DNA from: Bacillota bacterium
Lineage (GTDB): Bacteria; Bacillota; Clostridia; Oscillospirales; Oscillospiraceae
Length of the DNA: 64,000 nucleotides
Direction: 5' to 3'
Assembly: GCA_029225225.1 (NCBI GenBank)
Contig: JAQXWB010000077.1
Location: 1 to 64,000, forward strand
Of the stretch, positions 1-64,000 are shown one piece after another; the stretch's first letter is position 1; every line of letters starts with the position of its first letter. The notes beneath the pieces are model-generated. The model had not been told where the DNA came from. It did not search any database and was given only the letters and a program-made list of their open reading frames with translations. The translations under genes were made by a program, and so were the position numbers.

Positions 1-97
1 CTCGTCCTCAGAGTACTGTGCACGTTTTTCTTCCATCGGTAAAAACCTCCTTCAATTGGTAGCTTCAGTATAGCCTGTTTTTATAAAAAGCGCAAGC

Positions 98-1120
98 CTA
101 TTCTTCGAGAAACTGTCGGTAAGCCGTCGGCAGCCCGATGCTTTCTTTGATCTCCTCTTCCGTAAACCATGAGAAAGCAGCCTCCCGCGCGCATTGCAAA
201 TAGCAGCCGGTCAGCTTCCATTCGACATGCGTAAAAATATGCATGCGCTTGATCACCTTTTCGATCCCGCGCGGCTGCACACCCCATTCCTCCGCCTGCG
301 CAAGCGATTCTTGCGCCGACAGCGTCCCGGATACATCAGGGAACTGCCAAAGTCCCGCCAAAAGTCCACGACTCGGACGCTTGCAAATGGCAAGCCTTTC
401 TCCGCAGCGTAGAAGAAACACTGTGCGCTCCTCTACCCTGCGCGGTTTTTTCGCAGCTTTGACGGGGAAATCCCGTTGCCTGCCCTGTTTTGCCGCCTCG
501 CAAAGGTCTTGCAGCGGGCAGCTTTCGCACAAGGGCGCGCCGTTCGGCAGGCAGACCGTCGCGCCCAGCTCCATGAGCGCCTGCGTAAACGCTCCGCAGT
601 GTCCTTCGGGATAAACCTCCGCAAGCGCCCGAGCCGTCTCCCGCTTCACGCTTTCCTCCGTGATCGGCGCGGCGGACGCCGTAAATCTCGACACGACGCG
701 CAAAACATTGCCATCCACCGCCGGTGTCGGCAGGTTAAAGCAAATCGAGCAGATCGCGCCCGCCGTGTAAGGGCCGACACCCGCCAGCGCGCGCACCTCG
801 TCATAGGTCTGCGGAAACGCTCCGCCGTGCCGCTCCATAATCTGCCGCGCCGCCTTTTGCAGATTTCGCACGCGGCTGTAATAGCCCAAGCCCTCCCACA
901 GCTTTAAAAGCGTCTCCTCGGAGGCGTCCGCCAGCGCCGCGATGGTCGGAAGCTGCTGCAAAAACCGCGCGTAATAGCCCTTGACCGCCTCGACGCGGGT
1001 CTGCTGTAACATGATCTCCGAGAGCCACACGCGATAAGGCTCTCTGTTTTCCCGCCACGGCAGAGCCCTGTGATGCTCCGCATACCATGGAAGCAGGCGT
1101 TCCGGCAAGCATTCCAGCAT
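98..1120 (-). CDS. mutY: A/G-specific adenine DNA glycosylase MutY
   Basis: MLECLPERLLPWYAEHHRALPWRENREPYRVWLSEIMLQQTRVEAV...; HhH LAGVGPYTAGAI, 4Fe-4S Cys cluster CESCPLQDLC. Start chosen at internal MLEC, since upstream extension of the ORF is not MutY-like. Confidence 0.95.
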   Translation of the reverse strand: MLECLPERLLPWYAEHHRALPWRENREPYRVWLSEIMLQQTRVEAVKGYYARFLQQLPTIAALADASEETLLKLWEGLGYYSRVRNLQKAARQIMERHGGAFPQTYDEVRALAGVGPYTAGAICSICFNLPTPAVDGNVLRVVSRFTASAAPITEESVKRETARALAEVYPEGHCGAFTQALMELGATVCLPNGAPLCESCPLQDLCEAAKQGRQRDFPVKAAKKPRRVEERTVFLLRCGERLAICKRPSRGLLAGLWQFPDVSGTLSAQESLAQAEEWGVQPRGIEKVIKRMHIFTHVEWKLTGCYLQCAREAAFSWFTEEEIKESIGLPTAYRQFLEE

Positions 1121-1157
1121 AGTTCTTTTTCCTTTCTTCATAAAAAGCAGGAACGGC

Positions 1158-2192
1158 TTATCGTTCCTGCTTTTTTTCGGTGTTCGCCGATTTTCTCTTT
1201 CTGCGGCGGCGAGGACGGCGGCGTGCTGCCAGTTCGTCAAACTTCTTCGCCGCGTCGGACGCGCCTTCATAGACCAAACGGCTGACACGCAGCGTTCCGT
1301 CCTCTTCCTTCTGCAAACGGATGCGAATGAGATATCTGCCGTGCGTCTCGCAGGTTGCCATCGTCATATAGCGGTGTCCCTCCTGCGCAATCCATGCCCC
1401 GTTCGGCATTTCCACGCCGCACTGCGGGCAGTGGCTCTTGAGGTCAGTCATCGCGCTGATCGCCTTGGTCTTGTCCTCATAGCCGCGAAATACCGTCCTG
1501 CTGATGCACCCAGCGGGCGGGTCGCCGTGAAAGCCGTCCGTATGGCTGCGAAGCGCCTGTCCGTACTCGGCAATGCCGCGCTTTAGGTCAAGCCTGCTGC
1601 AAATCAGCGCCGTATGGTAAGCATCTCCGAGTGCGTCGTGCGCCGGGCGGCTCGGCTCGATGCCGATCAGCTCCATTGCGGCAGAGAGCGACTTCTGCGA
1701 CGTGCCGCAGCCGGTCTGCGCATTAAAGATCATCTGCGCGTTATACCACTGCGTGATCCAGTCCGGCTCGTCATCGTGCAGAAGAATATTATCCTCCAAA
1801 ATGCGGATATCATCAAAGCCCCATGTGAGGAAAATACACTCCCCACCGATCCATGCACGGAAGCGTGCCAGCGCCTCCGGGAAGGGCAAGCCCTCCTCAA
1901 GGAGGGTAGCGTCCCGCAGCCCCGTCAGCTTGGAGACGCGGCTGTTGAGCTTTTTATAATACTTCGGCCGAACCAGCACCTGAAATTCATCCGCAACCGT
2001 TCCGTCCTCGAGCAGACGCACCGCGCCGATCTGTATGATCTCGCCGTGAATCTCAACGGGCAGCACCTTCTTCGCAGCATAAGAGCCGGGCCACGGCTGA
2101 TTCCACTCCATATCTAAAACAATATACTGCAAACCGCGCTCTCCACCTTTCTTCTCTTTGCGTATCATAGCATAGTTTTCCCCATGCCGCAA
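1158..2192 (-). CDS. 3'-5' exonuclease (DEDDh, DnaQ-like / KapD-like)
   Basis: QYIVLDMEWNQP..IIQIGAVRL.. AHDALGDAYHTALIC; true start probably at internal LQYIVLDMEW. Confidence 0.8.
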   Translation of the reverse strand: MRHGENYAMIRKEKKGGERGLQYIVLDMEWNQPWPGSYAAKKVLPVEIHGEIIQIGAVRLLEDGTVADEFQVLVRPKYYKKLNSRVSKLTGLRDATLLEEGLPFPEALARFRAWIGGECIFLTWGFDDIRILEDNILLHDDEPDWITQWYNAQMIFNAQTGCGTSQKSLSAAMELIGIEPSRPAHDALGDAYHTALICSRLDLKRGIAEYGQALRSHTDGFHGDPPAGCISRTVFRGYEDKTKAISAMTDLKSHCPQCGVEMPNGAWIAQEGHRYMTMATCETHGRYLIRIRLQKEEDGTLRVSRLVYEGASDAAKKFDELAARRRPRRRRKRKSANTEKKQER

Positions 2193-2255
2193 CCAAATTT
2201 ACAAAGTTTTTGACTTTTCGCTTCCCATGATATATGATAAGGGCAGAAATCGGAG

Positions 2256-4484
2256 GTGTTCCAAATGATCACAGTGAACAATGAAGGCATGTTCCTTCTC
2301 AACGGCAGGCTCGTCGCAGCAAGAGAAACCGCGTTATCTCGTGAGGAGGGCGCGCAAAAGACGATTGCCTACCGCATTCTCGCCAAGCACAATACCTCGG
2401 GCAATATGCAAGCGCTGAAGCTGAAGTTTGACGCAATGGCTTCCCACGATATTACCTATGTCGGCATCATTCAGACCGCGCGCGCCTCGGGCTTAAAGGA
2501 ATTCCCACTGCCCTATGTGCTGACGAACTGCCACAATTCTCTCTGCGCCGTCGGTGGCACAATCAATGAGGATGACCATGTGTTCGGCTTGTCCGCCGCG
2601 AAGCGCTACGGCGGTGAGTTCGTCCCCGCACATCAAGCCGTTATCCACAGCTATATGCGCGAGATGTACGCAGGCGGCGGGCGGATGCTACTCGGCTCGG
2701 ACTCCCACACCCGCTACGGCGCTTACGGCACGCTTGCCGTCGGCGAGGGCGGGCCGGAGCTGGTCAAGCAGTTGCTTTGCAAGACCTATGACATTTCCTA
2801 TCCGCGCGTGGTCGGCGTACATCTGACCGGCAAACCGCGCGCAGGCGTCGGTCCGCAGGATGTGGCGCTTGCCCTGATCGGCGCGACCTTCAAACAGGGC
2901 ACCGTCAAAAACAGCGTCATGGAATTCTTCGGTGACGGCATTGCCAATCTCTCCATGGACTACCGCAACGGCATCGACGTCATGACGACGGAGACAAGCT
3001 GTCTTTCCTCCGTTTGGCAGACGGACGAGACGGTGCGCCGTTCCCTCGCCGCGCACGGCAGAGCTGACGCTTATTTAGAGCTTGCTCCTTTGGACGGCGC
3101 GTATTATGACGCGGTCGTGAAAATCGACCTGAGCCGCGTCGAGCCGATGATCGCACTCCCCTTCCATCCCTCAAACGCCTATACCATCCGAGAATTCAAC
3201 GAAAATCTGCAAGACCTTTTACATATGGTTGAAGAGGACACCGGCAGCACCTTGAAGCTGAAGCGTCCTGCCGCGCCGTTGACCGAGAAAATTCGCAACG
3301 GAAAATTCTACGCCGATCAGGGCGTGATTGCGGGCTGCTCGGGCGGTATGTATCAGAATTTGGTCAAGGCTGCGGAAATTCTGCGCGGGAAAACCATCGG
3401 CAACGGGCATTTCGGTCTGTCCTGCTACCCCGCAAGCCAGCCCGTCATGATGGAGCTGATGCGCACCGGCGTATTAGAGACGCTGATGCTCTCCGGTGCC
3501 TCCGTCCGCACGGCGTTTTGCGGTCCCTGCTTCGGTGCGGGTGATGTTCCTGCCAACGGAGGTTTCTCCCTCCGCCATACCACGCGCAACTTCCCCAACC
3601 GCGAAGGGTCGAAGCCGTCCGACGGGCAGGTATCCTACGTTGCCCTGATGGACGCGCGTTCCATTGCCGCTTCCGCCATTATGGGCGGCGCGATCACACC
3701 CGCGACGGATTTGGAGGAGCTGACCGCCGATCCCGCATTCCTTGAATATCACTTTGACCCGAAGCCCTACGAGCGCGTCTACCACGGCGTCGGCAAGCCC
3801 GATCCGTCGCAGCCGCTGGTCTTCGGCCCCAACATTGCCGACTGGCCTAAACAGATTGCTCTGCCGGAGAATTTGCTGATCACGGTAGTCTCCGCAATTT
3901 ACGACCCCGTGACGACCACGGACGAGCTGATCCCCTCCGGCGAAACCTCCTCCTACCGCAGCAATCCATTACGCCTGAGCGAGTTCGCCCTCAGCCGCAA
4001 GGATCCCGCCTATGTCGGTCGGGCAAAAGCTGTCGCAGCGGAGGAGCAGAAGCGCAGACAGTCCCCCGAAAGCGTAAATATGATGGGCTACGACCCTGCA
4101 ACCACAGGACTCGGCAGCGCCGTCATGTCCATCCGCCCCGGCGACGGCTCCGCCCGTGAGCAAGCAGCTTCCTGCCAGCGTGTCCTCGGCGGTGTCGCCA
4201 ACCTCTGCGAGGATTACGCGACCAAGCGTTACCGCAGCAATGTGATCAACTGGGGTATGCTCCCCTTCACCGTGGAAAATATCGCGCAGTATGGCATCCA
4301 GCCGGGCGACCGCCTCTATATAGAGGGCATTCGCGCCGCACTGGTGGGAGATGCTGCGGAGCTTCCCGCCGTATTGATACAGGGAGACAAGCGCACACCA
4401 TTGACCTTAAAGCTGGAAAATCTCTCCCGCGAGGAACGCGACATCATCCTCGCAGGCTGTCTGATCAACTACTACGCAAAATAA
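2256..4484 (+). CDS. aconitase-family hydratase
   Basis: 742 aa; [51 protein letters not shown] Fe-S motifs. Confidence 0.85.
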
Positions 4485-4653
4485 GAGGGAAACGGCAGAT
4501 GCTTGCACAGTTTGAAAAAGACATGATTGCAAAGCTGGATTTGTCCAAATGGAGCGGCAAAGAAAAGATGCATTGGTGATTCGTATCAAAGCAATCCCCC
4601 GTTTCATCGGCTCAAATGCAAGGTTCCTCGTGTAACAAATAAACCATTTACGA

Positions 4654-4705
4654 ATACTGACCGCCGATGAAAGGCTATTCCTTCATCGGTGGTCAGTATG
4701 TTTTT
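4654..4705 (+). terminator. rho-independent terminator
   Basis: ATACTGACCGCCGATGAAAGG-ctatt-CCTTCATCGGTGGTCAGTAT followed by GTTTTT. Confidence 0.7.
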
Positions 4706-6527
4706 AGGTGATCATGCGGAAGAGCATGGAGAGCAGCGCACAGATTGCAACGCCAAACGCCGTTGGGAGGAGCGCCGCAAGCGCCGTCCATTTGGCACTG
4801 TGCGTCTCCTTGTGAATGGTGAGCAGCGTCGTCGTGCAGGGCCAATGAAAGAGGAAGAATACAATCGTGCATACCGTAAGCTGCCATGTCCAGCCGTGTT
4901 CCATCAGGAGCTCTGCCATCTGTGCGCTTGTCTCGCCGCCGAGTGAAGTTCCCGCCGTGAGGATAATGATAAGGATCGGCAGCACCAGCTCGTTTGCGGG
5001 GCTTCCCAAGAGGAACGCAAGCAAAATTGCACCGTTTAAGCCGATCACTTGTGCAGGCGCGTTGAATGCCGACGCAAGCCACTGCAAAAGCGTCGTCTCT
5101 CCCACGGACAAATTGGCAAGCAGCCAAATTACCAATCCCGCAGGCGCGGCGACTGCGACTGCCCGACCCAGCACGAACACGGTTCGATCTCTTAAGGAGC
5201 GCACAAGCACCTGCCCCACGCGCGGGCGGCGGTAAGGCGGCAGCTCCATCACAAAGGAGGACGGCTCTCCCTTCAGCGCCGTTTTGCTCAGAAGCTTTGA
5301 CGCCGCAAGGGTCATAAAGACAGAAAGCAAAAGACAAAGCGTCAAAAGTCCCGCGCCAAGCAGAGACGAGCCTGCGGAAAAGCTCAGGCTGAGGAGAAAG
5401 ATCAGCGCGGGGAAACGCCCGTTGCAGGGCACAAAAGCATTCGTTAAAACAGCAATCAGGCGTTCGCGCGGCGAGTCAATGATACGGCAGCCCGTCACAC
5501 CCGCAGCGTTGCAGCCAAGTCCCATGCACAAGGTCAGGCATTGCTTCCCGCAGGCGCCCGACCGCCGAAAGCGCTCATCAAGCAAGAACGCCGCGCGCGG
5601 CAGATAACCGAAATCCTCCAGCAGCGTAAAGAGCGGGAAAAATATCGCCATCGGCGGCAGCATGACCGCAACAACCCGCGCCGCAGTCGCATAGACCCCG
5701 TCAAGCAGCGCGCCGCGCAGCTTTTGCGGCACATGGAGGTACGCAGCACCCTTGTGCAGCAGCTCACCCAATCGGTCAAAACACCATTGCAAGCCCTGCG
5801 AAGGATAGTTTGCCCCCTCGATTGTCAGCCAAAAGACCACCAAAAGCAAGAGCAGCAGCACAACATAGCCCCAAAATCGGTGCAGAAATACCGCATCCAA
5901 CCGTTCCGTCAGGGTAGGCGCGGACGGTTTTTCCATCGTCACACACTTTTCCGCGATCTCCTGCGCGCGCAGGACAAAACGCCGCGCCGCCTCGTCGGAC
6001 GCCTCCCATATTTCAGCGCTTTCCGCTGCCGGAACAAAACCGTCGCATATTTCCCGCACCTTCTCCTCAAGCGTTTCCAAGCCCTCACCGTAATCGGCGC
6101 TCGTCGCCGCAACGGGTACGCCGAGTTCACGCTCCAGCCTACAAACATCGACCGTAATGTTCGCCCGCCGCGCTTCATCCATCAAATTGACGCACACGAC
6201 CGCGCGGGGTTGAAGCGCCAAAACCTGCAAGGCAAGAATCAAGCTTCGCTCCAAACAGGTCGCGTCGCAGACGACCACCGTGCAATCCGCGCCGCCCTCG
6301 CGCAAAAACTCCTCCGCGACCTTCTCCTCCGGTGAACGGCTGACGAGTGAATACGCCCCGGGCAGATCGACGATTTGGTATTCCTTCCCCTTATATTGAT
6401 ACCGCCCCTGTGCCAGCTCTACGGTTTTGCCGCACCAATTTCCCGTGTGCTGATCCAGCCCCGTCAGGGCGTTGAACAATGTACTTTTCCCGACATTCGG
6501 GTTGCCCGCAAGGGCGATCAGACACAT
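4704..6527 (-). CDS. feoB: ferrous iron transport protein B
   Basis: ALAGNPNVGKSTLFNALTG, DLPGAYSL, NLMDEA; polytopic C-terminal gate domain. Confidence 0.95.
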   Translation of the reverse strand: MCLIALAGNPNVGKSTLFNALTGLDQHTGNWCGKTVELAQGRYQYKGKEYQIVDLPGAYSLVSRSPEEKVAEEFLREGGADCTVVVCDATCLERSLILALQVLALQPRAVVCVNLMDEARRANITVDVCRLERELGVPVAATSADYGEGLETLEEKVREICDGFVPAAESAEIWEASDEAARRFVLRAQEIAEKCVTMEKPSAPTLTERLDAVFLHRFWGYVVLLLLLLVVFWLTIEGANYPSQGLQWCFDRLGELLHKGAAYLHVPQKLRGALLDGVYATAARVVAVMLPPMAIFFPLFTLLEDFGYLPRAAFLLDERFRRSGACGKQCLTLCMGLGCNAAGVTGCRIIDSPRERLIAVLTNAFVPCNGRFPALIFLLSLSFSAGSSLLGAGLLTLCLLLSVFMTLAASKLLSKTALKGEPSSFVMELPPYRRPRVGQVLVRSLRDRTVFVLGRAVAVAAPAGLVIWLLANLSVGETTLLQWLASAFNAPAQVIGLNGAILLAFLLGSPANELVLPILIIILTAGTSLGGETSAQMAELLMEHGWTWQLTVCTIVFFLFHWPCTTTLLTIHKETHSAKWTALAALLPTAFGVAICALLSMLFRMIT

Positions 6528-6757
6528 TTGTCCGCCTCCACACGGATACGCCCACTGTCTGCCGTCCGCAGCGCCAAGAGCGTGCCGCGGACGCGGTAAA
6601 GCATCGGACTTCCCGCCGGACTGATCCGCAGGCAGCGCACCTCCGTTCCCTCAATCAAGCCAAAATCCAGCAAACGCCTGCGCAGCTCCCCCGTCAGTCC
6701 TAACGAGGTAACACGGGCGCACTGCCCCTCTCGCAGACGGTTCATCGTCGTTTCCAT
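6518..6757 (-). CDS. feoA: ferrous iron transport protein A
   Basis: METTMNRLREGQCARVTSLGLTGELRRRLLDFGLIEGTEVRCLRISPAGSPMLYRVRGTLLALR; 10-bp overlap with feoB. Confidence 0.85.
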   Translation of the reverse strand: METTMNRLREGQCARVTSLGLTGELRRRLLDFGLIEGTEVRCLRISPAGSPMLYRVRGTLLALRTADSGRIRVEADKCV

Positions 6758-6889
6758 ACGAAACCCTCCTTCGTCCAAGCGCCAAACTGCGGACGCTTGC
6801 TGATACAGTCTATACGAGGAGAGGTTTCTTTGTGCAAGGCGCACATTTCTTTCCATGTGTGCATAAAACATAGGGAAGGAGGCTGATGT

Positions 6890-7942
6890 ATGGAATCTGT
6901 TTTTTATCTCGGCGCGTGTTCGCCGCAGGGCTTTACCTCGCATTATGGCTCTCTGCTGCATGAGGGGTTGCAGCTCAATGTGATCAAAGGCGGCTCCGGC
7001 TGCGGGAAATCGACCTTTATGCGCAGCATCGGCAAAGCCGCGCAGGCAAAAGGGCTGGCTGCTTCTTATATTCTCTGCTCGTCCGACCCGGATTCGCTCG
7101 ACGGTGTGATTCTGCCCGAATTGGGCATTGGCTTTGTGGACGGCACCGCGCCCCATGTGCTCGAGCCGAGTCTTTGCGGCGGGACGATGAATTATATCAA
7201 TTTCGGCGAATTCTATGACCGCGAGGCGATGGCACCGAACGAAGCGGAGATTCGCGCCGCGCAAAAAGCCAATGCGGCGCAGTATCCCCATGTGACCGCC
7301 TGCCTTGCCGCTGCCGACAAGCTCATGGACGGCGTCCGCGCCATCACTGCGGCAAAGGCGTATGACGAGGAAACGGGCGCGCTGGCGGAGTGCTTTGCGC
7401 TTTCGGCAATCAAGCCTGTCGGGAGGGAGCCTCGCACAATCAAACGTTTTCTGACCGCAGTCACGCCGAAGGGGCTGCGCTATTGCACGCAAACGCCGGC
7501 AGCATTGTGTGAGCGGGTGTATGTTTTGCGGGACAATTACTTTCTTGCTCCGCGCCTGCTTGCGCGTCTGCTTGAGGCGGCGCAGGCATACGGACATGAA
7601 TGCATCGTCTGCTACTCTCCCCTTGTGCCCGACAGCGCGCCGACGCATCTGTTGATTCCGACGGCAAACACGGCGTTTATCAGCGAGACGCGCGATTTTC
7701 CATATGACGGGCCGAGCTTCTGCCGCATTGACCTCGACTCCACGCTGCCGCCGTCCGCGCGCCGCGAAGCGGAGTTTTACACCAAGACGATCTCTTCGCT
7801 TCTGTACCAGTCGGTTGCTCATCTGCGGGAGGCAAAGCGTATGCATGACCGCATTGAACAGCTCTGTCGTCCCTTTGTCGATTTCGACGCGGTCGACGAA
7901 CTGACCGAACGGACGATATTCGAGCTGTTCGGCGAAAAATAA
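6890..7942 (+). CDS. P-loop ATPase of the PRK06851-like family
   Basis: LNVIKGGSGCGKSTFMRSIGKAA; overall resemblance to conserved Clostridia ATPase family. Confidence 0.65.
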   Translation: MESVFYLGACSPQGFTSHYGSLLHEGLQLNVIKGGSGCGKSTFMRSIGKAAQAKGLAASYILCSSDPDSLDGVILPELGIGFVDGTAPHVLEPSLCGGTMNYINFGEFYDREAMAPNEAEIRAAQKANAAQYPHVTACLAAADKLMDGVRAITAAKAYDEETGALAECFALSAIKPVGREPRTIKRFLTAVTPKGLRYCTQTPAALCERVYVLRDNYFLAPRLLARLLEAAQAYGHECIVCYSPLVPDSAPTHLLIPTANTAFISETRDFPYDGPSFCRIDLDSTLPPSARREAEFYTKTISSLLYQSVAHLREAKRMHDRIEQLCRPFVDFDAVDELTERTIFELFGEK

Positions 7943-8038
7943 GCCGCTTTTTTCTCAGAATTCGTCGATTTTGCCGTTGTTTTTTGCGCCCTACAGTGAT
8001 AAGATAGGTGCGCAAAAAAAGAATGGGAGGTTTTTTCG

Positions 8039-8380
8039 ATGAAGCTTTTGGTGATCGTTCTGAACAAGGTCGAATGTCTTGACAAGCTGCTGACCTCATT
8101 CGGCAAAAATCACATTCCCGGCGCGACCATCCTCGACAGCCGCGGCATGGCGCAGGAGCTGGGCGAGCATGACGAGCTGCGCTTTCTCGGCTCGCTGCGA
8201 CTTTTAATGAATCCGGCGCATAAGGAAAACAAGACGATTTTTATGGTCGTACCCGATGAGAAGGTGGACACCGTCTCCGGCATCGTCAACAAGGTCACAG
8301 GGGGACTCGACAAGCCGGACACGGGCATTCTCTTTACCGTACCGATTGACCGCGTAGAGGGGATGACACAGACACTATGA
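8039..8380 (+). CDS. PII-like regulatory-fold protein
   Basis: 113 aa; overlaps start of antiporter ORF by 4 bp (ATGA-type junction); MKLLVIVLNKVECLDKLLTSFGKNHIPGATILDSRG. Confidence 0.55.
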   Translation: MKLLVIVLNKVECLDKLLTSFGKNHIPGATILDSRGMAQELGEHDELRFLGSLRLLMNPAHKENKTIFMVVPDEKVDTVSGIVNKVTGGLDKPDTGILFTVPIDRVEGMTQTL

Positions 8381-9549
8381 TGCTCAATACCTTAACCGAT
8401 CTTGCCATCATGATCTTTGCCGGGATGTTCTGCGGACGTATGGCAAAGCATATCCGCCTGCCGAATGTTACCGGCTATCTGGTCGCGGGACTCTTGATTG
8501 GCCCGAGTGTGTTCGGTCTGCTCTCCGACGGTTTTCTTGACACAATCGGCATCATCTCGGATGTTGCCCTCGGCTTTATTGCCTTTTCCATCGGCAATGA
8601 ATTCAAGCTCTCTTATTTTAAGCGCGTCGGAACCGCGCCTATTGTAATTGCCTGCTTCGAATCACTGTTTGCGGTGCTGTTCGTCGTGCTTGGACTGATT
8701 ATTTCCGGACAGAGCGTGTCCTTCTCACTCGTTCTCGGCGCGATTGCCGCCGCAACGGCTCCTGCCGCTACCATCATGGTTATCAAGCAGTACCGTGCAA
8801 AGGGACCTGTCACGGAGTCGCTGCTCTCCGTTGTCGCCATTGACGACGCAACGGCGCTGATTCTGTTCTCTCTCGCCGTTGCCGTCGCGCAGGCGATTGC
8901 GGGTACTTCCTCCTCGTTCGGCGCTTCCCTTCTCTCTCCGTTGAAGGAGATCGGCGGCGCACTCGCGGTCGGCGCGGCACTCGGCTTTATTTTCCTGATC
9001 CCGCTCCGCTTTTTCAAGAAAGCAGGCAATCGTCTGTCTCTGATCGTCGGCTTCATTTTTGCGGGTTTAGGCATTTCTCAGTGGCTCGGATTGTCGAATT
9101 TGCTTTTGTGCATGGCGATGGGCGCAGTGCTTGCCAACTTCTCTCCGGATATCGACAAGCTGATGGATATCTGCGACAGTGTGACGCCGCCGATCTTTAT
9201 GCTCTTCTTTGTCGCCTCGGGCGCGGATCTGAAGCTTTCCGTTCTGCCGACGGTCGGCGTGATCGGCATCATTTACATCGTTCTGCGCGTGATCGGCAAG
9301 ATCTTCGGCGCCGGGCTGGGCGGTATCGTCTGCAAGTGCGACAAAACCGTGCGCAAGTATCTCGGCCCGTGCTTGCTCCCGCAAGCAGGTGTTGCCATCG
9401 GTCTTTCTTTGGCAGCCGGTGAGGTTGTCCCGGAGCACGCACCGCAGATTCGCGCGGTCATTCTCTGCGGCACACTCATCTACGAGCTGATCGGCCCCGC
9501 CGTTACCAAGCTCTCCCTGAAAAAAGCAGGCGAGATCAGCGGGAAATAA
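8377..9549 (+). CDS. cation:proton antiporter (CPA2-like)
   Basis: 390 aa polytopic; GRMAKHIRLPNVTGYLVAGLLIGPSVFGLL typical of Na+/H+ exchanger family. Confidence 0.85.
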   Translation: MMLNTLTDLAIMIFAGMFCGRMAKHIRLPNVTGYLVAGLLIGPSVFGLLSDGFLDTIGIISDVALGFIAFSIGNEFKLSYFKRVGTAPIVIACFESLFAVLFVVLGLIISGQSVSFSLVLGAIAAATAPAATIMVIKQYRAKGPVTESLLSVVAIDDATALILFSLAVAVAQAIAGTSSSFGASLLSPLKEIGGALAVGAALGFIFLIPLRFFKKAGNRLSLIVGFIFAGLGISQWLGLSNLLLCMAMGAVLANFSPDIDKLMDICDSVTPPIFMLFFVASGADLKLSVLPTVGVIGIIYIVLRVIGKIFGAGLGGIVCKCDKTVRKYLGPCLLPQAGVAIGLSLAAGEVVPEHAPQIRAVILCGTLIYELIGPAVTKLSLKKAGEISGK

Positions 9550-9603
9550 CGCTCTTTCTGCGAATTCCGATTAACAATCGTAGTGCAGAGACATGTCCCC
9601 AAT

Positions 9604-10003
9604 GACCGCGTAAGCGGCAGATGGTACGGGCAAACGGGTTTGTACGCACTCGTCAGTTCCTTCACCGGCGCGTCAAGGATGCCGCGCGCTACAACCGTTG
9701 ATCACACTCTTGACGCAGGGCGCGACAACTCGGCGTGCCGTCCGCGAAGCGGCAGACGGTACAGGCGAACAGGTTTCTACGAAGTCGGTCGTTCTTGCAC
9801 GAGATTGCCGCGTCGCCTGCGCAGCCGTTAGCGACGAAGGAGCTTTACGGATGCGGCGTGCCCCTTGCGGGTATGCGCTCCTCGCAATGAAAGAGTGGGA
9901 AACCTTGTTTGTCATTGCGAGGGCGCTTGCGCCCGTGGCAATCTCCGAGTGAAGATTTGTACACAGTCGGCAGTTCCTGTATGCGGGCGGATGATATCCG
10001 CCC
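9604..10003. repeat. mosaic of degenerate intergenic repeats
   Basis: Two ~60-bp imperfect direct copies (9604.. and 9740.., period ~136), inverted AGATTGCC..GCAATGA / GTCATTGC..GGCAATCT halves, and GGGCGGATgatATCCGCCC palindrome at 9985-10003. Confidence 0.7.
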
Positions 10004-10028
10004 CTACAAGGTTTCTTCATGCTTTTGC

Positions 10029-10071
10029 GAAAAAAGAATCCGAGCAGACTTTCAAAGCGGTCTGCTCGGAT
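10029..10071 (-). terminator. terminator downstream of upp
   Basis: ATCCGAGCAGAC..GTCTGCTCGGAT with T-rich tract on the minus strand (and on plus: bidirectional). Confidence 0.8.
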
Positions 10072-10083
10072 TTTTGTTTTTAT

Positions 10084-10716
10084 TTACTTTGTGCCGAAAA
10101 TGCGGTCGCCGCAGTCGCCTAAGCCGGGGACGATATAGGCATTTTCGTTTAGCTTTTCGTCCACCGCCGTGACGATGATGTCAATATCGGGGTGGGCCTC
10201 GGATACTGCTTGGATGCCCTCGGGCGCCGCAATGATATCCATCAGCGTAATGGACTTACAGCCGTACTCGCTCTTGAGAATCTCAATCGCTGCAATGGCG
10301 CTGCCACCCGTTGCCAGCATCGGGTCAACGATAAAGACCTGCCGCTCCGAGATATCCGGCGGCATCTTGCAGTAATACTGCACGGGTTCATGCGTCACGG
10401 GATCGCGGAACAGACCGATATGTCCGACCTTCGCAGAGGGGATCAGCGAGATCATCGTATCAACCATGCCCAAACCTGCACGGAGAATCGGCACAATCGC
10501 AAGCTTCTTGCCAGCAAGTACCTTAACCTTCGCCGTTGCGACCGGGGTCTCGATCTCGACTTCCTTCGTGGGGAGATTGCGCGTTGCTTCATAGCACATC
10601 AGTGCTGCGATCTCACCGACGATCTCACGGAACTCTTTTACGCCCGTGTTTTTGTCACGCAGGATCGACAGCTTGTGCTGGAGCAGCGGATGCTCCAAAA
10701 CTTGAACTTTTCCCAT
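10084..10716 (-). CDS. upp: uracil phosphoribosyltransferase
   Basis: [50 protein letters not shown] motif. Confidence 0.97.
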
Positions 10717-11432
10717 TATGCTTCTCCTTTGCTCTTTTGCAGACGCTCGTTGCGCTCGCGCTCCGCCTGCGAAAGCCGCAGGTAGTTCGGAACGAGCGCA
10801 GCACCGTCAAAGTCCGCTCCCGACAGAAGCAGTCGACGCGCTGCCAGCGCCACGCCCGAGGCGCGCTGCATCACGATATGCTCCGGCGCGAGAACGCAGC
10901 CGGATAAGTCCTTACCGATGGTATTATAGCACAACTGTGCCCCGTCGCCAACCATTATTTTCGGCTTTTTTTCATTTTTCAGCGTCTGCGCCAATTCCTT
11001 GAGCGAAATCGCCCGATCCTCTGTCAGCCGCGTCAGGCTTCCCCTCTCACAGGAGAACAGCGCGTTATAGACCTGCTCTCGTCTGGCGTCCATCGCGCAG
11101 CACACAATGCCCTCAAACAGCCGCGCCTGCTGCGCCATGGCTTCCAACGTTGAAACACCGACACACGGAAGCTCGCGCCCCCATGCAAAGCCCTTTGCCG
11201 CCGCCGTACCGATGCGCACGCCCGTAAAGCTGCCGGGGCCCGCTGCGCAGGCAACGGCGGTAATGTCCTTCGCGGTCAGCTCGCAGACGGCAAGCAGCTC
11301 CTCCGCCAGCTTCATCAGCGTGCGGCTGTGGGTCTGACCGCAGTTTAAATAGCTCTCTCCGAGAAGCTTGTCCTCCTCCAAAATCGCGACCGACGCCGCT
11401 TTCGCGGAGGTTTCAAAGGCTAAGATCCGCAT
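10716..11432 (-). CDS. tsaB: tRNA threonylcarbamoyladenosine biosynthesis protein TsaB
   Basis: [53 protein letters not shown]. Confidence 0.92.
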
Positions 11433-11850
11433 TGTCCTTCCACCCTTCAATTGTAATCCGTCTGGTTTCGTCATCCGTTTTTTCAATCGAAACGGTAATG
11501 GCGTCCTCCATTGCGTCGCGGACGTTCTCGCTCCACTCCACGGCGCACACACCGCCGCGCAAAAGGTAGTCCTCCCAGCCGATATCAAACAGCTCGTCAC
11601 TTGAGCTGAGACGGTACATGTCAAAATGGAACAGCGGAAGTCTGCCGCCCGTATATTCGTTGACAATGGTATAGGTTGGGCTGGTAACCCGCATAGGGAT
11701 CTCCAAGCCGCGCGCAAGTCCTCTCGTAAACGCGGTTTTTCCCGCACCGAGATCGCCGAGATAGGCAATGACCTCGCCGCCGTGAAGCGTTTTTCCGAGT
11801 TGTTCGCCTAAGCGTTCGGTTTCTTCAGGGCTTTTGGTGATAAATTGCAT
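11413..11850 (-). CDS. tsaE: tRNA threonylcarbamoyladenosine biosynthesis ATPase TsaE
   Basis: YLGDLGAGKTAFTRGLARGL, VTSPTYTIVNEY. Confidence 0.95.
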   Translation of the reverse strand: MQFITKSPEETERLGEQLGKTLHGGEVIAYLGDLGAGKTAFTRGLARGLEIPMRVTSPTYTIVNEYTGGRLPLFHFDMYRLSSSDELFDIGWEDYLLRGGVCAVEWSENVRDAMEDAITVSIEKTDDETRRITIEGWKDNADLSL

Positions 11851-11960
11851 TCACGTCACTTCCTTTTCGGATATTCTACCACAAAACCGCATTTTTTGCA
11901 AAAACAACTTTTCCTGTTTACAGATTCGCCGTTTAATGATAAAATAACGCGGAAGGAGGT

Positions 11961-13118
11961 GTGCGCATGAAAAAATTATTCGGCAAACTGATGGAAGTTT
12001 TCAAAAAGGGCGATATGGTGCTTTTATCGCTTTGCGTCGCCGCCTCCGTTTTCGGCATCGTGATGATCTATGCCGCAACCATATGGGAGGGCAGCACACG
12101 CTATATCGTCGTGCAGTCCGGCGCCTTGGTGGCCGGCGTGCTGATCTATCTTGCACTGACAGCGTTTGACATTGATATTCTCGCCGGACAGCGAACGCTC
12201 CTCTTCCTGTTTAATATCATCTTTATCGGGATGCTGCTCATCTGGGGCGTTGAAGGCACCTCAGGTAATAAGAGCTGGCTCTCTTTCCCCTTCCTGCCGT
12301 TTAATATTCAGCCTGCCGAGGTCTGCAAGATCACCTATATCATTATTCTTGCCAAAACCATGAGCGTCAATCAGACGCGGATTTCCTCTCTGCGCTCCGT
12401 ATCGCAGATCACGGCACATATGCTTTTCATTGTGGCACTGATCATTCTGATCTCCAGAGACACGGGCGTTGCTTTGATTTTCGTGTTTATCTTCCTCGCG
12501 ATGGCATACGTCGGCGGCGTGAGCGGCTGGTGGTTTCTCGGGGGCGCAGGCTTATTTGCCGTCGCCGCGCCGACGCTTTGGCAGACCGTTTTGCGTCAGG
12601 ACCAAAAGAACCGTATTCTTGTGCTCTTTGACCCCTCCATCGACCCGGACGGTCTGGACGTGCTTTGGCAGACCAATCAAAATTTGAAGGCGCTGCGCAA
12701 CGGCGGACTTTCCGGTCAGGGGCTGTTTCACGGCAGCATGACCTCCGGCGGTGCTTTGCCTGCGCAGCATACGGACTCCATCTTTTCCTCCATCGGCGAG
12801 CAGCTCGGCATGATCGGCTGTCTCATCGTCCTGCTTTTGCTGTTAGCTATTGTCATTCGCATCATTTATGTGGGCATGAAGTCGCCCGATTATATGAATC
12901 GGCTGATCTGCATCGGCATCGCCTCGATGCTGCTGTTCCAGATTCTGATCAATGTCGGCATGTGCTTGGGTCTTCTTCCCGTCATCGGTCTCGCGCTGCC
13001 CTTCATCAGCTACGGCGGCAGCTCGATCTTGACCTCGTTTATGGCAATGGGCATCGTCTCCGGCATCAAGATGCGTCCCGCCCGAGACATCCGCGCGCAC
13101 TATATCCGCCCCTACTGA
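11961..13118 (+). CDS. rodA: RodA/FtsW/SpoVE (SEDS) family protein
   Basis: NIQPAEVCKITYIIILAK, polytopic, LPFISYGGSSILTSFMAMGIVSGI. Confidence 0.88.
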   Translation: MRMKKLFGKLMEVFKKGDMVLLSLCVAASVFGIVMIYAATIWEGSTRYIVVQSGALVAGVLIYLALTAFDIDILAGQRTLLFLFNIIFIGMLLIWGVEGTSGNKSWLSFPFLPFNIQPAEVCKITYIIILAKTMSVNQTRISSLRSVSQITAHMLFIVALIILISRDTGVALIFVFIFLAMAYVGGVSGWWFLGGAGLFAVAAPTLWQTVLRQDQKNRILVLFDPSIDPDGLDVLWQTNQNLKALRNGGLSGQGLFHGSMTSGGALPAQHTDSIFSSIGEQLGMIGCLIVLLLLLAIVIRIIYVGMKSPDYMNRLICIGIASMLLFQILINVGMCLGLLPVIGLALPFISYGGSSILTSFMAMGIVSGIKMRPARDIRAHYIRPY

Positions 13119-13122
13119 TCCG

Positions 13123-13153
13123 ATTCCGCCGTCTCAGACGGCGGAATTTTTTT
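13123..13153 (+). terminator. rho-independent terminator
   Basis: ATTCCGCCGTC-tca-GACGGCGGAAT + T7. Confidence 0.9.
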
Positions 13154-13213
13154 GCATAGTTTGAAAAATACGGTTCATCCTATTCCCGAAGCAAATCATA
13201 GGAGGGAACCAAA

Positions 13214-14398
13214 ATGAAAACCATCACCCGCATCGCCGCCCTTGCTGCTGTTTGCGCATTGGCGCTGTGCCCCTTTGCCTCGGCAGCCGACGGTGAGACG
13301 CTCTACAACGCGGATTACTGCTTCAGTGAAGCGGATTTCACCTCGGATGCCTTTTCGGAAATCAGCGGCATCTTTGTCACCGCAGTACCGGAGAAAGCGG
13401 TTGCCGCCATCAAGCTCGGCAACCGTGAGATTCGCGCAGGAGACATTCTGCCTGCGGAGGTACTGGAACGGCTGCGTCTTGTCCCCGCCTGCGGGGAGAG
13501 CTGCAACGCAGAGCTGTCCTATCAGCCCATCTGCGGCACGGCGCTCGGTGACCCCGCAGCGATTACCATCCGCATCCAATCCGGAAAGAACGAGACGCCA
13601 AAAGCCATTGGAGGCGAATTTGAAACTTACAAAAACATCGCCAACGACGGTAAATTGACAGGCTCCGATCCCGAAGAAGCGCCGCTGACCTTCCAACTCG
13701 TTGAAAAGCCCAAGCGCGGCACCCTGACACTCAATACGGACGGCTCATATGTCTACACACCCGACAAGAACAAGGTCGGTGAGGACAGCTTCACCTTCAC
13801 CGTCACCGACGATGCAGGCAATGTCTCAAAGCCCGCCACCGTAAAGATCAAAATTCTCAAGCCGTCGCAGAGCATGACCTTTGCCGACATGGAGGGCAAC
13901 AACGACCAATACGAAGCCGTATGGGTTTGCAATGAGGGCTTGAGCAGCGGCAGGAGCATTGCAGGCACGCTCTGCTTCTGCCCGCAGGAGACTGTCAGCC
14001 GCGCGGAATTCCTCGTGATGGCAATGAAGTTGGAGGACATTCCCGTTGACGCCGAGCTTACCGTCTCCGGCTTTGCAGACGCCGAGGACTCCCCCGCATG
14101 GGTGCAGCCCTACGTCGCCTCCGCCATGCGCCGCGGTATTATCAGCGGTGAGCCGGGCGAAGCAGGCGCGGTCTTCCGCCCGAATGACGCAATCACAGGC
14201 AGAGAGGCTGCCGTAATCCTGCAAAATATCTTGAAGCTGCCCGTCTCCGCCGCCGCGTTCCGCCCGTCTGAAGGCGCATGGTCGGCAACCGCGATGCAGG
14301 CGCTCTCCGACGCGGGCATTTCGCTCTCCGCCCCTGAGCAGCCCCTGACCCGCATTGAAGCCGCTTGTCTTCTCTATCAAGCCGCGCAGCTCAACTGA
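13214..14398 (+). CDS. secreted protein with cadherin/Ig-like repeat and S-layer-homology-like domains
   Basis: signal peptide; GTLTLNTDGSYVYTPDKNKVGEDSFTFTVTDDAGN; FADAEDSPAWVQPYVASAMRRGIISG SLH-like. Confidence 0.75.
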   Translation: MKTITRIAALAAVCALALCPFASAADGETLYNADYCFSEADFTSDAFSEISGIFVTAVPEKAVAAIKLGNREIRAGDILPAEVLERLRLVPACGESCNAELSYQPICGTALGDPAAITIRIQSGKNETPKAIGGEFETYKNIANDGKLTGSDPEEAPLTFQLVEKPKRGTLTLNTDGSYVYTPDKNKVGEDSFTFTVTDDAGNVSKPATVKIKILKPSQSMTFADMEGNNDQYEAVWVCNEGLSSGRSIAGTLCFCPQETVSRAEFLVMAMKLEDIPVDAELTVSGFADAEDSPAWVQPYVASAMRRGIISGEPGEAGAVFRPNDAITGREAAVILQNILKLPVSAAAFRPSEGAWSATAMQALSDAGISLSAPEQPLTRIEAACLLYQAAQLN

Positions 14399-14418
14399 TA
14401 CACTCCAATCATAACAAT

Positions 14419-14447
14419 TGCCTGCCGCGCTGCGCGGCAGGCATTTA
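14419..14447. terminator. terminator hairpin
   Basis: TGCCTGCCGCG-ctg-CGCGGCAGGCA then TTTAT. Confidence 0.7.
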
Positions 14448-14457
14448 TCATAGTAGG

Positions 14458-14850
14458 TTATTCTTCCGGTTCCGCAGTCTCGGGCGCTTCAAGGGGAATG
14501 ATATCAAATTCCTCCTCTTCGTCGTCCTCCGGTTGGGCGTTCTCCTCCGTCTTTTCCCCGGAGTATTCCTCCTTCGCCGCTGCAATCTCCTCGCGCAGGG
14601 CATTGATGCGGCGGAAGGAATCGGAAATGCTCTCGCACAGCGGCTGATATTCCGCGTCGTCCGGCTCTTCATCGGTCACATAGTCCTTGTAATAGACCTT
14701 GCCGAGCTTTGTGTAGTTGCGGCGAATTTTCTCCTGCTCGTTCAGAATCGCAAGACGCTTTTTGGAGACCAGCGCGACATATTTTGCAGCCTTTGCGGCA
14801 GTCTGCGCGGCGTCGTTCGCCTTATCCTTCAGATTGTCAATCGTTGCCAT
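14458..14850 (-). CDS. hypothetical protein, acidic/coiled-coil
   Basis: 130-aa ORF MATIDNLKDKANDAAQTAAKAAKYVALVSKKRLAILNEQEKIRRNYTKLGKVYYKDY; placed between genes with RBS. Confidence 0.75.
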   Translation of the reverse strand: MATIDNLKDKANDAAQTAAKAAKYVALVSKKRLAILNEQEKIRRNYTKLGKVYYKDYVTDEEPDDAEYQPLCESISDSFRRINALREEIAAAKEEYSGEKTEENAQPEDDEEEEFDIIPLEAPETAEPEE

Positions 14851-14862
14851 AGGGATACCTCC

Positions 14863-15753
14863 TTATTCCTTCGATAGGTCTTCTTCTGCCGTCTCCTGCG
14901 CGGAGGCAGCAGCACGGTTTACCAACATAGCTTTCGGGTCGGGGCGCTTGAACGCAAGCATATAGAGCAAGATACCGACGGATACCAAACAGGTAACCGC
15001 TGCCAGTAGCTGGCTGACGCGGAAGCTGCCGATATACAGGCTGTCGGTGCGCAGCCCCTCGATAAAGGCTCTGCCCAGTCCATACCACGCGAGGTAGTAC
15101 AAAAACACCTGTCCGTCAAACTTACGCTTCTTTGACAGGAAATGCAGCAAGAGCAAGCCGATCAGATTCCAGACGGACTCATACAAAAAGGTCGGATGTA
15201 CATAGATCTGTCTGCCGCCCTCAATCAGTCCCATGCGCAGAAAGCTCTCCGTCTCGCCGCCGTGCGCCTCGCGGTTGAAAAAGTTGCCCCAGCGCCCTAC
15301 GGCTTGCCCGATCAAAAGTCCCAAGCCCGCGATATCCAAATACGGCAGGAGCTTGCTCCGCCGCCGTTTGCTTGTCAGACAATAGATCATCGCTGACAGG
15401 ACGGCTCCGATCACGCCGCCGTAAATGGCAAGCCCGCCGTCGCGGATCATCAGGCATTTATACCACGGAATGCCCGCGCCGAAATAGTGTTCCCATTCAA
15501 AGATGACATAGTAGGCACGCGCTCCGATGATGGCGCTCGGAATTCCAATCAATACAATATTATAAATATCGTCACTCGTTAATCCGAATTCCTTGCAGCG
15601 TCGCATGGCATAAAACACTGCCAGCAGCATGCCGCAGGCAATAATCACGGCGTACCATTTGATCTCAAAATTGCCGATGAAAAAGCCCTCGCTCGGGTTG
15701 ACCTCAATGCCTAACCCGGGGAAGCTGATCGGCGAGGTGTCAAAACGCAGCAT
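14863..15753 (-). CDS. lgt: prolipoprotein diacylglyceryl transferase
   Basis: IKWYAVIIACGMLLA, GRWGNFFNREAHGG, HPTFLYESVWNL. Confidence 0.96.
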   Translation of the reverse strand: MLRFDTSPISFPGLGIEVNPSEGFFIGNFEIKWYAVIIACGMLLAVFYAMRRCKEFGLTSDDIYNIVLIGIPSAIIGARAYYVIFEWEHYFGAGIPWYKCLMIRDGGLAIYGGVIGAVLSAMIYCLTSKRRRSKLLPYLDIAGLGLLIGQAVGRWGNFFNREAHGGETESFLRMGLIEGGRQIYVHPTFLYESVWNLIGLLLLHFLSKKRKFDGQVFLYYLAWYGLGRAFIEGLRTDSLYIGSFRVSQLLAAVTCLVSVGILLYMLAFKRPDPKAMLVNRAAASAQETAEEDLSKE

Positions 15754-15764
15754 CCCATATCCTC

Positions 15765-17036
15765 CTATTCTTTCGGGCGAACAACCGACATTGCCGCGCG
15801 CTCCGGACGCACCGTCTCGCGCAGGAAGGTTTTCACATCCTCGGGCGTCACAGACGCGTACGCCTCGGGGAAACGGAAATAGTCCGCACCGTCAAAGTGG
15901 TATGCACAAATACGATAACAGATACTTTCAAAGCTGTCAAGGTCTCTTGTGCGTCTGCCGAGGGCAGATTTTTTCAGCCGCTCAAACAGAGCGGGGTCAA
16001 AGCCCTCCCGCTCGATGCGCTCCGCCTCGTTCAGCAGCGCCGCAAGCACCGCTTCCGGATCCTTGCTGTCTCCGCCTGCGGAGAATAAGCACGCATCCTT
16101 CACGCTCTCATAGCCTGCGGAGAATTCAGCGTCGATCAAGCCTTCCTCATACAATCTCTGGTACAGCGGTGAGGACTCGCCGATCAGGATCTCCGCCACC
16201 AAATCACCGATGATCTCCCGGCGCATTGTCTCCAACCCCTTTTCGGGCGGAGGGCACTTGAAGCCGACGGAAAAGGTTGGCATGGAGACCTCCATGCGGC
16301 GTTCCACTCTCGAGCGGAGCGGCGTCATGACCTCCTTTGCGCCGTAATCCCGCAGCGGCAGAGATAAGCGTCCTGTCTGCGATACCTCTCCGGCGATAGC
16401 GCAAACCTCCTGCGCATCCACATCGCCTACGACGCACAAAACCATGTTTGCGGGGCAGTAAAACGCGCGGTGGCAGTCATAGAGCATCTCGGCGGTAATC
16501 CCTTCGATGCTCTCAACCGTGCCTGCAATCGGCACACGAACGGGATGCTCGGCAAAGAGGGCGCCGAACAGCTCCTCCCCGACCCGCGACTCCGCGCTGT
16601 CTTCATACATGCGGATCTCCTGCGCAATGATGCCGCGCTCCTTTTCCACGCTTTCGTCCGTAAAATACGGCGTATGAACCATACGCAGGAGAATTCGCAG
16701 ATTCTCCGCGAACTGCTCCGTACAGGAAAAATAATAAGCGGTCATGGCATAGCTCGTAAAGGCGTTCGGACTGCCGCCGTATGCCGCGAAGAGGTCCATT
16801 GCGTTCTCCTCGGGCAGGTCAAACATCTTATGCTCCAAATAGTGCGCAATGCCATCCGGCACGCGTTTTTCTTCCCCATCCAGCGTAAATTTTGTGTCAA
16901 TGGAGCCGAAATCGACCGCGAGAAAGGCATATTTCCGCGCAAAGTCGCGTTTTTTGACGACACGGACAAGCAGTCCGTCGGGCAGGCGCTCTTCATAATA
17001 GCCCTCGCCGATCTTCGGGTAGTCCAAGTATCTCAT
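15765..17036 (-). CDS. M16 family peptidase (YfmH/YmfH-like)
   Basis: GIAHYLEHKMF (HxxEH) and downstream Glu region; 423 aa. Confidence 0.85.
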   Translation of the reverse strand: MRYLDYPKIGEGYYEERLPDGLLVRVVKKRDFARKYAFLAVDFGSIDTKFTLDGEEKRVPDGIAHYLEHKMFDLPEENAMDLFAAYGGSPNAFTSYAMTAYYFSCTEQFAENLRILLRMVHTPYFTDESVEKERGIIAQEIRMYEDSAESRVGEELFGALFAEHPVRVPIAGTVESIEGITAEMLYDCHRAFYCPANMVLCVVGDVDAQEVCAIAGEVSQTGRLSLPLRDYGAKEVMTPLRSRVERRMEVSMPTFSVGFKCPPPEKGLETMRREIIGDLVAEILIGESSPLYQRLYEEGLIDAEFSAGYESVKDACLFSAGGDSKDPEAVLAALLNEAERIEREGFDPALFERLKKSALGRRTRDLDSFESICYRICAYHFDGADYFRFPEAYASVTPEDVKTFLRETVRPERAAMSVVRPKE

Positions 17037-18307
17037 GCCTGTTCCCCCTTCAAGAAATAGATCGTATCGAGCGTGAGCTTTTCCGCTGCACGCCGCAGAT
17101 CGTCCACGCCAAGGCGCTCGATTTTTTCCAAAAGCACGGGATAATCATCTCCCGGGCAGACCGCCATACCGCAATAAAACTCATCCATCTGCGCCGGCGC
17201 ATCCATTGCCGCAAGAAGCGCCGAGCGCATCTGCCTGCGCGCGGACTCCAGCTCCTCCTCGGAGATCACGCCGTTTTTGCAGTCCTCCAACTCATGCAGA
17301 ATTGCCTGCTTCGCTGTTTCATAGTTTTCAAAGGCGATGCCCGAGGAGATCACCATGACACCCTTGAATTTTTCAATGCTTGAACCGGCATAATAACACA
17401 ATGACAGCTTCTCGCGCACATTGACAAACAGCTTGCTTGTCATTCCCGCGCCAAGAACCGTATTGAGCAGCAGCAGCGCGGGATAGTCGGGATCCGCCAC
17501 GGTGATGCCGGTGCGCAAGCCCATGACCAGTTTGCCCTGCGTGACGTCCATCGTCTCGGTGCACTCGCGAACCCTCTTCGCACTGCGCACAACCTGCGTG
17601 CCGTAGGGCGCGAAAGCCGTCTTCTCTCTTCCTTCAAACACCGGCGCGAACAGCTCCGCCGCTTCCTGCGCAGTGCGTCTGCCCGAGTAAAAGATTTCAA
17701 TGCGGGAGGTCGCTAATACCGTCTGATAGTGCGCCCAAAGTGCCTCCGGCGTGATGGCGCGCACTTCCTCTGCCGTGCCGAGACGCGGCACGCCGTATGC
17801 CTCCTCGGCGCACATCGTTTGCAGCATTTGGGTAACGGCATAGCTCCGCTTATCGTTCATGTTCGCCTCGATGGCGTTGATCAGATTTTGCTTTTCTCCC
17901 GCGACGCAGCTTGCGCAAAACACGCCGTTTTCCGTCAGCGGATGGTAAAGCACCTCGCGCAGAAACTCCGTCATCGGCGCAAAAACGCTCTCGTTATTCG
18001 GTAAAAAAGCATCCTCGATAAAATCGGCGTAAAAGCCGAGCAGCTTGACTTCTCCCTTGCGCCGCACCAATGTGCCGAAGGTCGCGCCGTACAGCTCGTC
18101 CAAATGTACAGAGATGCTGCGGATATCCGGGTATTTTTCCGTGGCGCGCAGCAGAACACTCGGCAGCAGTGCGTCCAAAGCCGCCGTCTGCGCTGTGTGT
18201 TGGCGCAGAAAATTCACGCTGAAGCATGCCGTTTTGAATTTATCCGTCTGCACCGCGCGCAGGCATACGCCGGGCGCAAGCTCCATTTGATTTATCATTG
18301 TCTTCAT
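17033..18307 (-). CDS. M16 peptidase-like protein lacking HxxEH (YfmF/YmfF-like)
   Basis: homologous fold features, GMTSKLFVNVREKLSLCYYAGSS; no HxxEH; start at MKTMINQMELAPGVCL. Confidence 0.8.
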   Translation of the reverse strand: MKTMINQMELAPGVCLRAVQTDKFKTACFSVNFLRQHTAQTAALDALLPSVLLRATEKYPDIRSISVHLDELYGATFGTLVRRKGEVKLLGFYADFIEDAFLPNNESVFAPMTEFLREVLYHPLTENGVFCASCVAGEKQNLINAIEANMNDKRSYAVTQMLQTMCAEEAYGVPRLGTAEEVRAITPEALWAHYQTVLATSRIEIFYSGRRTAQEAAELFAPVFEGREKTAFAPYGTQVVRSAKRVRECTETMDVTQGKLVMGLRTGITVADPDYPALLLLNTVLGAGMTSKLFVNVREKLSLCYYAGSSIEKFKGVMVISSGIAFENYETAKQAILHELEDCKNGVISEEELESARRQMRSALLAAMDAPAQMDEFYCGMAVCPGDDYPVLLEKIERLGVDDLRRAAEKLTLDTIYFLKGEQA

Positions 18308-18409
18308 CCTTTCCTGTTTTCCATTATACACTATTTTTTGAAAAATAAAAGAGGCAATAAATTTCTGCTTGTTATTCTCTGCGGAATCCTGTAGAATAGA
18401 GGAAAACAA

Positions 18410-18557
18410 GGGAACCTCTGAATAAATCTGCAAGAGCGGTCAGCGATAGATTTTGCTGCAAATTGAGGTTTGAAAACCGCAGGTTTCAAGGTTTTCGAAC
18501 CGATAAGTTGCGGCAAAAGATCCGCTGAGCGCCGCAGCTGATTTGTTCAGGATTCCC
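18410..18557. repeat. MITE-like palindromic element, family A, long copy (148 bp)
   Basis: GGGAACCTCTGAATAAATC ... GATTTGTTCAGGATTCCC termini plus nested inverted arms. Confidence 0.8.
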
Positions 18558-18579
18558 AAGGACAGGAGATTATTTCACA

Positions 18580-19542
18580 ATGCAATGGATCGAAGTAACC
18601 GTCCGCACCGCCTCGGCAGGGATCGAGCTGCTGTGCGCAGAGCTGACCGACGCAGGCTTTGACAGTCTTGTGATCGACGACAGCGAGGAGTTTGCGGATT
18701 TTTTAGAAGAATCGAAGGACTATTGGGACTATGTGGACGAAGCGCTGGCAAAGAAGATGCAGGATCGTTCCCAAGTGCGGCTCTATCTTTCCGAAGAAAC
18801 CGCGCAGGAGGAGCTTGCCGCGCTCCGGGCGCTTTTGCAGGAACTGCCTGCCCGCTATCCCGCCTGCGATTTCGGCGCGCTCACCATCGCGCTGGAAAAC
18901 GTACCGCAGGAGGATTGGGAGAACTCTTGGAAAAAGAATTATCGTCCTTTACCCGTCGGAGAGCGTCTTTTGGTCGTGCCGCAGTGGATGACCGTGGACG
19001 ATCTCGGTGGCCGCCTTCCCATCTATCTTGACCTCGGACTGACCTTCGGCACGGGCGAGCACGCCTCGACCCAAATGTGCATGCGCACGCTGGAAACGCT
19101 GGTCAAGGGCGGCGAACGCGTCGCCGATTTAGGCAGCGGCAGCGGCATTCTCTCCGTCTGCGCGCTTCGTTTGGGCGCGGCAAGCGCTGTCGGGGTGGAT
19201 GTCGATCCCGCCGCCGAGCATATTGCCCGCGAGAATGCCGCCCGCAACGGCTTCGGCGAGGATCGTTTTTACGCCTGCACGGGCAATGTCTTAAAGGACA
19301 CCGCGCTGATGGAGTCGCTCTGCATCGGCGGCTATGATATTGTCTGCGCAAACATCGTTGCCGGCGTGATCGTCTCCCTCGTTCCCGTCGTGCCGCGCTT
19401 TCTCAAGCCGAACGGCGTGTTCCTCTGCTCCGGCATCCTCAATTCGAGGGAGGCAGAGGTACGTCAAGCCATCGAGCGGGCAGGCTTAACGGTCATTCGC
19501 CGCGTGCAGGTCGAGCAATGGTGCTGCCTGCTGGCAAAATAA
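18580..19542 (+). CDS. prmA: ribosomal protein L11 methyltransferase
   Basis: WIEVTVRTASAGIELLCAELTDAGFDSLVIDD; FGTGEHASTQMC, VADLGSGSGILSV. Confidence 0.95.
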   Translation: MQWIEVTVRTASAGIELLCAELTDAGFDSLVIDDSEEFADFLEESKDYWDYVDEALAKKMQDRSQVRLYLSEETAQEELAALRALLQELPARYPACDFGALTIALENVPQEDWENSWKKNYRPLPVGERLLVVPQWMTVDDLGGRLPIYLDLGLTFGTGEHASTQMCMRTLETLVKGGERVADLGSGSGILSVCALRLGAASAVGVDVDPAAEHIARENAARNGFGEDRFYACTGNVLKDTALMESLCIGGYDIVCANIVAGVIVSLVPVVPRFLKPNGVFLCSGILNSREAEVRQAIERAGLTVIRRVQVEQWCCLLAK

Positions 19543-19563
19543 TCTTCGAAAGGAGTGCAGAGT

Positions 19564-20577
19564 ATGCTGCGCATCCCCTACCGCAATAAGCTGCTGCTGA
19601 AAAAGCTCCTGCGCGTTGTGCTGATTCTACTTGCGGCGCTGCTGGTTCTGAGCCTCGTGCTGCTCCTCTATTATGAGCCGTATATTGTCTATGACCGCGA
19701 CGGCGCGCATCTGCGTCTGTCCACCGACAGCGGACAAGCTGCCGTTCCGGAAGCCGCGCCGCGCCCGACGGTTGAAAATCCGCTGATTGTCTACGATACG
19801 AACGTTCCCACGCAGAAGTCCCTCGCGGAAACGGGCGGCTACTATATCACAACGGCGATGCTGCAAGACCCCGAAGCGGTATTTGACGCGGTAAAAAAGC
19901 TTGAGGAGCCATGCGCCGTAATGATCGAGCTGAAAAGCATTTTCGGCAATTTTTACTATTCCACTTCGATCGGCGGCGCGCAGACGGCGGATGTGGATAT
20001 TGCAAAGATCGACCAACTGCTTACATATTTGGTCGACAAGGACTTTTACCTGATTGCCGTGGTTCCCGCCTTCAGTGACCGCGCCTTTGCTTTGGAGAAC
20101 CAGTCCTGCGGTCTTCCGCTTTCGAGCGGCGCCCTGTGGATGGACGACTACGGCTGTTATTGGCTCGATCCCGCAAACGAGACCGTCAAGTCCTATCTGA
20201 TGCAAATTGCCCGCGAGCTTTCCGGTCTCGGCGTCCGCGAGGTCGTGTTCTCCGAATTCCGTTTTCCCGAGAGCAGCAGCATTGTCTACTCCTCCGATCA
20301 AACAAGCACGGAAATTCTCAGGGAGACAGCTTCGGAGCTGACGAGCTTCTTCACCGGCAGCAATCTGATGATCTCCTTCGAGACGGAAGCCGCGGACTTC
20401 CCCGCCGACGCCTGCAAGGGCAGGCTCTATATTCCCAATGTCGACGGCTCGCAGGTCGAGCGCTATGTGCAGCTCTACGGCAAAAGTGAAGGCTTGGCAG
20501 AGCTTGTCTTCCTTGCCGCCTCCCGCGACACACGCTTTGAAAACCAAGCCGTCCTGCGCCCCCTCCTGAGCGAATGA
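19564..20577 (+). CDS. membrane-anchored hypothetical protein (putative glycoside-hydrolase-like DUF4015-type)
   Basis: N-terminal TM (LLLKKLLRVVLILLAALLVLSLVLLLYY) then extracellular domain; weak family resemblance. Confidence 0.6.
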   Translation: MLRIPYRNKLLLKKLLRVVLILLAALLVLSLVLLLYYEPYIVYDRDGAHLRLSTDSGQAAVPEAAPRPTVENPLIVYDTNVPTQKSLAETGGYYITTAMLQDPEAVFDAVKKLEEPCAVMIELKSIFGNFYYSTSIGGAQTADVDIAKIDQLLTYLVDKDFYLIAVVPAFSDRAFALENQSCGLPLSSGALWMDDYGCYWLDPANETVKSYLMQIARELSGLGVREVVFSEFRFPESSSIVYSSDQTSTEILRETASELTSFFTGSNLMISFETEAADFPADACKGRLYIPNVDGSQVERYVQLYGKSEGLAELVFLAASRDTRFENQAVLRPLLSE

Positions 20578-20596
20578 CCGATTTCTTTCTCATACG

Positions 20597-20750
20597 AAAA
20601 CCCGATTAAAATATTCATTTTATCGGTTTTCAACGCCGTACCGGCGTTGCATTTTCGCGATGATAAGGTAAGCATCGCGAAAATATGTCTCGTACCAATC
20701 ACGATATCGCAATTAAAATGTGCTTTGCACATTTTAATTGGTGATTGGTA
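20597..20750. repeat. cluster of four consecutive inverted repeats
   Basis: Hairpins at 20597-20630, 20631-20649, 20651-20684 and 20693-20750 (nested), arms 8-14 bp, nearly perfect. Confidence 0.85.
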
Positions 20751-20896
20751 TGATGCATACATGATAACTTTCGCTTGTTCAAGAAATGCTTCGGAATTGT
20801 TTGAGAAATATTAATTTTGATTTCTGTCGATACAAAGATCAGAAGCATAAAACAGATTAGCCTGCCAAAGCAATAGGTTCGGAATTATGCAAATTG

Positions 20897-20925
20897 TTGA
20901 CATATGCCAAAAACGAGAGTATAAT
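20897..20925 (+). promoter_or_regulatory. consensus sigma-A promoter of the DUF134 gene
   Basis: TTGACA - 17 bp - TATAAT, exact consensus. Confidence 0.8.
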
Positions 20926-20968
20926 GCAATCATACGAGAGAATACCTGAATTTGAGAAGGATGAAGAT

Positions 20969-21349
20969 ATGTCAAGACCGAGAAAATGCAGAAAAGTATG
21001 CAGGCTGCCTGAGGTGCGTGAATTTTTGCCCGCTGCAGACTGCCGAAGCTTTATCCAATTGACTGTAGATGAATATGAATCCATACGGCTCATAGATAAA
21101 GAGGGCTTTTCTCAGGAAGAATGTGCGGGATATATGCAGGTTGCGCGCACGACCGTCCAAATGATTTATAACAGCGCAAGGAGCAAGCTCGCTGACGCCT
21201 TGGTCGGCGGCATTGGAATCCGTATTGAGGGCGGGGATTATACGCTGTGCAGCGGCGAGGAAGTACATTGTCATTGCGGCGGCTGCTGTCGGCATCGCAA
21301 TTCGCCTTGTTCTGAAGCGACGCACACACAAAACAGCAATCAGAAATAG
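20969..21349 (+). CDS. DUF134 family putative DNA-binding protein
   Basis: [71 protein letters not shown]; Cys/His-rich tail [12 protein letters not shown]. Confidence 0.85.
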
Positions 21350-21400
21350 GCAGATGTATTATCAGCACGGTAAGGAGATTACACGAAAGGAGCGGCGCAT

Positions 21401-21679
21401 ATGAGAAAATCACATATGGCTTGGAAGCGAAGCCTTGCTCTGCTCTGTCTGGTGATCTTGCTTTGCATGCTTCTGCCTCCGATCCATGACTGTTCAGGCA
21501 AGGATTGCGCGATTTGCGCTTTGATCTCCGTTTCAAAAAATGTGTTTACATTTGTTTTCCTGTACGCGTTGTTCCTTGATCTTGGAGATCAGGTCTGTAA
21601 ATTTTACACCTTCATCAAGGAACGCATGATCCATAGAAACGATACCTTGGTTTTACAAAAGGTCAAGCTTTCGAATTGA
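21401..21679 (+). CDS. small membrane protein with HDCSGKDCAIC motif
   Basis: 92 aa; N-terminal TM followed by H-x-C-x4-C-x2-C; RBS AAAGGAG upstream. Confidence 0.7.
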   Translation: MRKSHMAWKRSLALLCLVILLCMLLPPIHDCSGKDCAICALISVSKNVFTFVFLYALFLDLGDQVCKFYTFIKERMIHRNDTLVLQKVKLSN

Positions 21680-21730
21680 TTTGATATTCTTTCTCAAAAA
21701 GCGAATCTTTTGAAAGGAATATCTTGCAAT

Positions 21731-22393
21731 ATGATAGAAATCAAAAACTTAGGGAAACAGTTTCAGAATGAAACTGAAATAGAATACCATGATATGACCT
21801 TTGAAACAGGAAGGTCTTATATGCTTCTCGGTGCCTCGGGCTGCGGGAAATCAACATTATTAAATATCATCGCAGGCGTTCTGTCTCCGACAAGAGGCTC
21901 GGTCATCATCGACGGCATGGAGATGAGCGCGGCTGCGCAGAAGGTGAGGGATAAATTCCGGATCGAGAAAATCGGCTATATTTTTCAGGACTTCAAGCTC
22001 ATCAACGACATGACGGTTGCGGATAATATCGGTATTCTGCGGCTGGAGGGCATTGATATTTCCGGAATGGACGATATGCTCCGCGCGCTGGATATTTATG
22101 AGAAGAAAAACGCGAAGATTAAGCATCTTTCCGGCGGACAAAAGCAACGCGTCGCGATTGCGCGGGCGCTTGTGAAACAGCCGGACATCATTCTCGCAGA
22201 CGAACCCACGGGAAATCTGAACTTTGCCATCGGCGAACAGGTCATTCAGAAGCTGCTCGAGGTTTCCAAGGGAAAGACGCTGATTGCCGTTTCACATGAC
22301 GAAAGATTAGCGAAATATTTCGATCAGGTGATCGATATGAACGAAATGACCTCCGGGATGCGTGACACCGTAAGGAACGAGGAGGGACAATAA
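21731..22393 (+). CDS. ABC transporter ATP-binding protein (MacB/LolD-like)
   Basis: [42 protein letters not shown]. Confidence 0.93.
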
Positions 22394-22394
22394 G

Positions 22395-23594
22395 ATGCTG
22401 AAATTTGCGCTGAAAAATATGGCGATTAAAAAAGTGCAGATCCTTCTGATTGTGCTTTCCATTGTGATCTCTGCCGGCATCAGCGTCCTTGCGTTCAATG
22501 TTGCCACACAGGTGGACGAGGGGATTGTCAACAACGCCGGGTATTATTCGGTGATTGTCGGCCCTGCCGGGAGCAATACGCAGCTTGCGATGAATACCAT
22601 GTACTTTACCGACACACCGGTCGGCACGATTCCTTATTCCGTGGTTTCTTCCTTGCAACAGGATTCCAGAGTGACAACGGTCATCCCGTTTGCGATGGCG
22701 GATAATTACAACGGCTACAGCGTCGTCGGAACCGCACCGGACTTTCTTAAGGACAAAACGGTGCGCCAAGGTGCGATGTTTGATCCTACCGGCACCATGC
22801 AGGCTGTTGTCGGCTCCAATATTGCAAAGTATAATAACCTTTCCGTCGGCGATGTGATCTACACAAGCCATTCCGCAAGCGGCTCGGAGCTGCATACGCA
22901 AGGCATCACGGTGGTCGGCATTTTAGAGGAAAGCCACTCCTCCTATGATAATGTGGTTTTTACACAGCTCAAAACGCTTTGGGAGATGCATGAGCACGGT
23001 GAGGAGGAAGAAGAGGAAGCAGAGCATCACGAAATGCACGCAATGGTGTGTGCAGTGCTTGTGAATACCAAAAATCCGGGCTGCGCGATGCAGCTTGTCC
23101 AAGAGTACGACGGAAAGATCATCACAGAGGAAGACGGCGATAGCTGCACGCTGCAAGCCATTGAGCCGATGTCCGTCATTCGCGATGTGCTGAACGATGC
23201 CGACGATACCAAATACATTGTTTTTGTCCTCTGCGCAGTCATCCTCATCATGAACATTATGATTATCTCTATCATCACGCTTTTGAATATGTACCATTCG
23301 GCAAAGGAGATCTCTTTGATGCGCCTGATCGGGATCAGCATGAAGCGAATCAACCTGCTTTACATCATTCAAAACAGCCTGATGGGGCTTTGCTCCGTCT
23401 TGCTCGCGTTTGGCGTGTCCAGAGCCTGTATGCTGCTGATGAATGACTATGTCGAATCTATGGGTGTGGTTTTGAATATGTCAAAGGTCTATCCGATGGA
23501 GTTTGTGATACTGCTTGCGGTGTTCGCGATCAGCGTTCTGCCTACAGTGATTTGGACATTTGCCATGTCAAGAAAGGATAGTATTTCGGAGTAA
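22395..23594 (+). CDS. ABC transporter permease (FtsX/MacB-like)
   Basis: N-terminal TM, large extracellular domain, C-terminal TMs; acidic/His loop HGEEEEEEAEHHEMHAM. Confidence 0.88.
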   Translation: MLKFALKNMAIKKVQILLIVLSIVISAGISVLAFNVATQVDEGIVNNAGYYSVIVGPAGSNTQLAMNTMYFTDTPVGTIPYSVVSSLQQDSRVTTVIPFAMADNYNGYSVVGTAPDFLKDKTVRQGAMFDPTGTMQAVVGSNIAKYNNLSVGDVIYTSHSASGSELHTQGITVVGILEESHSSYDNVVFTQLKTLWEMHEHGEEEEEEAEHHEMHAMVCAVLVNTKNPGCAMQLVQEYDGKIITEEDGDSCTLQAIEPMSVIRDVLNDADDTKYIVFVLCAVILIMNIMIISIITLLNMYHSAKEISLMRLIGISMKRINLLYIIQNSLMGLCSVLLAFGVSRACMLLMNDYVESMGVVLNMSKVYPMEFVILLAVFAISVLPTVIWTFAMSRKDSISE

Positions 23595-23598
23595 GATC

Positions 23599-24576
23599 AT
23601 GAAGAATAAAACCTATTTATGGAGATGTATTTCTCTCCTGCTGCTTCTGACACTGCTCGCGGCGACCTTTTCAGGCTGTAAGGCAAGCGGCGAGAGTGGT
23701 TCCAATGACGGCGGCATTACCAAATTGAGCTTCAAGGCTGCCTCCGGCTATGATTATCTAAAATCCCTTGACGGAAAGAGCGTTACCATCAGCGGCTACA
23801 TGGCGACCAGCTCGCCGGTTGACGGGTCGTTCCTGTTCCTGATGAATCTGCCCTATCAAAGCTGCCCCTTCTGCGTGCCGAATACCTCTCAGTTGTCCAA
23901 TACGATGGAGGTATATCCGAAAAAGGAGGAAAGCTTTGCCTATACGACGCAAGCAATTAACATTGTCGGAACGTTGGAGGTTGCGGACAGTGAGGAGGAG
24001 CCGTTTACCGATATGTACGGCTACGAATTCAATTATAAGATTGTAGATGCCACTTACAGCATCCTGCAGGCGGACGAGCTTTCAGAGGATATGGCACTAT
24101 GGCAGAAAATTGCGGAAAGCGATGTGATCAATGACATTTACAAAATGTATGATTATGTGAATTTCCTCTGCGCATGGAATACATACTGCGTGAATTCCTA
24201 TACCGATGAAAATGGCAATACCGTCCCGGGCTATTTCCTTTACGCCAGTGATGCGGAGAACTTTATTTATAACGACGGCGCACAATACAATTACGGTTAT
24301 CAAGAGGGTTACTTCGATGGGATTGTGCAAAAAATAGAAGACATTGATCGGGAGGCTTTCAGCGATCTTGTGGCAAACATTCGAAAAGCGGAGGCGCTTG
24401 CCGACAAAGCACTTGCGGAGCTTGAGAACAAGAATTATACCTCCGAGTATCAATATGTTGAAAAATTCGGCACAGAAGATTATGTCTACACGCTGAATAA
24501 CGGAGAAGAGCTGACTGCTGAGATGGAAACGATATACGCGGAGTTCGCAAATTGGCTTGGCAGCTGGGAAATGTAA
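23599..24576 (+). CDS. lipoprotein with OB-like N-terminal domain and CPFC motif
   Basis: lipobox LLAATFSGCKAS; LDGKSVTISGYM...LFLMNLPYQSCPFCVP. Confidence 0.75.
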   Translation: MKNKTYLWRCISLLLLLTLLAATFSGCKASGESGSNDGGITKLSFKAASGYDYLKSLDGKSVTISGYMATSSPVDGSFLFLMNLPYQSCPFCVPNTSQLSNTMEVYPKKEESFAYTTQAINIVGTLEVADSEEEPFTDMYGYEFNYKIVDATYSILQADELSEDMALWQKIAESDVINDIYKMYDYVNFLCAWNTYCVNSYTDENGNTVPGYFLYASDAENFIYNDGAQYNYGYQEGYFDGIVQKIEDIDREAFSDLVANIRKAEALADKALAELENKNYTSEYQYVEKFGTEDYVYTLNNGEELTAEMETIYAEFANWLGSWEM

Positions 24577-24585
24577 AAGCCTCTA

Positions 24586-24626
24586 ATACTGATTCTTGAT
24601 TAATGAATTTAATCAAGAATCAGTAT
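24586..24626. repeat. perfect palindromic repeat, family C
   Basis: ATACTGATTCTTGATTAA-tgaat-TTAATCAAGAATCAGTAT, 18-bp perfect arms. Confidence 0.85.
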
Positions 24627-24639
24627 CAGGATCGGTATG

Positions 24640-24684
24640 AAAAAGATTCGGAGCCTGCCGCATCGGCAGACTCCGAATCTTTTT
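24640..24684. terminator. bidirectional terminator
   Basis: AAAAAGATTCGGAGcCTGCCG-cat-CGGCAGaCTCCGAATCTTTTT. Confidence 0.9.
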
Positions 24685-24689
24685 CAATT

Positions 24690-24721
24690 AAAAACGAGGC
24701 TCCTGCAAACGCAGAAGCCTC
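24690..24721 (-). terminator. terminator of cysK
   Basis: GAGGCT..AGCCTC with T-run on minus strand. Confidence 0.7.
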
Positions 24722-24734
24722 AAAAAGAATAGAA

Positions 24735-25667
24735 TCAATCAGCAAAGAGGGAAGTGGAGAGATAGCGGTCGCCGGTGTCGGGGAGGAGGGCGACGATGGT
24801 TTTTCCCTGATTTTCCGGGCGCTTTGCCAGCTCAATGGCAGCCCACACCGCAGCACCGGAGGAGATACCGACAAGGACGCCTTCCGCTTTGCCGATCCTC
24901 TTGCCGGTTGCAAAAGCGGCATCGTTTTCGACCGTGATGATCTCATCATACACATTGGTATCCAGCACGGCGGGAACAAAGCCTGCGCCGATGCCTTGAA
25001 TCTTGTGCGCGCCGGGGGTGCCCTTGCTCAGAACGGGGGAGGACGCAGGCTCTACGGCGACGACCTTCACCTTCGGGTTTTGGCTCTTTAAATACGCACC
25101 GACACCGGTCACAGTGCCGCCTGTGCCGACGCCTGCAACAAAGATGTCAACGCTGCCTTCCGTATCCTCCCAGATTTCCGGGCCGGTGGTAGCTCTGTGA
25201 ACGGCAGGGTTAGCGGGATTGACGAACTGCCCCGGAATAAAACTGTTGGGAATCTCTTTTGCCAGTTCATCCGCCTTGGCGATAGCCCCCTTCATGCCCT
25301 TGGCACCCTCCGTAAGCACAAGCTCCGCGCCGTAGGCCTTCATGAGCTGGCGGCGCTCAACGCTCATGGTTTCGGGCATGACGATGATAATGCGGTAGCC
25401 TCTTGCCGCCGCGACGGAAGCCAAACCGATGCCGGTATTGCCGGAGGTCGGCTCAATGATGACGGAGCCGGGCTTGAGGAGCCCTTTGCTTTCCGCGTCG
25501 TCGATCATGGCTTTGGCAATGCGGTCCTTGACGGAGCCTGCGGGATTGAAATATTCCAGTTTACCCAAAATGCGGGCTTGCAAGCCTTCTTCCTTTTCGA
25601 TGTGAACCAGCTCCAGCAGCGGCGTCTTTCCGATCAATTGGTCAGCGGATGTATAGATTTTACTCAT
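24735..25667 (-). CDS. cysK: cysteine synthase A (O-acetylserine sulfhydrylase)
   Basis: [31 protein letters not shown] lysine, [11 protein letters not shown]. Confidence 0.96.
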
Positions 25668-25799
25668 GATGATTTCCTCCTAAATAATTTGATGTGTTTG
25701 GTTGATTATACTAAAATTTGTTAAGGCCGAAGGTGCGTCAAATTCTGCACAAGACGGTGAAGCTTGCGTTAGCACGATGCGAGTGTGCGTAGCACACGG

Positions 25800-25838
25800 G
25801 ATTCTTGATGAAAGAATTGAATCAAGAATCAGTATTAC
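25800..25838. repeat. degenerate copy of palindromic repeat family C
   Basis: GATTCTTGATgaaagaattgaATCAAGAATCAGTAT, same sequence as 24586-24626 with truncated left end. Confidence 0.75.
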
Positions 25839-25898
25839 AAAGTTCGGATGCAGCGTCAACATCGACAACATCGGAGGCAGGCGTGATATCTTTTCATC

Positions 25899-25928
25899 AT
25901 AATACCAACTTTTCGAGTAGGTTAATAT
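25899..25928. promoter_or_regulatory. putative Rrf2-type operator (dyad 1)
   Basis: ATAATACCAACTTTTCGAGTAGGTTAATAT. Confidence 0.5.
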
Positions 25929-25980
25929 GATTATACGATGCAAGGAGGAATTTGTCAATAGGAAAATTAGAAAAAATTGA

Positions 25981-26019
25981 TTGATTTTCCTATATACGTT
26001 GTTGTATAATAGGTTAATA
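25981..26019 (+). promoter_or_regulatory. promoter of Rrf2 gene with overlapping dyad 2
   Basis: TTGATT-18-TATAAT; CCTATATACgttgttGTATAATAGG; TAGGTTAATA shared with dyad 1. Confidence 0.55.
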
Positions 26020-26042
26020 AAATCGGAATGAGAGGGGATTCT

Positions 26043-26474
26043 ATGCTGATTTCTACCAAAGGGCGCTATTCGCTTCGCGTGATGATTGATCTTGCAGAGC
26101 ATCAATCCGGCGGCTACATTCCGCTGAAGGAGATTGCCGAGCGGCAGGAGATGTCCGAAAAGTATCTGGAAAGCATCATCAAGCTGCTGGTCAAGGACAA
26201 AATGCTGGTCGGACTTCGCGGGAAGGGCGGAGGATATAAATTGACAAAAGCTCCCGAGCAGTATACCGTGGGCAGCGTTTTGCGCCTTACAGAGGAATCT
26301 CTGTCGCCGGTATCCTGCTTAGAGCCGAATGCCGATGCCTGTCCCCATGTAACTACCTGCCGAACGCTGCCGTTATGGAAGGGTCTGCATCAGGTCATCA
26401 ATGATTATCTCGACAATATTACCATTGCTGATCTGATGCAGCGAGAAGCGGAGGGAAATGACTATATCATTTAA
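26043..26474 (+). CDS. Rrf2 family transcriptional regulator
   Basis: MLISTKGRYSLRVMIDLAEHQSGGYIPLKEIAERQEMSEKYLESIIKLLVKDKMLVGLRGKGGGYKL; Cys triad SCLEPNADACPHVTTC. Confidence 0.93.
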   Translation: MLISTKGRYSLRVMIDLAEHQSGGYIPLKEIAERQEMSEKYLESIIKLLVKDKMLVGLRGKGGGYKLTKAPEQYTVGSVLRLTEESLSPVSCLEPNADACPHVTTCRTLPLWKGLHQVINDYLDNITIADLMQREAEGNDYII

Positions 26475-26509
26475 TGATAGAGCAGGTTCTGTCCGCATTG
26501 GAATGCAAA

Positions 26510-26566
26510 AAATAAAAGCCTCTCCCCAAAGCTGCTGCATATTTCAGCGGCTTTGGGGAGAGGCTT
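26510..26566 (-). terminator. terminator of rpoD
   Basis: AAGCCTCTCCCCAAAGC..GCTTTGGGGAGAGGCTT, T-rich on minus strand. Confidence 0.85.
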
Positions 26567-26632
26567 ACCTCCGTTCAAAATATCGAAAAACAGAGTGGCG
26601 GGACGAGCACGCCCAGCAGTACGGCGCGGTTT

Positions 26633-27775
26633 TCAGCAATAGAAATCGCGGATCTTCTTTGCACGGCTCGGATGGCGCAGCTTGCGAATCGCTTTGTTTT
26701 CAATCTGACGAATACGTTCACGAGTCACACCGAAAATTTGACCGACTTCCTCCAGCGTGTGCGTCTTGCCGTCATACATACCGAAACGCAGACGCAGGAC
26801 ATCCGCCTCGCGTTCGGTCAGTGTGGCGAGAATATCGCTCAAGGCTTCCGCTAACAGCGCATTGCTGGTAGCGTCCGCAGGGCCGGGCGTGTTGTCATCT
26901 TCGACAAAGGAGCCGATGGTCGTATCCTCTTCGTCACCGACAGGGGTGTCGAGCGAAAGGGTATCGGCAGCGGTACGATTGGCTTCGATGATTTTCTCAA
27001 TGGGGAGATTCAACTCCTCTGCAATCTCCTCAAGTGTCGGCTCTCTGCCAAGCTCCTGCACCAGCTTGCGGTTGCAGCGCGTTGCTTTGTTGATGACCTC
27101 TACCATATGCACAGGCACGCGGATTGTACGCGCTTGGTCGGCAATGGCGCGGGTGATCGCCTGCCGAATCCACCATGTCGCATATGTAGAGAATTTGTTT
27201 CCCTTTGTATAGTCGAATTTATCGACTGCGCGGATCAGACCGGTATTGCCCTCCTGAATCAGGTCAAGGATATGAAGACCGCGACCGGAATACTTCTTTG
27301 CAATAGAAACCACCAAACGAAGATTTGCCTCAGTGAGTTGATTTTTTGCGGTTTGGTCTCCGTCCACAACGCGTTTTGCCAACGCCTGTTCCTCCTCCGC
27401 GCTGAGCAGAGGAATCTGACCGATCTCCTTGAGGTACATTCTTACGGGGTCATCAAGATTGTACTCAGCGGCAAGCTCAACGGGATCAACGAGAGGTTCT
27501 TCCTCGTCAATCGACTCAGGGCCGAGATCAATGTCCTCAATGAGCTCCTGCATGCCATCCTCAGAACCGGGCTCGGAACTGAGAATTTGGATTCCCATGG
27601 ATTCAAAAGTATCATAGACCTGCTCGATCTTTTCAACGGAAAGATCCAACTTTTCCAGTGCGGCAAGAACTTCGGATGCCGATAAGACACCGTCGCGACG
27701 TCCCTTGTTAATGAGGGCGGTCAGAGGTGTCATCAGTTCCTCATTGTTTTTTCCGCTTCTATTCGAGGTAGCCAT
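26633..27775 (-). CDS. rpoD: RNA polymerase sigma factor RpoD (SigA)
   Basis: regions 2.x [44 protein letters not shown]; 4.2 [32 protein letters not shown]. Confidence 0.98.
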
Positions 27776-28027
27776 AAAGCACTTCCTTGTAACTTTGGTA
27801 TTTTCGGGCGTATCTAATTCATTATAGCGTGCAATTTCACTCTATGCAATAGTTTTTTGCAAAAAATAAGAGAAAAAATGATTTTTTTGAAAATACAAGT
27901 ATAATCACGCGAAAAGACGCCTCTGCGAGCTGCGCATCAAAGGATGACGTAGCATAATTTCGTCACCGTTTGCTATTGCACAGGATACCCGCAGAAGCGT
28001 GTTATCATACATGGCTTTTTTCGGAAA

Positions 28028-29230
28028 TTATTCCCGCGTCAAGCTTTCGCGGATTGCAGCGATGAAGCCTGCGCTCGTGACCACATTCGGCGTTTCGCCC
28101 TCCCAAAGCGTTGCAAGATCCTTGGTCATGGTGCCGCTTTCGATCACGGCGATGGAGGCGCGCTCCAGCTTTTGCGCGAAAGAAACCAGCGCTTCATTGC
28201 CGTCCAGCTCGCCCCGTTTGGCCAGCGCGCCTGTCCATGCAAAAATGGTAGCCATCGGATTGGTGGAGGTCTCTTCACCCGCGAGATAGCGGTAATAATG
28301 CTTTGTCACTGTGCCGTGCGCCGCTTCATATTCATAGTTTCCGTCCGGAGAGACCAACACAGAGGTCATCATGGCAAGGCTTCCGAAGGCGGTCGAGATC
28401 ATATCGCTCATCACGTCGCCGTCGTAATTTTTGCAAGCCCAGATAAAGCCGCCCTCACTGCGAATCACACGGGCAACAGCGTCATCAATGAGGGTATAGA
28501 AATAGGTAATACCGGCTTTTTCGAAGGCTTCCCGATATTCCGACTCATAAATCTCCGCAAAAATCTGTTTAAATGTGCCGTCGTAAATTTTTGCGATGGT
28601 GTCCTTTGCGGAGAACCATAGATCCTGTTTTGTTGCAAGGGCGTAGTTGAAGCAGGAACGGGCAAAGGAAGCAATGGAGGAGTCCTTGTTGTATTGCCCC
28701 GTCAGAACGCCGCCGCATTCAAAATCATAGATCGTCTTGCGCGTTTCCTTTCCCTCTGCATCCGTAAAGACCAGCTCCGCCTTGCCCTGCGGAACACGCA
28801 GCTCGGTTGCCTTATACGCATCTCCGTAGGCATGACGCGCAATGGTGATTGGCTTTTTCCAATTCTTTACCACGGGACGAATGCCTTTGACAAGGATTGG
28901 CGCGCGGAAAACCGTACCGTCGAGAATTGCGCGGATGGTTCCGTTCGGGCTTTTCCACATCTCGTGCAGGTTATATTCGCTCATGCGCTGTGTGTTGGGC
29001 GTGATCGTGGCGCATTTGACGCCTACGCCGTATTTTTTAATGGCGTTTGCGGCCTCGTGCGTGACTGCGTCGCGTGTTCTGTCGCGTTCCGGCAGACCGA
29101 GATCATAGTACTCGGTTTTCAATTCCACAAAAGGAAGAAGAAGCTCGTCCTTGATCTGTTTCCACAGAATGCGTGTCATTTCGTCGCCGTCCATTTCAAC
29201 GAGCGGCGTCGTCATTTTAATTTTCTCCAT
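28028..29230 (-). CDS. icd: isocitrate dehydrogenase (NADP-dependent)
   Basis: MEKIKMTTPLVEMDGDEMTRILWKQIKDELLLPFVELKTEYYDLGLPERD; ICD type. Confidence 0.95.
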   Translation of the reverse strand: MEKIKMTTPLVEMDGDEMTRILWKQIKDELLLPFVELKTEYYDLGLPERDRTRDAVTHEAANAIKKYGVGVKCATITPNTQRMSEYNLHEMWKSPNGTIRAILDGTVFRAPILVKGIRPVVKNWKKPITIARHAYGDAYKATELRVPQGKAELVFTDAEGKETRKTIYDFECGGVLTGQYNKDSSIASFARSCFNYALATKQDLWFSAKDTIAKIYDGTFKQIFAEIYESEYREAFEKAGITYFYTLIDDAVARVIRSEGGFIWACKNYDGDVMSDMISTAFGSLAMMTSVLVSPDGNYEYEAAHGTVTKHYYRYLAGEETSTNPMATIFAWTGALAKRGELDGNEALVSFAQKLERASIAVIESGTMTKDLATLWEGETPNVVTSAGFIAAIRESLTRE

Positions 29231-29873
29231 TTTTGACCTCCCGATTGATCAGCTCACAGCGGTTGATGGGTGTGCCAAGCTGATAGAATTTTTCTTCATA
29301 GCCTGTCATGATCCCGACAGGCCCGTTTTCGTGCAGATTGCGGGTCAAATTGCGGATCTCCAAGCCGCAAGCTTCAAACTCGCCGAGGGACCACTCAAAC
29401 AGTGCGGCATTATCTGTTTTGAAGTGAATCTCGCCGTCCTTGCGGAGAATCTTTTTATACTTTTCCAAGAAGGTGCGGAAGGTAAGTCGGCGCTTGGCGT
29501 TTTTTTTGCGCGGCCAAGGGTCGCAGAAATTTAAGTAAATCAGATCGATCTCGCCGTCTGCGAAGTATTCCTCAAGCTCCGCCGCGTCCAGTGAGAGGAA
29601 ATAGACGTTTTTTAAGCCCATTTCCAGCGCCCGTTCCATGCCGAGCAGCATTGCCTCGTTGACACGTTCGACGGCGATCAATAAGACATCCGGCTCTGCG
29701 GCGGCAGTTTCGACGGTGAATTTTCCTTTGCCGCAGCCGACCTCCAAACGAATCTCCCGTGCTTCGGGCATCAGAGAACGCCAGTTCCCGCGCAGGCGTT
29801 TCGCGTCGCGCAGCCAGATCGCAGAACAGGCTTCCATGCGTGGTTCCAAATTGTTGCGTTTTCTCATTCTCAT
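29217..29873 (-). CDS. trmB: tRNA (guanine-N7-)-methyltransferase
   Basis: LEVGCGKGKFTVETA, LNFCDPWPRKKNAKRRLTFRTFLEKYKKIL. Confidence 0.96.
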   Translation of the reverse strand: MRMRKRNNLEPRMEACSAIWLRDAKRLRGNWRSLMPEAREIRLEVGCGKGKFTVETAAAEPDVLLIAVERVNEAMLLGMERALEMGLKNVYFLSLDAAELEEYFADGEIDLIYLNFCDPWPRKKNAKRRLTFRTFLEKYKKILRKDGEIHFKTDNAALFEWSLGEFEACGLEIRNLTRNLHENGPVGIMTGYEEKFYQLGTPINRCELINREVKNGEN

Positions 29874-29949
29874 ATGATATGACCTCGTTATTCTTTGCTT
29901 TTTGATGCATTATAGCAAAAGAAAGCGGCTTCGTAAAGGAGACTGACGA

Positions 29950-29987
29950 AAAAAATCCGGCATATCGCAAAATTTACGATATGCCGG
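29950..29987 (-). terminator. terminator downstream of GH13 gene
   Basis: CCGGCATATCG-N9-CGATATGCCGG followed by T-run on minus. Confidence 0.88.
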
Positions 29988-29991
29988 GAGG

Positions 29992-31272
29992 TTAAACTTC
30001 GAAAATGACCGGTTCACCGTTGCATCCGAAACGGCCTGCGCGCACCTCTATGATGCCGCCGCTGAGAAGATCTCGGTATTGCCCGTCAGGAAGCGATACG
30101 GGAAGGAGCCCCGCTTCACCGCGAAGGCTGAACACGCCGACAAGCTGTTTTCCCTGCTTTTGATGTGTTGCAAGCACAATGTCATGCGGTAACGCCCGCA
30201 CTTGGTAACTGCTGTCAGTGAAAAGGGGATGCTTCTTGATCTCATACAGGCGATGCAGGAGCGGTGTCAGGTCATGCCCGGTGTCCCAGCGCACCGTGTC
30301 TTTGTCAAACAGACTCGGCGTATGCGTTGCTTCAACCTCCTGACCGGCATAGAGCAGCGTCATACCCTTTTGAAAATACAAGAGAGCAGTATGGTTGCGC
30401 AGCGAGCGCGCATCGGGAATCAACTGTTTCGCGCGGTTATTGTCGTGGTTCTCCAAGAAGCGCAGCTTGACATAGTTGTCAGGATAAATATACTCCTGCC
30501 GATTGACTGCCTCGGCGTATTGCGAAAGCGGGATTTCTCCCTTGAGGTAACTGAGAAAATCAAAGAAAATGTCGTAGTCATAGCAGATGTCAAACGCCTG
30601 ATAGATTTCGGAATCCGAGAGAGAAGGGATACCCTCTGCCCGCGTTCCGGTGATAAAGCATGGCTCGACAGATTCACTCAGCCAGATACAATCCGGGCGA
30701 ACCGTACTGACAGCACGGCGGGCTTCCTGCCAAAATGCCAAAGGCACCAAAGGCGCAACGTCGCAGCGGAAGCCATCGACAATGGAGGCCCATTGCTTCA
30801 GTGTTTCAATTTGATAATCCCACAGCGCCCGATTGCCGTAATCAAGATCAATCACATCAGACCAGTCGCCGATGCGATTGCCCGGTTCACCGTTTGCTTT
30901 GCGGTAAAACCACTCAGGATGCTCCTGCGCCAAGACGGAGTCCGGAGAGGTGTGATTATAAACGACATCAATGATGCATTTCATACCCTCTGCGTGGATG
31001 GCGTTCACCAAGCGTTTGAAGTCCTCCAGCGTGCCGAATTCGGGATTCACGGCGCGATAATCGGAGATGGCATAGGGGCTGCCGAGTGTACCCTTCCGGC
31101 ATTTCGTGCCACAGGGATGAATGGGCATCAGCCAGATGATATCTACGCCCAATTTACGGATGCGCGGGAGGTCGCGGCGGACAGCCTCAAAGGTTCCCTC
31201 CGCGCTGTAGTTGCGGACATAGATGCTATACATGACCTGATTGCGATATTCTTTCGTGGTAGTCAGTGCCAA
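29992..31272 (-). CDS. alpha-amylase family (GH13) protein
   Basis: GMKCIIDVVYNHTSPDS, VDGFRCDVAPLVP, FLENHDNNR; TTG start proposed after GGAGGAG. Confidence 0.92.
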   Translation of the reverse strand: MALTTTKEYRNQVMYSIYVRNYSAEGTFEAVRRDLPRIRKLGVDIIWLMPIHPCGTKCRKGTLGSPYAISDYRAVNPEFGTLEDFKRLVNAIHAEGMKCIIDVVYNHTSPDSVLAQEHPEWFYRKANGEPGNRIGDWSDVIDLDYGNRALWDYQIETLKQWASIVDGFRCDVAPLVPLAFWQEARRAVSTVRPDCIWLSESVEPCFITGTRAEGIPSLSDSEIYQAFDICYDYDIFFDFLSYLKGEIPLSQYAEAVNRQEYIYPDNYVKLRFLENHDNNRAKQLIPDARSLRNHTALLYFQKGMTLLYAGQEVEATHTPSLFDKDTVRWDTGHDLTPLLHRLYEIKKHPLFTDSSYQVRALPHDIVLATHQKQGKQLVGVFSLRGEAGLLPVSLPDGQYRDLLSGGIIEVRAGRFGCNGEPVIFEV

Positions 31273-31468
31273 ACGAAATCTCCTCCTTCTGTGTCTGTAG
31301 GGAAAATGTTGTTTTTGCATATACTCGAGCCTGACTTTATTGTAACGCTTTTTTCGGAAAAGTAAAGCAGCAGTTTTGCAAACATGGAACGGAAGACAAA
31401 CATTTTGCTTGCATTTCTCCTTCGCATCGTGTATAGTATTAAAGCAGTCGAAAAAGATTCCAAAGAAT

Positions 31469-31545
31469 CCGGGCGTAGCTCAGTTTGGTAGAGCGCTAGC
31501 TTTGGGAGCTAGATGCCGCAGGTTCGAATCCTGTCGCCCGGACCA
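31469..31545 (+). tRNA. tRNA-Pro (anticodon TGG), CCA encoded
   Basis: CCGGGCGTAGCTCAGTTTGGTAGAGCGCTAGCTTTGGGAGCTAGATGCCGCAGGTTCGAATCCTGTCGCCCGGACCA; 7-nt loop TTTGGGA. Confidence 0.96.
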
Positions 31546-31651
31546 TAACCGGATGCCAATTATGATACGATGGGTATCACGATTGGTGTCAGGCTTCTAT
31601 TTGCAAAAGTCCCTGTTTGCAAGAGCTTTCGATACATTTTAACGATAACAG

Positions 31652-31700
31652 GCTCTACGGCGATTCCGAAACGGTCGCGGTGGAGCCTTTTGCGTTTTAA
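31652..31700 (+). terminator. probable terminator downstream of tRNA-Pro(TGG)
   Basis: AGGCTCTACGGCGATTCC-gaa-ACGGTCGCGGTGGAGCCTTTT imperfect hairpin + T-rich tail. Confidence 0.5.
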
Positions 31701-31840
31701 TCCTCGTTACCTTTTAACGAAGTGTCATAGAGGTGTGCTACTTTTCATTATTCCTCTGTAAAGAAAAAAGTCGGAGTATTTACGCTCAGAGCTTGGTTTT
31801 GGTTCCGTTGGAAAAATGAATGTGTTTTCTTCAAAACCCA

Positions 31841-31869
31841 TTGACAAACATCGATGTGTTGCATATAAT
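31841..31869 (+). promoter_or_regulatory. consensus promoter with palindromic operator in spacer (ArsR gene)
   Basis: TTGACA-AACATCGATGTGTTGCA(17)-TATAAT; ACATCGATGT palindrome. Confidence 0.75.
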
Positions 31870-31890
31870 ATAGATAGATGTCGATGGGAG

Positions 31891-32214
31891 GTGACGAGCT
31901 TGGAGTTTGATGAAAAGAAGATTGCAATGATTTTTAAAGCGTTCTGCGATGAAAACCGTATTCGAATTCTGAAGCTTCTTGCAACAGGTGAAAAATGTGC
32001 TTGCAGATTGCTTGAAGAAATTAGTATTACGCAGCCTACAATGTCGCACCATATGAAAATTCTTTGCGATTCCGGCATTGTAGTTGGACGAAAAGAAGGC
32101 AAATGGATGCACTACTCCATTTCTCCGGAAGGAGCGGCAACTGCCGGAAAATATCTGAAGGAGCTTACCAAAATCACTTGTTCGGACAACGATCAGTCGT
32201 GTTGTGAAAAGTAA
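31891..32214 (+). CDS. ArsR family (HTH_5) transcriptional regulator
   Basis: FKAFCDENRIRILKLLATGEKCACRLLEEISITQPTMSHHMKILCDSGIVVGRKEGKWMHYSI; start at GTG/TTG after GGGAGG uncertain. Confidence 0.92.
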   Translation: MTSLEFDEKKIAMIFKAFCDENRIRILKLLATGEKCACRLLEEISITQPTMSHHMKILCDSGIVVGRKEGKWMHYSISPEGAATAGKYLKELTKITCSDNDQSCCEK

Positions 32215-32296
32215 GTCTATATGCTTTTCGGCTCGACTTTCTTTAAATTCATTACATTGACATATTTCAATTTGACAATCTGTGAAAGGATTCTGT

Positions 32297-33310
32297 ATGG
32301 AAGCAATAAAAACAGCTTGGGATTTCTTTCAAAATGAAATCCTCGGCATGCACTGGCTGAACAGACTGATCAGTACCGTTCTGAATGCTTGTGGATTGGA
32401 CACAACAAGCAGGGTTGGCGGCAGCGTGCAGTTCTTTCTCTATGATACCATTAAAATAATGGTTCTCTTGGGTATTTTGATTTTGATTATTTCATATATT
32501 CAAAGCTACTTCCCGCCGGAGAGAACAAAAAAGATACTGAGCAAATTTCGCGGGATGTGGGCAAATATTCTTGCCGCCCTGCTCGGAACAGTCACTCCGT
32601 TTTGCTCTTGCTCATCTATTCCGTTGTTTATTGGCTTTACAAGTGCAGGACTACCGCTTGGAGCAACCTTCTCTTTCCTGATTTCGTCTCCAATGGTTGA
32701 CCTCGGAAGCCTCCTGCTGTTAATGAGCATTTTCGGATGGAAGGTTGCAGTCATTTATGTTGTGCTCGGTCTTGTCATTGCCGTTGCCGGCGGTACGCTG
32801 ATTGAAAAACTGCACCTTGAAAATCAGGTGGAAGAATACATCCGTAACGGACGGTCACCGGATGTTCCGCCAGAGGAACTGCATTGTAAAGACCGATTGA
32901 AATATGCGTGGGAACAGGTTGTTGTCACCGTGAAAAAGGTGGCGCCTTATGTGCTTATCGGTGTAGGTATCGGAGCGATGATTCATAACTGGATTCCAGA
33001 AGAATTTGTTGTCAAGCTACTTGGGGATAACAACCCATTCGGTGTTCTTCTTGCTACAATTGCAGGCGTACCTATGTATGCTGATATATTCGGCACAATC
33101 CCGATTGCCGAAGCTTTGCTTGCAAAAGGCGCTTTGCTCGGCGTTGTCCTCTCATTTATGATGGCTGTTACAACGCTTTCTCTGCCGTCCATGATCATGC
33201 TGCGCAAAGCGGTAAAGCCGAAGCTACTCGGTATTTTCGTTGCAATCTGCACAATCGGAATTATCGTTGTCGGCTATTTCTTTAATCTGATACAGCCAAT
33301 GATTCTATAA
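32297..33310 (+). CDS. COG0701 / UPF0718 family permease (ArsP/YcgR-like)
   Basis: TVTPFCSCSSIPLFIGFTSAGLPLGATFSFLISSPMVD motif. Confidence 0.88.
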   Translation: MEAIKTAWDFFQNEILGMHWLNRLISTVLNACGLDTTSRVGGSVQFFLYDTIKIMVLLGILILIISYIQSYFPPERTKKILSKFRGMWANILAALLGTVTPFCSCSSIPLFIGFTSAGLPLGATFSFLISSPMVDLGSLLLLMSIFGWKVAVIYVVLGLVIAVAGGTLIEKLHLENQVEEYIRNGRSPDVPPEELHCKDRLKYAWEQVVVTVKKVAPYVLIGVGIGAMIHNWIPEEFVVKLLGDNNPFGVLLATIAGVPMYADIFGTIPIAEALLAKGALLGVVLSFMMAVTTLSLPSMIMLRKAVKPKLLGIFVAICTIGIIVVGYFFNLIQPMIL

Positions 33311-33363
33311 AAGAACGGAGGAAAATAGCGGATACGGCAATCCTGCGGATGGGTCTGTATATT

Positions 33364-33411
33364 TTAGGGAAGCTCTGAATCAATCCGCTGATTTGTTCAG
33401 AGGTTCCCTAA
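33364..33411. repeat. MITE-like palindrome, family A, short copy (48 bp)
   Basis: TTAGGGAAGCTCTGAATCAATCcgctGATTTGTTCAGAGGTTCCCTAA. Confidence 0.85.
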
Positions 33412-33437
33412 TCAATAAACATTTTGGAGGTAATATT

Positions 33438-33851
33438 ATGGCACTGTTCAATTTTGGAAAGAAGAAGGAAGAAGAAAGGAAAGTATCCACCGGCTGCTGC
33501 GGGGCGGAGGAGCAAGCGGAAGAAAAAAACGCGGGATGCTGCTGCGGCTCTCTTTCCAATGCAGAAGAATCCTCGAAAACCTGTTGCGGCACCCCTTTGG
33601 AGGGTATATGTTGCATTAAAGTGCTGGGTGCAGGCTGCAAGTCCTGCCATGAGCAGTATGAAAACGCAATGGCTGCTGTCAAAGCAATGGGGCTGAGCAT
33701 CGAAGTGGAGTATATTACCGATATGGAGAAGGTGATGGAATATGGCGTCATGCGTATGCCTGCCATCGTCGTCAACGAGAAAGTTGTTTCCATGGGTAAG
33801 GTTTTAAAGACCGCCGATGTGGAGAAGCTTCTGCACATGCTGGGATGCTGA
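33438..33851 (+). CDS. thioredoxin-like / redox-active disulfide protein with CCG-rich N-terminus
   Basis: VLGAGCKSCHEQYENAMAAVKAMG..YGVMRMPAIVVNEKVVSMGKVL; N-term GCCGAEE, GCCCGSL, TCCGTPL. Confidence 0.8.
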   Translation: MALFNFGKKKEEERKVSTGCCGAEEQAEEKNAGCCCGSLSNAEESSKTCCGTPLEGICCIKVLGAGCKSCHEQYENAMAAVKAMGLSIEVEYITDMEKVMEYGVMRMPAIVVNEKVVSMGKVLKTADVEKLLHMLGC

Positions 33852-33986
33852 TATGCAGAAAGCTGCATTTATCCGTGTACACAATTTCTGCCGCAAGGGA
33901 GCTTTCACTTTTTTGTCAAAGATTTTCCTATCATACCGGCATACCTCACAATGCCGCATCGGGGCTTTGTCGATCTGAGGCACAGT

Positions 33987-35672
33987 TTATTCTCTACGGC
34001 GGTGCAGCCGGAATGCGGTTAGCAGACCGATTGCAAGAAGCGGCGGTATAATCCATAGGTACAAGGTGCCGCCGGTTTTCGGCTCAGTTGATGCCGGGAT
34101 GGAGGAAACGTCGAACTTGGGAGCGCCCTGATTCTGCACCTCGGTGTCGTTGCTTAGCGGAACAGAGTCAAAGCCTTCGGTTGCCATAACTTGAAGCGCC
34201 TGCGCCTGCGTCTGCTTCAGATGATATTGCGCGATATACTCAGACAGTGTAAGCGTTTGCCCTGAAGCATATAGACTCGGCGCAGTTTCAGGAGCTTGCC
34301 GGTGGTCATATTTCGAGGTGTAGGAATAAGCGATATTGAGCAAAAGCTGTTCGGAATTTCTTAACGAAAGAATCTCCATTCCGATACCGGCGCCGCAGGA
34401 ATGCGTGCCGATCGGGATCGTGATTTCCGGCACGCCGGCGATTGGGGAGAGCTTGGCGCAGTTGCAGATATATGCGTAGTCATCAGCAGGCGTCGGATGC
34501 TCGGTCACGTTGTAGTCCGGCGTGTGGAGATAGGAGGGAAAGATCAATGCGGAAATCTCGTTCTCTTCAAATACGGCTTCCAGCTTCGCATTTACCTGCT
34601 CCCGCAGATATGTACCGCCGCCGTCATAAGCCGAATAGTTGAAAACCTCCGGTATGGAAATGACCACGACTTCGGCACCACAAGCGATGAACTCAGAGAC
34701 GGCATCCTCAAAAGCGATCAGAATCTCCTCGTCAAGGTCCGACTCTTTTCTGTCATAGGAATTTGCAATGGGATAAGACAGCTCCCACAACACGCCGATA
34801 CGCATACCTTCCAGTGCATTTGCATCCAGATTTTCGGCATAGTTTGTCTCGCCGCCGGTCAACACGTCCAGCATGATTGCCTGATCCTTTACGGTGCGGG
34901 TGATTGCGCCGGGCGTATCCCGCGAGTAATTCAGAATCACACAGCCCTCACGGTCAAGAAGACCGACGGTCGGACGCATGGAAACGCAGCCGTTCAGCGC
35001 GGAGGGATACCGCAGAGATACATTCGTATCGGTGCCGAGGCCCGCAACGCAAAGATTCAGCGAAACGGCTGCCGCGCTGCCCCCGGAGGAGCCACCGGAG
35101 GCAAGCGCGGGATTATATGCGTTGAAGGTCTCGATTCCCAAATCGCTGACGGAGCAGATTGCATCCTGCGCGCCGGCAGACATATTGGTTTTTCCGAGAA
35201 TGATTGCGCCTTCGTCAAGTAAATTCTGCACGACGGCGGCGTTTTCGGAGGGCGCCGAGTAATAGTAAGAATATCCGTTCGTGGTCGGATAGCCCGCGTA
35301 GTCAATATTATCCTTCACTACAATTGGGACACCAAAGAGTGCGCCCGCTGCCGTTCCGTTCGCAATGGCAGCATCACGTTTGTCAGCTTCCTCAAGTGCG
35401 TTATCGCAAATCGTAATAAAGCAATGAAAGGTAGCTTCATAAGCTTCAATGCGTTCAAGATAATACTCCGTCAATTCACGGCAGGTGATCAGACCGAGAT
35501 CAATTGCCTCACGGATTGAGGTGATGTCTGCCTCATATAAGGCATCAAGAAGATCCTGCTTCGGATCCTCGGCGGGGAAGGCTTCCTTGATTGCATCATT
35601 GCCCGCCGCAAACGCCTGTAAGGGCAGGAGAAGAAGGCAGAGAAGAATAAGTAATTTCTTCACGATTTGCAC
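33987..35672 (-). CDS. secreted, membrane-anchored amidase-signature family protein
   Basis: signal peptide; VPIVVKDNID, ASGGSSGGSAAAVS, GTDTNVSLRYPSA; C-terminal TM + RRRE. Confidence 0.88.
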   Translation of the reverse strand: MQIVKKLLILLCLLLLPLQAFAAGNDAIKEAFPAEDPKQDLLDALYEADITSIREAIDLGLITCRELTEYYLERIEAYEATFHCFITICDNALEEADKRDAAIANGTAAGALFGVPIVVKDNIDYAGYPTTNGYSYYYSAPSENAAVVQNLLDEGAIILGKTNMSAGAQDAICSVSDLGIETFNAYNPALASGGSSGGSAAAVSLNLCVAGLGTDTNVSLRYPSALNGCVSMRPTVGLLDREGCVILNYSRDTPGAITRTVKDQAIMLDVLTGGETNYAENLDANALEGMRIGVLWELSYPIANSYDRKESDLDEEILIAFEDAVSEFIACGAEVVVISIPEVFNYSAYDGGGTYLREQVNAKLEAVFEENEISALIFPSYLHTPDYNVTEHPTPADDYAYICNCAKLSPIAGVPEITIPIGTHSCGAGIGMEILSLRNSEQLLLNIAYSYTSKYDHRQAPETAPSLYASGQTLTLSEYIAQYHLKQTQAQALQVMATEGFDSVPLSNDTEVQNQGAPKFDVSSIPASTEPKTGGTLYLWIIPPLLAIGLLTAFRLHRRRE

Positions 35673-35808
35673 CTCAAAATATGTTTTTCATCTTGGGTCT
35701 TACATGAGATTTAAAACGCTTGCCAAAAACAGTAGCTCTGCAAAAGACGGTTGACGAGCATCGGTACACAATTGAAACAATCGAATGATGAAACATACGC
35801 TAATGAAA

Positions 35809-35841
35809 GAAAAAAGTCTCTTTTCCCGAAAGAAAAGAGAC
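35809..35841 (-). terminator. terminator of tRNA-Pro(GGG)
   Basis: AGTCTCTTTT-N8-AAAAGAGACT with T-run on minus. Confidence 0.85.
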
Positions 35842-35846
35842 TTTTT

Positions 35847-35923
35847 TGGTCCGAGTGACTGGATTCGAACCAGCGGCCTCTTGAACCCCATTCAAGCGCG
35901 ATACCAAACTTCGCCACACCCGG
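35847..35923 (-). tRNA. tRNA-Pro (anticodon GGG), CCA encoded
   Basis: CCGGGTGTGGCGAAGTTTGGTATCGCGCTTGAATGGGGTTCAAGAGGCCGCTGGTTCGAATCCAGTCACTCGGACCA. Confidence 0.95.
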
Positions 35924-36070
35924 ATATTCATTTCGCCCCAATATAGTATCATACTCGTTGCGATTTTGCAAGTACTTTTTTTGTTTTTGGAAAATTTTTT
36001 AAATCGGGCGCTAATTTGATGTCGGATCGACAATTTTAAAAGGAAGGCAGCGGAAAAGCGACTGATAGGT

Positions 36071-36105
36071 TCTCGCCCCGTTTGCTGCTTCCAAACGGGG
36101 CGAGA
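36071..36105. terminator. hairpin downstream of ABC-F gene
   Basis: TCTCGCCCCGTTTG-N7-CAAACGGGGCGAGA; no clear T-run. Confidence 0.55.
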
Positions 36106-36143
36106 GGGAGAACACATATCTACTTATATCAATTTCGTTCGCG

Positions 36144-37748
36144 TTAGGCTCTGCTTTGTCGCCATTCGAGGAAATCATCATAGGTGCCGATATAGTCCAA
36201 AATCGTGCCGTCGGGGCGGAATTCGATAATACGGTTGGCGACCGATTGCAGCAGCTCGTGGTCATGGCTGGCAAAGAGAATATTGCCCGGGAAAGCGATC
36301 ATGCCCTTGTTGACCGCTTGAATAGACTCCATATCTAAGTGGTTGGTCGGCTGGTCAAGCAGGAGGACGTTTGCGCCGGAAAGCATCATCTTTGAGAGCA
36401 TACAACGCACCTTTTCACCGCCGGATAGGACATTCACGGGTTTAAAAACATCGTCTCCGGAGAAAAGCATCCTGCCGAGGAAGCTGCGCAGATATACGTC
36501 GTCCTTTTTTGCGGAGAATTGCCGCAGCCAATCCACCAAGGAATCTGTACAGCCCTCAAAAAAAGCGGAATTGTCCTTCGGGAAATAGCTTTGCGAGGTG
36601 GATACGCCCCATTTGACCGTGCCCCCGTCTGCTTCCAGTTCGCCCATGAGAATTTTAAACATCGTTGTCTGCGCGACTTCATTCTCGCCGACAAAGGCAA
36701 TTTTGTCATTTTTATTGACGATAAAGGAGACTTTTTCAAGGAGCTTTACACCTTCCACCGTCTTTGAGACGTCCGTGACAAATAGGATATCCTTGCCGAC
36801 CTCGCGCTCCCGCGTGAAACCGACGAAGGGATAACGGCGAGAGGAGGCAGGCATCTCTTCCACGGTCAGCTTGTCCAACAAACGGCGGCGAGCGGTCGCT
36901 TGCTTGCTCTTTGCTTTATTGGCTGCAAAACGGGATATAAAGGTCTGCAATTCCGCAATCTTTTCCTCGTTGCGCTTGTTTTTATTCCGGATGAGCGCCT
37001 GCACAAGCTGACTGGATTCGTACCAGAAGTCATAGTTGCCGACATACATTTTGATCTTTCCGTAGTCAATATCGACGATATGCGTGCAGACGGTGTTGAG
37101 AAAGTGACGGTCATGGCTGACGACAATGACCATACCCTTGTCCTCATAGTCGAGAATGAAGTTCTCGAGCCAATTGATTGACTCAATATCGAGGTTATTG
37201 GTCGGTTCATCCAGCAGGATGATATCCGGGTCGCCGAATAGTGCCTGCGCCAGCAGCACCTTGACCTTCAGCCTGCCGTCGGTATCCGCCATTTTGTCCC
37301 CATGCAGCTCCACGGGGATGCCCAAGCCCTGCAAAATACGGCTTGCGTCGGACTCTGCCTCCCAGCCGTTCAGCTCTGCAAACTCAATCTCCAGCTCTGA
37401 GGCCAGCATTCCGTCCTCGTCGGAGAAATCCGGTTTTGCATAGAGCGCATCCTTCTGCTTCATCACGTCATATAAACGTTTGTTGCCCATGATAACGGTA
37501 TCTAAAACAGTATACTCGTCATATGCAAACTGATTCTGCTTCAAGACCGACATACGAAGTCCGGGCTTGATCGAAATCTCACCCTTGGTGGACTCCAATT
37601 CGCCGGAAAGAAGTCTTAAAAACGTTGACTTGCCCGCGCCGTTTGCGCCGATGACGCCGTAGCAGTTTCCGGCGGTAAATTGCAGATCAACATGCTGAAA
37701 CAGAAAAGTGCCGCCGAATTGCAGCGCAAGATCGCTGACAGTGATCAT
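36144..37748 (-). CDS. ABC-F family ATPase
   Basis: two NBDs; GANGAGKST, LLDEPTNNLDIES, LSGGEKVRCMLSKMML, LLLDQPTNHLDMES. Confidence 0.93.
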   Translation of the reverse strand: MITVSDLALQFGGTFLFQHVDLQFTAGNCYGVIGANGAGKSTFLRLLSGELESTKGEISIKPGLRMSVLKQNQFAYDEYTVLDTVIMGNKRLYDVMKQKDALYAKPDFSDEDGMLASELEIEFAELNGWEAESDASRILQGLGIPVELHGDKMADTDGRLKVKVLLAQALFGDPDIILLDEPTNNLDIESINWLENFILDYEDKGMVIVVSHDRHFLNTVCTHIVDIDYGKIKMYVGNYDFWYESSQLVQALIRNKNKRNEEKIAELQTFISRFAANKAKSKQATARRRLLDKLTVEEMPASSRRYPFVGFTREREVGKDILFVTDVSKTVEGVKLLEKVSFIVNKNDKIAFVGENEVAQTTMFKILMGELEADGGTVKWGVSTSQSYFPKDNSAFFEGCTDSLVDWLRQFSAKKDDVYLRSFLGRMLFSGDDVFKPVNVLSGGEKVRCMLSKMMLSGANVLLLDQPTNHLDMESIQAVNKGMIAFPGNILFASHDHELLQSVANRIIEFRPDGTILDYIGTYDDFLEWRQSRA

Positions 37749-37773
37749 TCGCTTCACCTCATTTTTCTTCTTT

Positions 37774-37834
37774 TTAAGGAAGCTCTGAATCAATCTGCTG
37801 AGCGCCGCAGCCGATTTGTTCAGAGTTTCCTTAA
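37774..37834. repeat. MITE-like palindrome, family A (61 bp)
   Basis: TTAAGGAAGCTCTGAATCAATCTGCTGAGCGCCGCAGCCGATTTGTTCAGAGTTTCCTTAA. Confidence 0.88.
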
Positions 37835-37873
37835 TAGTTTATCATAAATTCAAGAAGAAATAAAGAAGAAAAA

Positions 37874-39268
37874 CTATTCTGCTTCGGATTGCCGCTGTGT
37901 GCGGCGGCGTTCCAATACTTTCACACTGTGGAAATAAGCGGGTACGAGGAACAGGTCTGCAAGGATCCAAGCGGCAGGATTGGCAAAACAGATCGCGGTA
38001 TAGCCCCAAAGCTCCGCAAGCCAAAAGCCGCAGATGCAGCGCGCAATCATTTCGAAAATCCCGGCAAAAATCGCCTGTTTGGTAAAGGATAGGCCTTGAA
38101 TCATAAAGCGAAGAATGTTCACGAAAGCAAGCGAGATATAAAACGCACCGTTGCAGATCAAAAATTCTCTGGCGTATTTTGCAATCTCTAAACGCGTCGC
38201 AAGCGGCTCGGCAGAATCAATGAACAGCATCGAAAGCTGTGTTCCGAAAAAGATCATGATCGGCAAAACGAGCAGAGAGTAGATTACCGCGAGAAGCCCG
38301 CAGGAGGCAACGCCCTTGTGCAGACGTTCAAGCTTCATCGCGCCGTAGTTCTGTGCGCCGTAGACAGCCATAGTCGTACCCATTGCGTCAAAGGTACAGG
38401 CAAAAAGCTGATTGATCTTATTGCCGACCGTGACGGCTGCGATATAGTTCGCCGCAAGACCGTTGACGGCTGCCTGCACGACGATTGTGCCGATGGCTGT
38501 GATGGAGTATTGCAAGCCCATCGGAACGCCCATCGAGAACAAACGGAGCAGATATGCTTTGCGCGGTTTCAGATCGTCACAGGTAAGCCGCAGCACCGGA
38601 TAACGCCGAAACATCACGATCAGGCAGAGTATGCCGGAGATTGCCTGAGACAGCACGGTTGCCCATGCCGGACCCGAGACGCCCATATTCAGAAGACGCA
38701 CGGAGAGAATGTCAAACAGAACATTCAGCAGGGACGAAAGAATCAGAAAGTAGATCGGCGTTTTGGAATCACCGAGCGAACGAATGATGCCGGAGAGCAA
38801 ATTATAGAGGATCGTCACGGGAATTCCGAGGAAGATCACAAAGATATAAAAGATATAATTGTATGCCTCCTTGAAAATTTCCGACGGCGTATCCATCCAA
38901 TGCAGGATCGTCGAACAAAGAAAGCAGACACAGACGGTGATTACAACTGCGAATACTGCGGAGAGCCAAAAACCGTTGGCAACATACTTGCGCAGACCGT
39001 CTTCGTCGCCTTCGCCGAATTTTTGCGCCACGGGGATGACAAAGCCGTTGCAGATGCCGATGCAGAAACCGAGCACCAAAAAGTTGATCGAGCCGGTCGA
39101 ACCGACGCCTGCCAGCGCGTTAACACCGAGGTAGCGTCCGACCACGAGGGTATCGACCATATTATACAGCTGCTGAAACAGTAATCCGCCGAGCAGGGGG
39201 AGCAAAAAGCCGAGAATCAGTTTCATCGGCGAGCCGAACGTCAGATTTTTTACGGAGCTTTTTCCCAT
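37874..39268 (-). CDS. MATE family efflux transporter
   Basis: 464 aa, 12 TM; LLFQQLYNMVDTLVVGRYLGVNALAGVGSTG. Confidence 0.95.
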   Translation of the reverse strand: MGKSSVKNLTFGSPMKLILGFLLPLLGGLLFQQLYNMVDTLVVGRYLGVNALAGVGSTGSINFLVLGFCIGICNGFVIPVAQKFGEGDEDGLRKYVANGFWLSAVFAVVITVCVCFLCSTILHWMDTPSEIFKEAYNYIFYIFVIFLGIPVTILYNLLSGIIRSLGDSKTPIYFLILSSLLNVLFDILSVRLLNMGVSGPAWATVLSQAISGILCLIVMFRRYPVLRLTCDDLKPRKAYLLRLFSMGVPMGLQYSITAIGTIVVQAAVNGLAANYIAAVTVGNKINQLFACTFDAMGTTMAVYGAQNYGAMKLERLHKGVASCGLLAVIYSLLVLPIMIFFGTQLSMLFIDSAEPLATRLEIAKYAREFLICNGAFYISLAFVNILRFMIQGLSFTKQAIFAGIFEMIARCICGFWLAELWGYTAICFANPAAWILADLFLVPAYFHSVKVLERRRTQRQSEAE

Positions 39269-39529
39269 TGCGTTTTCCTCCTTTCAACCGCGCATAAGTT
39301 TACAGTGGAAAGTGGGAAGATGCAAGATGGAATACTTCCGTTTTTTTACGCATACCTTAAGGGAAAAACTGTCAAAGTATACAAAATAGCTTGAAGATAT
39401 TTATGCAATGTGGACACTTCTCATTTTCAGTTCACTGCCTAAGAAGAAAAATAACGGAGATCACGGCGAAATGTGTAAATAATTTGTAACGAGGGCTTGC
39501 AAAACAAAAAATCGACGCTATAATATGAA

Positions 39530-39556
39530 TTAGCACTCAGGCACTTCGAGTGCCAA
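39530..39556 (+). promoter_or_regulatory. CIRCE operator (HrcA binding site) upstream of htpG
   Basis: TTAGCACTC-AGGCACTTC-GAGTGCCAA vs consensus TTAGCACTC-N9-GAGTGCTAA; TATAAT just upstream. Confidence 0.92.
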
Positions 39557-39579
39557 TTTTACGAAGGAAGCTGAGAAAT

Positions 39580-41493
39580 ATGGCAAAGAAACAATTTAAG
39601 GCGGAGTCCAAACGACTGTTGGATTTGATGATCAATTCCATTTACACACACAAGGAAATCTTTTTACGCGAGCTGATCTCCAATGCCTCGGACGCCATTG
39701 ACAAGCTGGCGTATTTGGCTCTGACAGATGAAAAGGTCGGTCTGAACCGCAGCGATTTTGTCATTCGTCTTGCAGCCGACAAAGAGGCGCGGACGCTGAC
39801 CGTCTCCGATAACGGCATCGGCATGAGTAAGGAGGAGATGGAGGAGAATCTCGGCACGATCGCGCACAGCGGCTCTCTGCAATTCAAAACCGAGATGGAA
39901 AAGCAGGACGACATTGACATCATCGGGCAGTTCGGTGTCGGCTTCTATTCCGCATTTATGGTTGCCGAAAAGGTGACGGTTGTCTCCAAGAAGTATGGCT
40001 CGGAGGAGGCGTGGCAGTGGGAATCCACCGGCGCGGACGGCTACACCATCACGCCCTGTGAGAAGGAGAGCGTCGGCACGGAGATCACCCTCTATCTGAA
40101 AGCGGATACGGACGACGAGCGTTACAGCGATTACCTGTCCGACTATCGTCTGCGCAGCTTGGTCAAGAAATACTCCGATTACATCCGTTACCCAATCAAG
40201 ATGGAGGTCGAGGAGCAGCGCCCCGTAGAGGAGTCGGAGGAAGAGAATGCGGAAAAAGACGGGCAGAAGGAACCGAAGTACGAGACTGTCATAGAGGATC
40301 AGACATTCAACTCCATGGTTCCGCTTTGGCAAAAGAACAAAAAAGACGTGACGGAAGAGGAGTATCAGAGCTTCTATCGCGAGAAGTTCTTTGACTATGA
40401 GCCGCCCGCAGGTGTGATTCATGTCAGCGTGGAAGGCGCTGTGACTTACAAAGCGCTGCTCTACATCCCGAGTAAGGCGCCTTACGATTTCTACACCAAG
40501 GACTATAAGCATGGTTTGCAGCTCTATTCCTCGGGCGTACTCATCATGGAGAATTGTGCTGATCTGCTGCCGGAGCATTTCCGCTTCGTCCGTGGCGTGG
40601 TCGATACACAGGATCTGAGCCTCAACATCAGCCGAGAGCTTTTGCAGCATACGCGTGAGCTGAAAACAATCGCTGCAAACCTCGAAAAGAAGATCAAGGC
40701 GGAGCTGCTGCGTCTGCTGGAAAACGAGCGCGAAAAGTACGAGAAGTTCTACGCAGCCTTTGGCAGACAGCTCAAGTACGGTCTTGTCTCCGATTATGGG
40801 ATGCACAAGGAGCTTTTGCAGGACCTGGTCGAGTTCCGCTCGGACAAGGAGGGCAAGCTCGTTACACTCAAGGAATACTGCGCGGCGATGCCCGAATCGC
40901 AGAAGCACATCTATTTTGCAACCGGCAGCAGCGCAGAGCAGCTTTCCAAGCTTCCGCAGACCAAGATGCTGCGTGATCGCGGCTTTGATGTGCTGCTTCT
41001 GACGGAGCAGGTCGATGAGTTTATCCCGCAGACCCTGCGCACCTTTGAGGAGCATGCGTTCCGTAATATTCTGACGGATGATCTTGACCTTGCCACCGAC
41101 GAGGAGAAGAAAGCAGCGGAGGAAAAAGCGGAGGAGTTCAAGTCCTGCCTCGATTTCCTCAAGGAGACGCTCGGAGAGAAGGTTGCGCAGGTGCGTGTCT
41201 CTTCTGACCTCGGGGAGCATCCCGTCACGATGGTGCCTGACGGCGGCATGAGCTTTGAAATGGAGAAGTATTTCCGTACGCTTGATCCGAATTCCGATTA
41301 CCATTGCGGCAGAATTTTGGAGGTCAACCCCGCGCACCCGGCACTGCTTGCACTGAAGACGAGCATGGACGATGACACGGAGAAAGCTAAGAAATACGCG
41401 GAGCTGCTCTACTGCCAAGGCTTACTGATGGCAAACCTTCCCCTTGAGGATCCGACCGCCTATACCGACCTTGTTTGCGAATTGATGAAATAA
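39580..41493 (+). CDS. htpG: molecular chaperone HtpG (Hsp90)
   Basis: MAKKQFKAESKRLLDLMINSIYTHKEIFLRELISNASDAIDKL; GQFGVGFYSAFMV. Confidence 0.98.
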   Translation: MAKKQFKAESKRLLDLMINSIYTHKEIFLRELISNASDAIDKLAYLALTDEKVGLNRSDFVIRLAADKEARTLTVSDNGIGMSKEEMEENLGTIAHSGSLQFKTEMEKQDDIDIIGQFGVGFYSAFMVAEKVTVVSKKYGSEEAWQWESTGADGYTITPCEKESVGTEITLYLKADTDDERYSDYLSDYRLRSLVKKYSDYIRYPIKMEVEEQRPVEESEEENAEKDGQKEPKYETVIEDQTFNSMVPLWQKNKKDVTEEEYQSFYREKFFDYEPPAGVIHVSVEGAVTYKALLYIPSKAPYDFYTKDYKHGLQLYSSGVLIMENCADLLPEHFRFVRGVVDTQDLSLNISRELLQHTRELKTIAANLEKKIKAELLRLLENEREKYEKFYAAFGRQLKYGLVSDYGMHKELLQDLVEFRSDKEGKLVTLKEYCAAMPESQKHIYFATGSSAEQLSKLPQTKMLRDRGFDVLLLTEQVDEFIPQTLRTFEEHAFRNILTDDLDLATDEEKKAAEEKAEEFKSCLDFLKETLGEKVAQVRVSSDLGEHPVTMVPDGGMSFEMEKYFRTLDPNSDYHCGRILEVNPAHPALLALKTSMDDDTEKAKKYAELLYCQGLLMANLPLEDPTAYTDLVCELMK

Positions 41494-41502
41494 GAAACAA
41501 AT

Positions 41503-41724
41503 AAACCTGCCGAAGTTCATAGGCTTCAGGCTGTCAAATAGCTATCGTTTTGTCATTGCAGAATCCCGAAGGGTTCGTGGCAATCTTGCAGAATGATTTC
41601 ATATTTCGTCACCTTTTCGGCGAATATGAAGCCTTTCTCATGAGATTGCCACGTCGCTTTGCTCCTTGCAATGACATATCGAGGCTGTTTGTCAGACTGA
41701 ATCCTGTCGAACTACGGCAGGTTT
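41503..41724. repeat. long inverted-repeat (MITE-like) element, family B, embedded in the htpG terminator
   Basis: AAACCTGCCGaAGTTC..GAACTaCGGCAGGTTT outer arms; CAGGCTGtCAAAtAGC..GTCATTGCA / TGCAATGAC..GCtGTTTGtCAGaCTG inner arms. Confidence 0.85.
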
Positions 41725-41851
41725 TTGATTATGTAGGAAGAGGACATGCCCAATACCGCGAACGAATGGAAAGGTGAAAAAGCGCGTGATTGCCATATTG
41801 CTGGACAAGGTCGTTCCATTTTGCGATGCGGCATGAAGCGGTAAAAAAACA

Positions 41852-42232
41852 TCATTTCAGAGGCAGCATGCTGCGATCTTGAAAAGCGCCACAGGGGATT
41901 CGGAACAAATCAACCAGCCAGCCAATGCCGAATAATCCACAGGTAAATAAATAGAGAAGCCCCGTGCCGCCTTTTCCGACATAAAAATAATGCGCACCAA
42001 AATAGCCAAGGAAGAAACAAAGCAAAAATGCAACCCACTTATTCTTCGTGCTGACACATCTTGGAGTATACACTGCCTGCGGCTGGAACGGGGCATAATA
42101 TGTGGGTTGCGGCGCGGCATAGTAATTGTTAATGATTACATTTTGCGGCTTTGCGTGTTCGATCTGTGTACCGCAAAAATCACAGAAATTCTGGTCATCC
42201 CGCACAGGCGCGCCGCAGCTTTTACAATTCAT
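41852..42232 (-). CDS. zinc-ribbon TM2-domain protein
   Basis: MNCKSCGAPVRDDQNFCDFCG; KNKWVAFLLCFFLGYFGAHYFYVGKGGTGLLYLFTCGLFGIGWLVDLFRI. Confidence 0.9.
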   Translation of the reverse strand: MNCKSCGAPVRDDQNFCDFCGTQIEHAKPQNVIINNYYAAPQPTYYAPFQPQAVYTPRCVSTKNKWVAFLLCFFLGYFGAHYFYVGKGGTGLLYLFTCGLFGIGWLVDLFRIPCGAFQDRSMLPLK

Positions 42233-42241
42233 ATTGTCTCC

Positions 42242-42490
42242 TTATTTTTCCTTTGCTTGCATCAAAGCCGTTGCGAGCTGGTCGGGGCAGGAGGTGGGCT
42301 TCATGCCGCACTTGACACCCTTCAGGCGGGAGATCACCTCATCGACGGGCATTCCCTCCGCCAACAGAGAGACACCCTGCGTGTTGCCGCTGCACCCGCC
42401 GATAAAACGGATGTTGGAAACGATGTTATCATTGATCTCAAAAAGGATCTTGCTTGCGCAGACACCGCGCGTTTTATATTCGTATTGCAT
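42242..42490 (-). CDS. TSCPD domain protein (TIGR03905-like)
   Basis: 82 aa; GGCSGNTQGVSLLAEGM...KCGMKPTSCPDQLATAL. Confidence 0.88.
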   Translation of the reverse strand: MQYEYKTRGVCASKILFEINDNIVSNIRFIGGCSGNTQGVSLLAEGMPVDEVISRLKGVKCGMKPTSCPDQLATALMQAKEK

Positions 42491-42629
42491 TGTGTTTTTC
42501 TCCTTTGTTTTTTCTTAATTATATCAAAAGAGACGGGATTTGCAAGTCCCCTTGTTTGAGAAAAAAGAAAACGGGAATCCTATCAAGAAACGATCTCGTT
42601 TGCATACGAGACAGATGAAGGAGGAAACA

Positions 42630-43325
42630 ATGGAAGAGCAGAAAAACACCGCGAATGAACGGATGGAGGATCTCGGCGCCGGGTTAACAAAAACCGAGCG
42701 CGGCTGCGTTTATACGCTGACGATCATCGGTCAGATTGAAGGGCATCAGGTTGCGCCGGAAAATGTGAAAACAACGAAATACGAGCATGTGCTGCCGCTT
42801 TTGGCAACCATTGAGGAAAGTGAGGAGATTGACGGACTGCTGCTTCTGCTGAACACGGTGGGCGGCGACATTGAGGCGGGACTTGCGATTTCGGAGCTGA
42901 TTGCCGGCATGAAAAAGCCGACGGTTTCTCTTGTCCTCGGCGGAGGGCACTCCATCGGCATTCCGCTTGCGGTTTCCGCAAAAAAGAGCATGATCGCCCC
43001 GACTGCGAGCATGATGATCCATCCCGTGCGAATGAGCGGCGTCGTGGTCGGTGCGCCGGCGACATATCACTACTTTCAGCGCATTCAGGAGCAGATCACG
43101 GATTTTGTGACCGCGAATTCAAGAATCAGCCGCGAGAAATTTTCGGAGTATATGATGGCGACCGGACAGATTGCCACGGATGTCGGCACCATTGTTTACG
43201 GCAGAGAGGCGGTTGAGAGCGGCCTGATCGACCGATTGGGCAGCCTGCATGACGCGTTGGAGACTTTGCACCGCATGATCGCTTCCGCAAAAAATACAAA
43301 GCGGAGAAATGTACAAAAGGGATAG
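42630..43325 (+). CDS. ClpP/crotonase-fold serine protease (TepA-like)
   Basis: LLLLNTVGGDIEAGLAISELIAGMKKPTVSLVLGGGHSIGIPLAVSAKKSMIAPTASMMIHPVRMSG. Confidence 0.85.
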   Translation: MEEQKNTANERMEDLGAGLTKTERGCVYTLTIIGQIEGHQVAPENVKTTKYEHVLPLLATIEESEEIDGLLLLLNTVGGDIEAGLAISELIAGMKKPTVSLVLGGGHSIGIPLAVSAKKSMIAPTASMMIHPVRMSGVVVGAPATYHYFQRIQEQITDFVTANSRISREKFSEYMMATGQIATDVGTIVYGREAVESGLIDRLGSLHDALETLHRMIASAKNTKRRNVQKG

Positions 43326-43399
43326 AAATTTCCGAAATGATGTGATATAATCATCGGTACGGGCTTTGCAAGTCCAAAAAAGACAGAGGAGACTGCACT

Positions 43400-44239
43400 T
43401 TGAAGATTTGGGAAGCAATTATTTACGGCATCTTCGGCGGCGCGGCAGAGCTTTTGCCGATCTCGTTCGGCGGTCATAGCGTGGTGCTGCGCGAGATTTT
43501 CAATCTCTCCTCCCTGACGCAGGGCGGCGGATACTATGTACGCGCGGCAATCGAGCTCGGCGTAATGGCGGCAATGCTTCTTTCTTTCTCCGCAGAGACG
43601 ATTTCCTTCGGACGGGAGCTGCTTCTCACAACGGGGCTGCGCCATCGCAGACGAGGCGAACGGACGAATCCCGTGCTGCGCCGAAGCATTTTTCTCGGTG
43701 TTTTTGCCCTTGTGCCGATGCTTTGCTCGCTGTTCTTCACCGCCGCTGCGGAACGGATCACGCGTCTTCTGATTGTTGCGCTGCTCTTTGCACTGAATGG
43801 ACTGCTGATTTTCCTTTGCTGCCGCAGAAGGGTTGGAAAGAAAAATGAAAAAACGGTGCTCCTCTCGGATACACTGCTCATCGGCTTTGCACGGATGCTC
43901 TCCGTTTTTCCGGGGCTTTCCTCTGTCGGTAGCTCTATGGCTGTGGCGCGGGCACGCGGGCTATCTCAACGCTACGCCCTTCGTTTGACCTATCTTCTGA
44001 CGCTTTGCTATGAAGCGGCGGCATTTCTTTTTTATTTGATTCGCGCTTTCTGCTTCGGAAGCTTCACAGCCGGCATCCTTCTGCCCATGCTGCTGGCGAT
44101 GCTCTTTTCCGGCGTTGCAGGGTATTTTGCAATTCAATATTTCCGTTATTTGTTAAACCGTGATAAGCTGCAGGTATTTTCCTACTACTGCTGGGATGCG
44201 GCAGTGATCACATTGATCCTTTCCTTGATTAATTCGTAA
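43400..44239 (+). CDS. undecaprenyl-diphosphatase (UppP/BacA)-like membrane protein
   Basis: GIFGGAAELLPISFGGHSVVLREIF; FPGLSSVGSSMAVARARGLS. Confidence 0.78.
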   Translation: MKIWEAIIYGIFGGAAELLPISFGGHSVVLREIFNLSSLTQGGGYYVRAAIELGVMAAMLLSFSAETISFGRELLLTTGLRHRRRGERTNPVLRRSIFLGVFALVPMLCSLFFTAAAERITRLLIVALLFALNGLLIFLCCRRRVGKKNEKTVLLSDTLLIGFARMLSVFPGLSSVGSSMAVARARGLSQRYALRLTYLLTLCYEAAAFLFYLIRAFCFGSFTAGILLPMLLAMLFSGVAGYFAIQYFRYLLNRDKLQVFSYYCWDAAVITLILSLINS

Positions 44240-44252
44240 AGGAGGAAACGCA

Positions 44253-46799
44253 GTGGCTTCAAAACCGACCAATCAAAAAAAGAATGCTTCTCACGCCTCA
44301 AAAGCGTCTGCTGCACAGAAGAAGCAAATGCAAAATCGCCGCGAGCTGACGGGCGTAATCTGCATTGTGCTTGCGTTATTTGCATTGCTGTGCTATGTCA
44401 ACACCGATGCCTTTTTGATCTCAACCTGTGCCGCACTGATCGGCGGCTTGATCGGACAGGTGGGACGCTACCTCCTGCCTTTTATCCTGATCTATGTTGC
44501 GGTGATCCTCTTTAAAAGCGGCACAAAACCGGTGAAAATGCGCATCTTTACCGCGCTGACACTGATTTTGACACTCTCTGCGGCCGTACATATCATTTGC
44601 GAAATCTTCAGCGGCACGGACGTTCCGCTGAAAATCAGTGCGCTCTATCAGGGCGGTAAGAATTGGACAAGCGGCGGTTTGTTCCCGGGCCTGCTTGCGG
44701 AGCTGTTGGAGGCGGCGTTGATGAAGGTGGGCGCACTGATTGCGCTTCTGCTGCTCCTTGTGCTGCAGATTTTGGCATGTATGCGCATTACGGTTGCCAG
44801 CCTGATCGCCGCGATCAAGAATCGCCCGCGTATCCCGGGAAAGGAAAGTCCTGAGGAGGAGCCTGAGGAGGACCCTGCGGAGCGGCTGGTAAACCGCGTC
44901 GCAAATAAGCGTATTGAACGCTACGAAAAGCGTCATGCGGCGCCCGAAATTGATATTCCCGTTGACGATCCGCCCCTTGCGCCGCAGAAGAAGGAAAAAA
45001 AGCGCACATCACGCGTTATGTCGCCGGATGAATATTTACTGCAAAAGCAAACGCAGGAGGAGCCGACGATCATTGACGCCGCCGCAAAGCAGGTGACAAT
45101 CGACGAAATTGAGCTGCATGACCCGGAACCCGAGCTTGTGAAAAAGCCTGCACCTGCCGTACCGGTGACACCCGTTACCGTGACACCGCCAGCGCCGAAG
45201 CCGGAGCAGGAGAAGCTGAAGAAGGGCGAAGCGGAGGCTTCCGCAGCGGAGATCTCGCAGGAAATTGAAAAAGCGACTGAGTCCGCGCCTGCCGCACAGG
45301 AATATGTCTATCCGCCGATCTCGCTTCTCACATTGCGAAAGCAGGGCATGGTTGATGCAACGGCGGAAATGCGCGAGAATACGACGCGCCTTGCCGATAC
45401 GCTCAAGAGCTTTGGCATTGAGCCGCACATCGTCAATGTCATTCGCGGCCCGTCCGTTACGCGGTACGAGCTGGAGCTGGATCGCGGCGTGAAGCTGTCT
45501 AAGCTGACCAACCTTGCCGACGATATCGCGCTTTCTCTCGGCGCGACGGGCGTGCGTATCTCAGCCATTCCCGATAAGATCTCCGTCGTCGGCATTGAGG
45601 TGCCGAACAAGACTGTCAACACTGTCTACGCACGAGAGGTCATTGATTCGCCGGTCTTCAAAAACAGCAAATCGAAGATCTCCTTTGCTGTCGGCAAGGA
45701 CATCAGCGGTAACTGCATCGTCGGCGACATTGCCAAGCTGCCGCATATGTTGATTGCGGGTACGACCGGTTCCGGTAAATCGGTCTGCATGAACACGCTG
45801 ATTCTCTCCCTTTTGTATAAGGCGAAGCCGGATGAGGTCAAGCTCATCATGGTCGATCCGAAGATGGTCGAGTTGGGCGTTTATAACGGCATCCCGCACC
45901 TCTTGATTCCCGTCGTGACCGACCCGAAGAAGGCTGCCGGTGCGCTGCAATGGACGGTTACGGAGATGATGCGCCGCTACCGCCTCATGTCTGAGGAAGG
46001 TGTGCGCGATCTCGAATCCTACAATAAAGCGATTTATAATGACCCGGATCAGGAGCCGATGCCGCAGATCGTTGTCGTCATCGACGAGCTTGCCGACCTC
46101 ATGCTTGTGGCGGCAAAGGAAGTCGAAGAATCCATCTGCCGCATTGCACAAATGGGCCGCGCCTCCGGCATCCATCTTGTCATTGCCACGCAGCGTCCCT
46201 CTGCCGATGTCATTACGGGCTTGATGAAGGCGAATATTCCGTCGAGAATCGCGTTTGCGGTTTCCTCCTCGATGGAATCTCGCATCATTCTTGACACGCA
46301 GGGCGCAGAAAAGCTGGTCGGTAAGGGCGATATGCTCTTTGCACCTTTGGGTCAGGGCAAGCCGAAGCGCGTGCAGGGCTGCTTTATCTCTGACGAAGAG
46401 GTGCAGGCGGTCGTGAGTGCAATTAAATCACAAGCCGCCAGTGACTACTCCGAGGAAATCATGGAGCAGATCGAAAAACGCGCGGAGCAGAGCGGTAAGG
46501 GCGGCGCCTCCGCTGACGTCGGTCGCGCTTCTGCGGATTCCGACGGAGACGAGCTGCTTCCCGCCGCCGTCGAGGTCATTTTGGAGACGGGACAGGCTTC
46601 TGTTTCCATGCTTCAGCGCCGCCTGAAGTTAGGCTATGCCCGTGCAGCAAGAATTGTGGACGAGATGGAGGAACGTGGGATCGTCGGCCCCTTCGAGGGC
46701 GCGAAGCCGCGTCAGCTTCTCATCACCCGCGAGCAGTGGCAGCAAATGCAGGACGGCACCTATGAGCCCAATCCTCCCGTTGAGGAGGAGATCCCATAA
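44253..46799 (+). CDS. FtsK/SpoIIIE family DNA translocase
   Basis: MLIAGTTGSGKSVCMNTLILSLL, gamma domain at C-terminus; GTG start. Confidence 0.96.
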   Translation: MASKPTNQKKNASHASKASAAQKKQMQNRRELTGVICIVLALFALLCYVNTDAFLISTCAALIGGLIGQVGRYLLPFILIYVAVILFKSGTKPVKMRIFTALTLILTLSAAVHIICEIFSGTDVPLKISALYQGGKNWTSGGLFPGLLAELLEAALMKVGALIALLLLLVLQILACMRITVASLIAAIKNRPRIPGKESPEEEPEEDPAERLVNRVANKRIERYEKRHAAPEIDIPVDDPPLAPQKKEKKRTSRVMSPDEYLLQKQTQEEPTIIDAAAKQVTIDEIELHDPEPELVKKPAPAVPVTPVTVTPPAPKPEQEKLKKGEAEASAAEISQEIEKATESAPAAQEYVYPPISLLTLRKQGMVDATAEMRENTTRLADTLKSFGIEPHIVNVIRGPSVTRYELELDRGVKLSKLTNLADDIALSLGATGVRISAIPDKISVVGIEVPNKTVNTVYAREVIDSPVFKNSKSKISFAVGKDISGNCIVGDIAKLPHMLIAGTTGSGKSVCMNTLILSLLYKAKPDEVKLIMVDPKMVELGVYNGIPHLLIPVVTDPKKAAGALQWTVTEMMRRYRLMSEEGVRDLESYNKAIYNDPDQEPMPQIVVVIDELADLMLVAAKEVEESICRIAQMGRASGIHLVIATQRPSADVITGLMKANIPSRIAFAVSSSMESRIILDTQGAEKLVGKGDMLFAPLGQGKPKRVQGCFISDEEVQAVVSAIKSQAASDYSEEIMEQIEKRAEQSGKGGASADVGRASADSDGDELLPAAVEVILETGQASVSMLQRRLKLGYARAARIVDEMEERGIVGPFEGAKPRQLLITREQWQQMQDGTYEPNPPVEEEIP

Positions 46800-46812
46800 G
46801 TACGAAAGAACG

Positions 46813-46839
46813 GCGCGGAGGCAAGGAGTCCGCGCTTTT
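46813..46839 (+). terminator. short terminator hairpin
   Basis: GCGCGGA..TCCGCGC + TTTTC. Confidence 0.5.
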
Positions 46840-46897
46840 CTTCCGATAAATTTGCGTTGCATCCGTACGTACGGAGCGACAGCAGGAGGTAATTATT

Positions 46898-47500
46898 TTG
46901 AAACATGAAAGAATCAACCGCATGGTCAGCATTGCGCTCCTTGCAGCGGTTGTGGTCGTCCTGCAATTACTTGCGGGTATGATCAAGATCGGTACATTTT
47001 CCATTACACTGACGCTGATCCCCATTATTGTTGGCGCGGCGTTCTACGGACCCTCGGCGGGTGCGATCCTCGGCGCGGTCTTCGGCGTGGTCGTCTATAT
47101 CGGCTGCGTGACCGGTTCCGATGTGGGCGGAAATATGGTTTTCGTGGCGAATCCCTTCCTGTGCTTCCTTGTCGTTATGGCAAAGGGCGCGCTTGCGGGC
47201 TTCTGCGCGGGCTTGGTTTACCGCCTTGTGATGAAAGGTCATGATTCTGTCAAGCGTGGTGTTTTTGCGGTGCTCCTTGCGGGCATCACGGCGCCCGTTG
47301 TGAATACCGGCGTGTTCTGCATCGGTATGCTGCTGTTTTTCCGCGGCACACTGCAGGCGTGGGCAGCAGGCTCCGACCTGTTTAATTACATCATTTTCGG
47401 TCTGACCGGTGTGAATTTCCTGATCGAGCTGGGTATCAATATGGTATTCAGTCCAGCGATCGTTACGATTATCCGCGCAGTTCAAAAAAGCAGAGCATAA
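46898..47500 (+). CDS. ECF transporter S component
   Basis: 6-TM; GTFSITLTLIPIIVGAAFYGPSAGAILGAVFGVVVYIGC; TTG start after GGAGGT. Confidence 0.85.
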   Translation: MKHERINRMVSIALLAAVVVVLQLLAGMIKIGTFSITLTLIPIIVGAAFYGPSAGAILGAVFGVVVYIGCVTGSDVGGNMVFVANPFLCFLVVMAKGALAGFCAGLVYRLVMKGHDSVKRGVFAVLLAGITAPVVNTGVFCIGMLLFFRGTLQAWAAGSDLFNYIIFGLTGVNFLIELGINMVFSPAIVTIIRAVQKSRA

Positions 47501-47606
47501 ATAACGGCATCCGCCTTCCTTGCAGGCGTTCCGACACCGTCGCATTTCGCGGCGGTTTTTTTTGCATATGAGGGACAGGCAGGTGCATACAGTGGAGCAG
47601 GAGTGA

Positions 47607-48476
47607 ATGGATATGACGGAAGAAGTTAGACAGGCTTTGCGCGTGTGCCCTCCGCAGGTGCGTTCTGCCGTAACGGAGGCGGCACAAGGTCTGACACCGG
47701 AGGAGCTGCGCTTTCGCTGCGGCACGGCGCTGCGGATTTTCGCGGGCGGACGTGAGACGGAGGTGCCTCGGGTTTCCGTGACGCCGGAGCTGCTGCAAAG
47801 CATCCTCTCGTCGGCGACGGAGCATTCGGTCTATGCGGCGCAGAATACGATAAGGCAGGGCTTTATCACGCTTGCGGGAGGACACCGACTCGGACTGTGC
47901 GGCACGGCGGTGGAGAAAAACGGTGAGATCGCAACGCTTAGGGATATCTCTTCCATCAATCTGCGTATCGCGGGGCAGCATCCCGGCTGCGCGGACGCAG
48001 CGTCGGATTTTCTCTGGACACATCCGCGCTCCTGCCTCATCATCGGCGCGCCGGGGAGCGGAAAGACAACGCTGCTGCGCGACCTGATCCGCCAGATCTC
48101 CGACCGCTTTTTATGGCGCGTGAGCGTGGTGGACGAGCGTATGGAGCTTGCCTGCTGCGTAGGAGGCAACGCACAGTTTCAGGTGGGGGCGCACACGGAT
48201 GTTTTGAGCGGCGTATGCAAGCAGTGCGGCATTGAAATGCTGCTGCGGACGATGAATCCGCAATGGATCGCCCTTGACGAGATTACGGCGGAGGCGGATG
48301 TGGAGGCGATGGTGCGGGCGTCCTATTGCGGCGTGCGCTTTCTTGCCACGGCGCATGCCATCAGCCGAGAGGAATTGCAGCGCAGACCGGTCTATCGGAA
48401 GCTGATGCAGGCGCAGCTCTTTGAAACCCTGATGACAATTTTACCCAATCGGCAAGTACGAACGGAGGTCATGTAA
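47607..48476 (+). CDS. spoIIIAA: stage III sporulation protein AA
   Basis: CLIIGAPGSGKTTLLRDLIRQIS; first gene of complete spoIIIA operon. Confidence 0.95.
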   Translation: MDMTEEVRQALRVCPPQVRSAVTEAAQGLTPEELRFRCGTALRIFAGGRETEVPRVSVTPELLQSILSSATEHSVYAAQNTIRQGFITLAGGHRLGLCGTAVEKNGEIATLRDISSINLRIAGQHPGCADAASDFLWTHPRSCLIIGAPGSGKTTLLRDLIRQISDRFLWRVSVVDERMELACCVGGNAQFQVGAHTDVLSGVCKQCGIEMLLRTMNPQWIALDEITAEADVEAMVRASYCGVRFLATAHAISREELQRRPVYRKLMQAQLFETLMTILPNRQVRTEVM

Positions 48477-48479
48477 GAG

Positions 48480-48989
48480 ATGCTGAAAACAATAGGGGCA
48501 ATTTTAGTGATCGGCGCGGCGGGGGGCTTTGGAATCTCTAAAGCTTTGCAGTTTTACCGGCAGCTGCGTCAGCTTCGTGAGTTTTATCAAGCGCTGGAGC
48601 TGCTCAAATGCGAGCTGAATTACACACTTTTGCCGCTGCCGCGCATTTGCCGCATGACCGCCGCACGGGTCAAGGGAACGGCGTCGGCGTATTTGCTGCA
48701 ATACGCGCAAAAACTGGAGGAAGGATTGCCGCGCACGAAAGCGGCGGCGCAAAGTATGGAGGAGGTGCGCGGCTTAACGCTGCCCAACGATGCGAAAATG
48801 GCGCTTTTGGAGCTGTTTGAGGCGTTGGGTCGCTATGACCTTGACGGGGAGAACCGTCTGCTGCAAATGACGGCGCACCGTTTAAACGCTGCCATGGAAC
48901 GCTGCGAGGCGGAAAAGAAGCCGCTTGCGAAGGGCTACGCGGTGCTGGGCTTCTGCACGGGTCTGGCGCTCGTGATCCTGATGGTTTAA
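48480..48989 (+). CDS. spoIIIAB: stage III sporulation protein AB
   Basis: position and sequence FYQALELLKCELNYTLLPLPRIC. Confidence 0.93.
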   Translation: MLKTIGAILVIGAAGGFGISKALQFYRQLRQLREFYQALELLKCELNYTLLPLPRICRMTAARVKGTASAYLLQYAQKLEEGLPRTKAAAQSMEEVRGLTLPNDAKMALLELFEALGRYDLDGENRLLQMTAHRLNAAMERCEAEKKPLAKGYAVLGFCTGLALVILMV

Positions 48990-48993
48990 GCCC

Positions 48994-49188
48994 ATGGACA
49001 TTGATCTGATTTTTAAGATTGCGGCGGTCGGCATCATCGTCTCGATCCTCAATCAAGTATTGGTGCGTTCGGGCAGAGAGGAGCAGGCGACGATGACGAC
49101 GCTTGCGGGGTTGGTCGTAGTGCTGTTGATTGTTGTGCAGAAGATCGCGCAGCTTTTCGACCTTGTGAAAAATCTGTTTGATTTCTGA
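48994..49188 (+). CDS. spoIIIAC: stage III sporulation protein AC
   Basis: 64 aa; LNQVLVRSGREEQATMTTLAGLVVVL. Confidence 0.94.
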   Translation: MDIDLIFKIAAVGIIVSILNQVLVRSGREEQATMTTLAGLVVVLLIVVQKIAQLFDLVKNLFDF

Positions 49189-49580
49189 TGGAAGTATTTT
49201 TACAAGCGGCAGTGCTTGCCATTGTCACGGTCGTGCTGACCGCAATGCTGAAAAAGACCAATCGGGAGCTTGCGCTGCTGTTAAGCCTTGCCGCCTGTGT
49301 ACTGCTCGGTGTTTTTTTGATGCGTTTAGCAGAGCCGGTCGTCGAATTTATGTCAAAGCTGCGCAATCTTGCCGGATTGGACAAGGCGTTAATGACGCCG
49401 ATGCTGAAGACCGTCGGTATCGGAATTCTGACGCAGCTCAGCGCGACGATTTGCGCGGATGCGGGAGAAAACGCGATTGCCAAGCTTGTTGAGGTCTGCG
49501 GCGGCGTGCTTGCGCTGTATGTTGCGCTTCCGCTGATGGAAGCGGTTATTGACATGGTGGAACAAATGAGCGGAGGCTGA
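49188..49580 (+). CDS. spoIIIAD: stage III sporulation protein AD
   Basis: TVVLTAMLKKTNRELALLLSLAACVLL. Confidence 0.93.
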   Translation: MEVFLQAAVLAIVTVVLTAMLKKTNRELALLLSLAACVLLGVFLMRLAEPVVEFMSKLRNLAGLDKALMTPMLKTVGIGILTQLSATICADAGENAIAKLVEVCGGVLALYVALPLMEAVIDMVEQMSGG

Positions 49581-49581
49581 G

Positions 49582-50658
49582 ATGAGACGGCTGATTTTCG
49601 GTATATTGCTTGCGCTTTTCCTGAGCGCAAACGCGTTCGCCACGGAGAGCGTCGGCATCGATACGGATGCTTTGGATGACGGGCTTTCGGAGGAAGCAGA
49701 GGAAATCATGCCCGAGATTTCGCCGTCGGTACAGGGGGACTTGTGGGAAAGCATCAAAGCCGTATTTTTCAAAGCCTTCGGAAAAACGGGGGAGTCCCTG
49801 AAAAGCGGCTTGCGGCTTTGCGCGATGCTGCTCGGCATCACGACGCTTTGCGCGATTGTCGAGTTGTCCTCCGTAGGGAAGTACGCCGGTGTGATCACCG
49901 CGGCAGGTGCGCTCGGCATTTGCGCCGCCATTGTCGGAACGGTACAAACGATGGTCTCCCTCGCGGTCGGCACGGTGCAGGACATTGCGGCATACAGCGC
50001 CTGCCTCATGCCGGTCATGGCGTCAGCTGCGGCAATGAGCGGCTGCTTGAACGCCTCCACCGCGCTCTATGCGGGAACCACGCTGTTTGTCGAGCTGCTG
50101 CTACAGTTGATTTCAAAGCTTCTGATTCCTGCGGTTTTCCTCTACCTTGCCATTGCTGCGGCGGAGGCTGCGCTGGCGAGCGATATGCTCTCGGAGCTGC
50201 GCGAGTTTATCGGCTGGGTCATCTCGAAGAGTCTGCGCATTTTACTCTATCTTTTCCTTGCCTATATGTCGGCAACAAGCGTAATCTCCGGCGCGGCGGA
50301 CGCGGCGGCAATCAAAGCGACAAAGGCAGCGGTTTCGAGCATGATCCCCGTTGTGGGAGGCATTATCTCCGACGCTTCGGAGACCTTGCTTGCAAGTGCG
50401 TCTATTTTGAAAAGCTCTGTCGGCGTTTTCGGCATGGTTGCGGTGGTTGCGACCTGCCTTGTGCCCTTCCTGCGCGTCGGAATTCAGTATTTGCTGCTTA
50501 AAATCACGGCGGCGATCAGCGGAACGGTTGGACTGCCGAGCCACATCAAGCTTCTGAAGCACTGTGCGACCGCAATGGGGTATCTGCTTGCCATGTGCGG
50601 GACAAGCGGGCTGCTCCTGCTGATTTCCTCGGTTTGTTTTATGAAGGTGGTGGCTTGA
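49582..50658 (+). CDS. spoIIIAE: stage III sporulation protein AE
   Basis: signal + polytopic 358 aa, operon position. Confidence 0.94.
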   Translation: MRRLIFGILLALFLSANAFATESVGIDTDALDDGLSEEAEEIMPEISPSVQGDLWESIKAVFFKAFGKTGESLKSGLRLCAMLLGITTLCAIVELSSVGKYAGVITAAGALGICAAIVGTVQTMVSLAVGTVQDIAAYSACLMPVMASAAAMSGCLNASTALYAGTTLFVELLLQLISKLLIPAVFLYLAIAAAEAALASDMLSELREFIGWVISKSLRILLYLFLAYMSATSVISGAADAAAIKATKAAVSSMIPVVGGIISDASETLLASASILKSSVGVFGMVAVVATCLVPFLRVGIQYLLLKITAAISGTVGLPSHIKLLKHCATAMGYLLAMCGTSGLLLLISSVCFMKVVA

Positions 50659-51146
50659 TGGAGACGGTTCGCAGCTATTTGATCTCGCTTGTGGCGGTTT
50701 GCATGCTTGCGGTGCTTGCCTCGGTACTGGTGCATGGCTCGCCGATCCGCAAATTTGTTCGTTTGATCGGCGGGATTCTCGTACTGCTCGTTGCCGTCTC
50801 GCCGCTCCTCTCCGTGGACACGGAAAAGCTTTCCGAGCGGCTGAAGGAGATTTGCGAGGCAAATTCCTTTGATACGAACGCCGTTGCCGAGAATAGATAC
50901 AGCGTTCTATCGGAACACATAAAACAGACAACGGAGACATACATTGAGAACAAAGCGGCAGAGCTGGGCGCTGCGATTCAAGCGGAGGTGACGCTGACGA
51001 ACGACGAGTATCCTGTCCCAAATAAAGTACGGATTATCGGCACGCTGACTGCAGAACAGATTTCGTCTCTGGCTGCGTACCTGACGGATTCGCTTGGGAT
51101 CGCGCCGGAACATCAGGAGTGGAAGCTATATGGTACGAGCGAATGA
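50658..51146 (+). CDS. spoIIIAF: stage III sporulation protein AF
   Basis: METVRSYLISLVAVCMLAVLASVLVHGSPIRKFVRLIGGILVLL. Confidence 0.92.
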   Translation: METVRSYLISLVAVCMLAVLASVLVHGSPIRKFVRLIGGILVLLVAVSPLLSVDTEKLSERLKEICEANSFDTNAVAENRYSVLSEHIKQTTETYIENKAAELGAAIQAEVTLTNDEYPVPNKVRIIGTLTAEQISSLAAYLTDSLGIAPEHQEWKLYGTSE

Positions 51147-51669
51147 TATCACCGGTAAAGTGCTGAAGGCACTGAAAAAATACAAATATGCGGTGCTGAT
51201 TTTGCTGCTTGGCATTGCGTTGCTGCTGCTTCCAAGCAGCAGCAAAAAGGAGACGAAGACGCAAGCAACCGAAGTTCCGCAGACGACAGCAGACGACAAT
51301 ACCTATGCCGCGCAGACGGAGCAGCGACTGACGGAGATGCTTTCCAATATCGAAGGCGCGGGTAAGGTGGAGGTCATGCTGACACTGCGCACGGGAAGCC
51401 GCACGCGATATCTGACGGATACGCAGAATTCCGAGGAGACCTCAGACAGCGGAACGCAGCGCACATCGGAGCAAAAAACCGTGATTTTGTCCGAGGGAAG
51501 CGCATACGATAAAGCAGCGGTATCCGCCGTGGACTACCCGCTCTTTCAAGGCGCGCTGATTGTCAGCGAGGGTGCGGATTCTGCCTCGGTCAAGCTCGCG
51601 TTGACGCAGGCGGTCGCCGCACTGACCGGCTTGAGCAGCGACCAGATCACAGTTGTCAAAATGAAATAA
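51130..51669 (+). CDS. spoIIIAG: stage III sporulation protein AG
   Basis: MLSNIEGAGKVEVMLTLRTGSRTRYLTD...; operon position. Confidence 0.94.
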   Translation: MVRANDITGKVLKALKKYKYAVLILLLGIALLLLPSSSKKETKTQATEVPQTTADDNTYAAQTEQRLTEMLSNIEGAGKVEVMLTLRTGSRTRYLTDTQNSEETSDSGTQRTSEQKTVILSEGSAYDKAAVSAVDYPLFQGALIVSEGADSASVKLALTQAVAALTGLSSDQITVVKMK

Positions 51670-51682
51670 TGGAGGAATCGCA

Positions 51683-52240
51683 ATGAAAACATGGAAACGC
51701 AACGCAGTGATTGCCGGAGTGCTTGTCTTGGTATGCGCGGGCATATACCTTAACTGGCTCTACGGCGGCAGCACACCGGAACTGACGCAGACGCTGGATG
51801 CGGATAAGGTGCTTGGAGAGGCAACACTTGTCCTCAACGACACGACTGCTCGGAGCGATACGGAAGTGCTTGCAAGCAACGCGCAGGACAGCAGCGAATC
51901 TTTTGCACAGATGCGCCTGTCAAGGCAAAACGCCCGCGACGAAGCCGTGACGCTTTTGCAAGAGACCATCGCCTACGCCGAGGGAAGCGACACATCCGAG
52001 ACGAGCCGTAAGCTCGAGGGGATTATTGCCGACGCCTTGGCAGAATCGCAGATTGAAAGCCTTGTCATCGCAAAGGGCTATACAGACTGCGTTGCCTACA
52101 TTACGGACGAGGGAATCTCTCTCGCAGTCGCCGCGCCCGAGGAGGGACTGACACCGAACGATGTCTCCCTGCTTGCCGACATCGTCCTGTCGCAGACGGA
52201 CTACAAGCTCAGTGATATTCATATCGTCGGAGTGGAATAA
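51683..52240 (+). CDS. spoIIIAH: stage III sporulation protein AH
   Basis: single N-terminal TM, LSRQNARDEAVTLLQETI, operon position. Confidence 0.92.
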   Translation: MKTWKRNAVIAGVLVLVCAGIYLNWLYGGSTPELTQTLDADKVLGEATLVLNDTTARSDTEVLASNAQDSSESFAQMRLSRQNARDEAVTLLQETIAYAEGSDTSETSRKLEGIIADALAESQIESLVIAKGYTDCVAYITDEGISLAVAAPEEGLTPNDVSLLADIVLSQTDYKLSDIHIVGVE

Positions 52241-52307
52241 AGGTATTGTTTTTTGAGAAAAATGTGATAGAATAGAGGGGAACAATTACGAAGGGAAGGT
52301 CATAGCA

Positions 52308-52691
52308 ATGGCAGAAAATAAAGATTATCTGGTGCAGGAACAGGAAAACGGCAGCATCCTCATTTCCGAGGAGGTGATCGCCTCCATCGCGTCGCTCGCC
52401 GTGCGCGAGGTGGAAGGAGTCTACGGGCTGAGCATGACGCAGACGCTCGATCTTTCCAACATTCTCGGCAAGAAGAATCTCCGCAAGGGCATCCGCGTTG
52501 CGATCACCGAGGAGGGCGTGACCATTTCCTGCAATCTCATCGTTAAAATGGGTTCTGCGGTTATGACCGTTGCGCAGAGCGTGCAGACGGCGATTGCCGA
52601 CGAGGTTGCCGCAATGACGGGTGTGCGTCCGCTCCGTGTGAATGTGAATGTCTGCGGCGTTGCCGTTCCCAAGACTGCCGCGAAAAAATAA
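52308..52691 (+). CDS. Asp23/Gls24 family envelope stress protein
   Basis: ISEEVIASIASLAVREVEGVYGLS. Confidence 0.95.
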   Translation: MAENKDYLVQEQENGSILISEEVIASIASLAVREVEGVYGLSMTQTLDLSNILGKKNLRKGIRVAITEEGVTISCNLIVKMGSAVMTVAQSVQTAIADEVAAMTGVRPLRVNVNVCGVAVPKTAAKK

Positions 52692-52758
52692 GAAAAGCTT
52701 CTTTTCGGGGTGCTGATGCGTCAGCACCCCATAACAGCATACATAAAAGGAGAGACTT

Positions 52759-53214
52759 ATGACACGCTCAAATGCCAGAGAACTTGCTGCACACTTAATC
52801 TATGAGTTGGATTATACCGATGAGACGCCGGAGCAGGCAATCGAATCCCGTATGGAGCGCGGATACTATGATGCGCTTGCAGGGGAAAACGAGGTCTATG
52901 CCGAGCGCCCGAGTAAAAAACAGATGGCGTATATCACCGCCTGCGTCACGGGCGTTGCCGAACACGCGGAGGAGCTGGACGCGCTGATCGCGAAGTATTC
53001 CATCGGCTGGAATCTGCACCGCATCTCGCGCTTTACCAAAGCGGCGCTGCGTCTTGCCATTTATGAGATCCTCTATGTTGACGACGTCCCGACGGGTGTC
53101 GCCATCAACGAATGTGTCGAGCTGACGCGCAAATACGAGGAGGCAGAGGTCGTTTCCTTTGTCAACGGCATCCTCGGCTCCTTTGCACGCTCGCTGAAGG
53201 AGGAGCCGCAATGA
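52759..53214 (+). CDS. nusB: transcription antitermination factor NusB
   Basis: TRSNARELAAHLIYELDY...DDVPTGVAINECVELTRKYEEAEVVSFVNGILGSFAR. Confidence 0.95.
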   Translation: MTRSNARELAAHLIYELDYTDETPEQAIESRMERGYYDALAGENEVYAERPSKKQMAYITACVTGVAEHAEELDALIAKYSIGWNLHRISRFTKAALRLAIYEILYVDDVPTGVAINECVELTRKYEEAEVVSFVNGILGSFARSLKEEPQ

Positions 53215-54140
53215 CCGTCTTGGCGTTCGACACGAGCAACTATACGACCTCCGTCGCCGTCTTTGACGGGGAAAAGGGGCGTAATGTCTCCCGTTTGCTG
53301 GACGTGGAGCAGGGAAGTCTCGGGTTGCGCCAAAGCGACGCGCTTTTTGCCCATATAAAACGCCTGCCGGAACTGACCGACAGGCTGTTTTCGGATATTG
53401 GAAGGGGAAAATTCGATGCCATCGGCGTCAGCACGCGCCCCCGTGCGGTCGAAGGATCCTATATGCCCTGCTTTTTGGCGGGTGAGTCGCAGGCGCGGGT
53501 CTTGGGCGCGGCGCTTGGCATACCTGTCTACGCGTTTTCCCACCAACAGGGGCATATTGCTGCGTCACTGTTTTCGTCCGAGCGAATGGAGCTGATGGAG
53601 CAGCCGCATCTTGCGTGGCACCTTTCCGGCGGGACAACGGAGCTGCTGTATGTCACGCCGGAGGGCGTAAGCGTGCACGCGGAGCGGATCGGCGGAACGA
53701 CGGATATCTCTGCCGGTCAGCTCATCGACCGCACGGGAAAGCTCCTTGGGCTGCCGTTTCCCTCGGGCAAGCAGTTGGATGCCTTGAGCAAGGCTGCGTC
53801 GGACAAGCAGACCTTCCGCGTGAAGGTACACGGGGCGGAATTCTCCCTCTCCGGCGTGCAGAACAAGGTGGAGGCTTATCACAAAGAAAATGACGCGGAG
53901 ACCGCAGCCTATGCGCTGCGCTGCCTGATCGGCGCAATCGTCGAGGCGACGAAAAACGCGCTGCGCGAGCATCCCGTCTCTGCCGTCGTTTTTGCAGGCG
54001 GCGTTGCGTCGAACAGCATGCTGCGCAGTGCGTGTGCGGGACTGCCCGCAGTTTTCTGCCCGCCGCAGTACGCGACCGACAACGCGCTCGGCACGGCGGT
54101 CTTAACATGGAGGGCGCATCATGCAGCAGCCGATTTATGA
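53211..54140 (+). CDS. Kae1/TsaD-like (peptidase M22) paralog
   Basis: LAFDTSNYTTSVAVFDG, SHQQGHIAAS, GGTTDISAGQLIDRTGKLLGLPFPSGKQLD; ATGA overlap with nusB. Confidence 0.85.
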   Translation: MTVLAFDTSNYTTSVAVFDGEKGRNVSRLLDVEQGSLGLRQSDALFAHIKRLPELTDRLFSDIGRGKFDAIGVSTRPRAVEGSYMPCFLAGESQARVLGAALGIPVYAFSHQQGHIAASLFSSERMELMEQPHLAWHLSGGTTELLYVTPEGVSVHAERIGGTTDISAGQLIDRTGKLLGLPFPSGKQLDALSKAASDKQTFRVKVHGAEFSLSGVQNKVEAYHKENDAETAAYALRCLIGAIVEATKNALREHPVSAVVFAGGVASNSMLRSACAGLPAVFCPPQYATDNALGTAVLTWRAHHAAADL

Positions 54141-55323
54141 AGTATCACAAATCAACGAATATTTGAAGCTCCGTTTTGAGGAGGACGAATTCTTATCGAA
54201 TCTTCTCATTCGCGGAGAGATCAGCAATTACAAGCTCTATCCGTCGGGTCATCATTATTTCTCCCTGAAGGACGCAAACGGCGCGATCCGCTGCGTCATG
54301 TTCAAGGGAAACGCCTTCCGTCTGCGGTTTCGACCGGAAAACGGCATGAAGGTGATCGCGTGCGGGCGCGTCTCCGTCTTTCCGCGCGACGGCGCTTATC
54401 AGCTCTATTGCACCGATCTGACGCCCGACGGTGTGGGTGATCTGCATGTGGCGTTTGAACAGCTCAAAGCGCGCTTGCAGGCGGAGGGCTTGTTTTCTGC
54501 CGCGCGGAAAAAGCCGCTGCCGCGTTTTCCGCATCGGATTGCGATGATTACCTCTTCGGCAGGCGCCGCGCTGCGGGACATGCTTCGTATTTTGCGCAAG
54601 CGCTATCCGCTGACGGAGGTGAAGCTGCTGGGCGTGCGCGTACAGGGCGAGGAGGCACCGGCGGAGATTGCGGGTGCGATCCGCTATGCCAACCGTTACC
54701 GCGTTGCAGATTTGATTATCACGGGGCGCGGCGGCGGTTCGATTGAGGATCTTTGGGCGTTTAATGACGAACGCGTCGCCTATGCCATTGCCCAGTCCGA
54801 AATTCCCGTGATCTCTGCCGTCGGGCACGAGCCGGATGTGACAATCTCGGATTTTGTCGCCGATTTGCGCGCGGCAACGCCGTCGAACGCGGCGGAGCTT
54901 GCGGTGCCGGATCAGATGGAGCTGCGGCAGGCGCTTGCGGCAAAGCAGGCAATGCTCCTTACGCTGATGACCAAGCGGCTCAAACAGGAGCGCCAGCGCG
55001 TGAATGCCTTGGCGCAGACAAGAAGCCTGAAAAGCCCGATCAACTATCTGAATGACCGCCGCATGGCGCTCGACTATACGCACCGCAGGCTTTGCGCCGC
55101 GTCCGCTTCTTTACTCAACCGCAACAGGGAGCGCTTCGTGCGCCTTGCCGCAAAGCTGGACGCGATGAGTCCGCTCAAGGTCTTAGGACGCGGCTACTCG
55201 ATGGCATTAAATGAAAACGGACAGCTTGTCAAAACCATTCACGCCGTGTCCGTCGGCGAAACGCTTACCGTCAGTCTTGCTGACGGCAAGGCGGTCACGG
55301 AAGTAAGGGAGGTAATCGAATGA
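54121..55323 (+). CDS. xseA: exodeoxyribonuclease VII large subunit
   Basis: YEVSQINEYLKLRFEEDEFLSNLLIRGEISNYKLYPSGHHYFSLKD; GRGGGSIEDLWAFNDE. Confidence 0.97.
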   Translation: MQQPIYEVSQINEYLKLRFEEDEFLSNLLIRGEISNYKLYPSGHHYFSLKDANGAIRCVMFKGNAFRLRFRPENGMKVIACGRVSVFPRDGAYQLYCTDLTPDGVGDLHVAFEQLKARLQAEGLFSAARKKPLPRFPHRIAMITSSAGAALRDMLRILRKRYPLTEVKLLGVRVQGEEAPAEIAGAIRYANRYRVADLIITGRGGGSIEDLWAFNDERVAYAIAQSEIPVISAVGHEPDVTISDFVADLRAATPSNAAELAVPDQMELRQALAAKQAMLLTLMTKRLKQERQRVNALAQTRSLKSPINYLNDRRMALDYTHRRLCAASASLLNRNRERFVRLAAKLDAMSPLKVLGRGYSMALNENGQLVKTIHAVSVGETLTVSLADGKAVTEVREVIE

Positions 55324-55553
55324 ACCGCGAATCTCAGACCTTTGAACAGTCTTTAGGAAGACTGGAGGAAATCGTAAGACAAATGGAACGTGGCGATGTG
55401 CCGCTGGAGCAGGCGTTGTCCCTGTTTGAGGAGGGCACTGCGCTGGTAAGCTCCTGTACAAAGCTGCTCGACGAGGCGGAGCTGAAGGTTGTGCAGCTCA
55501 CCAAGGGTGCGGACGGTACGCCGCAGGAAACGGAGTTTGCAGATGGAGAGTGA
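55320..55553 (+). CDS. xseB: exodeoxyribonuclease VII small subunit
   Basis: TFEQSLGRLEEIVRQMERGDVPLEQALSLFEEGTALV. Confidence 0.96.
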   Translation: MNRESQTFEQSLGRLEEIVRQMERGDVPLEQALSLFEEGTALVSSCTKLLDEAELKVVQLTKGADGTPQETEFADGE

Positions 55554-56403
55554 ATTAAAGCGTTATGCTGCGCGTATTGAGGCGTATCTGCAAGAATGCT
55601 TTACGGACGACGCGCCGCAAAAGGAACTGTTTGAAGCGATGCGCTACAGTCTCCTTGCCGGAGGAAAGCGCCTCCGTCCCGTGCTGACGCAGGCATTTTG
55701 CGAGCTTTGCGGCGGAAACGCAGAAGAAGCGCTGCCCTTCGGCGCGGCGATCGAGATGGTGCATACCTACAGCCTCATTCATGATGATCTGCCCTGCATG
55801 GACAACGATGATTTCCGCAGAGGCAAGCCGACCAACCACCGTGTTTACGGAGAGGCAACGGCAGTTTTAGCAGGCGATGCCCTGCTCACTGCGGCGTTTT
55901 CGCAGCTTGCCAAGGCAAAGCTCCCGGCAGAACGGATCGTAGAGGCGGTACGGGTGCTCTCTCTTTGCGCGGGAGAATTAGGCATGGTCGGCGGTCAGAT
56001 ACTTGACATGGACGCGGAGGCGCGTGAATGCACCGAGCAGGAGGTCTATGATATCCAGTCGAGAAAAACCGGTGCGCTTATCAGTGCTGCCTGTCAGCTC
56101 GGTGTCATTGCGGCAGGAGGAACCAAGACGCAGCAGACTGCGGCAAGTGCCTACGCGGAGTCTCTCGGACTGGCATTCCAAATCGAGGATGATATTTTGG
56201 ATGTTGTCGGTGACGCGCAGAAGCTCGGCAAGGCAGTCGGCGTGGATGAAAAGAAGAATACCTTCGTCCGTCTTTACGGCATAGAAAAATGCCGCGAAAT
56301 GATAAAGGACGAAACCGATAAAGCAATTGCCGCGCTCGCCGTTTTTGACCGACCGATCTTTTTAACGGAGCTTGCGCAGGCGCTTGTCTCCCGTGACAGG
56401 TAA
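55543..56403 (+). CDS. ispA: farnesyl/geranyl diphosphate synthase
   Basis: GGKRLRPVL, HDDLPCMDNDDFRRGKPTNH, FQIEDDILD. Confidence 0.95.
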   Translation: MESELKRYAARIEAYLQECFTDDAPQKELFEAMRYSLLAGGKRLRPVLTQAFCELCGGNAEEALPFGAAIEMVHTYSLIHDDLPCMDNDDFRRGKPTNHRVYGEATAVLAGDALLTAAFSQLAKAKLPAERIVEAVRVLSLCAGELGMVGGQILDMDAEARECTEQEVYDIQSRKTGALISAACQLGVIAAGGTKTQQTAASAYAESLGLAFQIEDDILDVVGDAQKLGKAVGVDEKKNTFVRLYGIEKCREMIKDETDKAIAALAVFDRPIFLTELAQALVSRDR

Positions 56404-56460
56404 AAACTTTTTGACATAAGGACTTGCCGCCGCCGAATAGGCTGTTTCGGAGGTGGTTTG

Positions 56461-57147
56461 ATGCTGGGCGCCGCCGTATGGCTGACCATCAGCAGCATTC
56501 TCTATTCCCTCCGCCTGTCGAACGGGAGCGGCTCATTTCCGAAGCCCTTGAGCGCAAAGGAGGAGCAGCACTATCTGGAACTGGCGGCGCAGGGAGATCT
56601 GAATGCCCGCAACATACTCATCGAACGAAACCTACGCCTTGTGGCGCACATCATGAAAAAGTATTACACGCAGACTGCCGATCAGGAGGATCTGATTTCC
56701 ATCGGAACCATCGGACTCATCAAAGGAATTTCCACCTTTGACGCGTCGAAGGGTGCGCGTCTTGCAACCTATGCTGCACGATGCGTGGAAAACGAGATCC
56801 TGATGTATTTCCGCGGACAGCGGAAAAGTGCATCGGATGTCTCTTTGTCGGAATATATTGAAACAGGGAAGGACGGTACGGCGCTTTCTCTGATGGATGT
56901 GATTTGCTCGGACGAGGATCTGTTTGAGCAGATGTCCGACAAGGAGGTCTATGCCAAGCTCTATGAGAAGCTCGAAGAATGCCTGACACCGCGCGAGAAA
57001 CGCATTATTACCCTCCGCTACGGCATCGGCAACCGCAAGCCGCTGACGCAGCGTGAGATCGCCGACCTGTGCGGCATCAGCAGGAGCTATGTCAGCCGTA
57101 TTGAGAAAAAAGCACTGCAAAAATTAGAAAAGGCACTGTCAGAATAG
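56461..57147 (+). CDS. sigK: sporulation sigma factor SigK (with pro-sequence)
   Basis: MLGAAVWLTISSILYSLRLSNGSGSFPKPLSAKEEQHYLELAAQGD; regions 2 and 4 contiguous. Confidence 0.9.
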   Translation: MLGAAVWLTISSILYSLRLSNGSGSFPKPLSAKEEQHYLELAAQGDLNARNILIERNLRLVAHIMKKYYTQTADQEDLISIGTIGLIKGISTFDASKGARLATYAARCVENEILMYFRGQRKSASDVSLSEYIETGKDGTALSLMDVICSDEDLFEQMSDKEVYAKLYEKLEECLTPREKRIITLRYGIGNRKPLTQREIADLCGISRSYVSRIEKKALQKLEKALSE

Positions 57148-57159
57148 GAGAGAAACACC

Positions 57160-57732
57160 ATGCACGCATGGAAGCACTTTTGTACCATCACAAAGCATCG
57201 CTGGAAGGTGCGCGGCGGCTGTTTCCGCGTCGGGCTTTACTGGCGCGGACTTGTGCACGACCTTTCCAAGTATTCGCCGAGTGAATTTATCAGCGGCGCA
57301 AAATACTATCAGGGAACCCGCAGCCCAAACTCCCGAGAGCGCGAGGTCGTCGGCTATTCTGCCGCGTGGATGCACCATAAGGGCAGAAACAAGCACCACT
57401 ATGAGTATTGGACGGACATTGATATCAAAACACACACTTATCAGCCCGTTCAGATGCCGCGAAAGTATTTTATTGAGATGATCACGGACCGCGTTGCCGC
57501 CTGCAAGACCTATCACGGCAAGAACTACCGCGACGGTGACCCGCTGGACTATTTTATGCACGCTGCCGAGGGGCGTGACAGCGAGATGATGCACCCGCAG
57601 ACCAAGCGGGATCTGGTGTTTGTTCTGACGATGCTCCGCGACAAAGGAGAAAAAGAGACCTTCCGTTTTTTGCGGTCGGTTCGAAAGTCGGAGCAACCCA
57701 TCTGCCCGCCGGATACGGATGAGGCGGGTTAA
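57160..57732 (+). CDS. DUF5662 family protein
   Basis: HFCTITKHRWKV..CFRVGLYWRGLVHDLSKYSPSEF..AWMHHKGRNKHHYEYW. Confidence 0.85.
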   Translation: MHAWKHFCTITKHRWKVRGGCFRVGLYWRGLVHDLSKYSPSEFISGAKYYQGTRSPNSREREVVGYSAAWMHHKGRNKHHYEYWTDIDIKTHTYQPVQMPRKYFIEMITDRVAACKTYHGKNYRDGDPLDYFMHAAEGRDSEMMHPQTKRDLVFVLTMLRDKGEKETFRFLRSVRKSEQPICPPDTDEAG

Positions 57733-57733
57733 A

Positions 57734-57892
57734 ATGCCTTGCTGCTGCGATATCTACGCAGAGCGCGACAGCCTCAATGCCATGCAGAACGATGGACGAA
57801 GCACTAACCGGCTCGCCTGCGCTGTTTGCTGTTCAACGTTAAGCTTTCTGACAGAAGATATCATGAAAGAGGTAAGCTATGGTGGAATATGA
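57734..57892 (+). CDS. possible Cys-rich small ORF (52 aa)
   Basis: MPCCCDIYAERDSLNAMQNDGRSTNRLACAVCCSTLSFLTEDIMKEVSYGGI; overlaps start of GNAT gene; may be remnant. Confidence 0.3.
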   Translation: MPCCCDIYAERDSLNAMQNDGRSTNRLACAVCCSTLSFLTEDIMKEVSYGGI

Positions 57893-58610
57893 TAACATCC
57901 TCGCAACGCAATTTGCAAGGGACTATCATTGCAACGCGGAGGATTTCTTAAACACGGATACACTGGTTACGGAGTATGCTTTTCATCCTGATGCGCGAAA
58001 ACAAGCTGCGCGCGGGATCCTTTCCATCCTTTCTTACCGCGAAAAATTGGTAATAACCGCAGCGCCGGAGCTGAAAACATGGTGTGAGGAGACGCTGGCA
58101 AAGCATCTTTCCGCGCAGTGGGGCTTTGAGGCAGGCAGCCTGATCAGCATTGACCGGAAGCTTGCGGAATTTGGCTACGGAATTGATCAGGCACATATCT
58201 TCTTTGTGCCGCGCTTTCCGACGCCCCGTGAAGAATACCCGGTAAAAATCCTCGGCAAAGCGGAAATCGCCGCGCTGGAAGCGGATGAACGGATTGACGA
58301 AGCGTTCCTTTTTGAGGATTACATTGAGGATGTTCTCGGCGCCGCTTGCTACGACGAAAAGGGAGCCTTGCTTGCCGTCGCAGGCGCAACTGCGAACAGC
58401 AATTTGATGTGGGAAATGGGCGTCAACTCTTTTGCCGAGGGAAGGGGCTATGCAAAAGCTGCGCTTGCAGCGTTGACGAAGGCGATCTGCGAGCGGGGGA
58501 AGGTGCCCTTCTACGGCACCGCGCTGTCACATATTGCCTCTCAGAATTTGGCGCTGCGCGTTGGACTCGTACCCGCTTTTGCCGAATTGACTACACACAA
58601 ATTAGCATAG
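57879..58610 (+). CDS. GNAT family N-acetyltransferase
   Basis: ANSNLMWEMGVNSFAEGRGYAKAALAALTKAICERGKVPFYGTALSHIASQNLALRVGL. Confidence 0.8.
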   Translation: MVEYDNILATQFARDYHCNAEDFLNTDTLVTEYAFHPDARKQAARGILSILSYREKLVITAAPELKTWCEETLAKHLSAQWGFEAGSLISIDRKLAEFGYGIDQAHIFFVPRFPTPREEYPVKILGKAEIAALEADERIDEAFLFEDYIEDVLGAACYDEKGALLAVAGATANSNLMWEMGVNSFAEGRGYAKAALAALTKAICERGKVPFYGTALSHIASQNLALRVGLVPAFAELTTHKLA

Positions 58611-58674
58611 AGACTCGTGCCACCGATGAAAAGGGATCTTTTATCTGCGCTAAGCATAAGATAAACGAAAAGAT

Positions 58675-58708
58675 AAGCATCCGTATGATCATCACCATAC
58701 GGATGCTT
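58675..58708. terminator. terminator hairpin
   Basis: AAGCATCCGTATG-N8-CATACGGATGCTT. Confidence 0.7.
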
Positions 58709-58724
58709 TAATGCATTTCATACT

Positions 58725-58749
58725 CCGCCCCAAGTCGGGGCGGTTTTTC
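58725..58749 (+). terminator. second terminator hairpin
   Basis: CCGCCCC-aagtc-GGGGCGG-TTTTT. Confidence 0.7.
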
Positions 58750-58753
58750 CTAT

Positions 58754-59689
58754 TCAGAATGTCGCGACCTCATCGGCAGCGGGCTTGGCCGGTTCGACGG
58801 AAACTGCCGTCAGGATCGGACCGGTGCCGCGATAGAGGGCATGGAATCGCGTTTCTACCGTTGCGGTCACCATGACCCACTGGCGGGGATGCAGCTCGGC
58901 GGATTTTGCATACTTGCAGGGCATTCCCATAAACTGAATGTCCTCCACGCAGCAGGTCATTACAAAACGGCCGGGCGCGAAGTAGCCGTCGCGATCCTTT
59001 TTTAACCGCGCCACCTGCGCCTTAAAGCGGACGGTCTTACCGTTGTACTTCTTCGGCTCTTCATTGATGTCGCGGAACCAGAGCGCGTAATCCTCGTCTT
59101 CGATCTCAATCACGGGCGCATTGATGTCAAAGGGAAGCGGGTCTTCGATCTCGTCAAATTCCGTCTTGCCGTTCGTATATTCGTAGAGAATGCCGACCCT
59201 GCGGTTGAGCGCGCGGGCAAGCTTGTGCAGCGGCATGATATCCGTACCGGCGGGCAGACGGTTGAAAACGACCATCTCGCAGCCGGACAGCTTGTCCACC
59301 ACCAGCGAACGGAGGTTGGAATTATAGCTTTGGATTGTTGTGCCGTCGGCAAACATGACCTCCTGCGCAATCTGCCAGTCCTGCGGCATCTTTTGATAAA
59401 AGTCCCCGACGAGCTGCATTCCGTTTAGTTCCACAACCACGCGTTCCGCGCGATGCTTTTGCAGCAGGGCGGCAAGCTCCTGCGTTGTGATCTCGTCCTG
59501 CGCGATGACCTCGGGATAGACTTTCTGATAGGGATAGGCGGAGACGTCATATTCCTCCTCGCCCTCCTCGCAGATGAGCAGAAGGGTGCGCTCGCCTGCG
59601 TTAAAGCGGGTGTCACACAGCGTCTCCTGAATGAATTTCGTTTTCCCGGCATCTAAAAAGCCGGTAAACGCATAGACCGGAATCGGCAT
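58754..59689 (-). CDS. COG0523-type GTPase fused to YcgQ/TIGR03943-like C-terminal domain
   Basis: VYAFTGFLDAGKTKFIQETL; C-term KYNGKTVRFKAQVARLKKDRDGYFAPGRFVMTCCVEDIQFMGMPC. Confidence 0.78.
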   Translation of the reverse strand: MPIPVYAFTGFLDAGKTKFIQETLCDTRFNAGERTLLLICEEGEEEYDVSAYPYQKVYPEVIAQDEITTQELAALLQKHRAERVVVELNGMQLVGDFYQKMPQDWQIAQEVMFADGTTIQSYNSNLRSLVVDKLSGCEMVVFNRLPAGTDIMPLHKLARALNRRVGILYEYTNGKTEFDEIEDPLPFDINAPVIEIEDEDYALWFRDINEEPKKYNGKTVRFKAQVARLKKDRDGYFAPGRFVMTCCVEDIQFMGMPCKYAKSAELHPRQWVMVTATVETRFHALYRGTGPILTAVSVEPAKPAADEVATF

Positions 59690-59701
59690 TGCCTCTCCCC
59701 C

Positions 59702-60844
59702 TTATACGCCGAAGAGGGCGGCAACGGCGCTTTCGTTCAGCTTCGAGCCGATCACGCACAATCTGCCGGTGACCTCTGCGGTGCCGTTTCTGACATCCAT
59801 TTCGCCCGGTACATGGTCAAAATGCAGCCATGTGCCGTCTGTTGCCTGCACAATACCCTTGGCGCGCAGAACGATACCGTAAGCCTCCTCATTATCCAAT
59901 GCGGAGAGTGCCGCCTTGATCTCCTCAGCGGTGAATTTCTTGTGCGTCTCAACGCCCCAGCTTTGGAAGATCTCGTCGGCGTCATGGCCGTGATGATGAT
60001 GGTGGTGATGATGCTCGTGTTCTTCCTCATGGTCATGGTGGCAATGCTCGTCATGGTCATGGTGGCAATGCTCGTCGTGGTCGTGATGATGCTCATGCTC
60101 CTCGTCGTGGTCATGGTGGCAATGTTCGTCATGGTCATGATGGTGATGCTCGTGCTCCTCATGGTCATGATGGCAGCAGCAGTCGTCGTCCTCGTCTTCT
60201 TCTTGCGCGCGGGCGTGCTCAATCATCTCGGAAAGCTCATCCGTCAGAGAATGCTGATGCTGCATGGCTTCCAAAATCTGCTTGCCGTTCAACTGCTCCC
60301 ACGGGGTCGTGATAATGACTGCCTTTTGGTTGTGCTCCCGCAGCAGGGAAATTGCGGCGTCTAACTTTTCCTCGGAGATCGTTGCCGTGCGGCTAAGGAT
60401 GATGGCGGAAGCCGTCTCGATCTGGTTGGAGTAGAATTCACCGAAATTCTTCAGATAGACCTTGCACTTTGTCGCGTCTGCAACGGTCACAAAGCAGCCG
60501 AGCTGCACATCTTCCGTCGCTACGCGCTGCACTGCGCCGATGACGTCGCTGAGTTTACCGACGCCGGACGGCTCAATAAGAATGCGATCAGGGTGATATT
60601 CGGAGATGACCTGCTTCAGCGCCTTGCCGAAATCTCCGACAAGGGAACAGCAGATGCAGCCGGAATTCATTTCGTTCACTTGAATTCCTGCATCCTTCAT
60701 GAAACCGCCGTCGATACCGATCTCGCCGAATTCGTTTTCAATCAGCACGATCTGCTCGCCGACATACGCCTCACGGATCATCTTCTTGATCAGCGTGGTC
60801 TTGCCCGCGCCCAAAAAACCGGAATAAATATCAATCGTGGTCAT
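59702..60844 (-). CDS. COG0523 (CobW/ZNG1-like) GTPase with His-rich linker
   Basis: IYSGFLGAGKTTLIKKMI, GCICCSL (CxCC), (HDHDEHCHHDHDEEHEHHH)n linker, CobW C-terminal domain. Confidence 0.92.
   Translation of the reverse strand: MTTIDIYSGFLGAGKTTLIKKMIREAYVGEQIVLIENEFGEIGIDGGFMKDAGIQVNEMNSGCICCSLVGDFGKALKQVISEYHPDRILIEPSGVGKLSDVIGAVQRVATEDVQLGCFVTVADATKCKVYLKNFGEFYSNQIETASAIILSRTATISEEKLDAAISLLREHNQKAVIITTPWEQLNGKQILEAMQHQHSLTDELSEMIEHARAQEEDEDDDCCCHHDHEEHEHHHHDHDEHCHHDHDEEHEHHHDHDEHCHHDHDEHCHHDHEEEHEHHHHHHHHGHDADEIFQSWGVETHKKFTAEEIKAALSALDNEEAYGIVLRAKGIVQATDGTWLHFDHVPGEMDVRNGTAEVTGRLCVIGSKLNESAVAALFGV
59983..60184 (-). repeat. His/Asp/Glu-coding tandem repeat within COG0523 gene
   Basis: reiterated TCATGGTCATGGTGGCAATGCTCG units coding HDHDEHCHH. 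Confidence 0.85.
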
Positions 60845-61042
60845 AAATCTCTATACTTCCTTTCCAATGATAACTCTCGACCCTCCGTCGTTCCGACGGG
60901 TTTGTCTTTGAATCTCTAAACATATATTATAACACAATTTTCCAAAATACGCAAGCAAATACGGCGCTTCATTTGAGTTTTTGAAAAAGCTGTTGCTTTT
61001 TTTTCGTAAGCTGATATACTGAAAAGGAAAGAGGAAGGGACG

Positions 61043-63070
61043 GTGAACTGTGTTTTGCGGATTCGGGCGTATTTTTCTGCGGAGAATATGAAAAAGCAAT
61101 GGAGCCGTGAGAATTATCGCATTTTGTTTCTGTACTTTGTATTCTCCGTTCTCCTAAACGGAGTGATCGAATTGCTGGCGCGCCGCTCCCTGCTTGACAC
61201 CTTGTCCTTCTGCATCGGGAAGCCGTGGGTGTTTCTCTACGGTGCGTTTCTGATCTTCACTGTATTGTCCTTCTCGCTGCTGTTTCCGAAACGACGCTTT
61301 TGGTTTTTCCTGTTTGCGGCGGTTTGGTTTGGGCTTGCCGTGACAGATTTTATCCTGCTGACCTTCCGCTCCATGCCGCTGACCGCATCCGACATTTGGC
61401 TGATGGCGTTTGTTCGGGATATTTTTGAAAAGTATCTCAGCCGTGTGGAACTGTTTTTCTTGATTTTAGGAATCGCTGCCCTGCTCGGCTTGATCTTTTT
61501 CCTTTGGACGCGCGCGAGAAGGTTTCCGTGCATACCGTGCTTTTCCGTGGTTTCGATTCTTCTTTCTTGCCTTCTTCTGTTTGCCCTGACCGAGCTTTTT
61601 GTACGCATTGATGTTTTAGACAAAACGAATGCGTTTTCCAGCCTGCCCCACGCGTATCATGAAAACGGATTTGTCTATTGCTTCTCCGCAAGTCTGGTCA
61701 CTGGCGGTGTTGACGAACCGGAGGAGTATTCTCCCCATGAGGTCGAGGAGATCATCGACACACAGCGTGACCTGCCGCCGACCAAAACGGATTTGCCGAA
61801 TCTTGTTTTTGTGCAGCTCGAATCATTCTTTGACGCAAATTACCTGAATGACCTGATATTGTCCGAGAATCCTGTGCAGAATTTTGAAGCGTTAAAGGCA
61901 AACTATCCGAGCGGGCTGCTCTCCGTGCCCTGCGTCGGCGCGGGCACGGCGAACACGGAATTTGAGGTTCTGACAGGAATGAATCTGAGTCATTTCGGCG
62001 TGGGGGAATATCCTTATATGACCATTGTCAATGCTACCGCTTCGGAGTCCATTGCCTTCACCCTTGAACAGATCGGTTATGCGACGCACGCCATCCATAA
62101 TAATAACGCAACCTTCTATGACCGCCATATCGTCTATGCCAATCTCGGCTTTCAAACCTTTACATCGCTGGAATACATGAACGATGTGCAATACAATCCA
62201 CGCGGCTGGGCGGATGACAGCGTGCTGACCGGTGAAATCTGTAAGGCGTTGGCTGCGACGGAGGAGAAGGATTTTGTCTTTGCTGTCACCGTTCAGCCCC
62301 ATGGAAAATATCCAAGCGAACCGCTTCCCGACGCGCAGATCATAGGCGTAGCAGGTATGGAGGATGAGGCGCGGAAAAACGGCTTGGAATACTATCTCTA
62401 CCAGTTGAAGGAGTGCGATGCCTTTGTCGCGGAGCTGACGCAGGCGCTTCGGGATTTCGATGAGCCGACCGTTGTTGTGTTTTATGGGGATCATCTGCCG
62501 AGCTTTAATTTTCAACAGGAGGAGCTGTCCTGCGGCAGCGTGCAGACGACAGAGTATGTGATCTGGTCGAATTTCCCGCTTTCGGAAAACACCAAGCGTG
62601 ATCTGCAAACCTACCAGCTCGGTGCCTATGTCATGGATCTGTGCGGCATTCATGAAGGAGCGATTTTCCGCCTGCATCAGAGCTATGATTACGCAGGCGA
62701 CAGCAGCGCGGCATATCAGCAGGCGCTGGAGGTGCTGGAATATGACATCCTCTCAGGCGAGCAATATTATGCCGAAAACGGCGCAACGCCGCAGCCGACG
62801 GATATGCACTTTGGTGTAGAGGAGGTCTGTATTACCGCCCTCACGCAGGAGGAGGACGCGCTGCGTGTTTCAGGCGAACATTTTACGCCCTACAGTGTTG
62901 TGTTTGTCAACGATATCGGCTATGAAACGACCTATCTCTCCGAAACGGCCTTGCTTGTGGAGGGGCTTGTCCTTGCACCGGAGGATGTTGTTGCCGTTGC
63001 GCAGGTTTCCGCCGCAGATGCATTGGAAATATTAAGTATGAGCAAATCGTTTGTGTTTGCTCAATCATGA
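61043..63070 (+). CDS. LTA synthase-like sulfatase-family membrane protein
   Basis: 5 N-terminal TMs; LVFVQLESFFDAN, GAGTANTEFEVLTGMN, VVFYGDHLPSF. Confidence 0.92.
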   Translation: MNCVLRIRAYFSAENMKKQWSRENYRILFLYFVFSVLLNGVIELLARRSLLDTLSFCIGKPWVFLYGAFLIFTVLSFSLLFPKRRFWFFLFAAVWFGLAVTDFILLTFRSMPLTASDIWLMAFVRDIFEKYLSRVELFFLILGIAALLGLIFFLWTRARRFPCIPCFSVVSILLSCLLLFALTELFVRIDVLDKTNAFSSLPHAYHENGFVYCFSASLVTGGVDEPEEYSPHEVEEIIDTQRDLPPTKTDLPNLVFVQLESFFDANYLNDLILSENPVQNFEALKANYPSGLLSVPCVGAGTANTEFEVLTGMNLSHFGVGEYPYMTIVNATASESIAFTLEQIGYATHAIHNNNATFYDRHIVYANLGFQTFTSLEYMNDVQYNPRGWADDSVLTGEICKALAATEEKDFVFAVTVQPHGKYPSEPLPDAQIIGVAGMEDEARKNGLEYYLYQLKECDAFVAELTQALRDFDEPTVVVFYGDHLPSFNFQQEELSCGSVQTTEYVIWSNFPLSENTKRDLQTYQLGAYVMDLCGIHEGAIFRLHQSYDYAGDSSAAYQQALEVLEYDILSGEQYYAENGATPQPTDMHFGVEEVCITALTQEEDALRVSGEHFTPYSVVFVNDIGYETTYLSETALLVEGLVLAPEDVVAVAQVSAADALEILSMSKSFVFAQS

Positions 63071-63079
63071 GGTGATACC

Positions 63080-63484
63080 ATGCCAACGATTCAGGAAATT
63101 CGAGAGCGCTTTCGCCGAGACCGCTTTGCGACGGACGCGGCGGGAATTACGATCAAAGAGGCACAGCCGCAGCATGCGATCTGCGAGATGCCGCTTTCGG
63201 AAAAGCACCGCAATGCACGCGGCACGCCGATGGGCGGCGCGATTTTCACCCTTGCGGATTTTACCGCAGCCATTGCTGCCAACGGTTTTTCCGAGCATAC
63301 AGACACCATCTCTCTGCATGCGGATATCACGTTTTTAGGCACTGCGAAAGGCGAGAAGCTGATCGCTGAGGCAAAGTGCGTCAAGCAGGGAAGAACAACC
63401 TCTCTATACACGGTAGAGGTCACGGATGAGCTGGGCACGCTCGTCGCGCAGGCCGGTGTGAACGGGTTCGTGCTGCCGAAATAG
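63080..63484 (+). CDS. PaaI-family hotdog thioesterase
   Basis: HRNARGTPMGGAIFTLADFTAAIAANG. Confidence 0.9.
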   Translation: MPTIQEIRERFRRDRFATDAAGITIKEAQPQHAICEMPLSEKHRNARGTPMGGAIFTLADFTAAIAANGFSEHTDTISLHADITFLGTAKGEKLIAEAKCVKQGRTTSLYTVEVTDELGTLVAQAGVNGFVLPK

Positions 63485-63504
63485 GAAATATTACGAAATT
63501 CCTA

Positions 63505-63533
63505 TTGACTTTAGCACTTAAAAGTGATAAAGT
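63505..63533 (+). promoter_or_regulatory. promoter with dyad operator overlapping spacer/-10
   Basis: TTGACT-17-TAAAGT; TTTAGCACTTAAAAGTGATAAA (63510-63531). Confidence 0.6.
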
Positions 63534-63579
63534 AAAAACAATCAAAGCAACGCGATGAGGCGATCCTGCCAAATCCTCT

Positions 63580-63611
63580 CGTCCTCTGCTTTTGCAGAGG
63601 ACGATTTTTAT
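63580..63611 (+). terminator. terminator/attenuator hairpin in leader of acyl-CoA ligase gene
   Basis: CGTCCTCTGC-tttt-GCAGAGGACG-ATTTTTATT, between promoter and RBS. Confidence 0.75.
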
Positions 63612-63628
63612 TAAAAAGGAGAAAGAAT

Positions 63629-64000
63629 ATGGTTATTACCGACATATTAGAGAAAAACGCGCGGCTTTACGGCGAGGATGTCGCACTTGTGGAGATCAAT
63701 CCCTCCGAGGAGCGCGACCGGGCGGTCACTTGGCGAGATTTCAGCCTGATCGAAAATACGCGTCCCGACCTGCCGTACCGCCGCGAGATCACATGGGGGC
63801 AGTTTGATAAAAAGGCAAACCGCTTTGCAAATCTGCTGCTCAGCCGCGGCATCAAGAAAGGGCAGAAGGTTGGAATTCTGCTGATGAACTGCTTGGAGTG
63901 GCTGCCGATTTATTTCGGTATTCTCAAGGCGGGCGCAATTGCCGTGCCGATGAATTTCCGCTATTCCAGCGACGAGATCGAATACTGCTTGGACTTGGCA
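63629..64000 (+). CDS. AMP-dependent synthetase/acyl-CoA ligase (5' part, truncated by window end)
   Basis: MVITDILEKNARLYGEDVALVEINP..ITWGQFDKKANRFANLLLSRGIKKGQKVGILLMNCLEWLPIYFGILKAGAIAVPMNFRYSSDEI; open to end. Confidence 0.9.
   Translation, partial: MVITDILEKNARLYGEDVALVEINPSEERDRAVTWRDFSLIENTRPDLPYRREITWGQFDKKANRFANLLLSRGIKKGQKVGILLMNCLEWLPIYFGILKAGAIAVPMNFRYSSDEIEYCLDLA

Follow-up and report, generated by a model that had tools for sequence, protein, structure and literature searches.

A GTPase fused to the C-terminal domain of YcgQ and its His-rich COG0523 partner in Clostridia

COG0523 proteins are chaperones for Zn, Co or Fe (PMC9164220), while YcgQ/YcgR and the streptococcal ScfA/ScfB are conserved and little-understood membrane pairs that affect fitness and stress survival (PMC5584981). 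A third related system is the BAS1632 operon of B. anthracis, an ArsP_1 permease operon that is bound by Zur, has an upstream region in common with the COG0523 gene yciC beside it, and has been likened to the two-component permease complex of S. mutans (PMC6336718). The window, as we call the whole 64,000-nucleotide stretch of DNA analysed here, comes from a gut bacterium of the Oscillospiraceae and contains a two-gene operon in which the second gene encodes a G3E/cobW-type GTPase joined to a DUF1980_C domain (FUS), and the first a cobW protein with a histidine-rich stretch (HIS; Table 1). From the end of HIS to the start of FUS there are 12 bases. Like the COG0523/G3E proteins YjiA, ZagA/YciC, ZigA and CobW, FUS has a cobW match above cut-off, a Walker A motif, an ExxG-type Walker B and the fold of 1nij; unlike them it lacks CxCC, CobW_C and NKxD, and has DUF1980_C in the C-terminal place. 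With YcgQ, ScfB and the TIGR03943 proteins it shares the C-terminal PF21537 domain and its MTCC motif, but neither the DUF1980 transmembrane half, nor an adjoining COG0701 permease, nor a TIGR03943 score above the cut-off. The families are known and, judged by sequence, their combination appears new, namely a CxCC-less G3E subfamily placed either on the YcgQ C-terminal domain or on a YcgR-type permease. No published account of a GTPase-DUF1980_C fusion was found in the literature searched, although an earlier description may exist, and none of the words fused, fusion and permease appears in the main text of the 2009 COG0523 survey.

Table 1. Positions of the FUS and HIS features in the window, and the loci of related permease fusions
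Feature	Position or loci	Strand	Residues or length	Basis or remark
FUS, G3E/cobW-type GTPase + DUF1980_C (YcgQ C-terminal) fusion	58754..59689	(-)	311 aa	ATG start
GTPase domain of FUS	59255..59680	(-)	4-145	Pfam, motifs, YjiA/HypB/UreG fold match
DUF1980_C domain of FUS, predicted OB fold	58784..59122	(-)	190-302	Pfam and model
Invariant Cys pair of the MTCC motif in FUS	58949..58954	(-)	C246-C247	Alignment
Frequent third Cys of FUS	58913-58915	(-)	C259	Alignment
Terminator-like stem-loop downstream of FUS	58675..58708	(-)		Consensus match only
HIS, cobW + CobW_C protein with His-rich stretch	59702..60844	(-)	380 aa	First operon gene
CxCC metal motif of HIS (CICC)	60647..60658	(-)	63-66	Sequence
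His/Asp/Glu/Cys-rich insert of HIS	59981..60181	(-)	about 222-288	Sequence
GTPase::COG0701-permease fusions ahead of TIGR03943	L233-L240, L242-L245, L248-L250		509-551 aa	
Further GTPase::COG0701-permease fusions	L150-L152		526-596 aa	

Pfam places cobW on residues 4-145 of FUS (23.9 bits, cut-off 20.7) and DUF1980_C (PF21537) in its C-terminal part at 71.8 bits, against a gathering cut-off of 25.9 (E 6e-20). The NCBIfam model TIGR03943 gave 85.0 bits, narrowly below its cut-off of 88.8 (E 4.6e-24), and the match covers profile positions 93-216 of 221, which is the C-terminal half only. The DUF1980 membrane half gave no Pfam match in FUS, no hydrophobic segment was found, and FUS is predicted to be a soluble protein with no transmembrane segment. 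An ordinary CobW_C as the C-terminal domain is ruled out, as Pfam returned no such match up to E 10 and an OB fold is predicted there instead. The initial annotation had likened this module to the C-terminal domain of YcgQ/TIGR03943, joined to a cytosolic GTPase, and the domain matches and the lack of a hydrophobic segment bear it out. Of the profiles it named, TIGR03943 reaches the region, and DUF1980 is represented by DUF1980_C and not by the membrane half. It had also named two outcomes that would speak against it, a silent TIGR03943 profile and an ordinary CobW_C fold; with TIGR03943 matched and CobW_C not, neither was seen.

The fusion is real. Relatives have the same two-domain frame in 86 ORFs, with a few loci read twice, and every one of these has the CC pair; the fusion is also found in hundreds of named genomes, with 578 confirmed relatives. 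It is therefore not an artefact of assembly or reading frame, and the architecture of FUS is near certain. Among the 86, a hydrophobic segment was flagged once, within an ORF start that had been extended too far.

Walker A of FUS reads GFLDAGKT and is present in 24 of 24 FUS rows tested. A Walker-B-like ExNG is located at E87, and the NKxD guanine motif is missing, with FNR at the expected position and its N143 and R144 near-invariant. No variation was seen across 34 diverse fusions at G10, G15 and K16 of Walker A, at E41 and G43 of the switch region, or at E87, N89, N125, D207, K218, C246 and C247. Because the G4 motif is not NKxD in HIS either, specificity for GTP is unproven. CxCC is the metal motif of COG0523. 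It occurs in 25/25 HIS rows and 4/4 other COG0523 rows, and in none of 24 FUS rows, 86 fusion ORFs or 20 rows of the permease-type GTPases described below. The CC pair, located in the C-terminal half in all 86 fusion ORFs, is likewise present in 21/21 TIGR03943-type ORFs (some loci read twice) and in 0/9 short single-anchor DUF1980_C paralogues not near a permease. From these counts, the metal-type cysteines sit on the OB domain where the GTPase is without them. The FUS GTPase is a divergent G3E/cobW member without CxCC. HIS carries cobW (121.7 bits), CxCC and CobW_C (34 bits against 22), the features by which a COG0523 metallochaperone GTPase is recognised, and is probably one; of the features expected of such a GTPase, FUS has cobW with Walker A.

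An AlphaFold2 model of FUS, built with 45 named relatives, has a mean pLDDT of 90.1 and a pTM of 0.63; the domains appear well modelled, and their mutual placement is uncertain at that pTM. Among PDB folds it comes closest to YjiA (1nij), a COG0523 protein; HypB and UreG are next, and OB-fold proteins rank lower. Folded alone, the C-terminal domain reached a pLDDT of 89.7 and a pTM of 0.83 and matched the OB folds of AsnRS/AspRS anticodon-binding domains, OBodies, Ten1 and RPA subunits; an OB fold is therefore the prediction for DUF1980_C. Such a match does not imply nucleic-acid binding. Sequence search of solved structures with FUS gave no meaningful match.

Upstream of HIS, Rfam identified no riboswitch or other known RNA; the HIS leader contains a GC-rich hairpin at window positions 60884-60900, itself without an Rfam match. 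Divergent from the operon at 61043-63070 is a gene for an LTA-synthase-like membrane protein with a sulfatase domain, conserved at that site in some congeners only. On the 3' side of FUS, a DUF5662 gene (57160-57732, opposite strand) holds its position across the genus and is adjoined by a sigma-factor-like gene (56458-57147).

The pairing of HIS and FUS is constant. Among 60 genomes, comprising the window's own and 59 relatives, 28 have both genes and 32 have neither, the same 28 holding for each gene when FUS is counted by strong matches (short or weak DUF1980_C matches in G026, G037 and G039 left out) and HIS by orthologous matches (weak paralogues at 31-40% identity left out). HIS lies directly upstream of FUS on the same strand at all 80 named-genome loci, which are mostly from Oscillospiraceae and other Clostridia MAGs. 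A set of 83 whole-genome loci, overlapping partly in organisms with the named-genome set, has HIS beside FUS in 78 (8 of them downstream) and another COG0523 protein in 3; the remaining 2 have no COG0523 partner, one being cut by a contig end. In these 83 loci FUS and its partner usually overlap or lie a few bases apart. All 78 HIS partners are histidine-rich, defined as at least 12 His within 60 residues. In a sample of 391 genomes the fusion was found at 57 loci, in many families of the class Clostridia. A sample of 300 genomes of the phylum gave no full-length fusion in other classes, where matches extend over the C-terminal domain only. HIS and FUS together are an old unit of the Clostridia. 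Across families no third gene is conserved beside them, and no enzyme gene is kept. The only other gene clusters that recurred did not point to a client: one was an antisense artefact produced by the His-rich stretch, and the others were ABC exporters and a gene resembling an aminotransferase, both identified by eye from their sequence.

The same GTPase subfamily is found on membrane proteins. At 15 of the 20 stand-alone TIGR03943 loci of the class (L233-L252), the gene directly upstream encodes a FUS-like GTPase and a COG0701 permease in one protein (Table 1), and in most of the 15 a HIS-like CobW gene precedes it. Pfam confirmed both domains in the four permease fusions scanned, with cobW at 26-47 bits and ArsP_1 at 134-200 bits. 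Two further loci (L246, L247) encode the four parts separately, with CobW first, then the GTPase, the permease and TIGR03943, and 3 of the 20 have a plain permease with TIGR03943. These membrane operons share with HIS-FUS the GTPase subfamily, a related CobW gene and the same CC domain, and their gene order is that of HIS-FUS once the membrane parts are left out. They differ in being membrane-bound, in having the GTPase on the permease, and in a CobW partner that is mostly not His-rich, the threshold being reached in only 2 of 15. Genomes G305, G224 and G299 contain a membrane operon as well as a soluble HIS-FUS operon. Having a chelating region of its own, the soluble unit would suit buffering or storage rather than transport. 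In the literature searched there is no account of a nucleotide-binding domain on the COG0701 permease family. The B. anthracis BAS1632 operon resembles these Clostridia modules in its ArsP_1 permease operon beside yciC, yet no GTPase fusion is reported for it, and it has Zur boxes where none was found at HIS (PMC6336718).

TIGR03943 proteins of the class mostly have three hydrophobic segments ahead of the CC domain. Lys and Arg are often richest in the second loop, by which the CC domain would lie outside the membrane. For B. subtilis YcgQ the authors list four transmembrane segments, and its mVenus fusion was tracked in live cells, which, provided that the tag is at the C-terminus, favours a cytosolic location for that end (PMC6120080); two segments were predicted by the authors for ScfB (PMC5584981). 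A separate group of DUF1980_C proteins (L078, L081, L082, L085, L087-L091) is 150-224 aa long, with one N-terminal hydrophobic segment, no CC pair and no adjoining permease. These short proteins probably have a different function on the same fold.

In trees, HIS and other COG0523 proteins are set apart from a clade (support 98/97) that unites the GTPases of FUS, of the permease fusions and of the free forms, and the FUS GTPases form a single clade within it (99/98). Nearest to FUS are the permease-fused GTPases of L238-L240, L244, L243 and L248-L250 (87/90). In the DUF1980_C tree the same loci and L150 join FUS against other TIGR03943 proteins (98/94), and by this agreement one kind of membrane operon is indicated by both halves of FUS. 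Most simply, these trees would mean that the contiguous membrane part, made up of the permease and the transmembrane half of TIGR03943, was lost from CobW/GTPase::permease/TIGR03943 to give HIS/GTPase::DUF1980_C. An origin of FUS inside the permease-fusion group is weakly supported at 87/90; a tree holding all permease-type GTPases together was not rejected (AU test p 0.317) on a set that includes several long branches; the direction from membrane to soluble is not proven by these sequences.

What the sequences establish is the architecture, the constant pairing, the GTPase subfamily common to both operon types and the fact that the cysteine motifs sit in different places; from there we infer how the pair may work. 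On balance we think it somewhat probable that FUS and HIS are a two-component cytosolic metal-transfer unit, the soluble counterpart of a membrane metal transporter assisted by a GTPase, and probably derived from such a transporter. On the sequence side stand HIS with CxCC and a His-rich chelating region, and FUS with a P-loop and a CC-bearing OB domain, without CxCC. Much as HypB and UreG form homodimers, the GTPase domains of HIS and FUS would form a nucleotide-dependent heterodimer. Metal held by HIS would move, as nucleotide is hydrolysed, onto the CC site in the OB domain of FUS, which would then supply client proteins or a store, for buffering or delivery. In the membrane version the second GTPase is part of the COG0701 permease protein and the CC domain belongs to the membrane protein TIGR03943, so that the metal would go to or from the permease. 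A bolder and more tentative proposal is a metal-transfer machine in which two non-equivalent G3E GTPases, one with CxCC and one without, act as an obligate heterodimer, and whose membrane form (GTPase::permease + TIGR03943) and soluble form (GTPase::DUF1980_C) are interchangeable. The membrane form might then be a nucleotide-gated COG0701 metal transporter, a kind not described in the literature searched.

FUS may alternatively be regulatory, with the CC-bearing OB domain sensing free metal and gating the GTPase cycle of HIS, the sole true chaperone. Obligate pairing with HIS would suit such a role, as would the absence of CxCC, the degenerate G4 and the greater divergence of FUS relative to HIS. 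However, FUS never varies at the P-loop lysine, the Walker-B-like glutamate or the switch residues, and its CC domain also occurs in transporter partners, for which metal transfer is no less natural a role; we consider a regulatory FUS unlikely.

Under the transfer reading, the metal and its direction between HIS and FUS are likewise ones that we infer. Zinc is the most likely metal, with moderate confidence by analogy, being favoured by the COG0523 literature and by the Zur-bound permease operon of B. anthracis. A Zur box search of 149 regions upstream of HIS, with a consensus from Firmicutes only, gave no enrichment over shuffles, and so the case for zinc comes from the Bacillus relatives and from COG0523 in general. 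Handling of cobalt, nickel, iron or copper, for example by an insertase for one enzyme, would agree with the range of metals known for COG0523 proteins (PMC9164220), and the relatives of ArsP_1 include a Cu/Zn exporter model, with a match below its cut-off. Yet an enzyme gene is not among the conserved neighbours, and for the permease module the strongest regulatory connection is to Zur, making a metal other than zinc rather improbable. Taken by sequence, the two operon types suggest a single modular machine that comes in a membrane version and a soluble version and probably handles zinc.

The window also encodes a COG0701 permease, which the initial annotation had noted and tied to FUS. It is a true ArsP_1 member (210 bits, Pfam). 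Its longest ORF (32282-33310) starts at 32282 and not at 32297. A gene for an ArsR-family regulator (31816-32214) lies ahead of it. None of 16 same-genus genomes has a COG0701 permease, while 14 of those 16 have the fusion; more widely, the permease is present in 3 of 28 genomes with the fusion and 7 of 32 without, and none lies within 6 kb of the fusion at the 80 named-genome loci. The phyletic pattern, those 80 loci and the ArsR neighbour rule out the window permease as the partner of FUS. That HIS-FUS serves a permease of the same genome, with FUS as a cytosolic substitute for TIGR03943, would draw on the GTPase::permease fusions and TIGR03943/permease operons elsewhere, but is contradicted by these same observations and is very improbable. 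The suggested link between metal GTPases and the permease family therefore stands, on the strong independent evidence of the fusions followed by TIGR03943 in other Clostridia, and fails for the permease of the window. The ArsR and ArsP_1/COG0701 genes (31816-33310) resemble an ordinary metal(loid)-responsive efflux pair, possibly acquired, as it is absent from all congeners searched.

The fusions tie the YcgQ/YcgR-type pair to metal-type GTPases and give it a testable job, in which metal transfer through the CC-bearing OB domain would be nucleotide-assisted. A second, CxCC-less G3E subfamily travels with a classical COG0523 partner, and the idea that metallochaperone GTPases may act as heterodimers thereby becomes testable.
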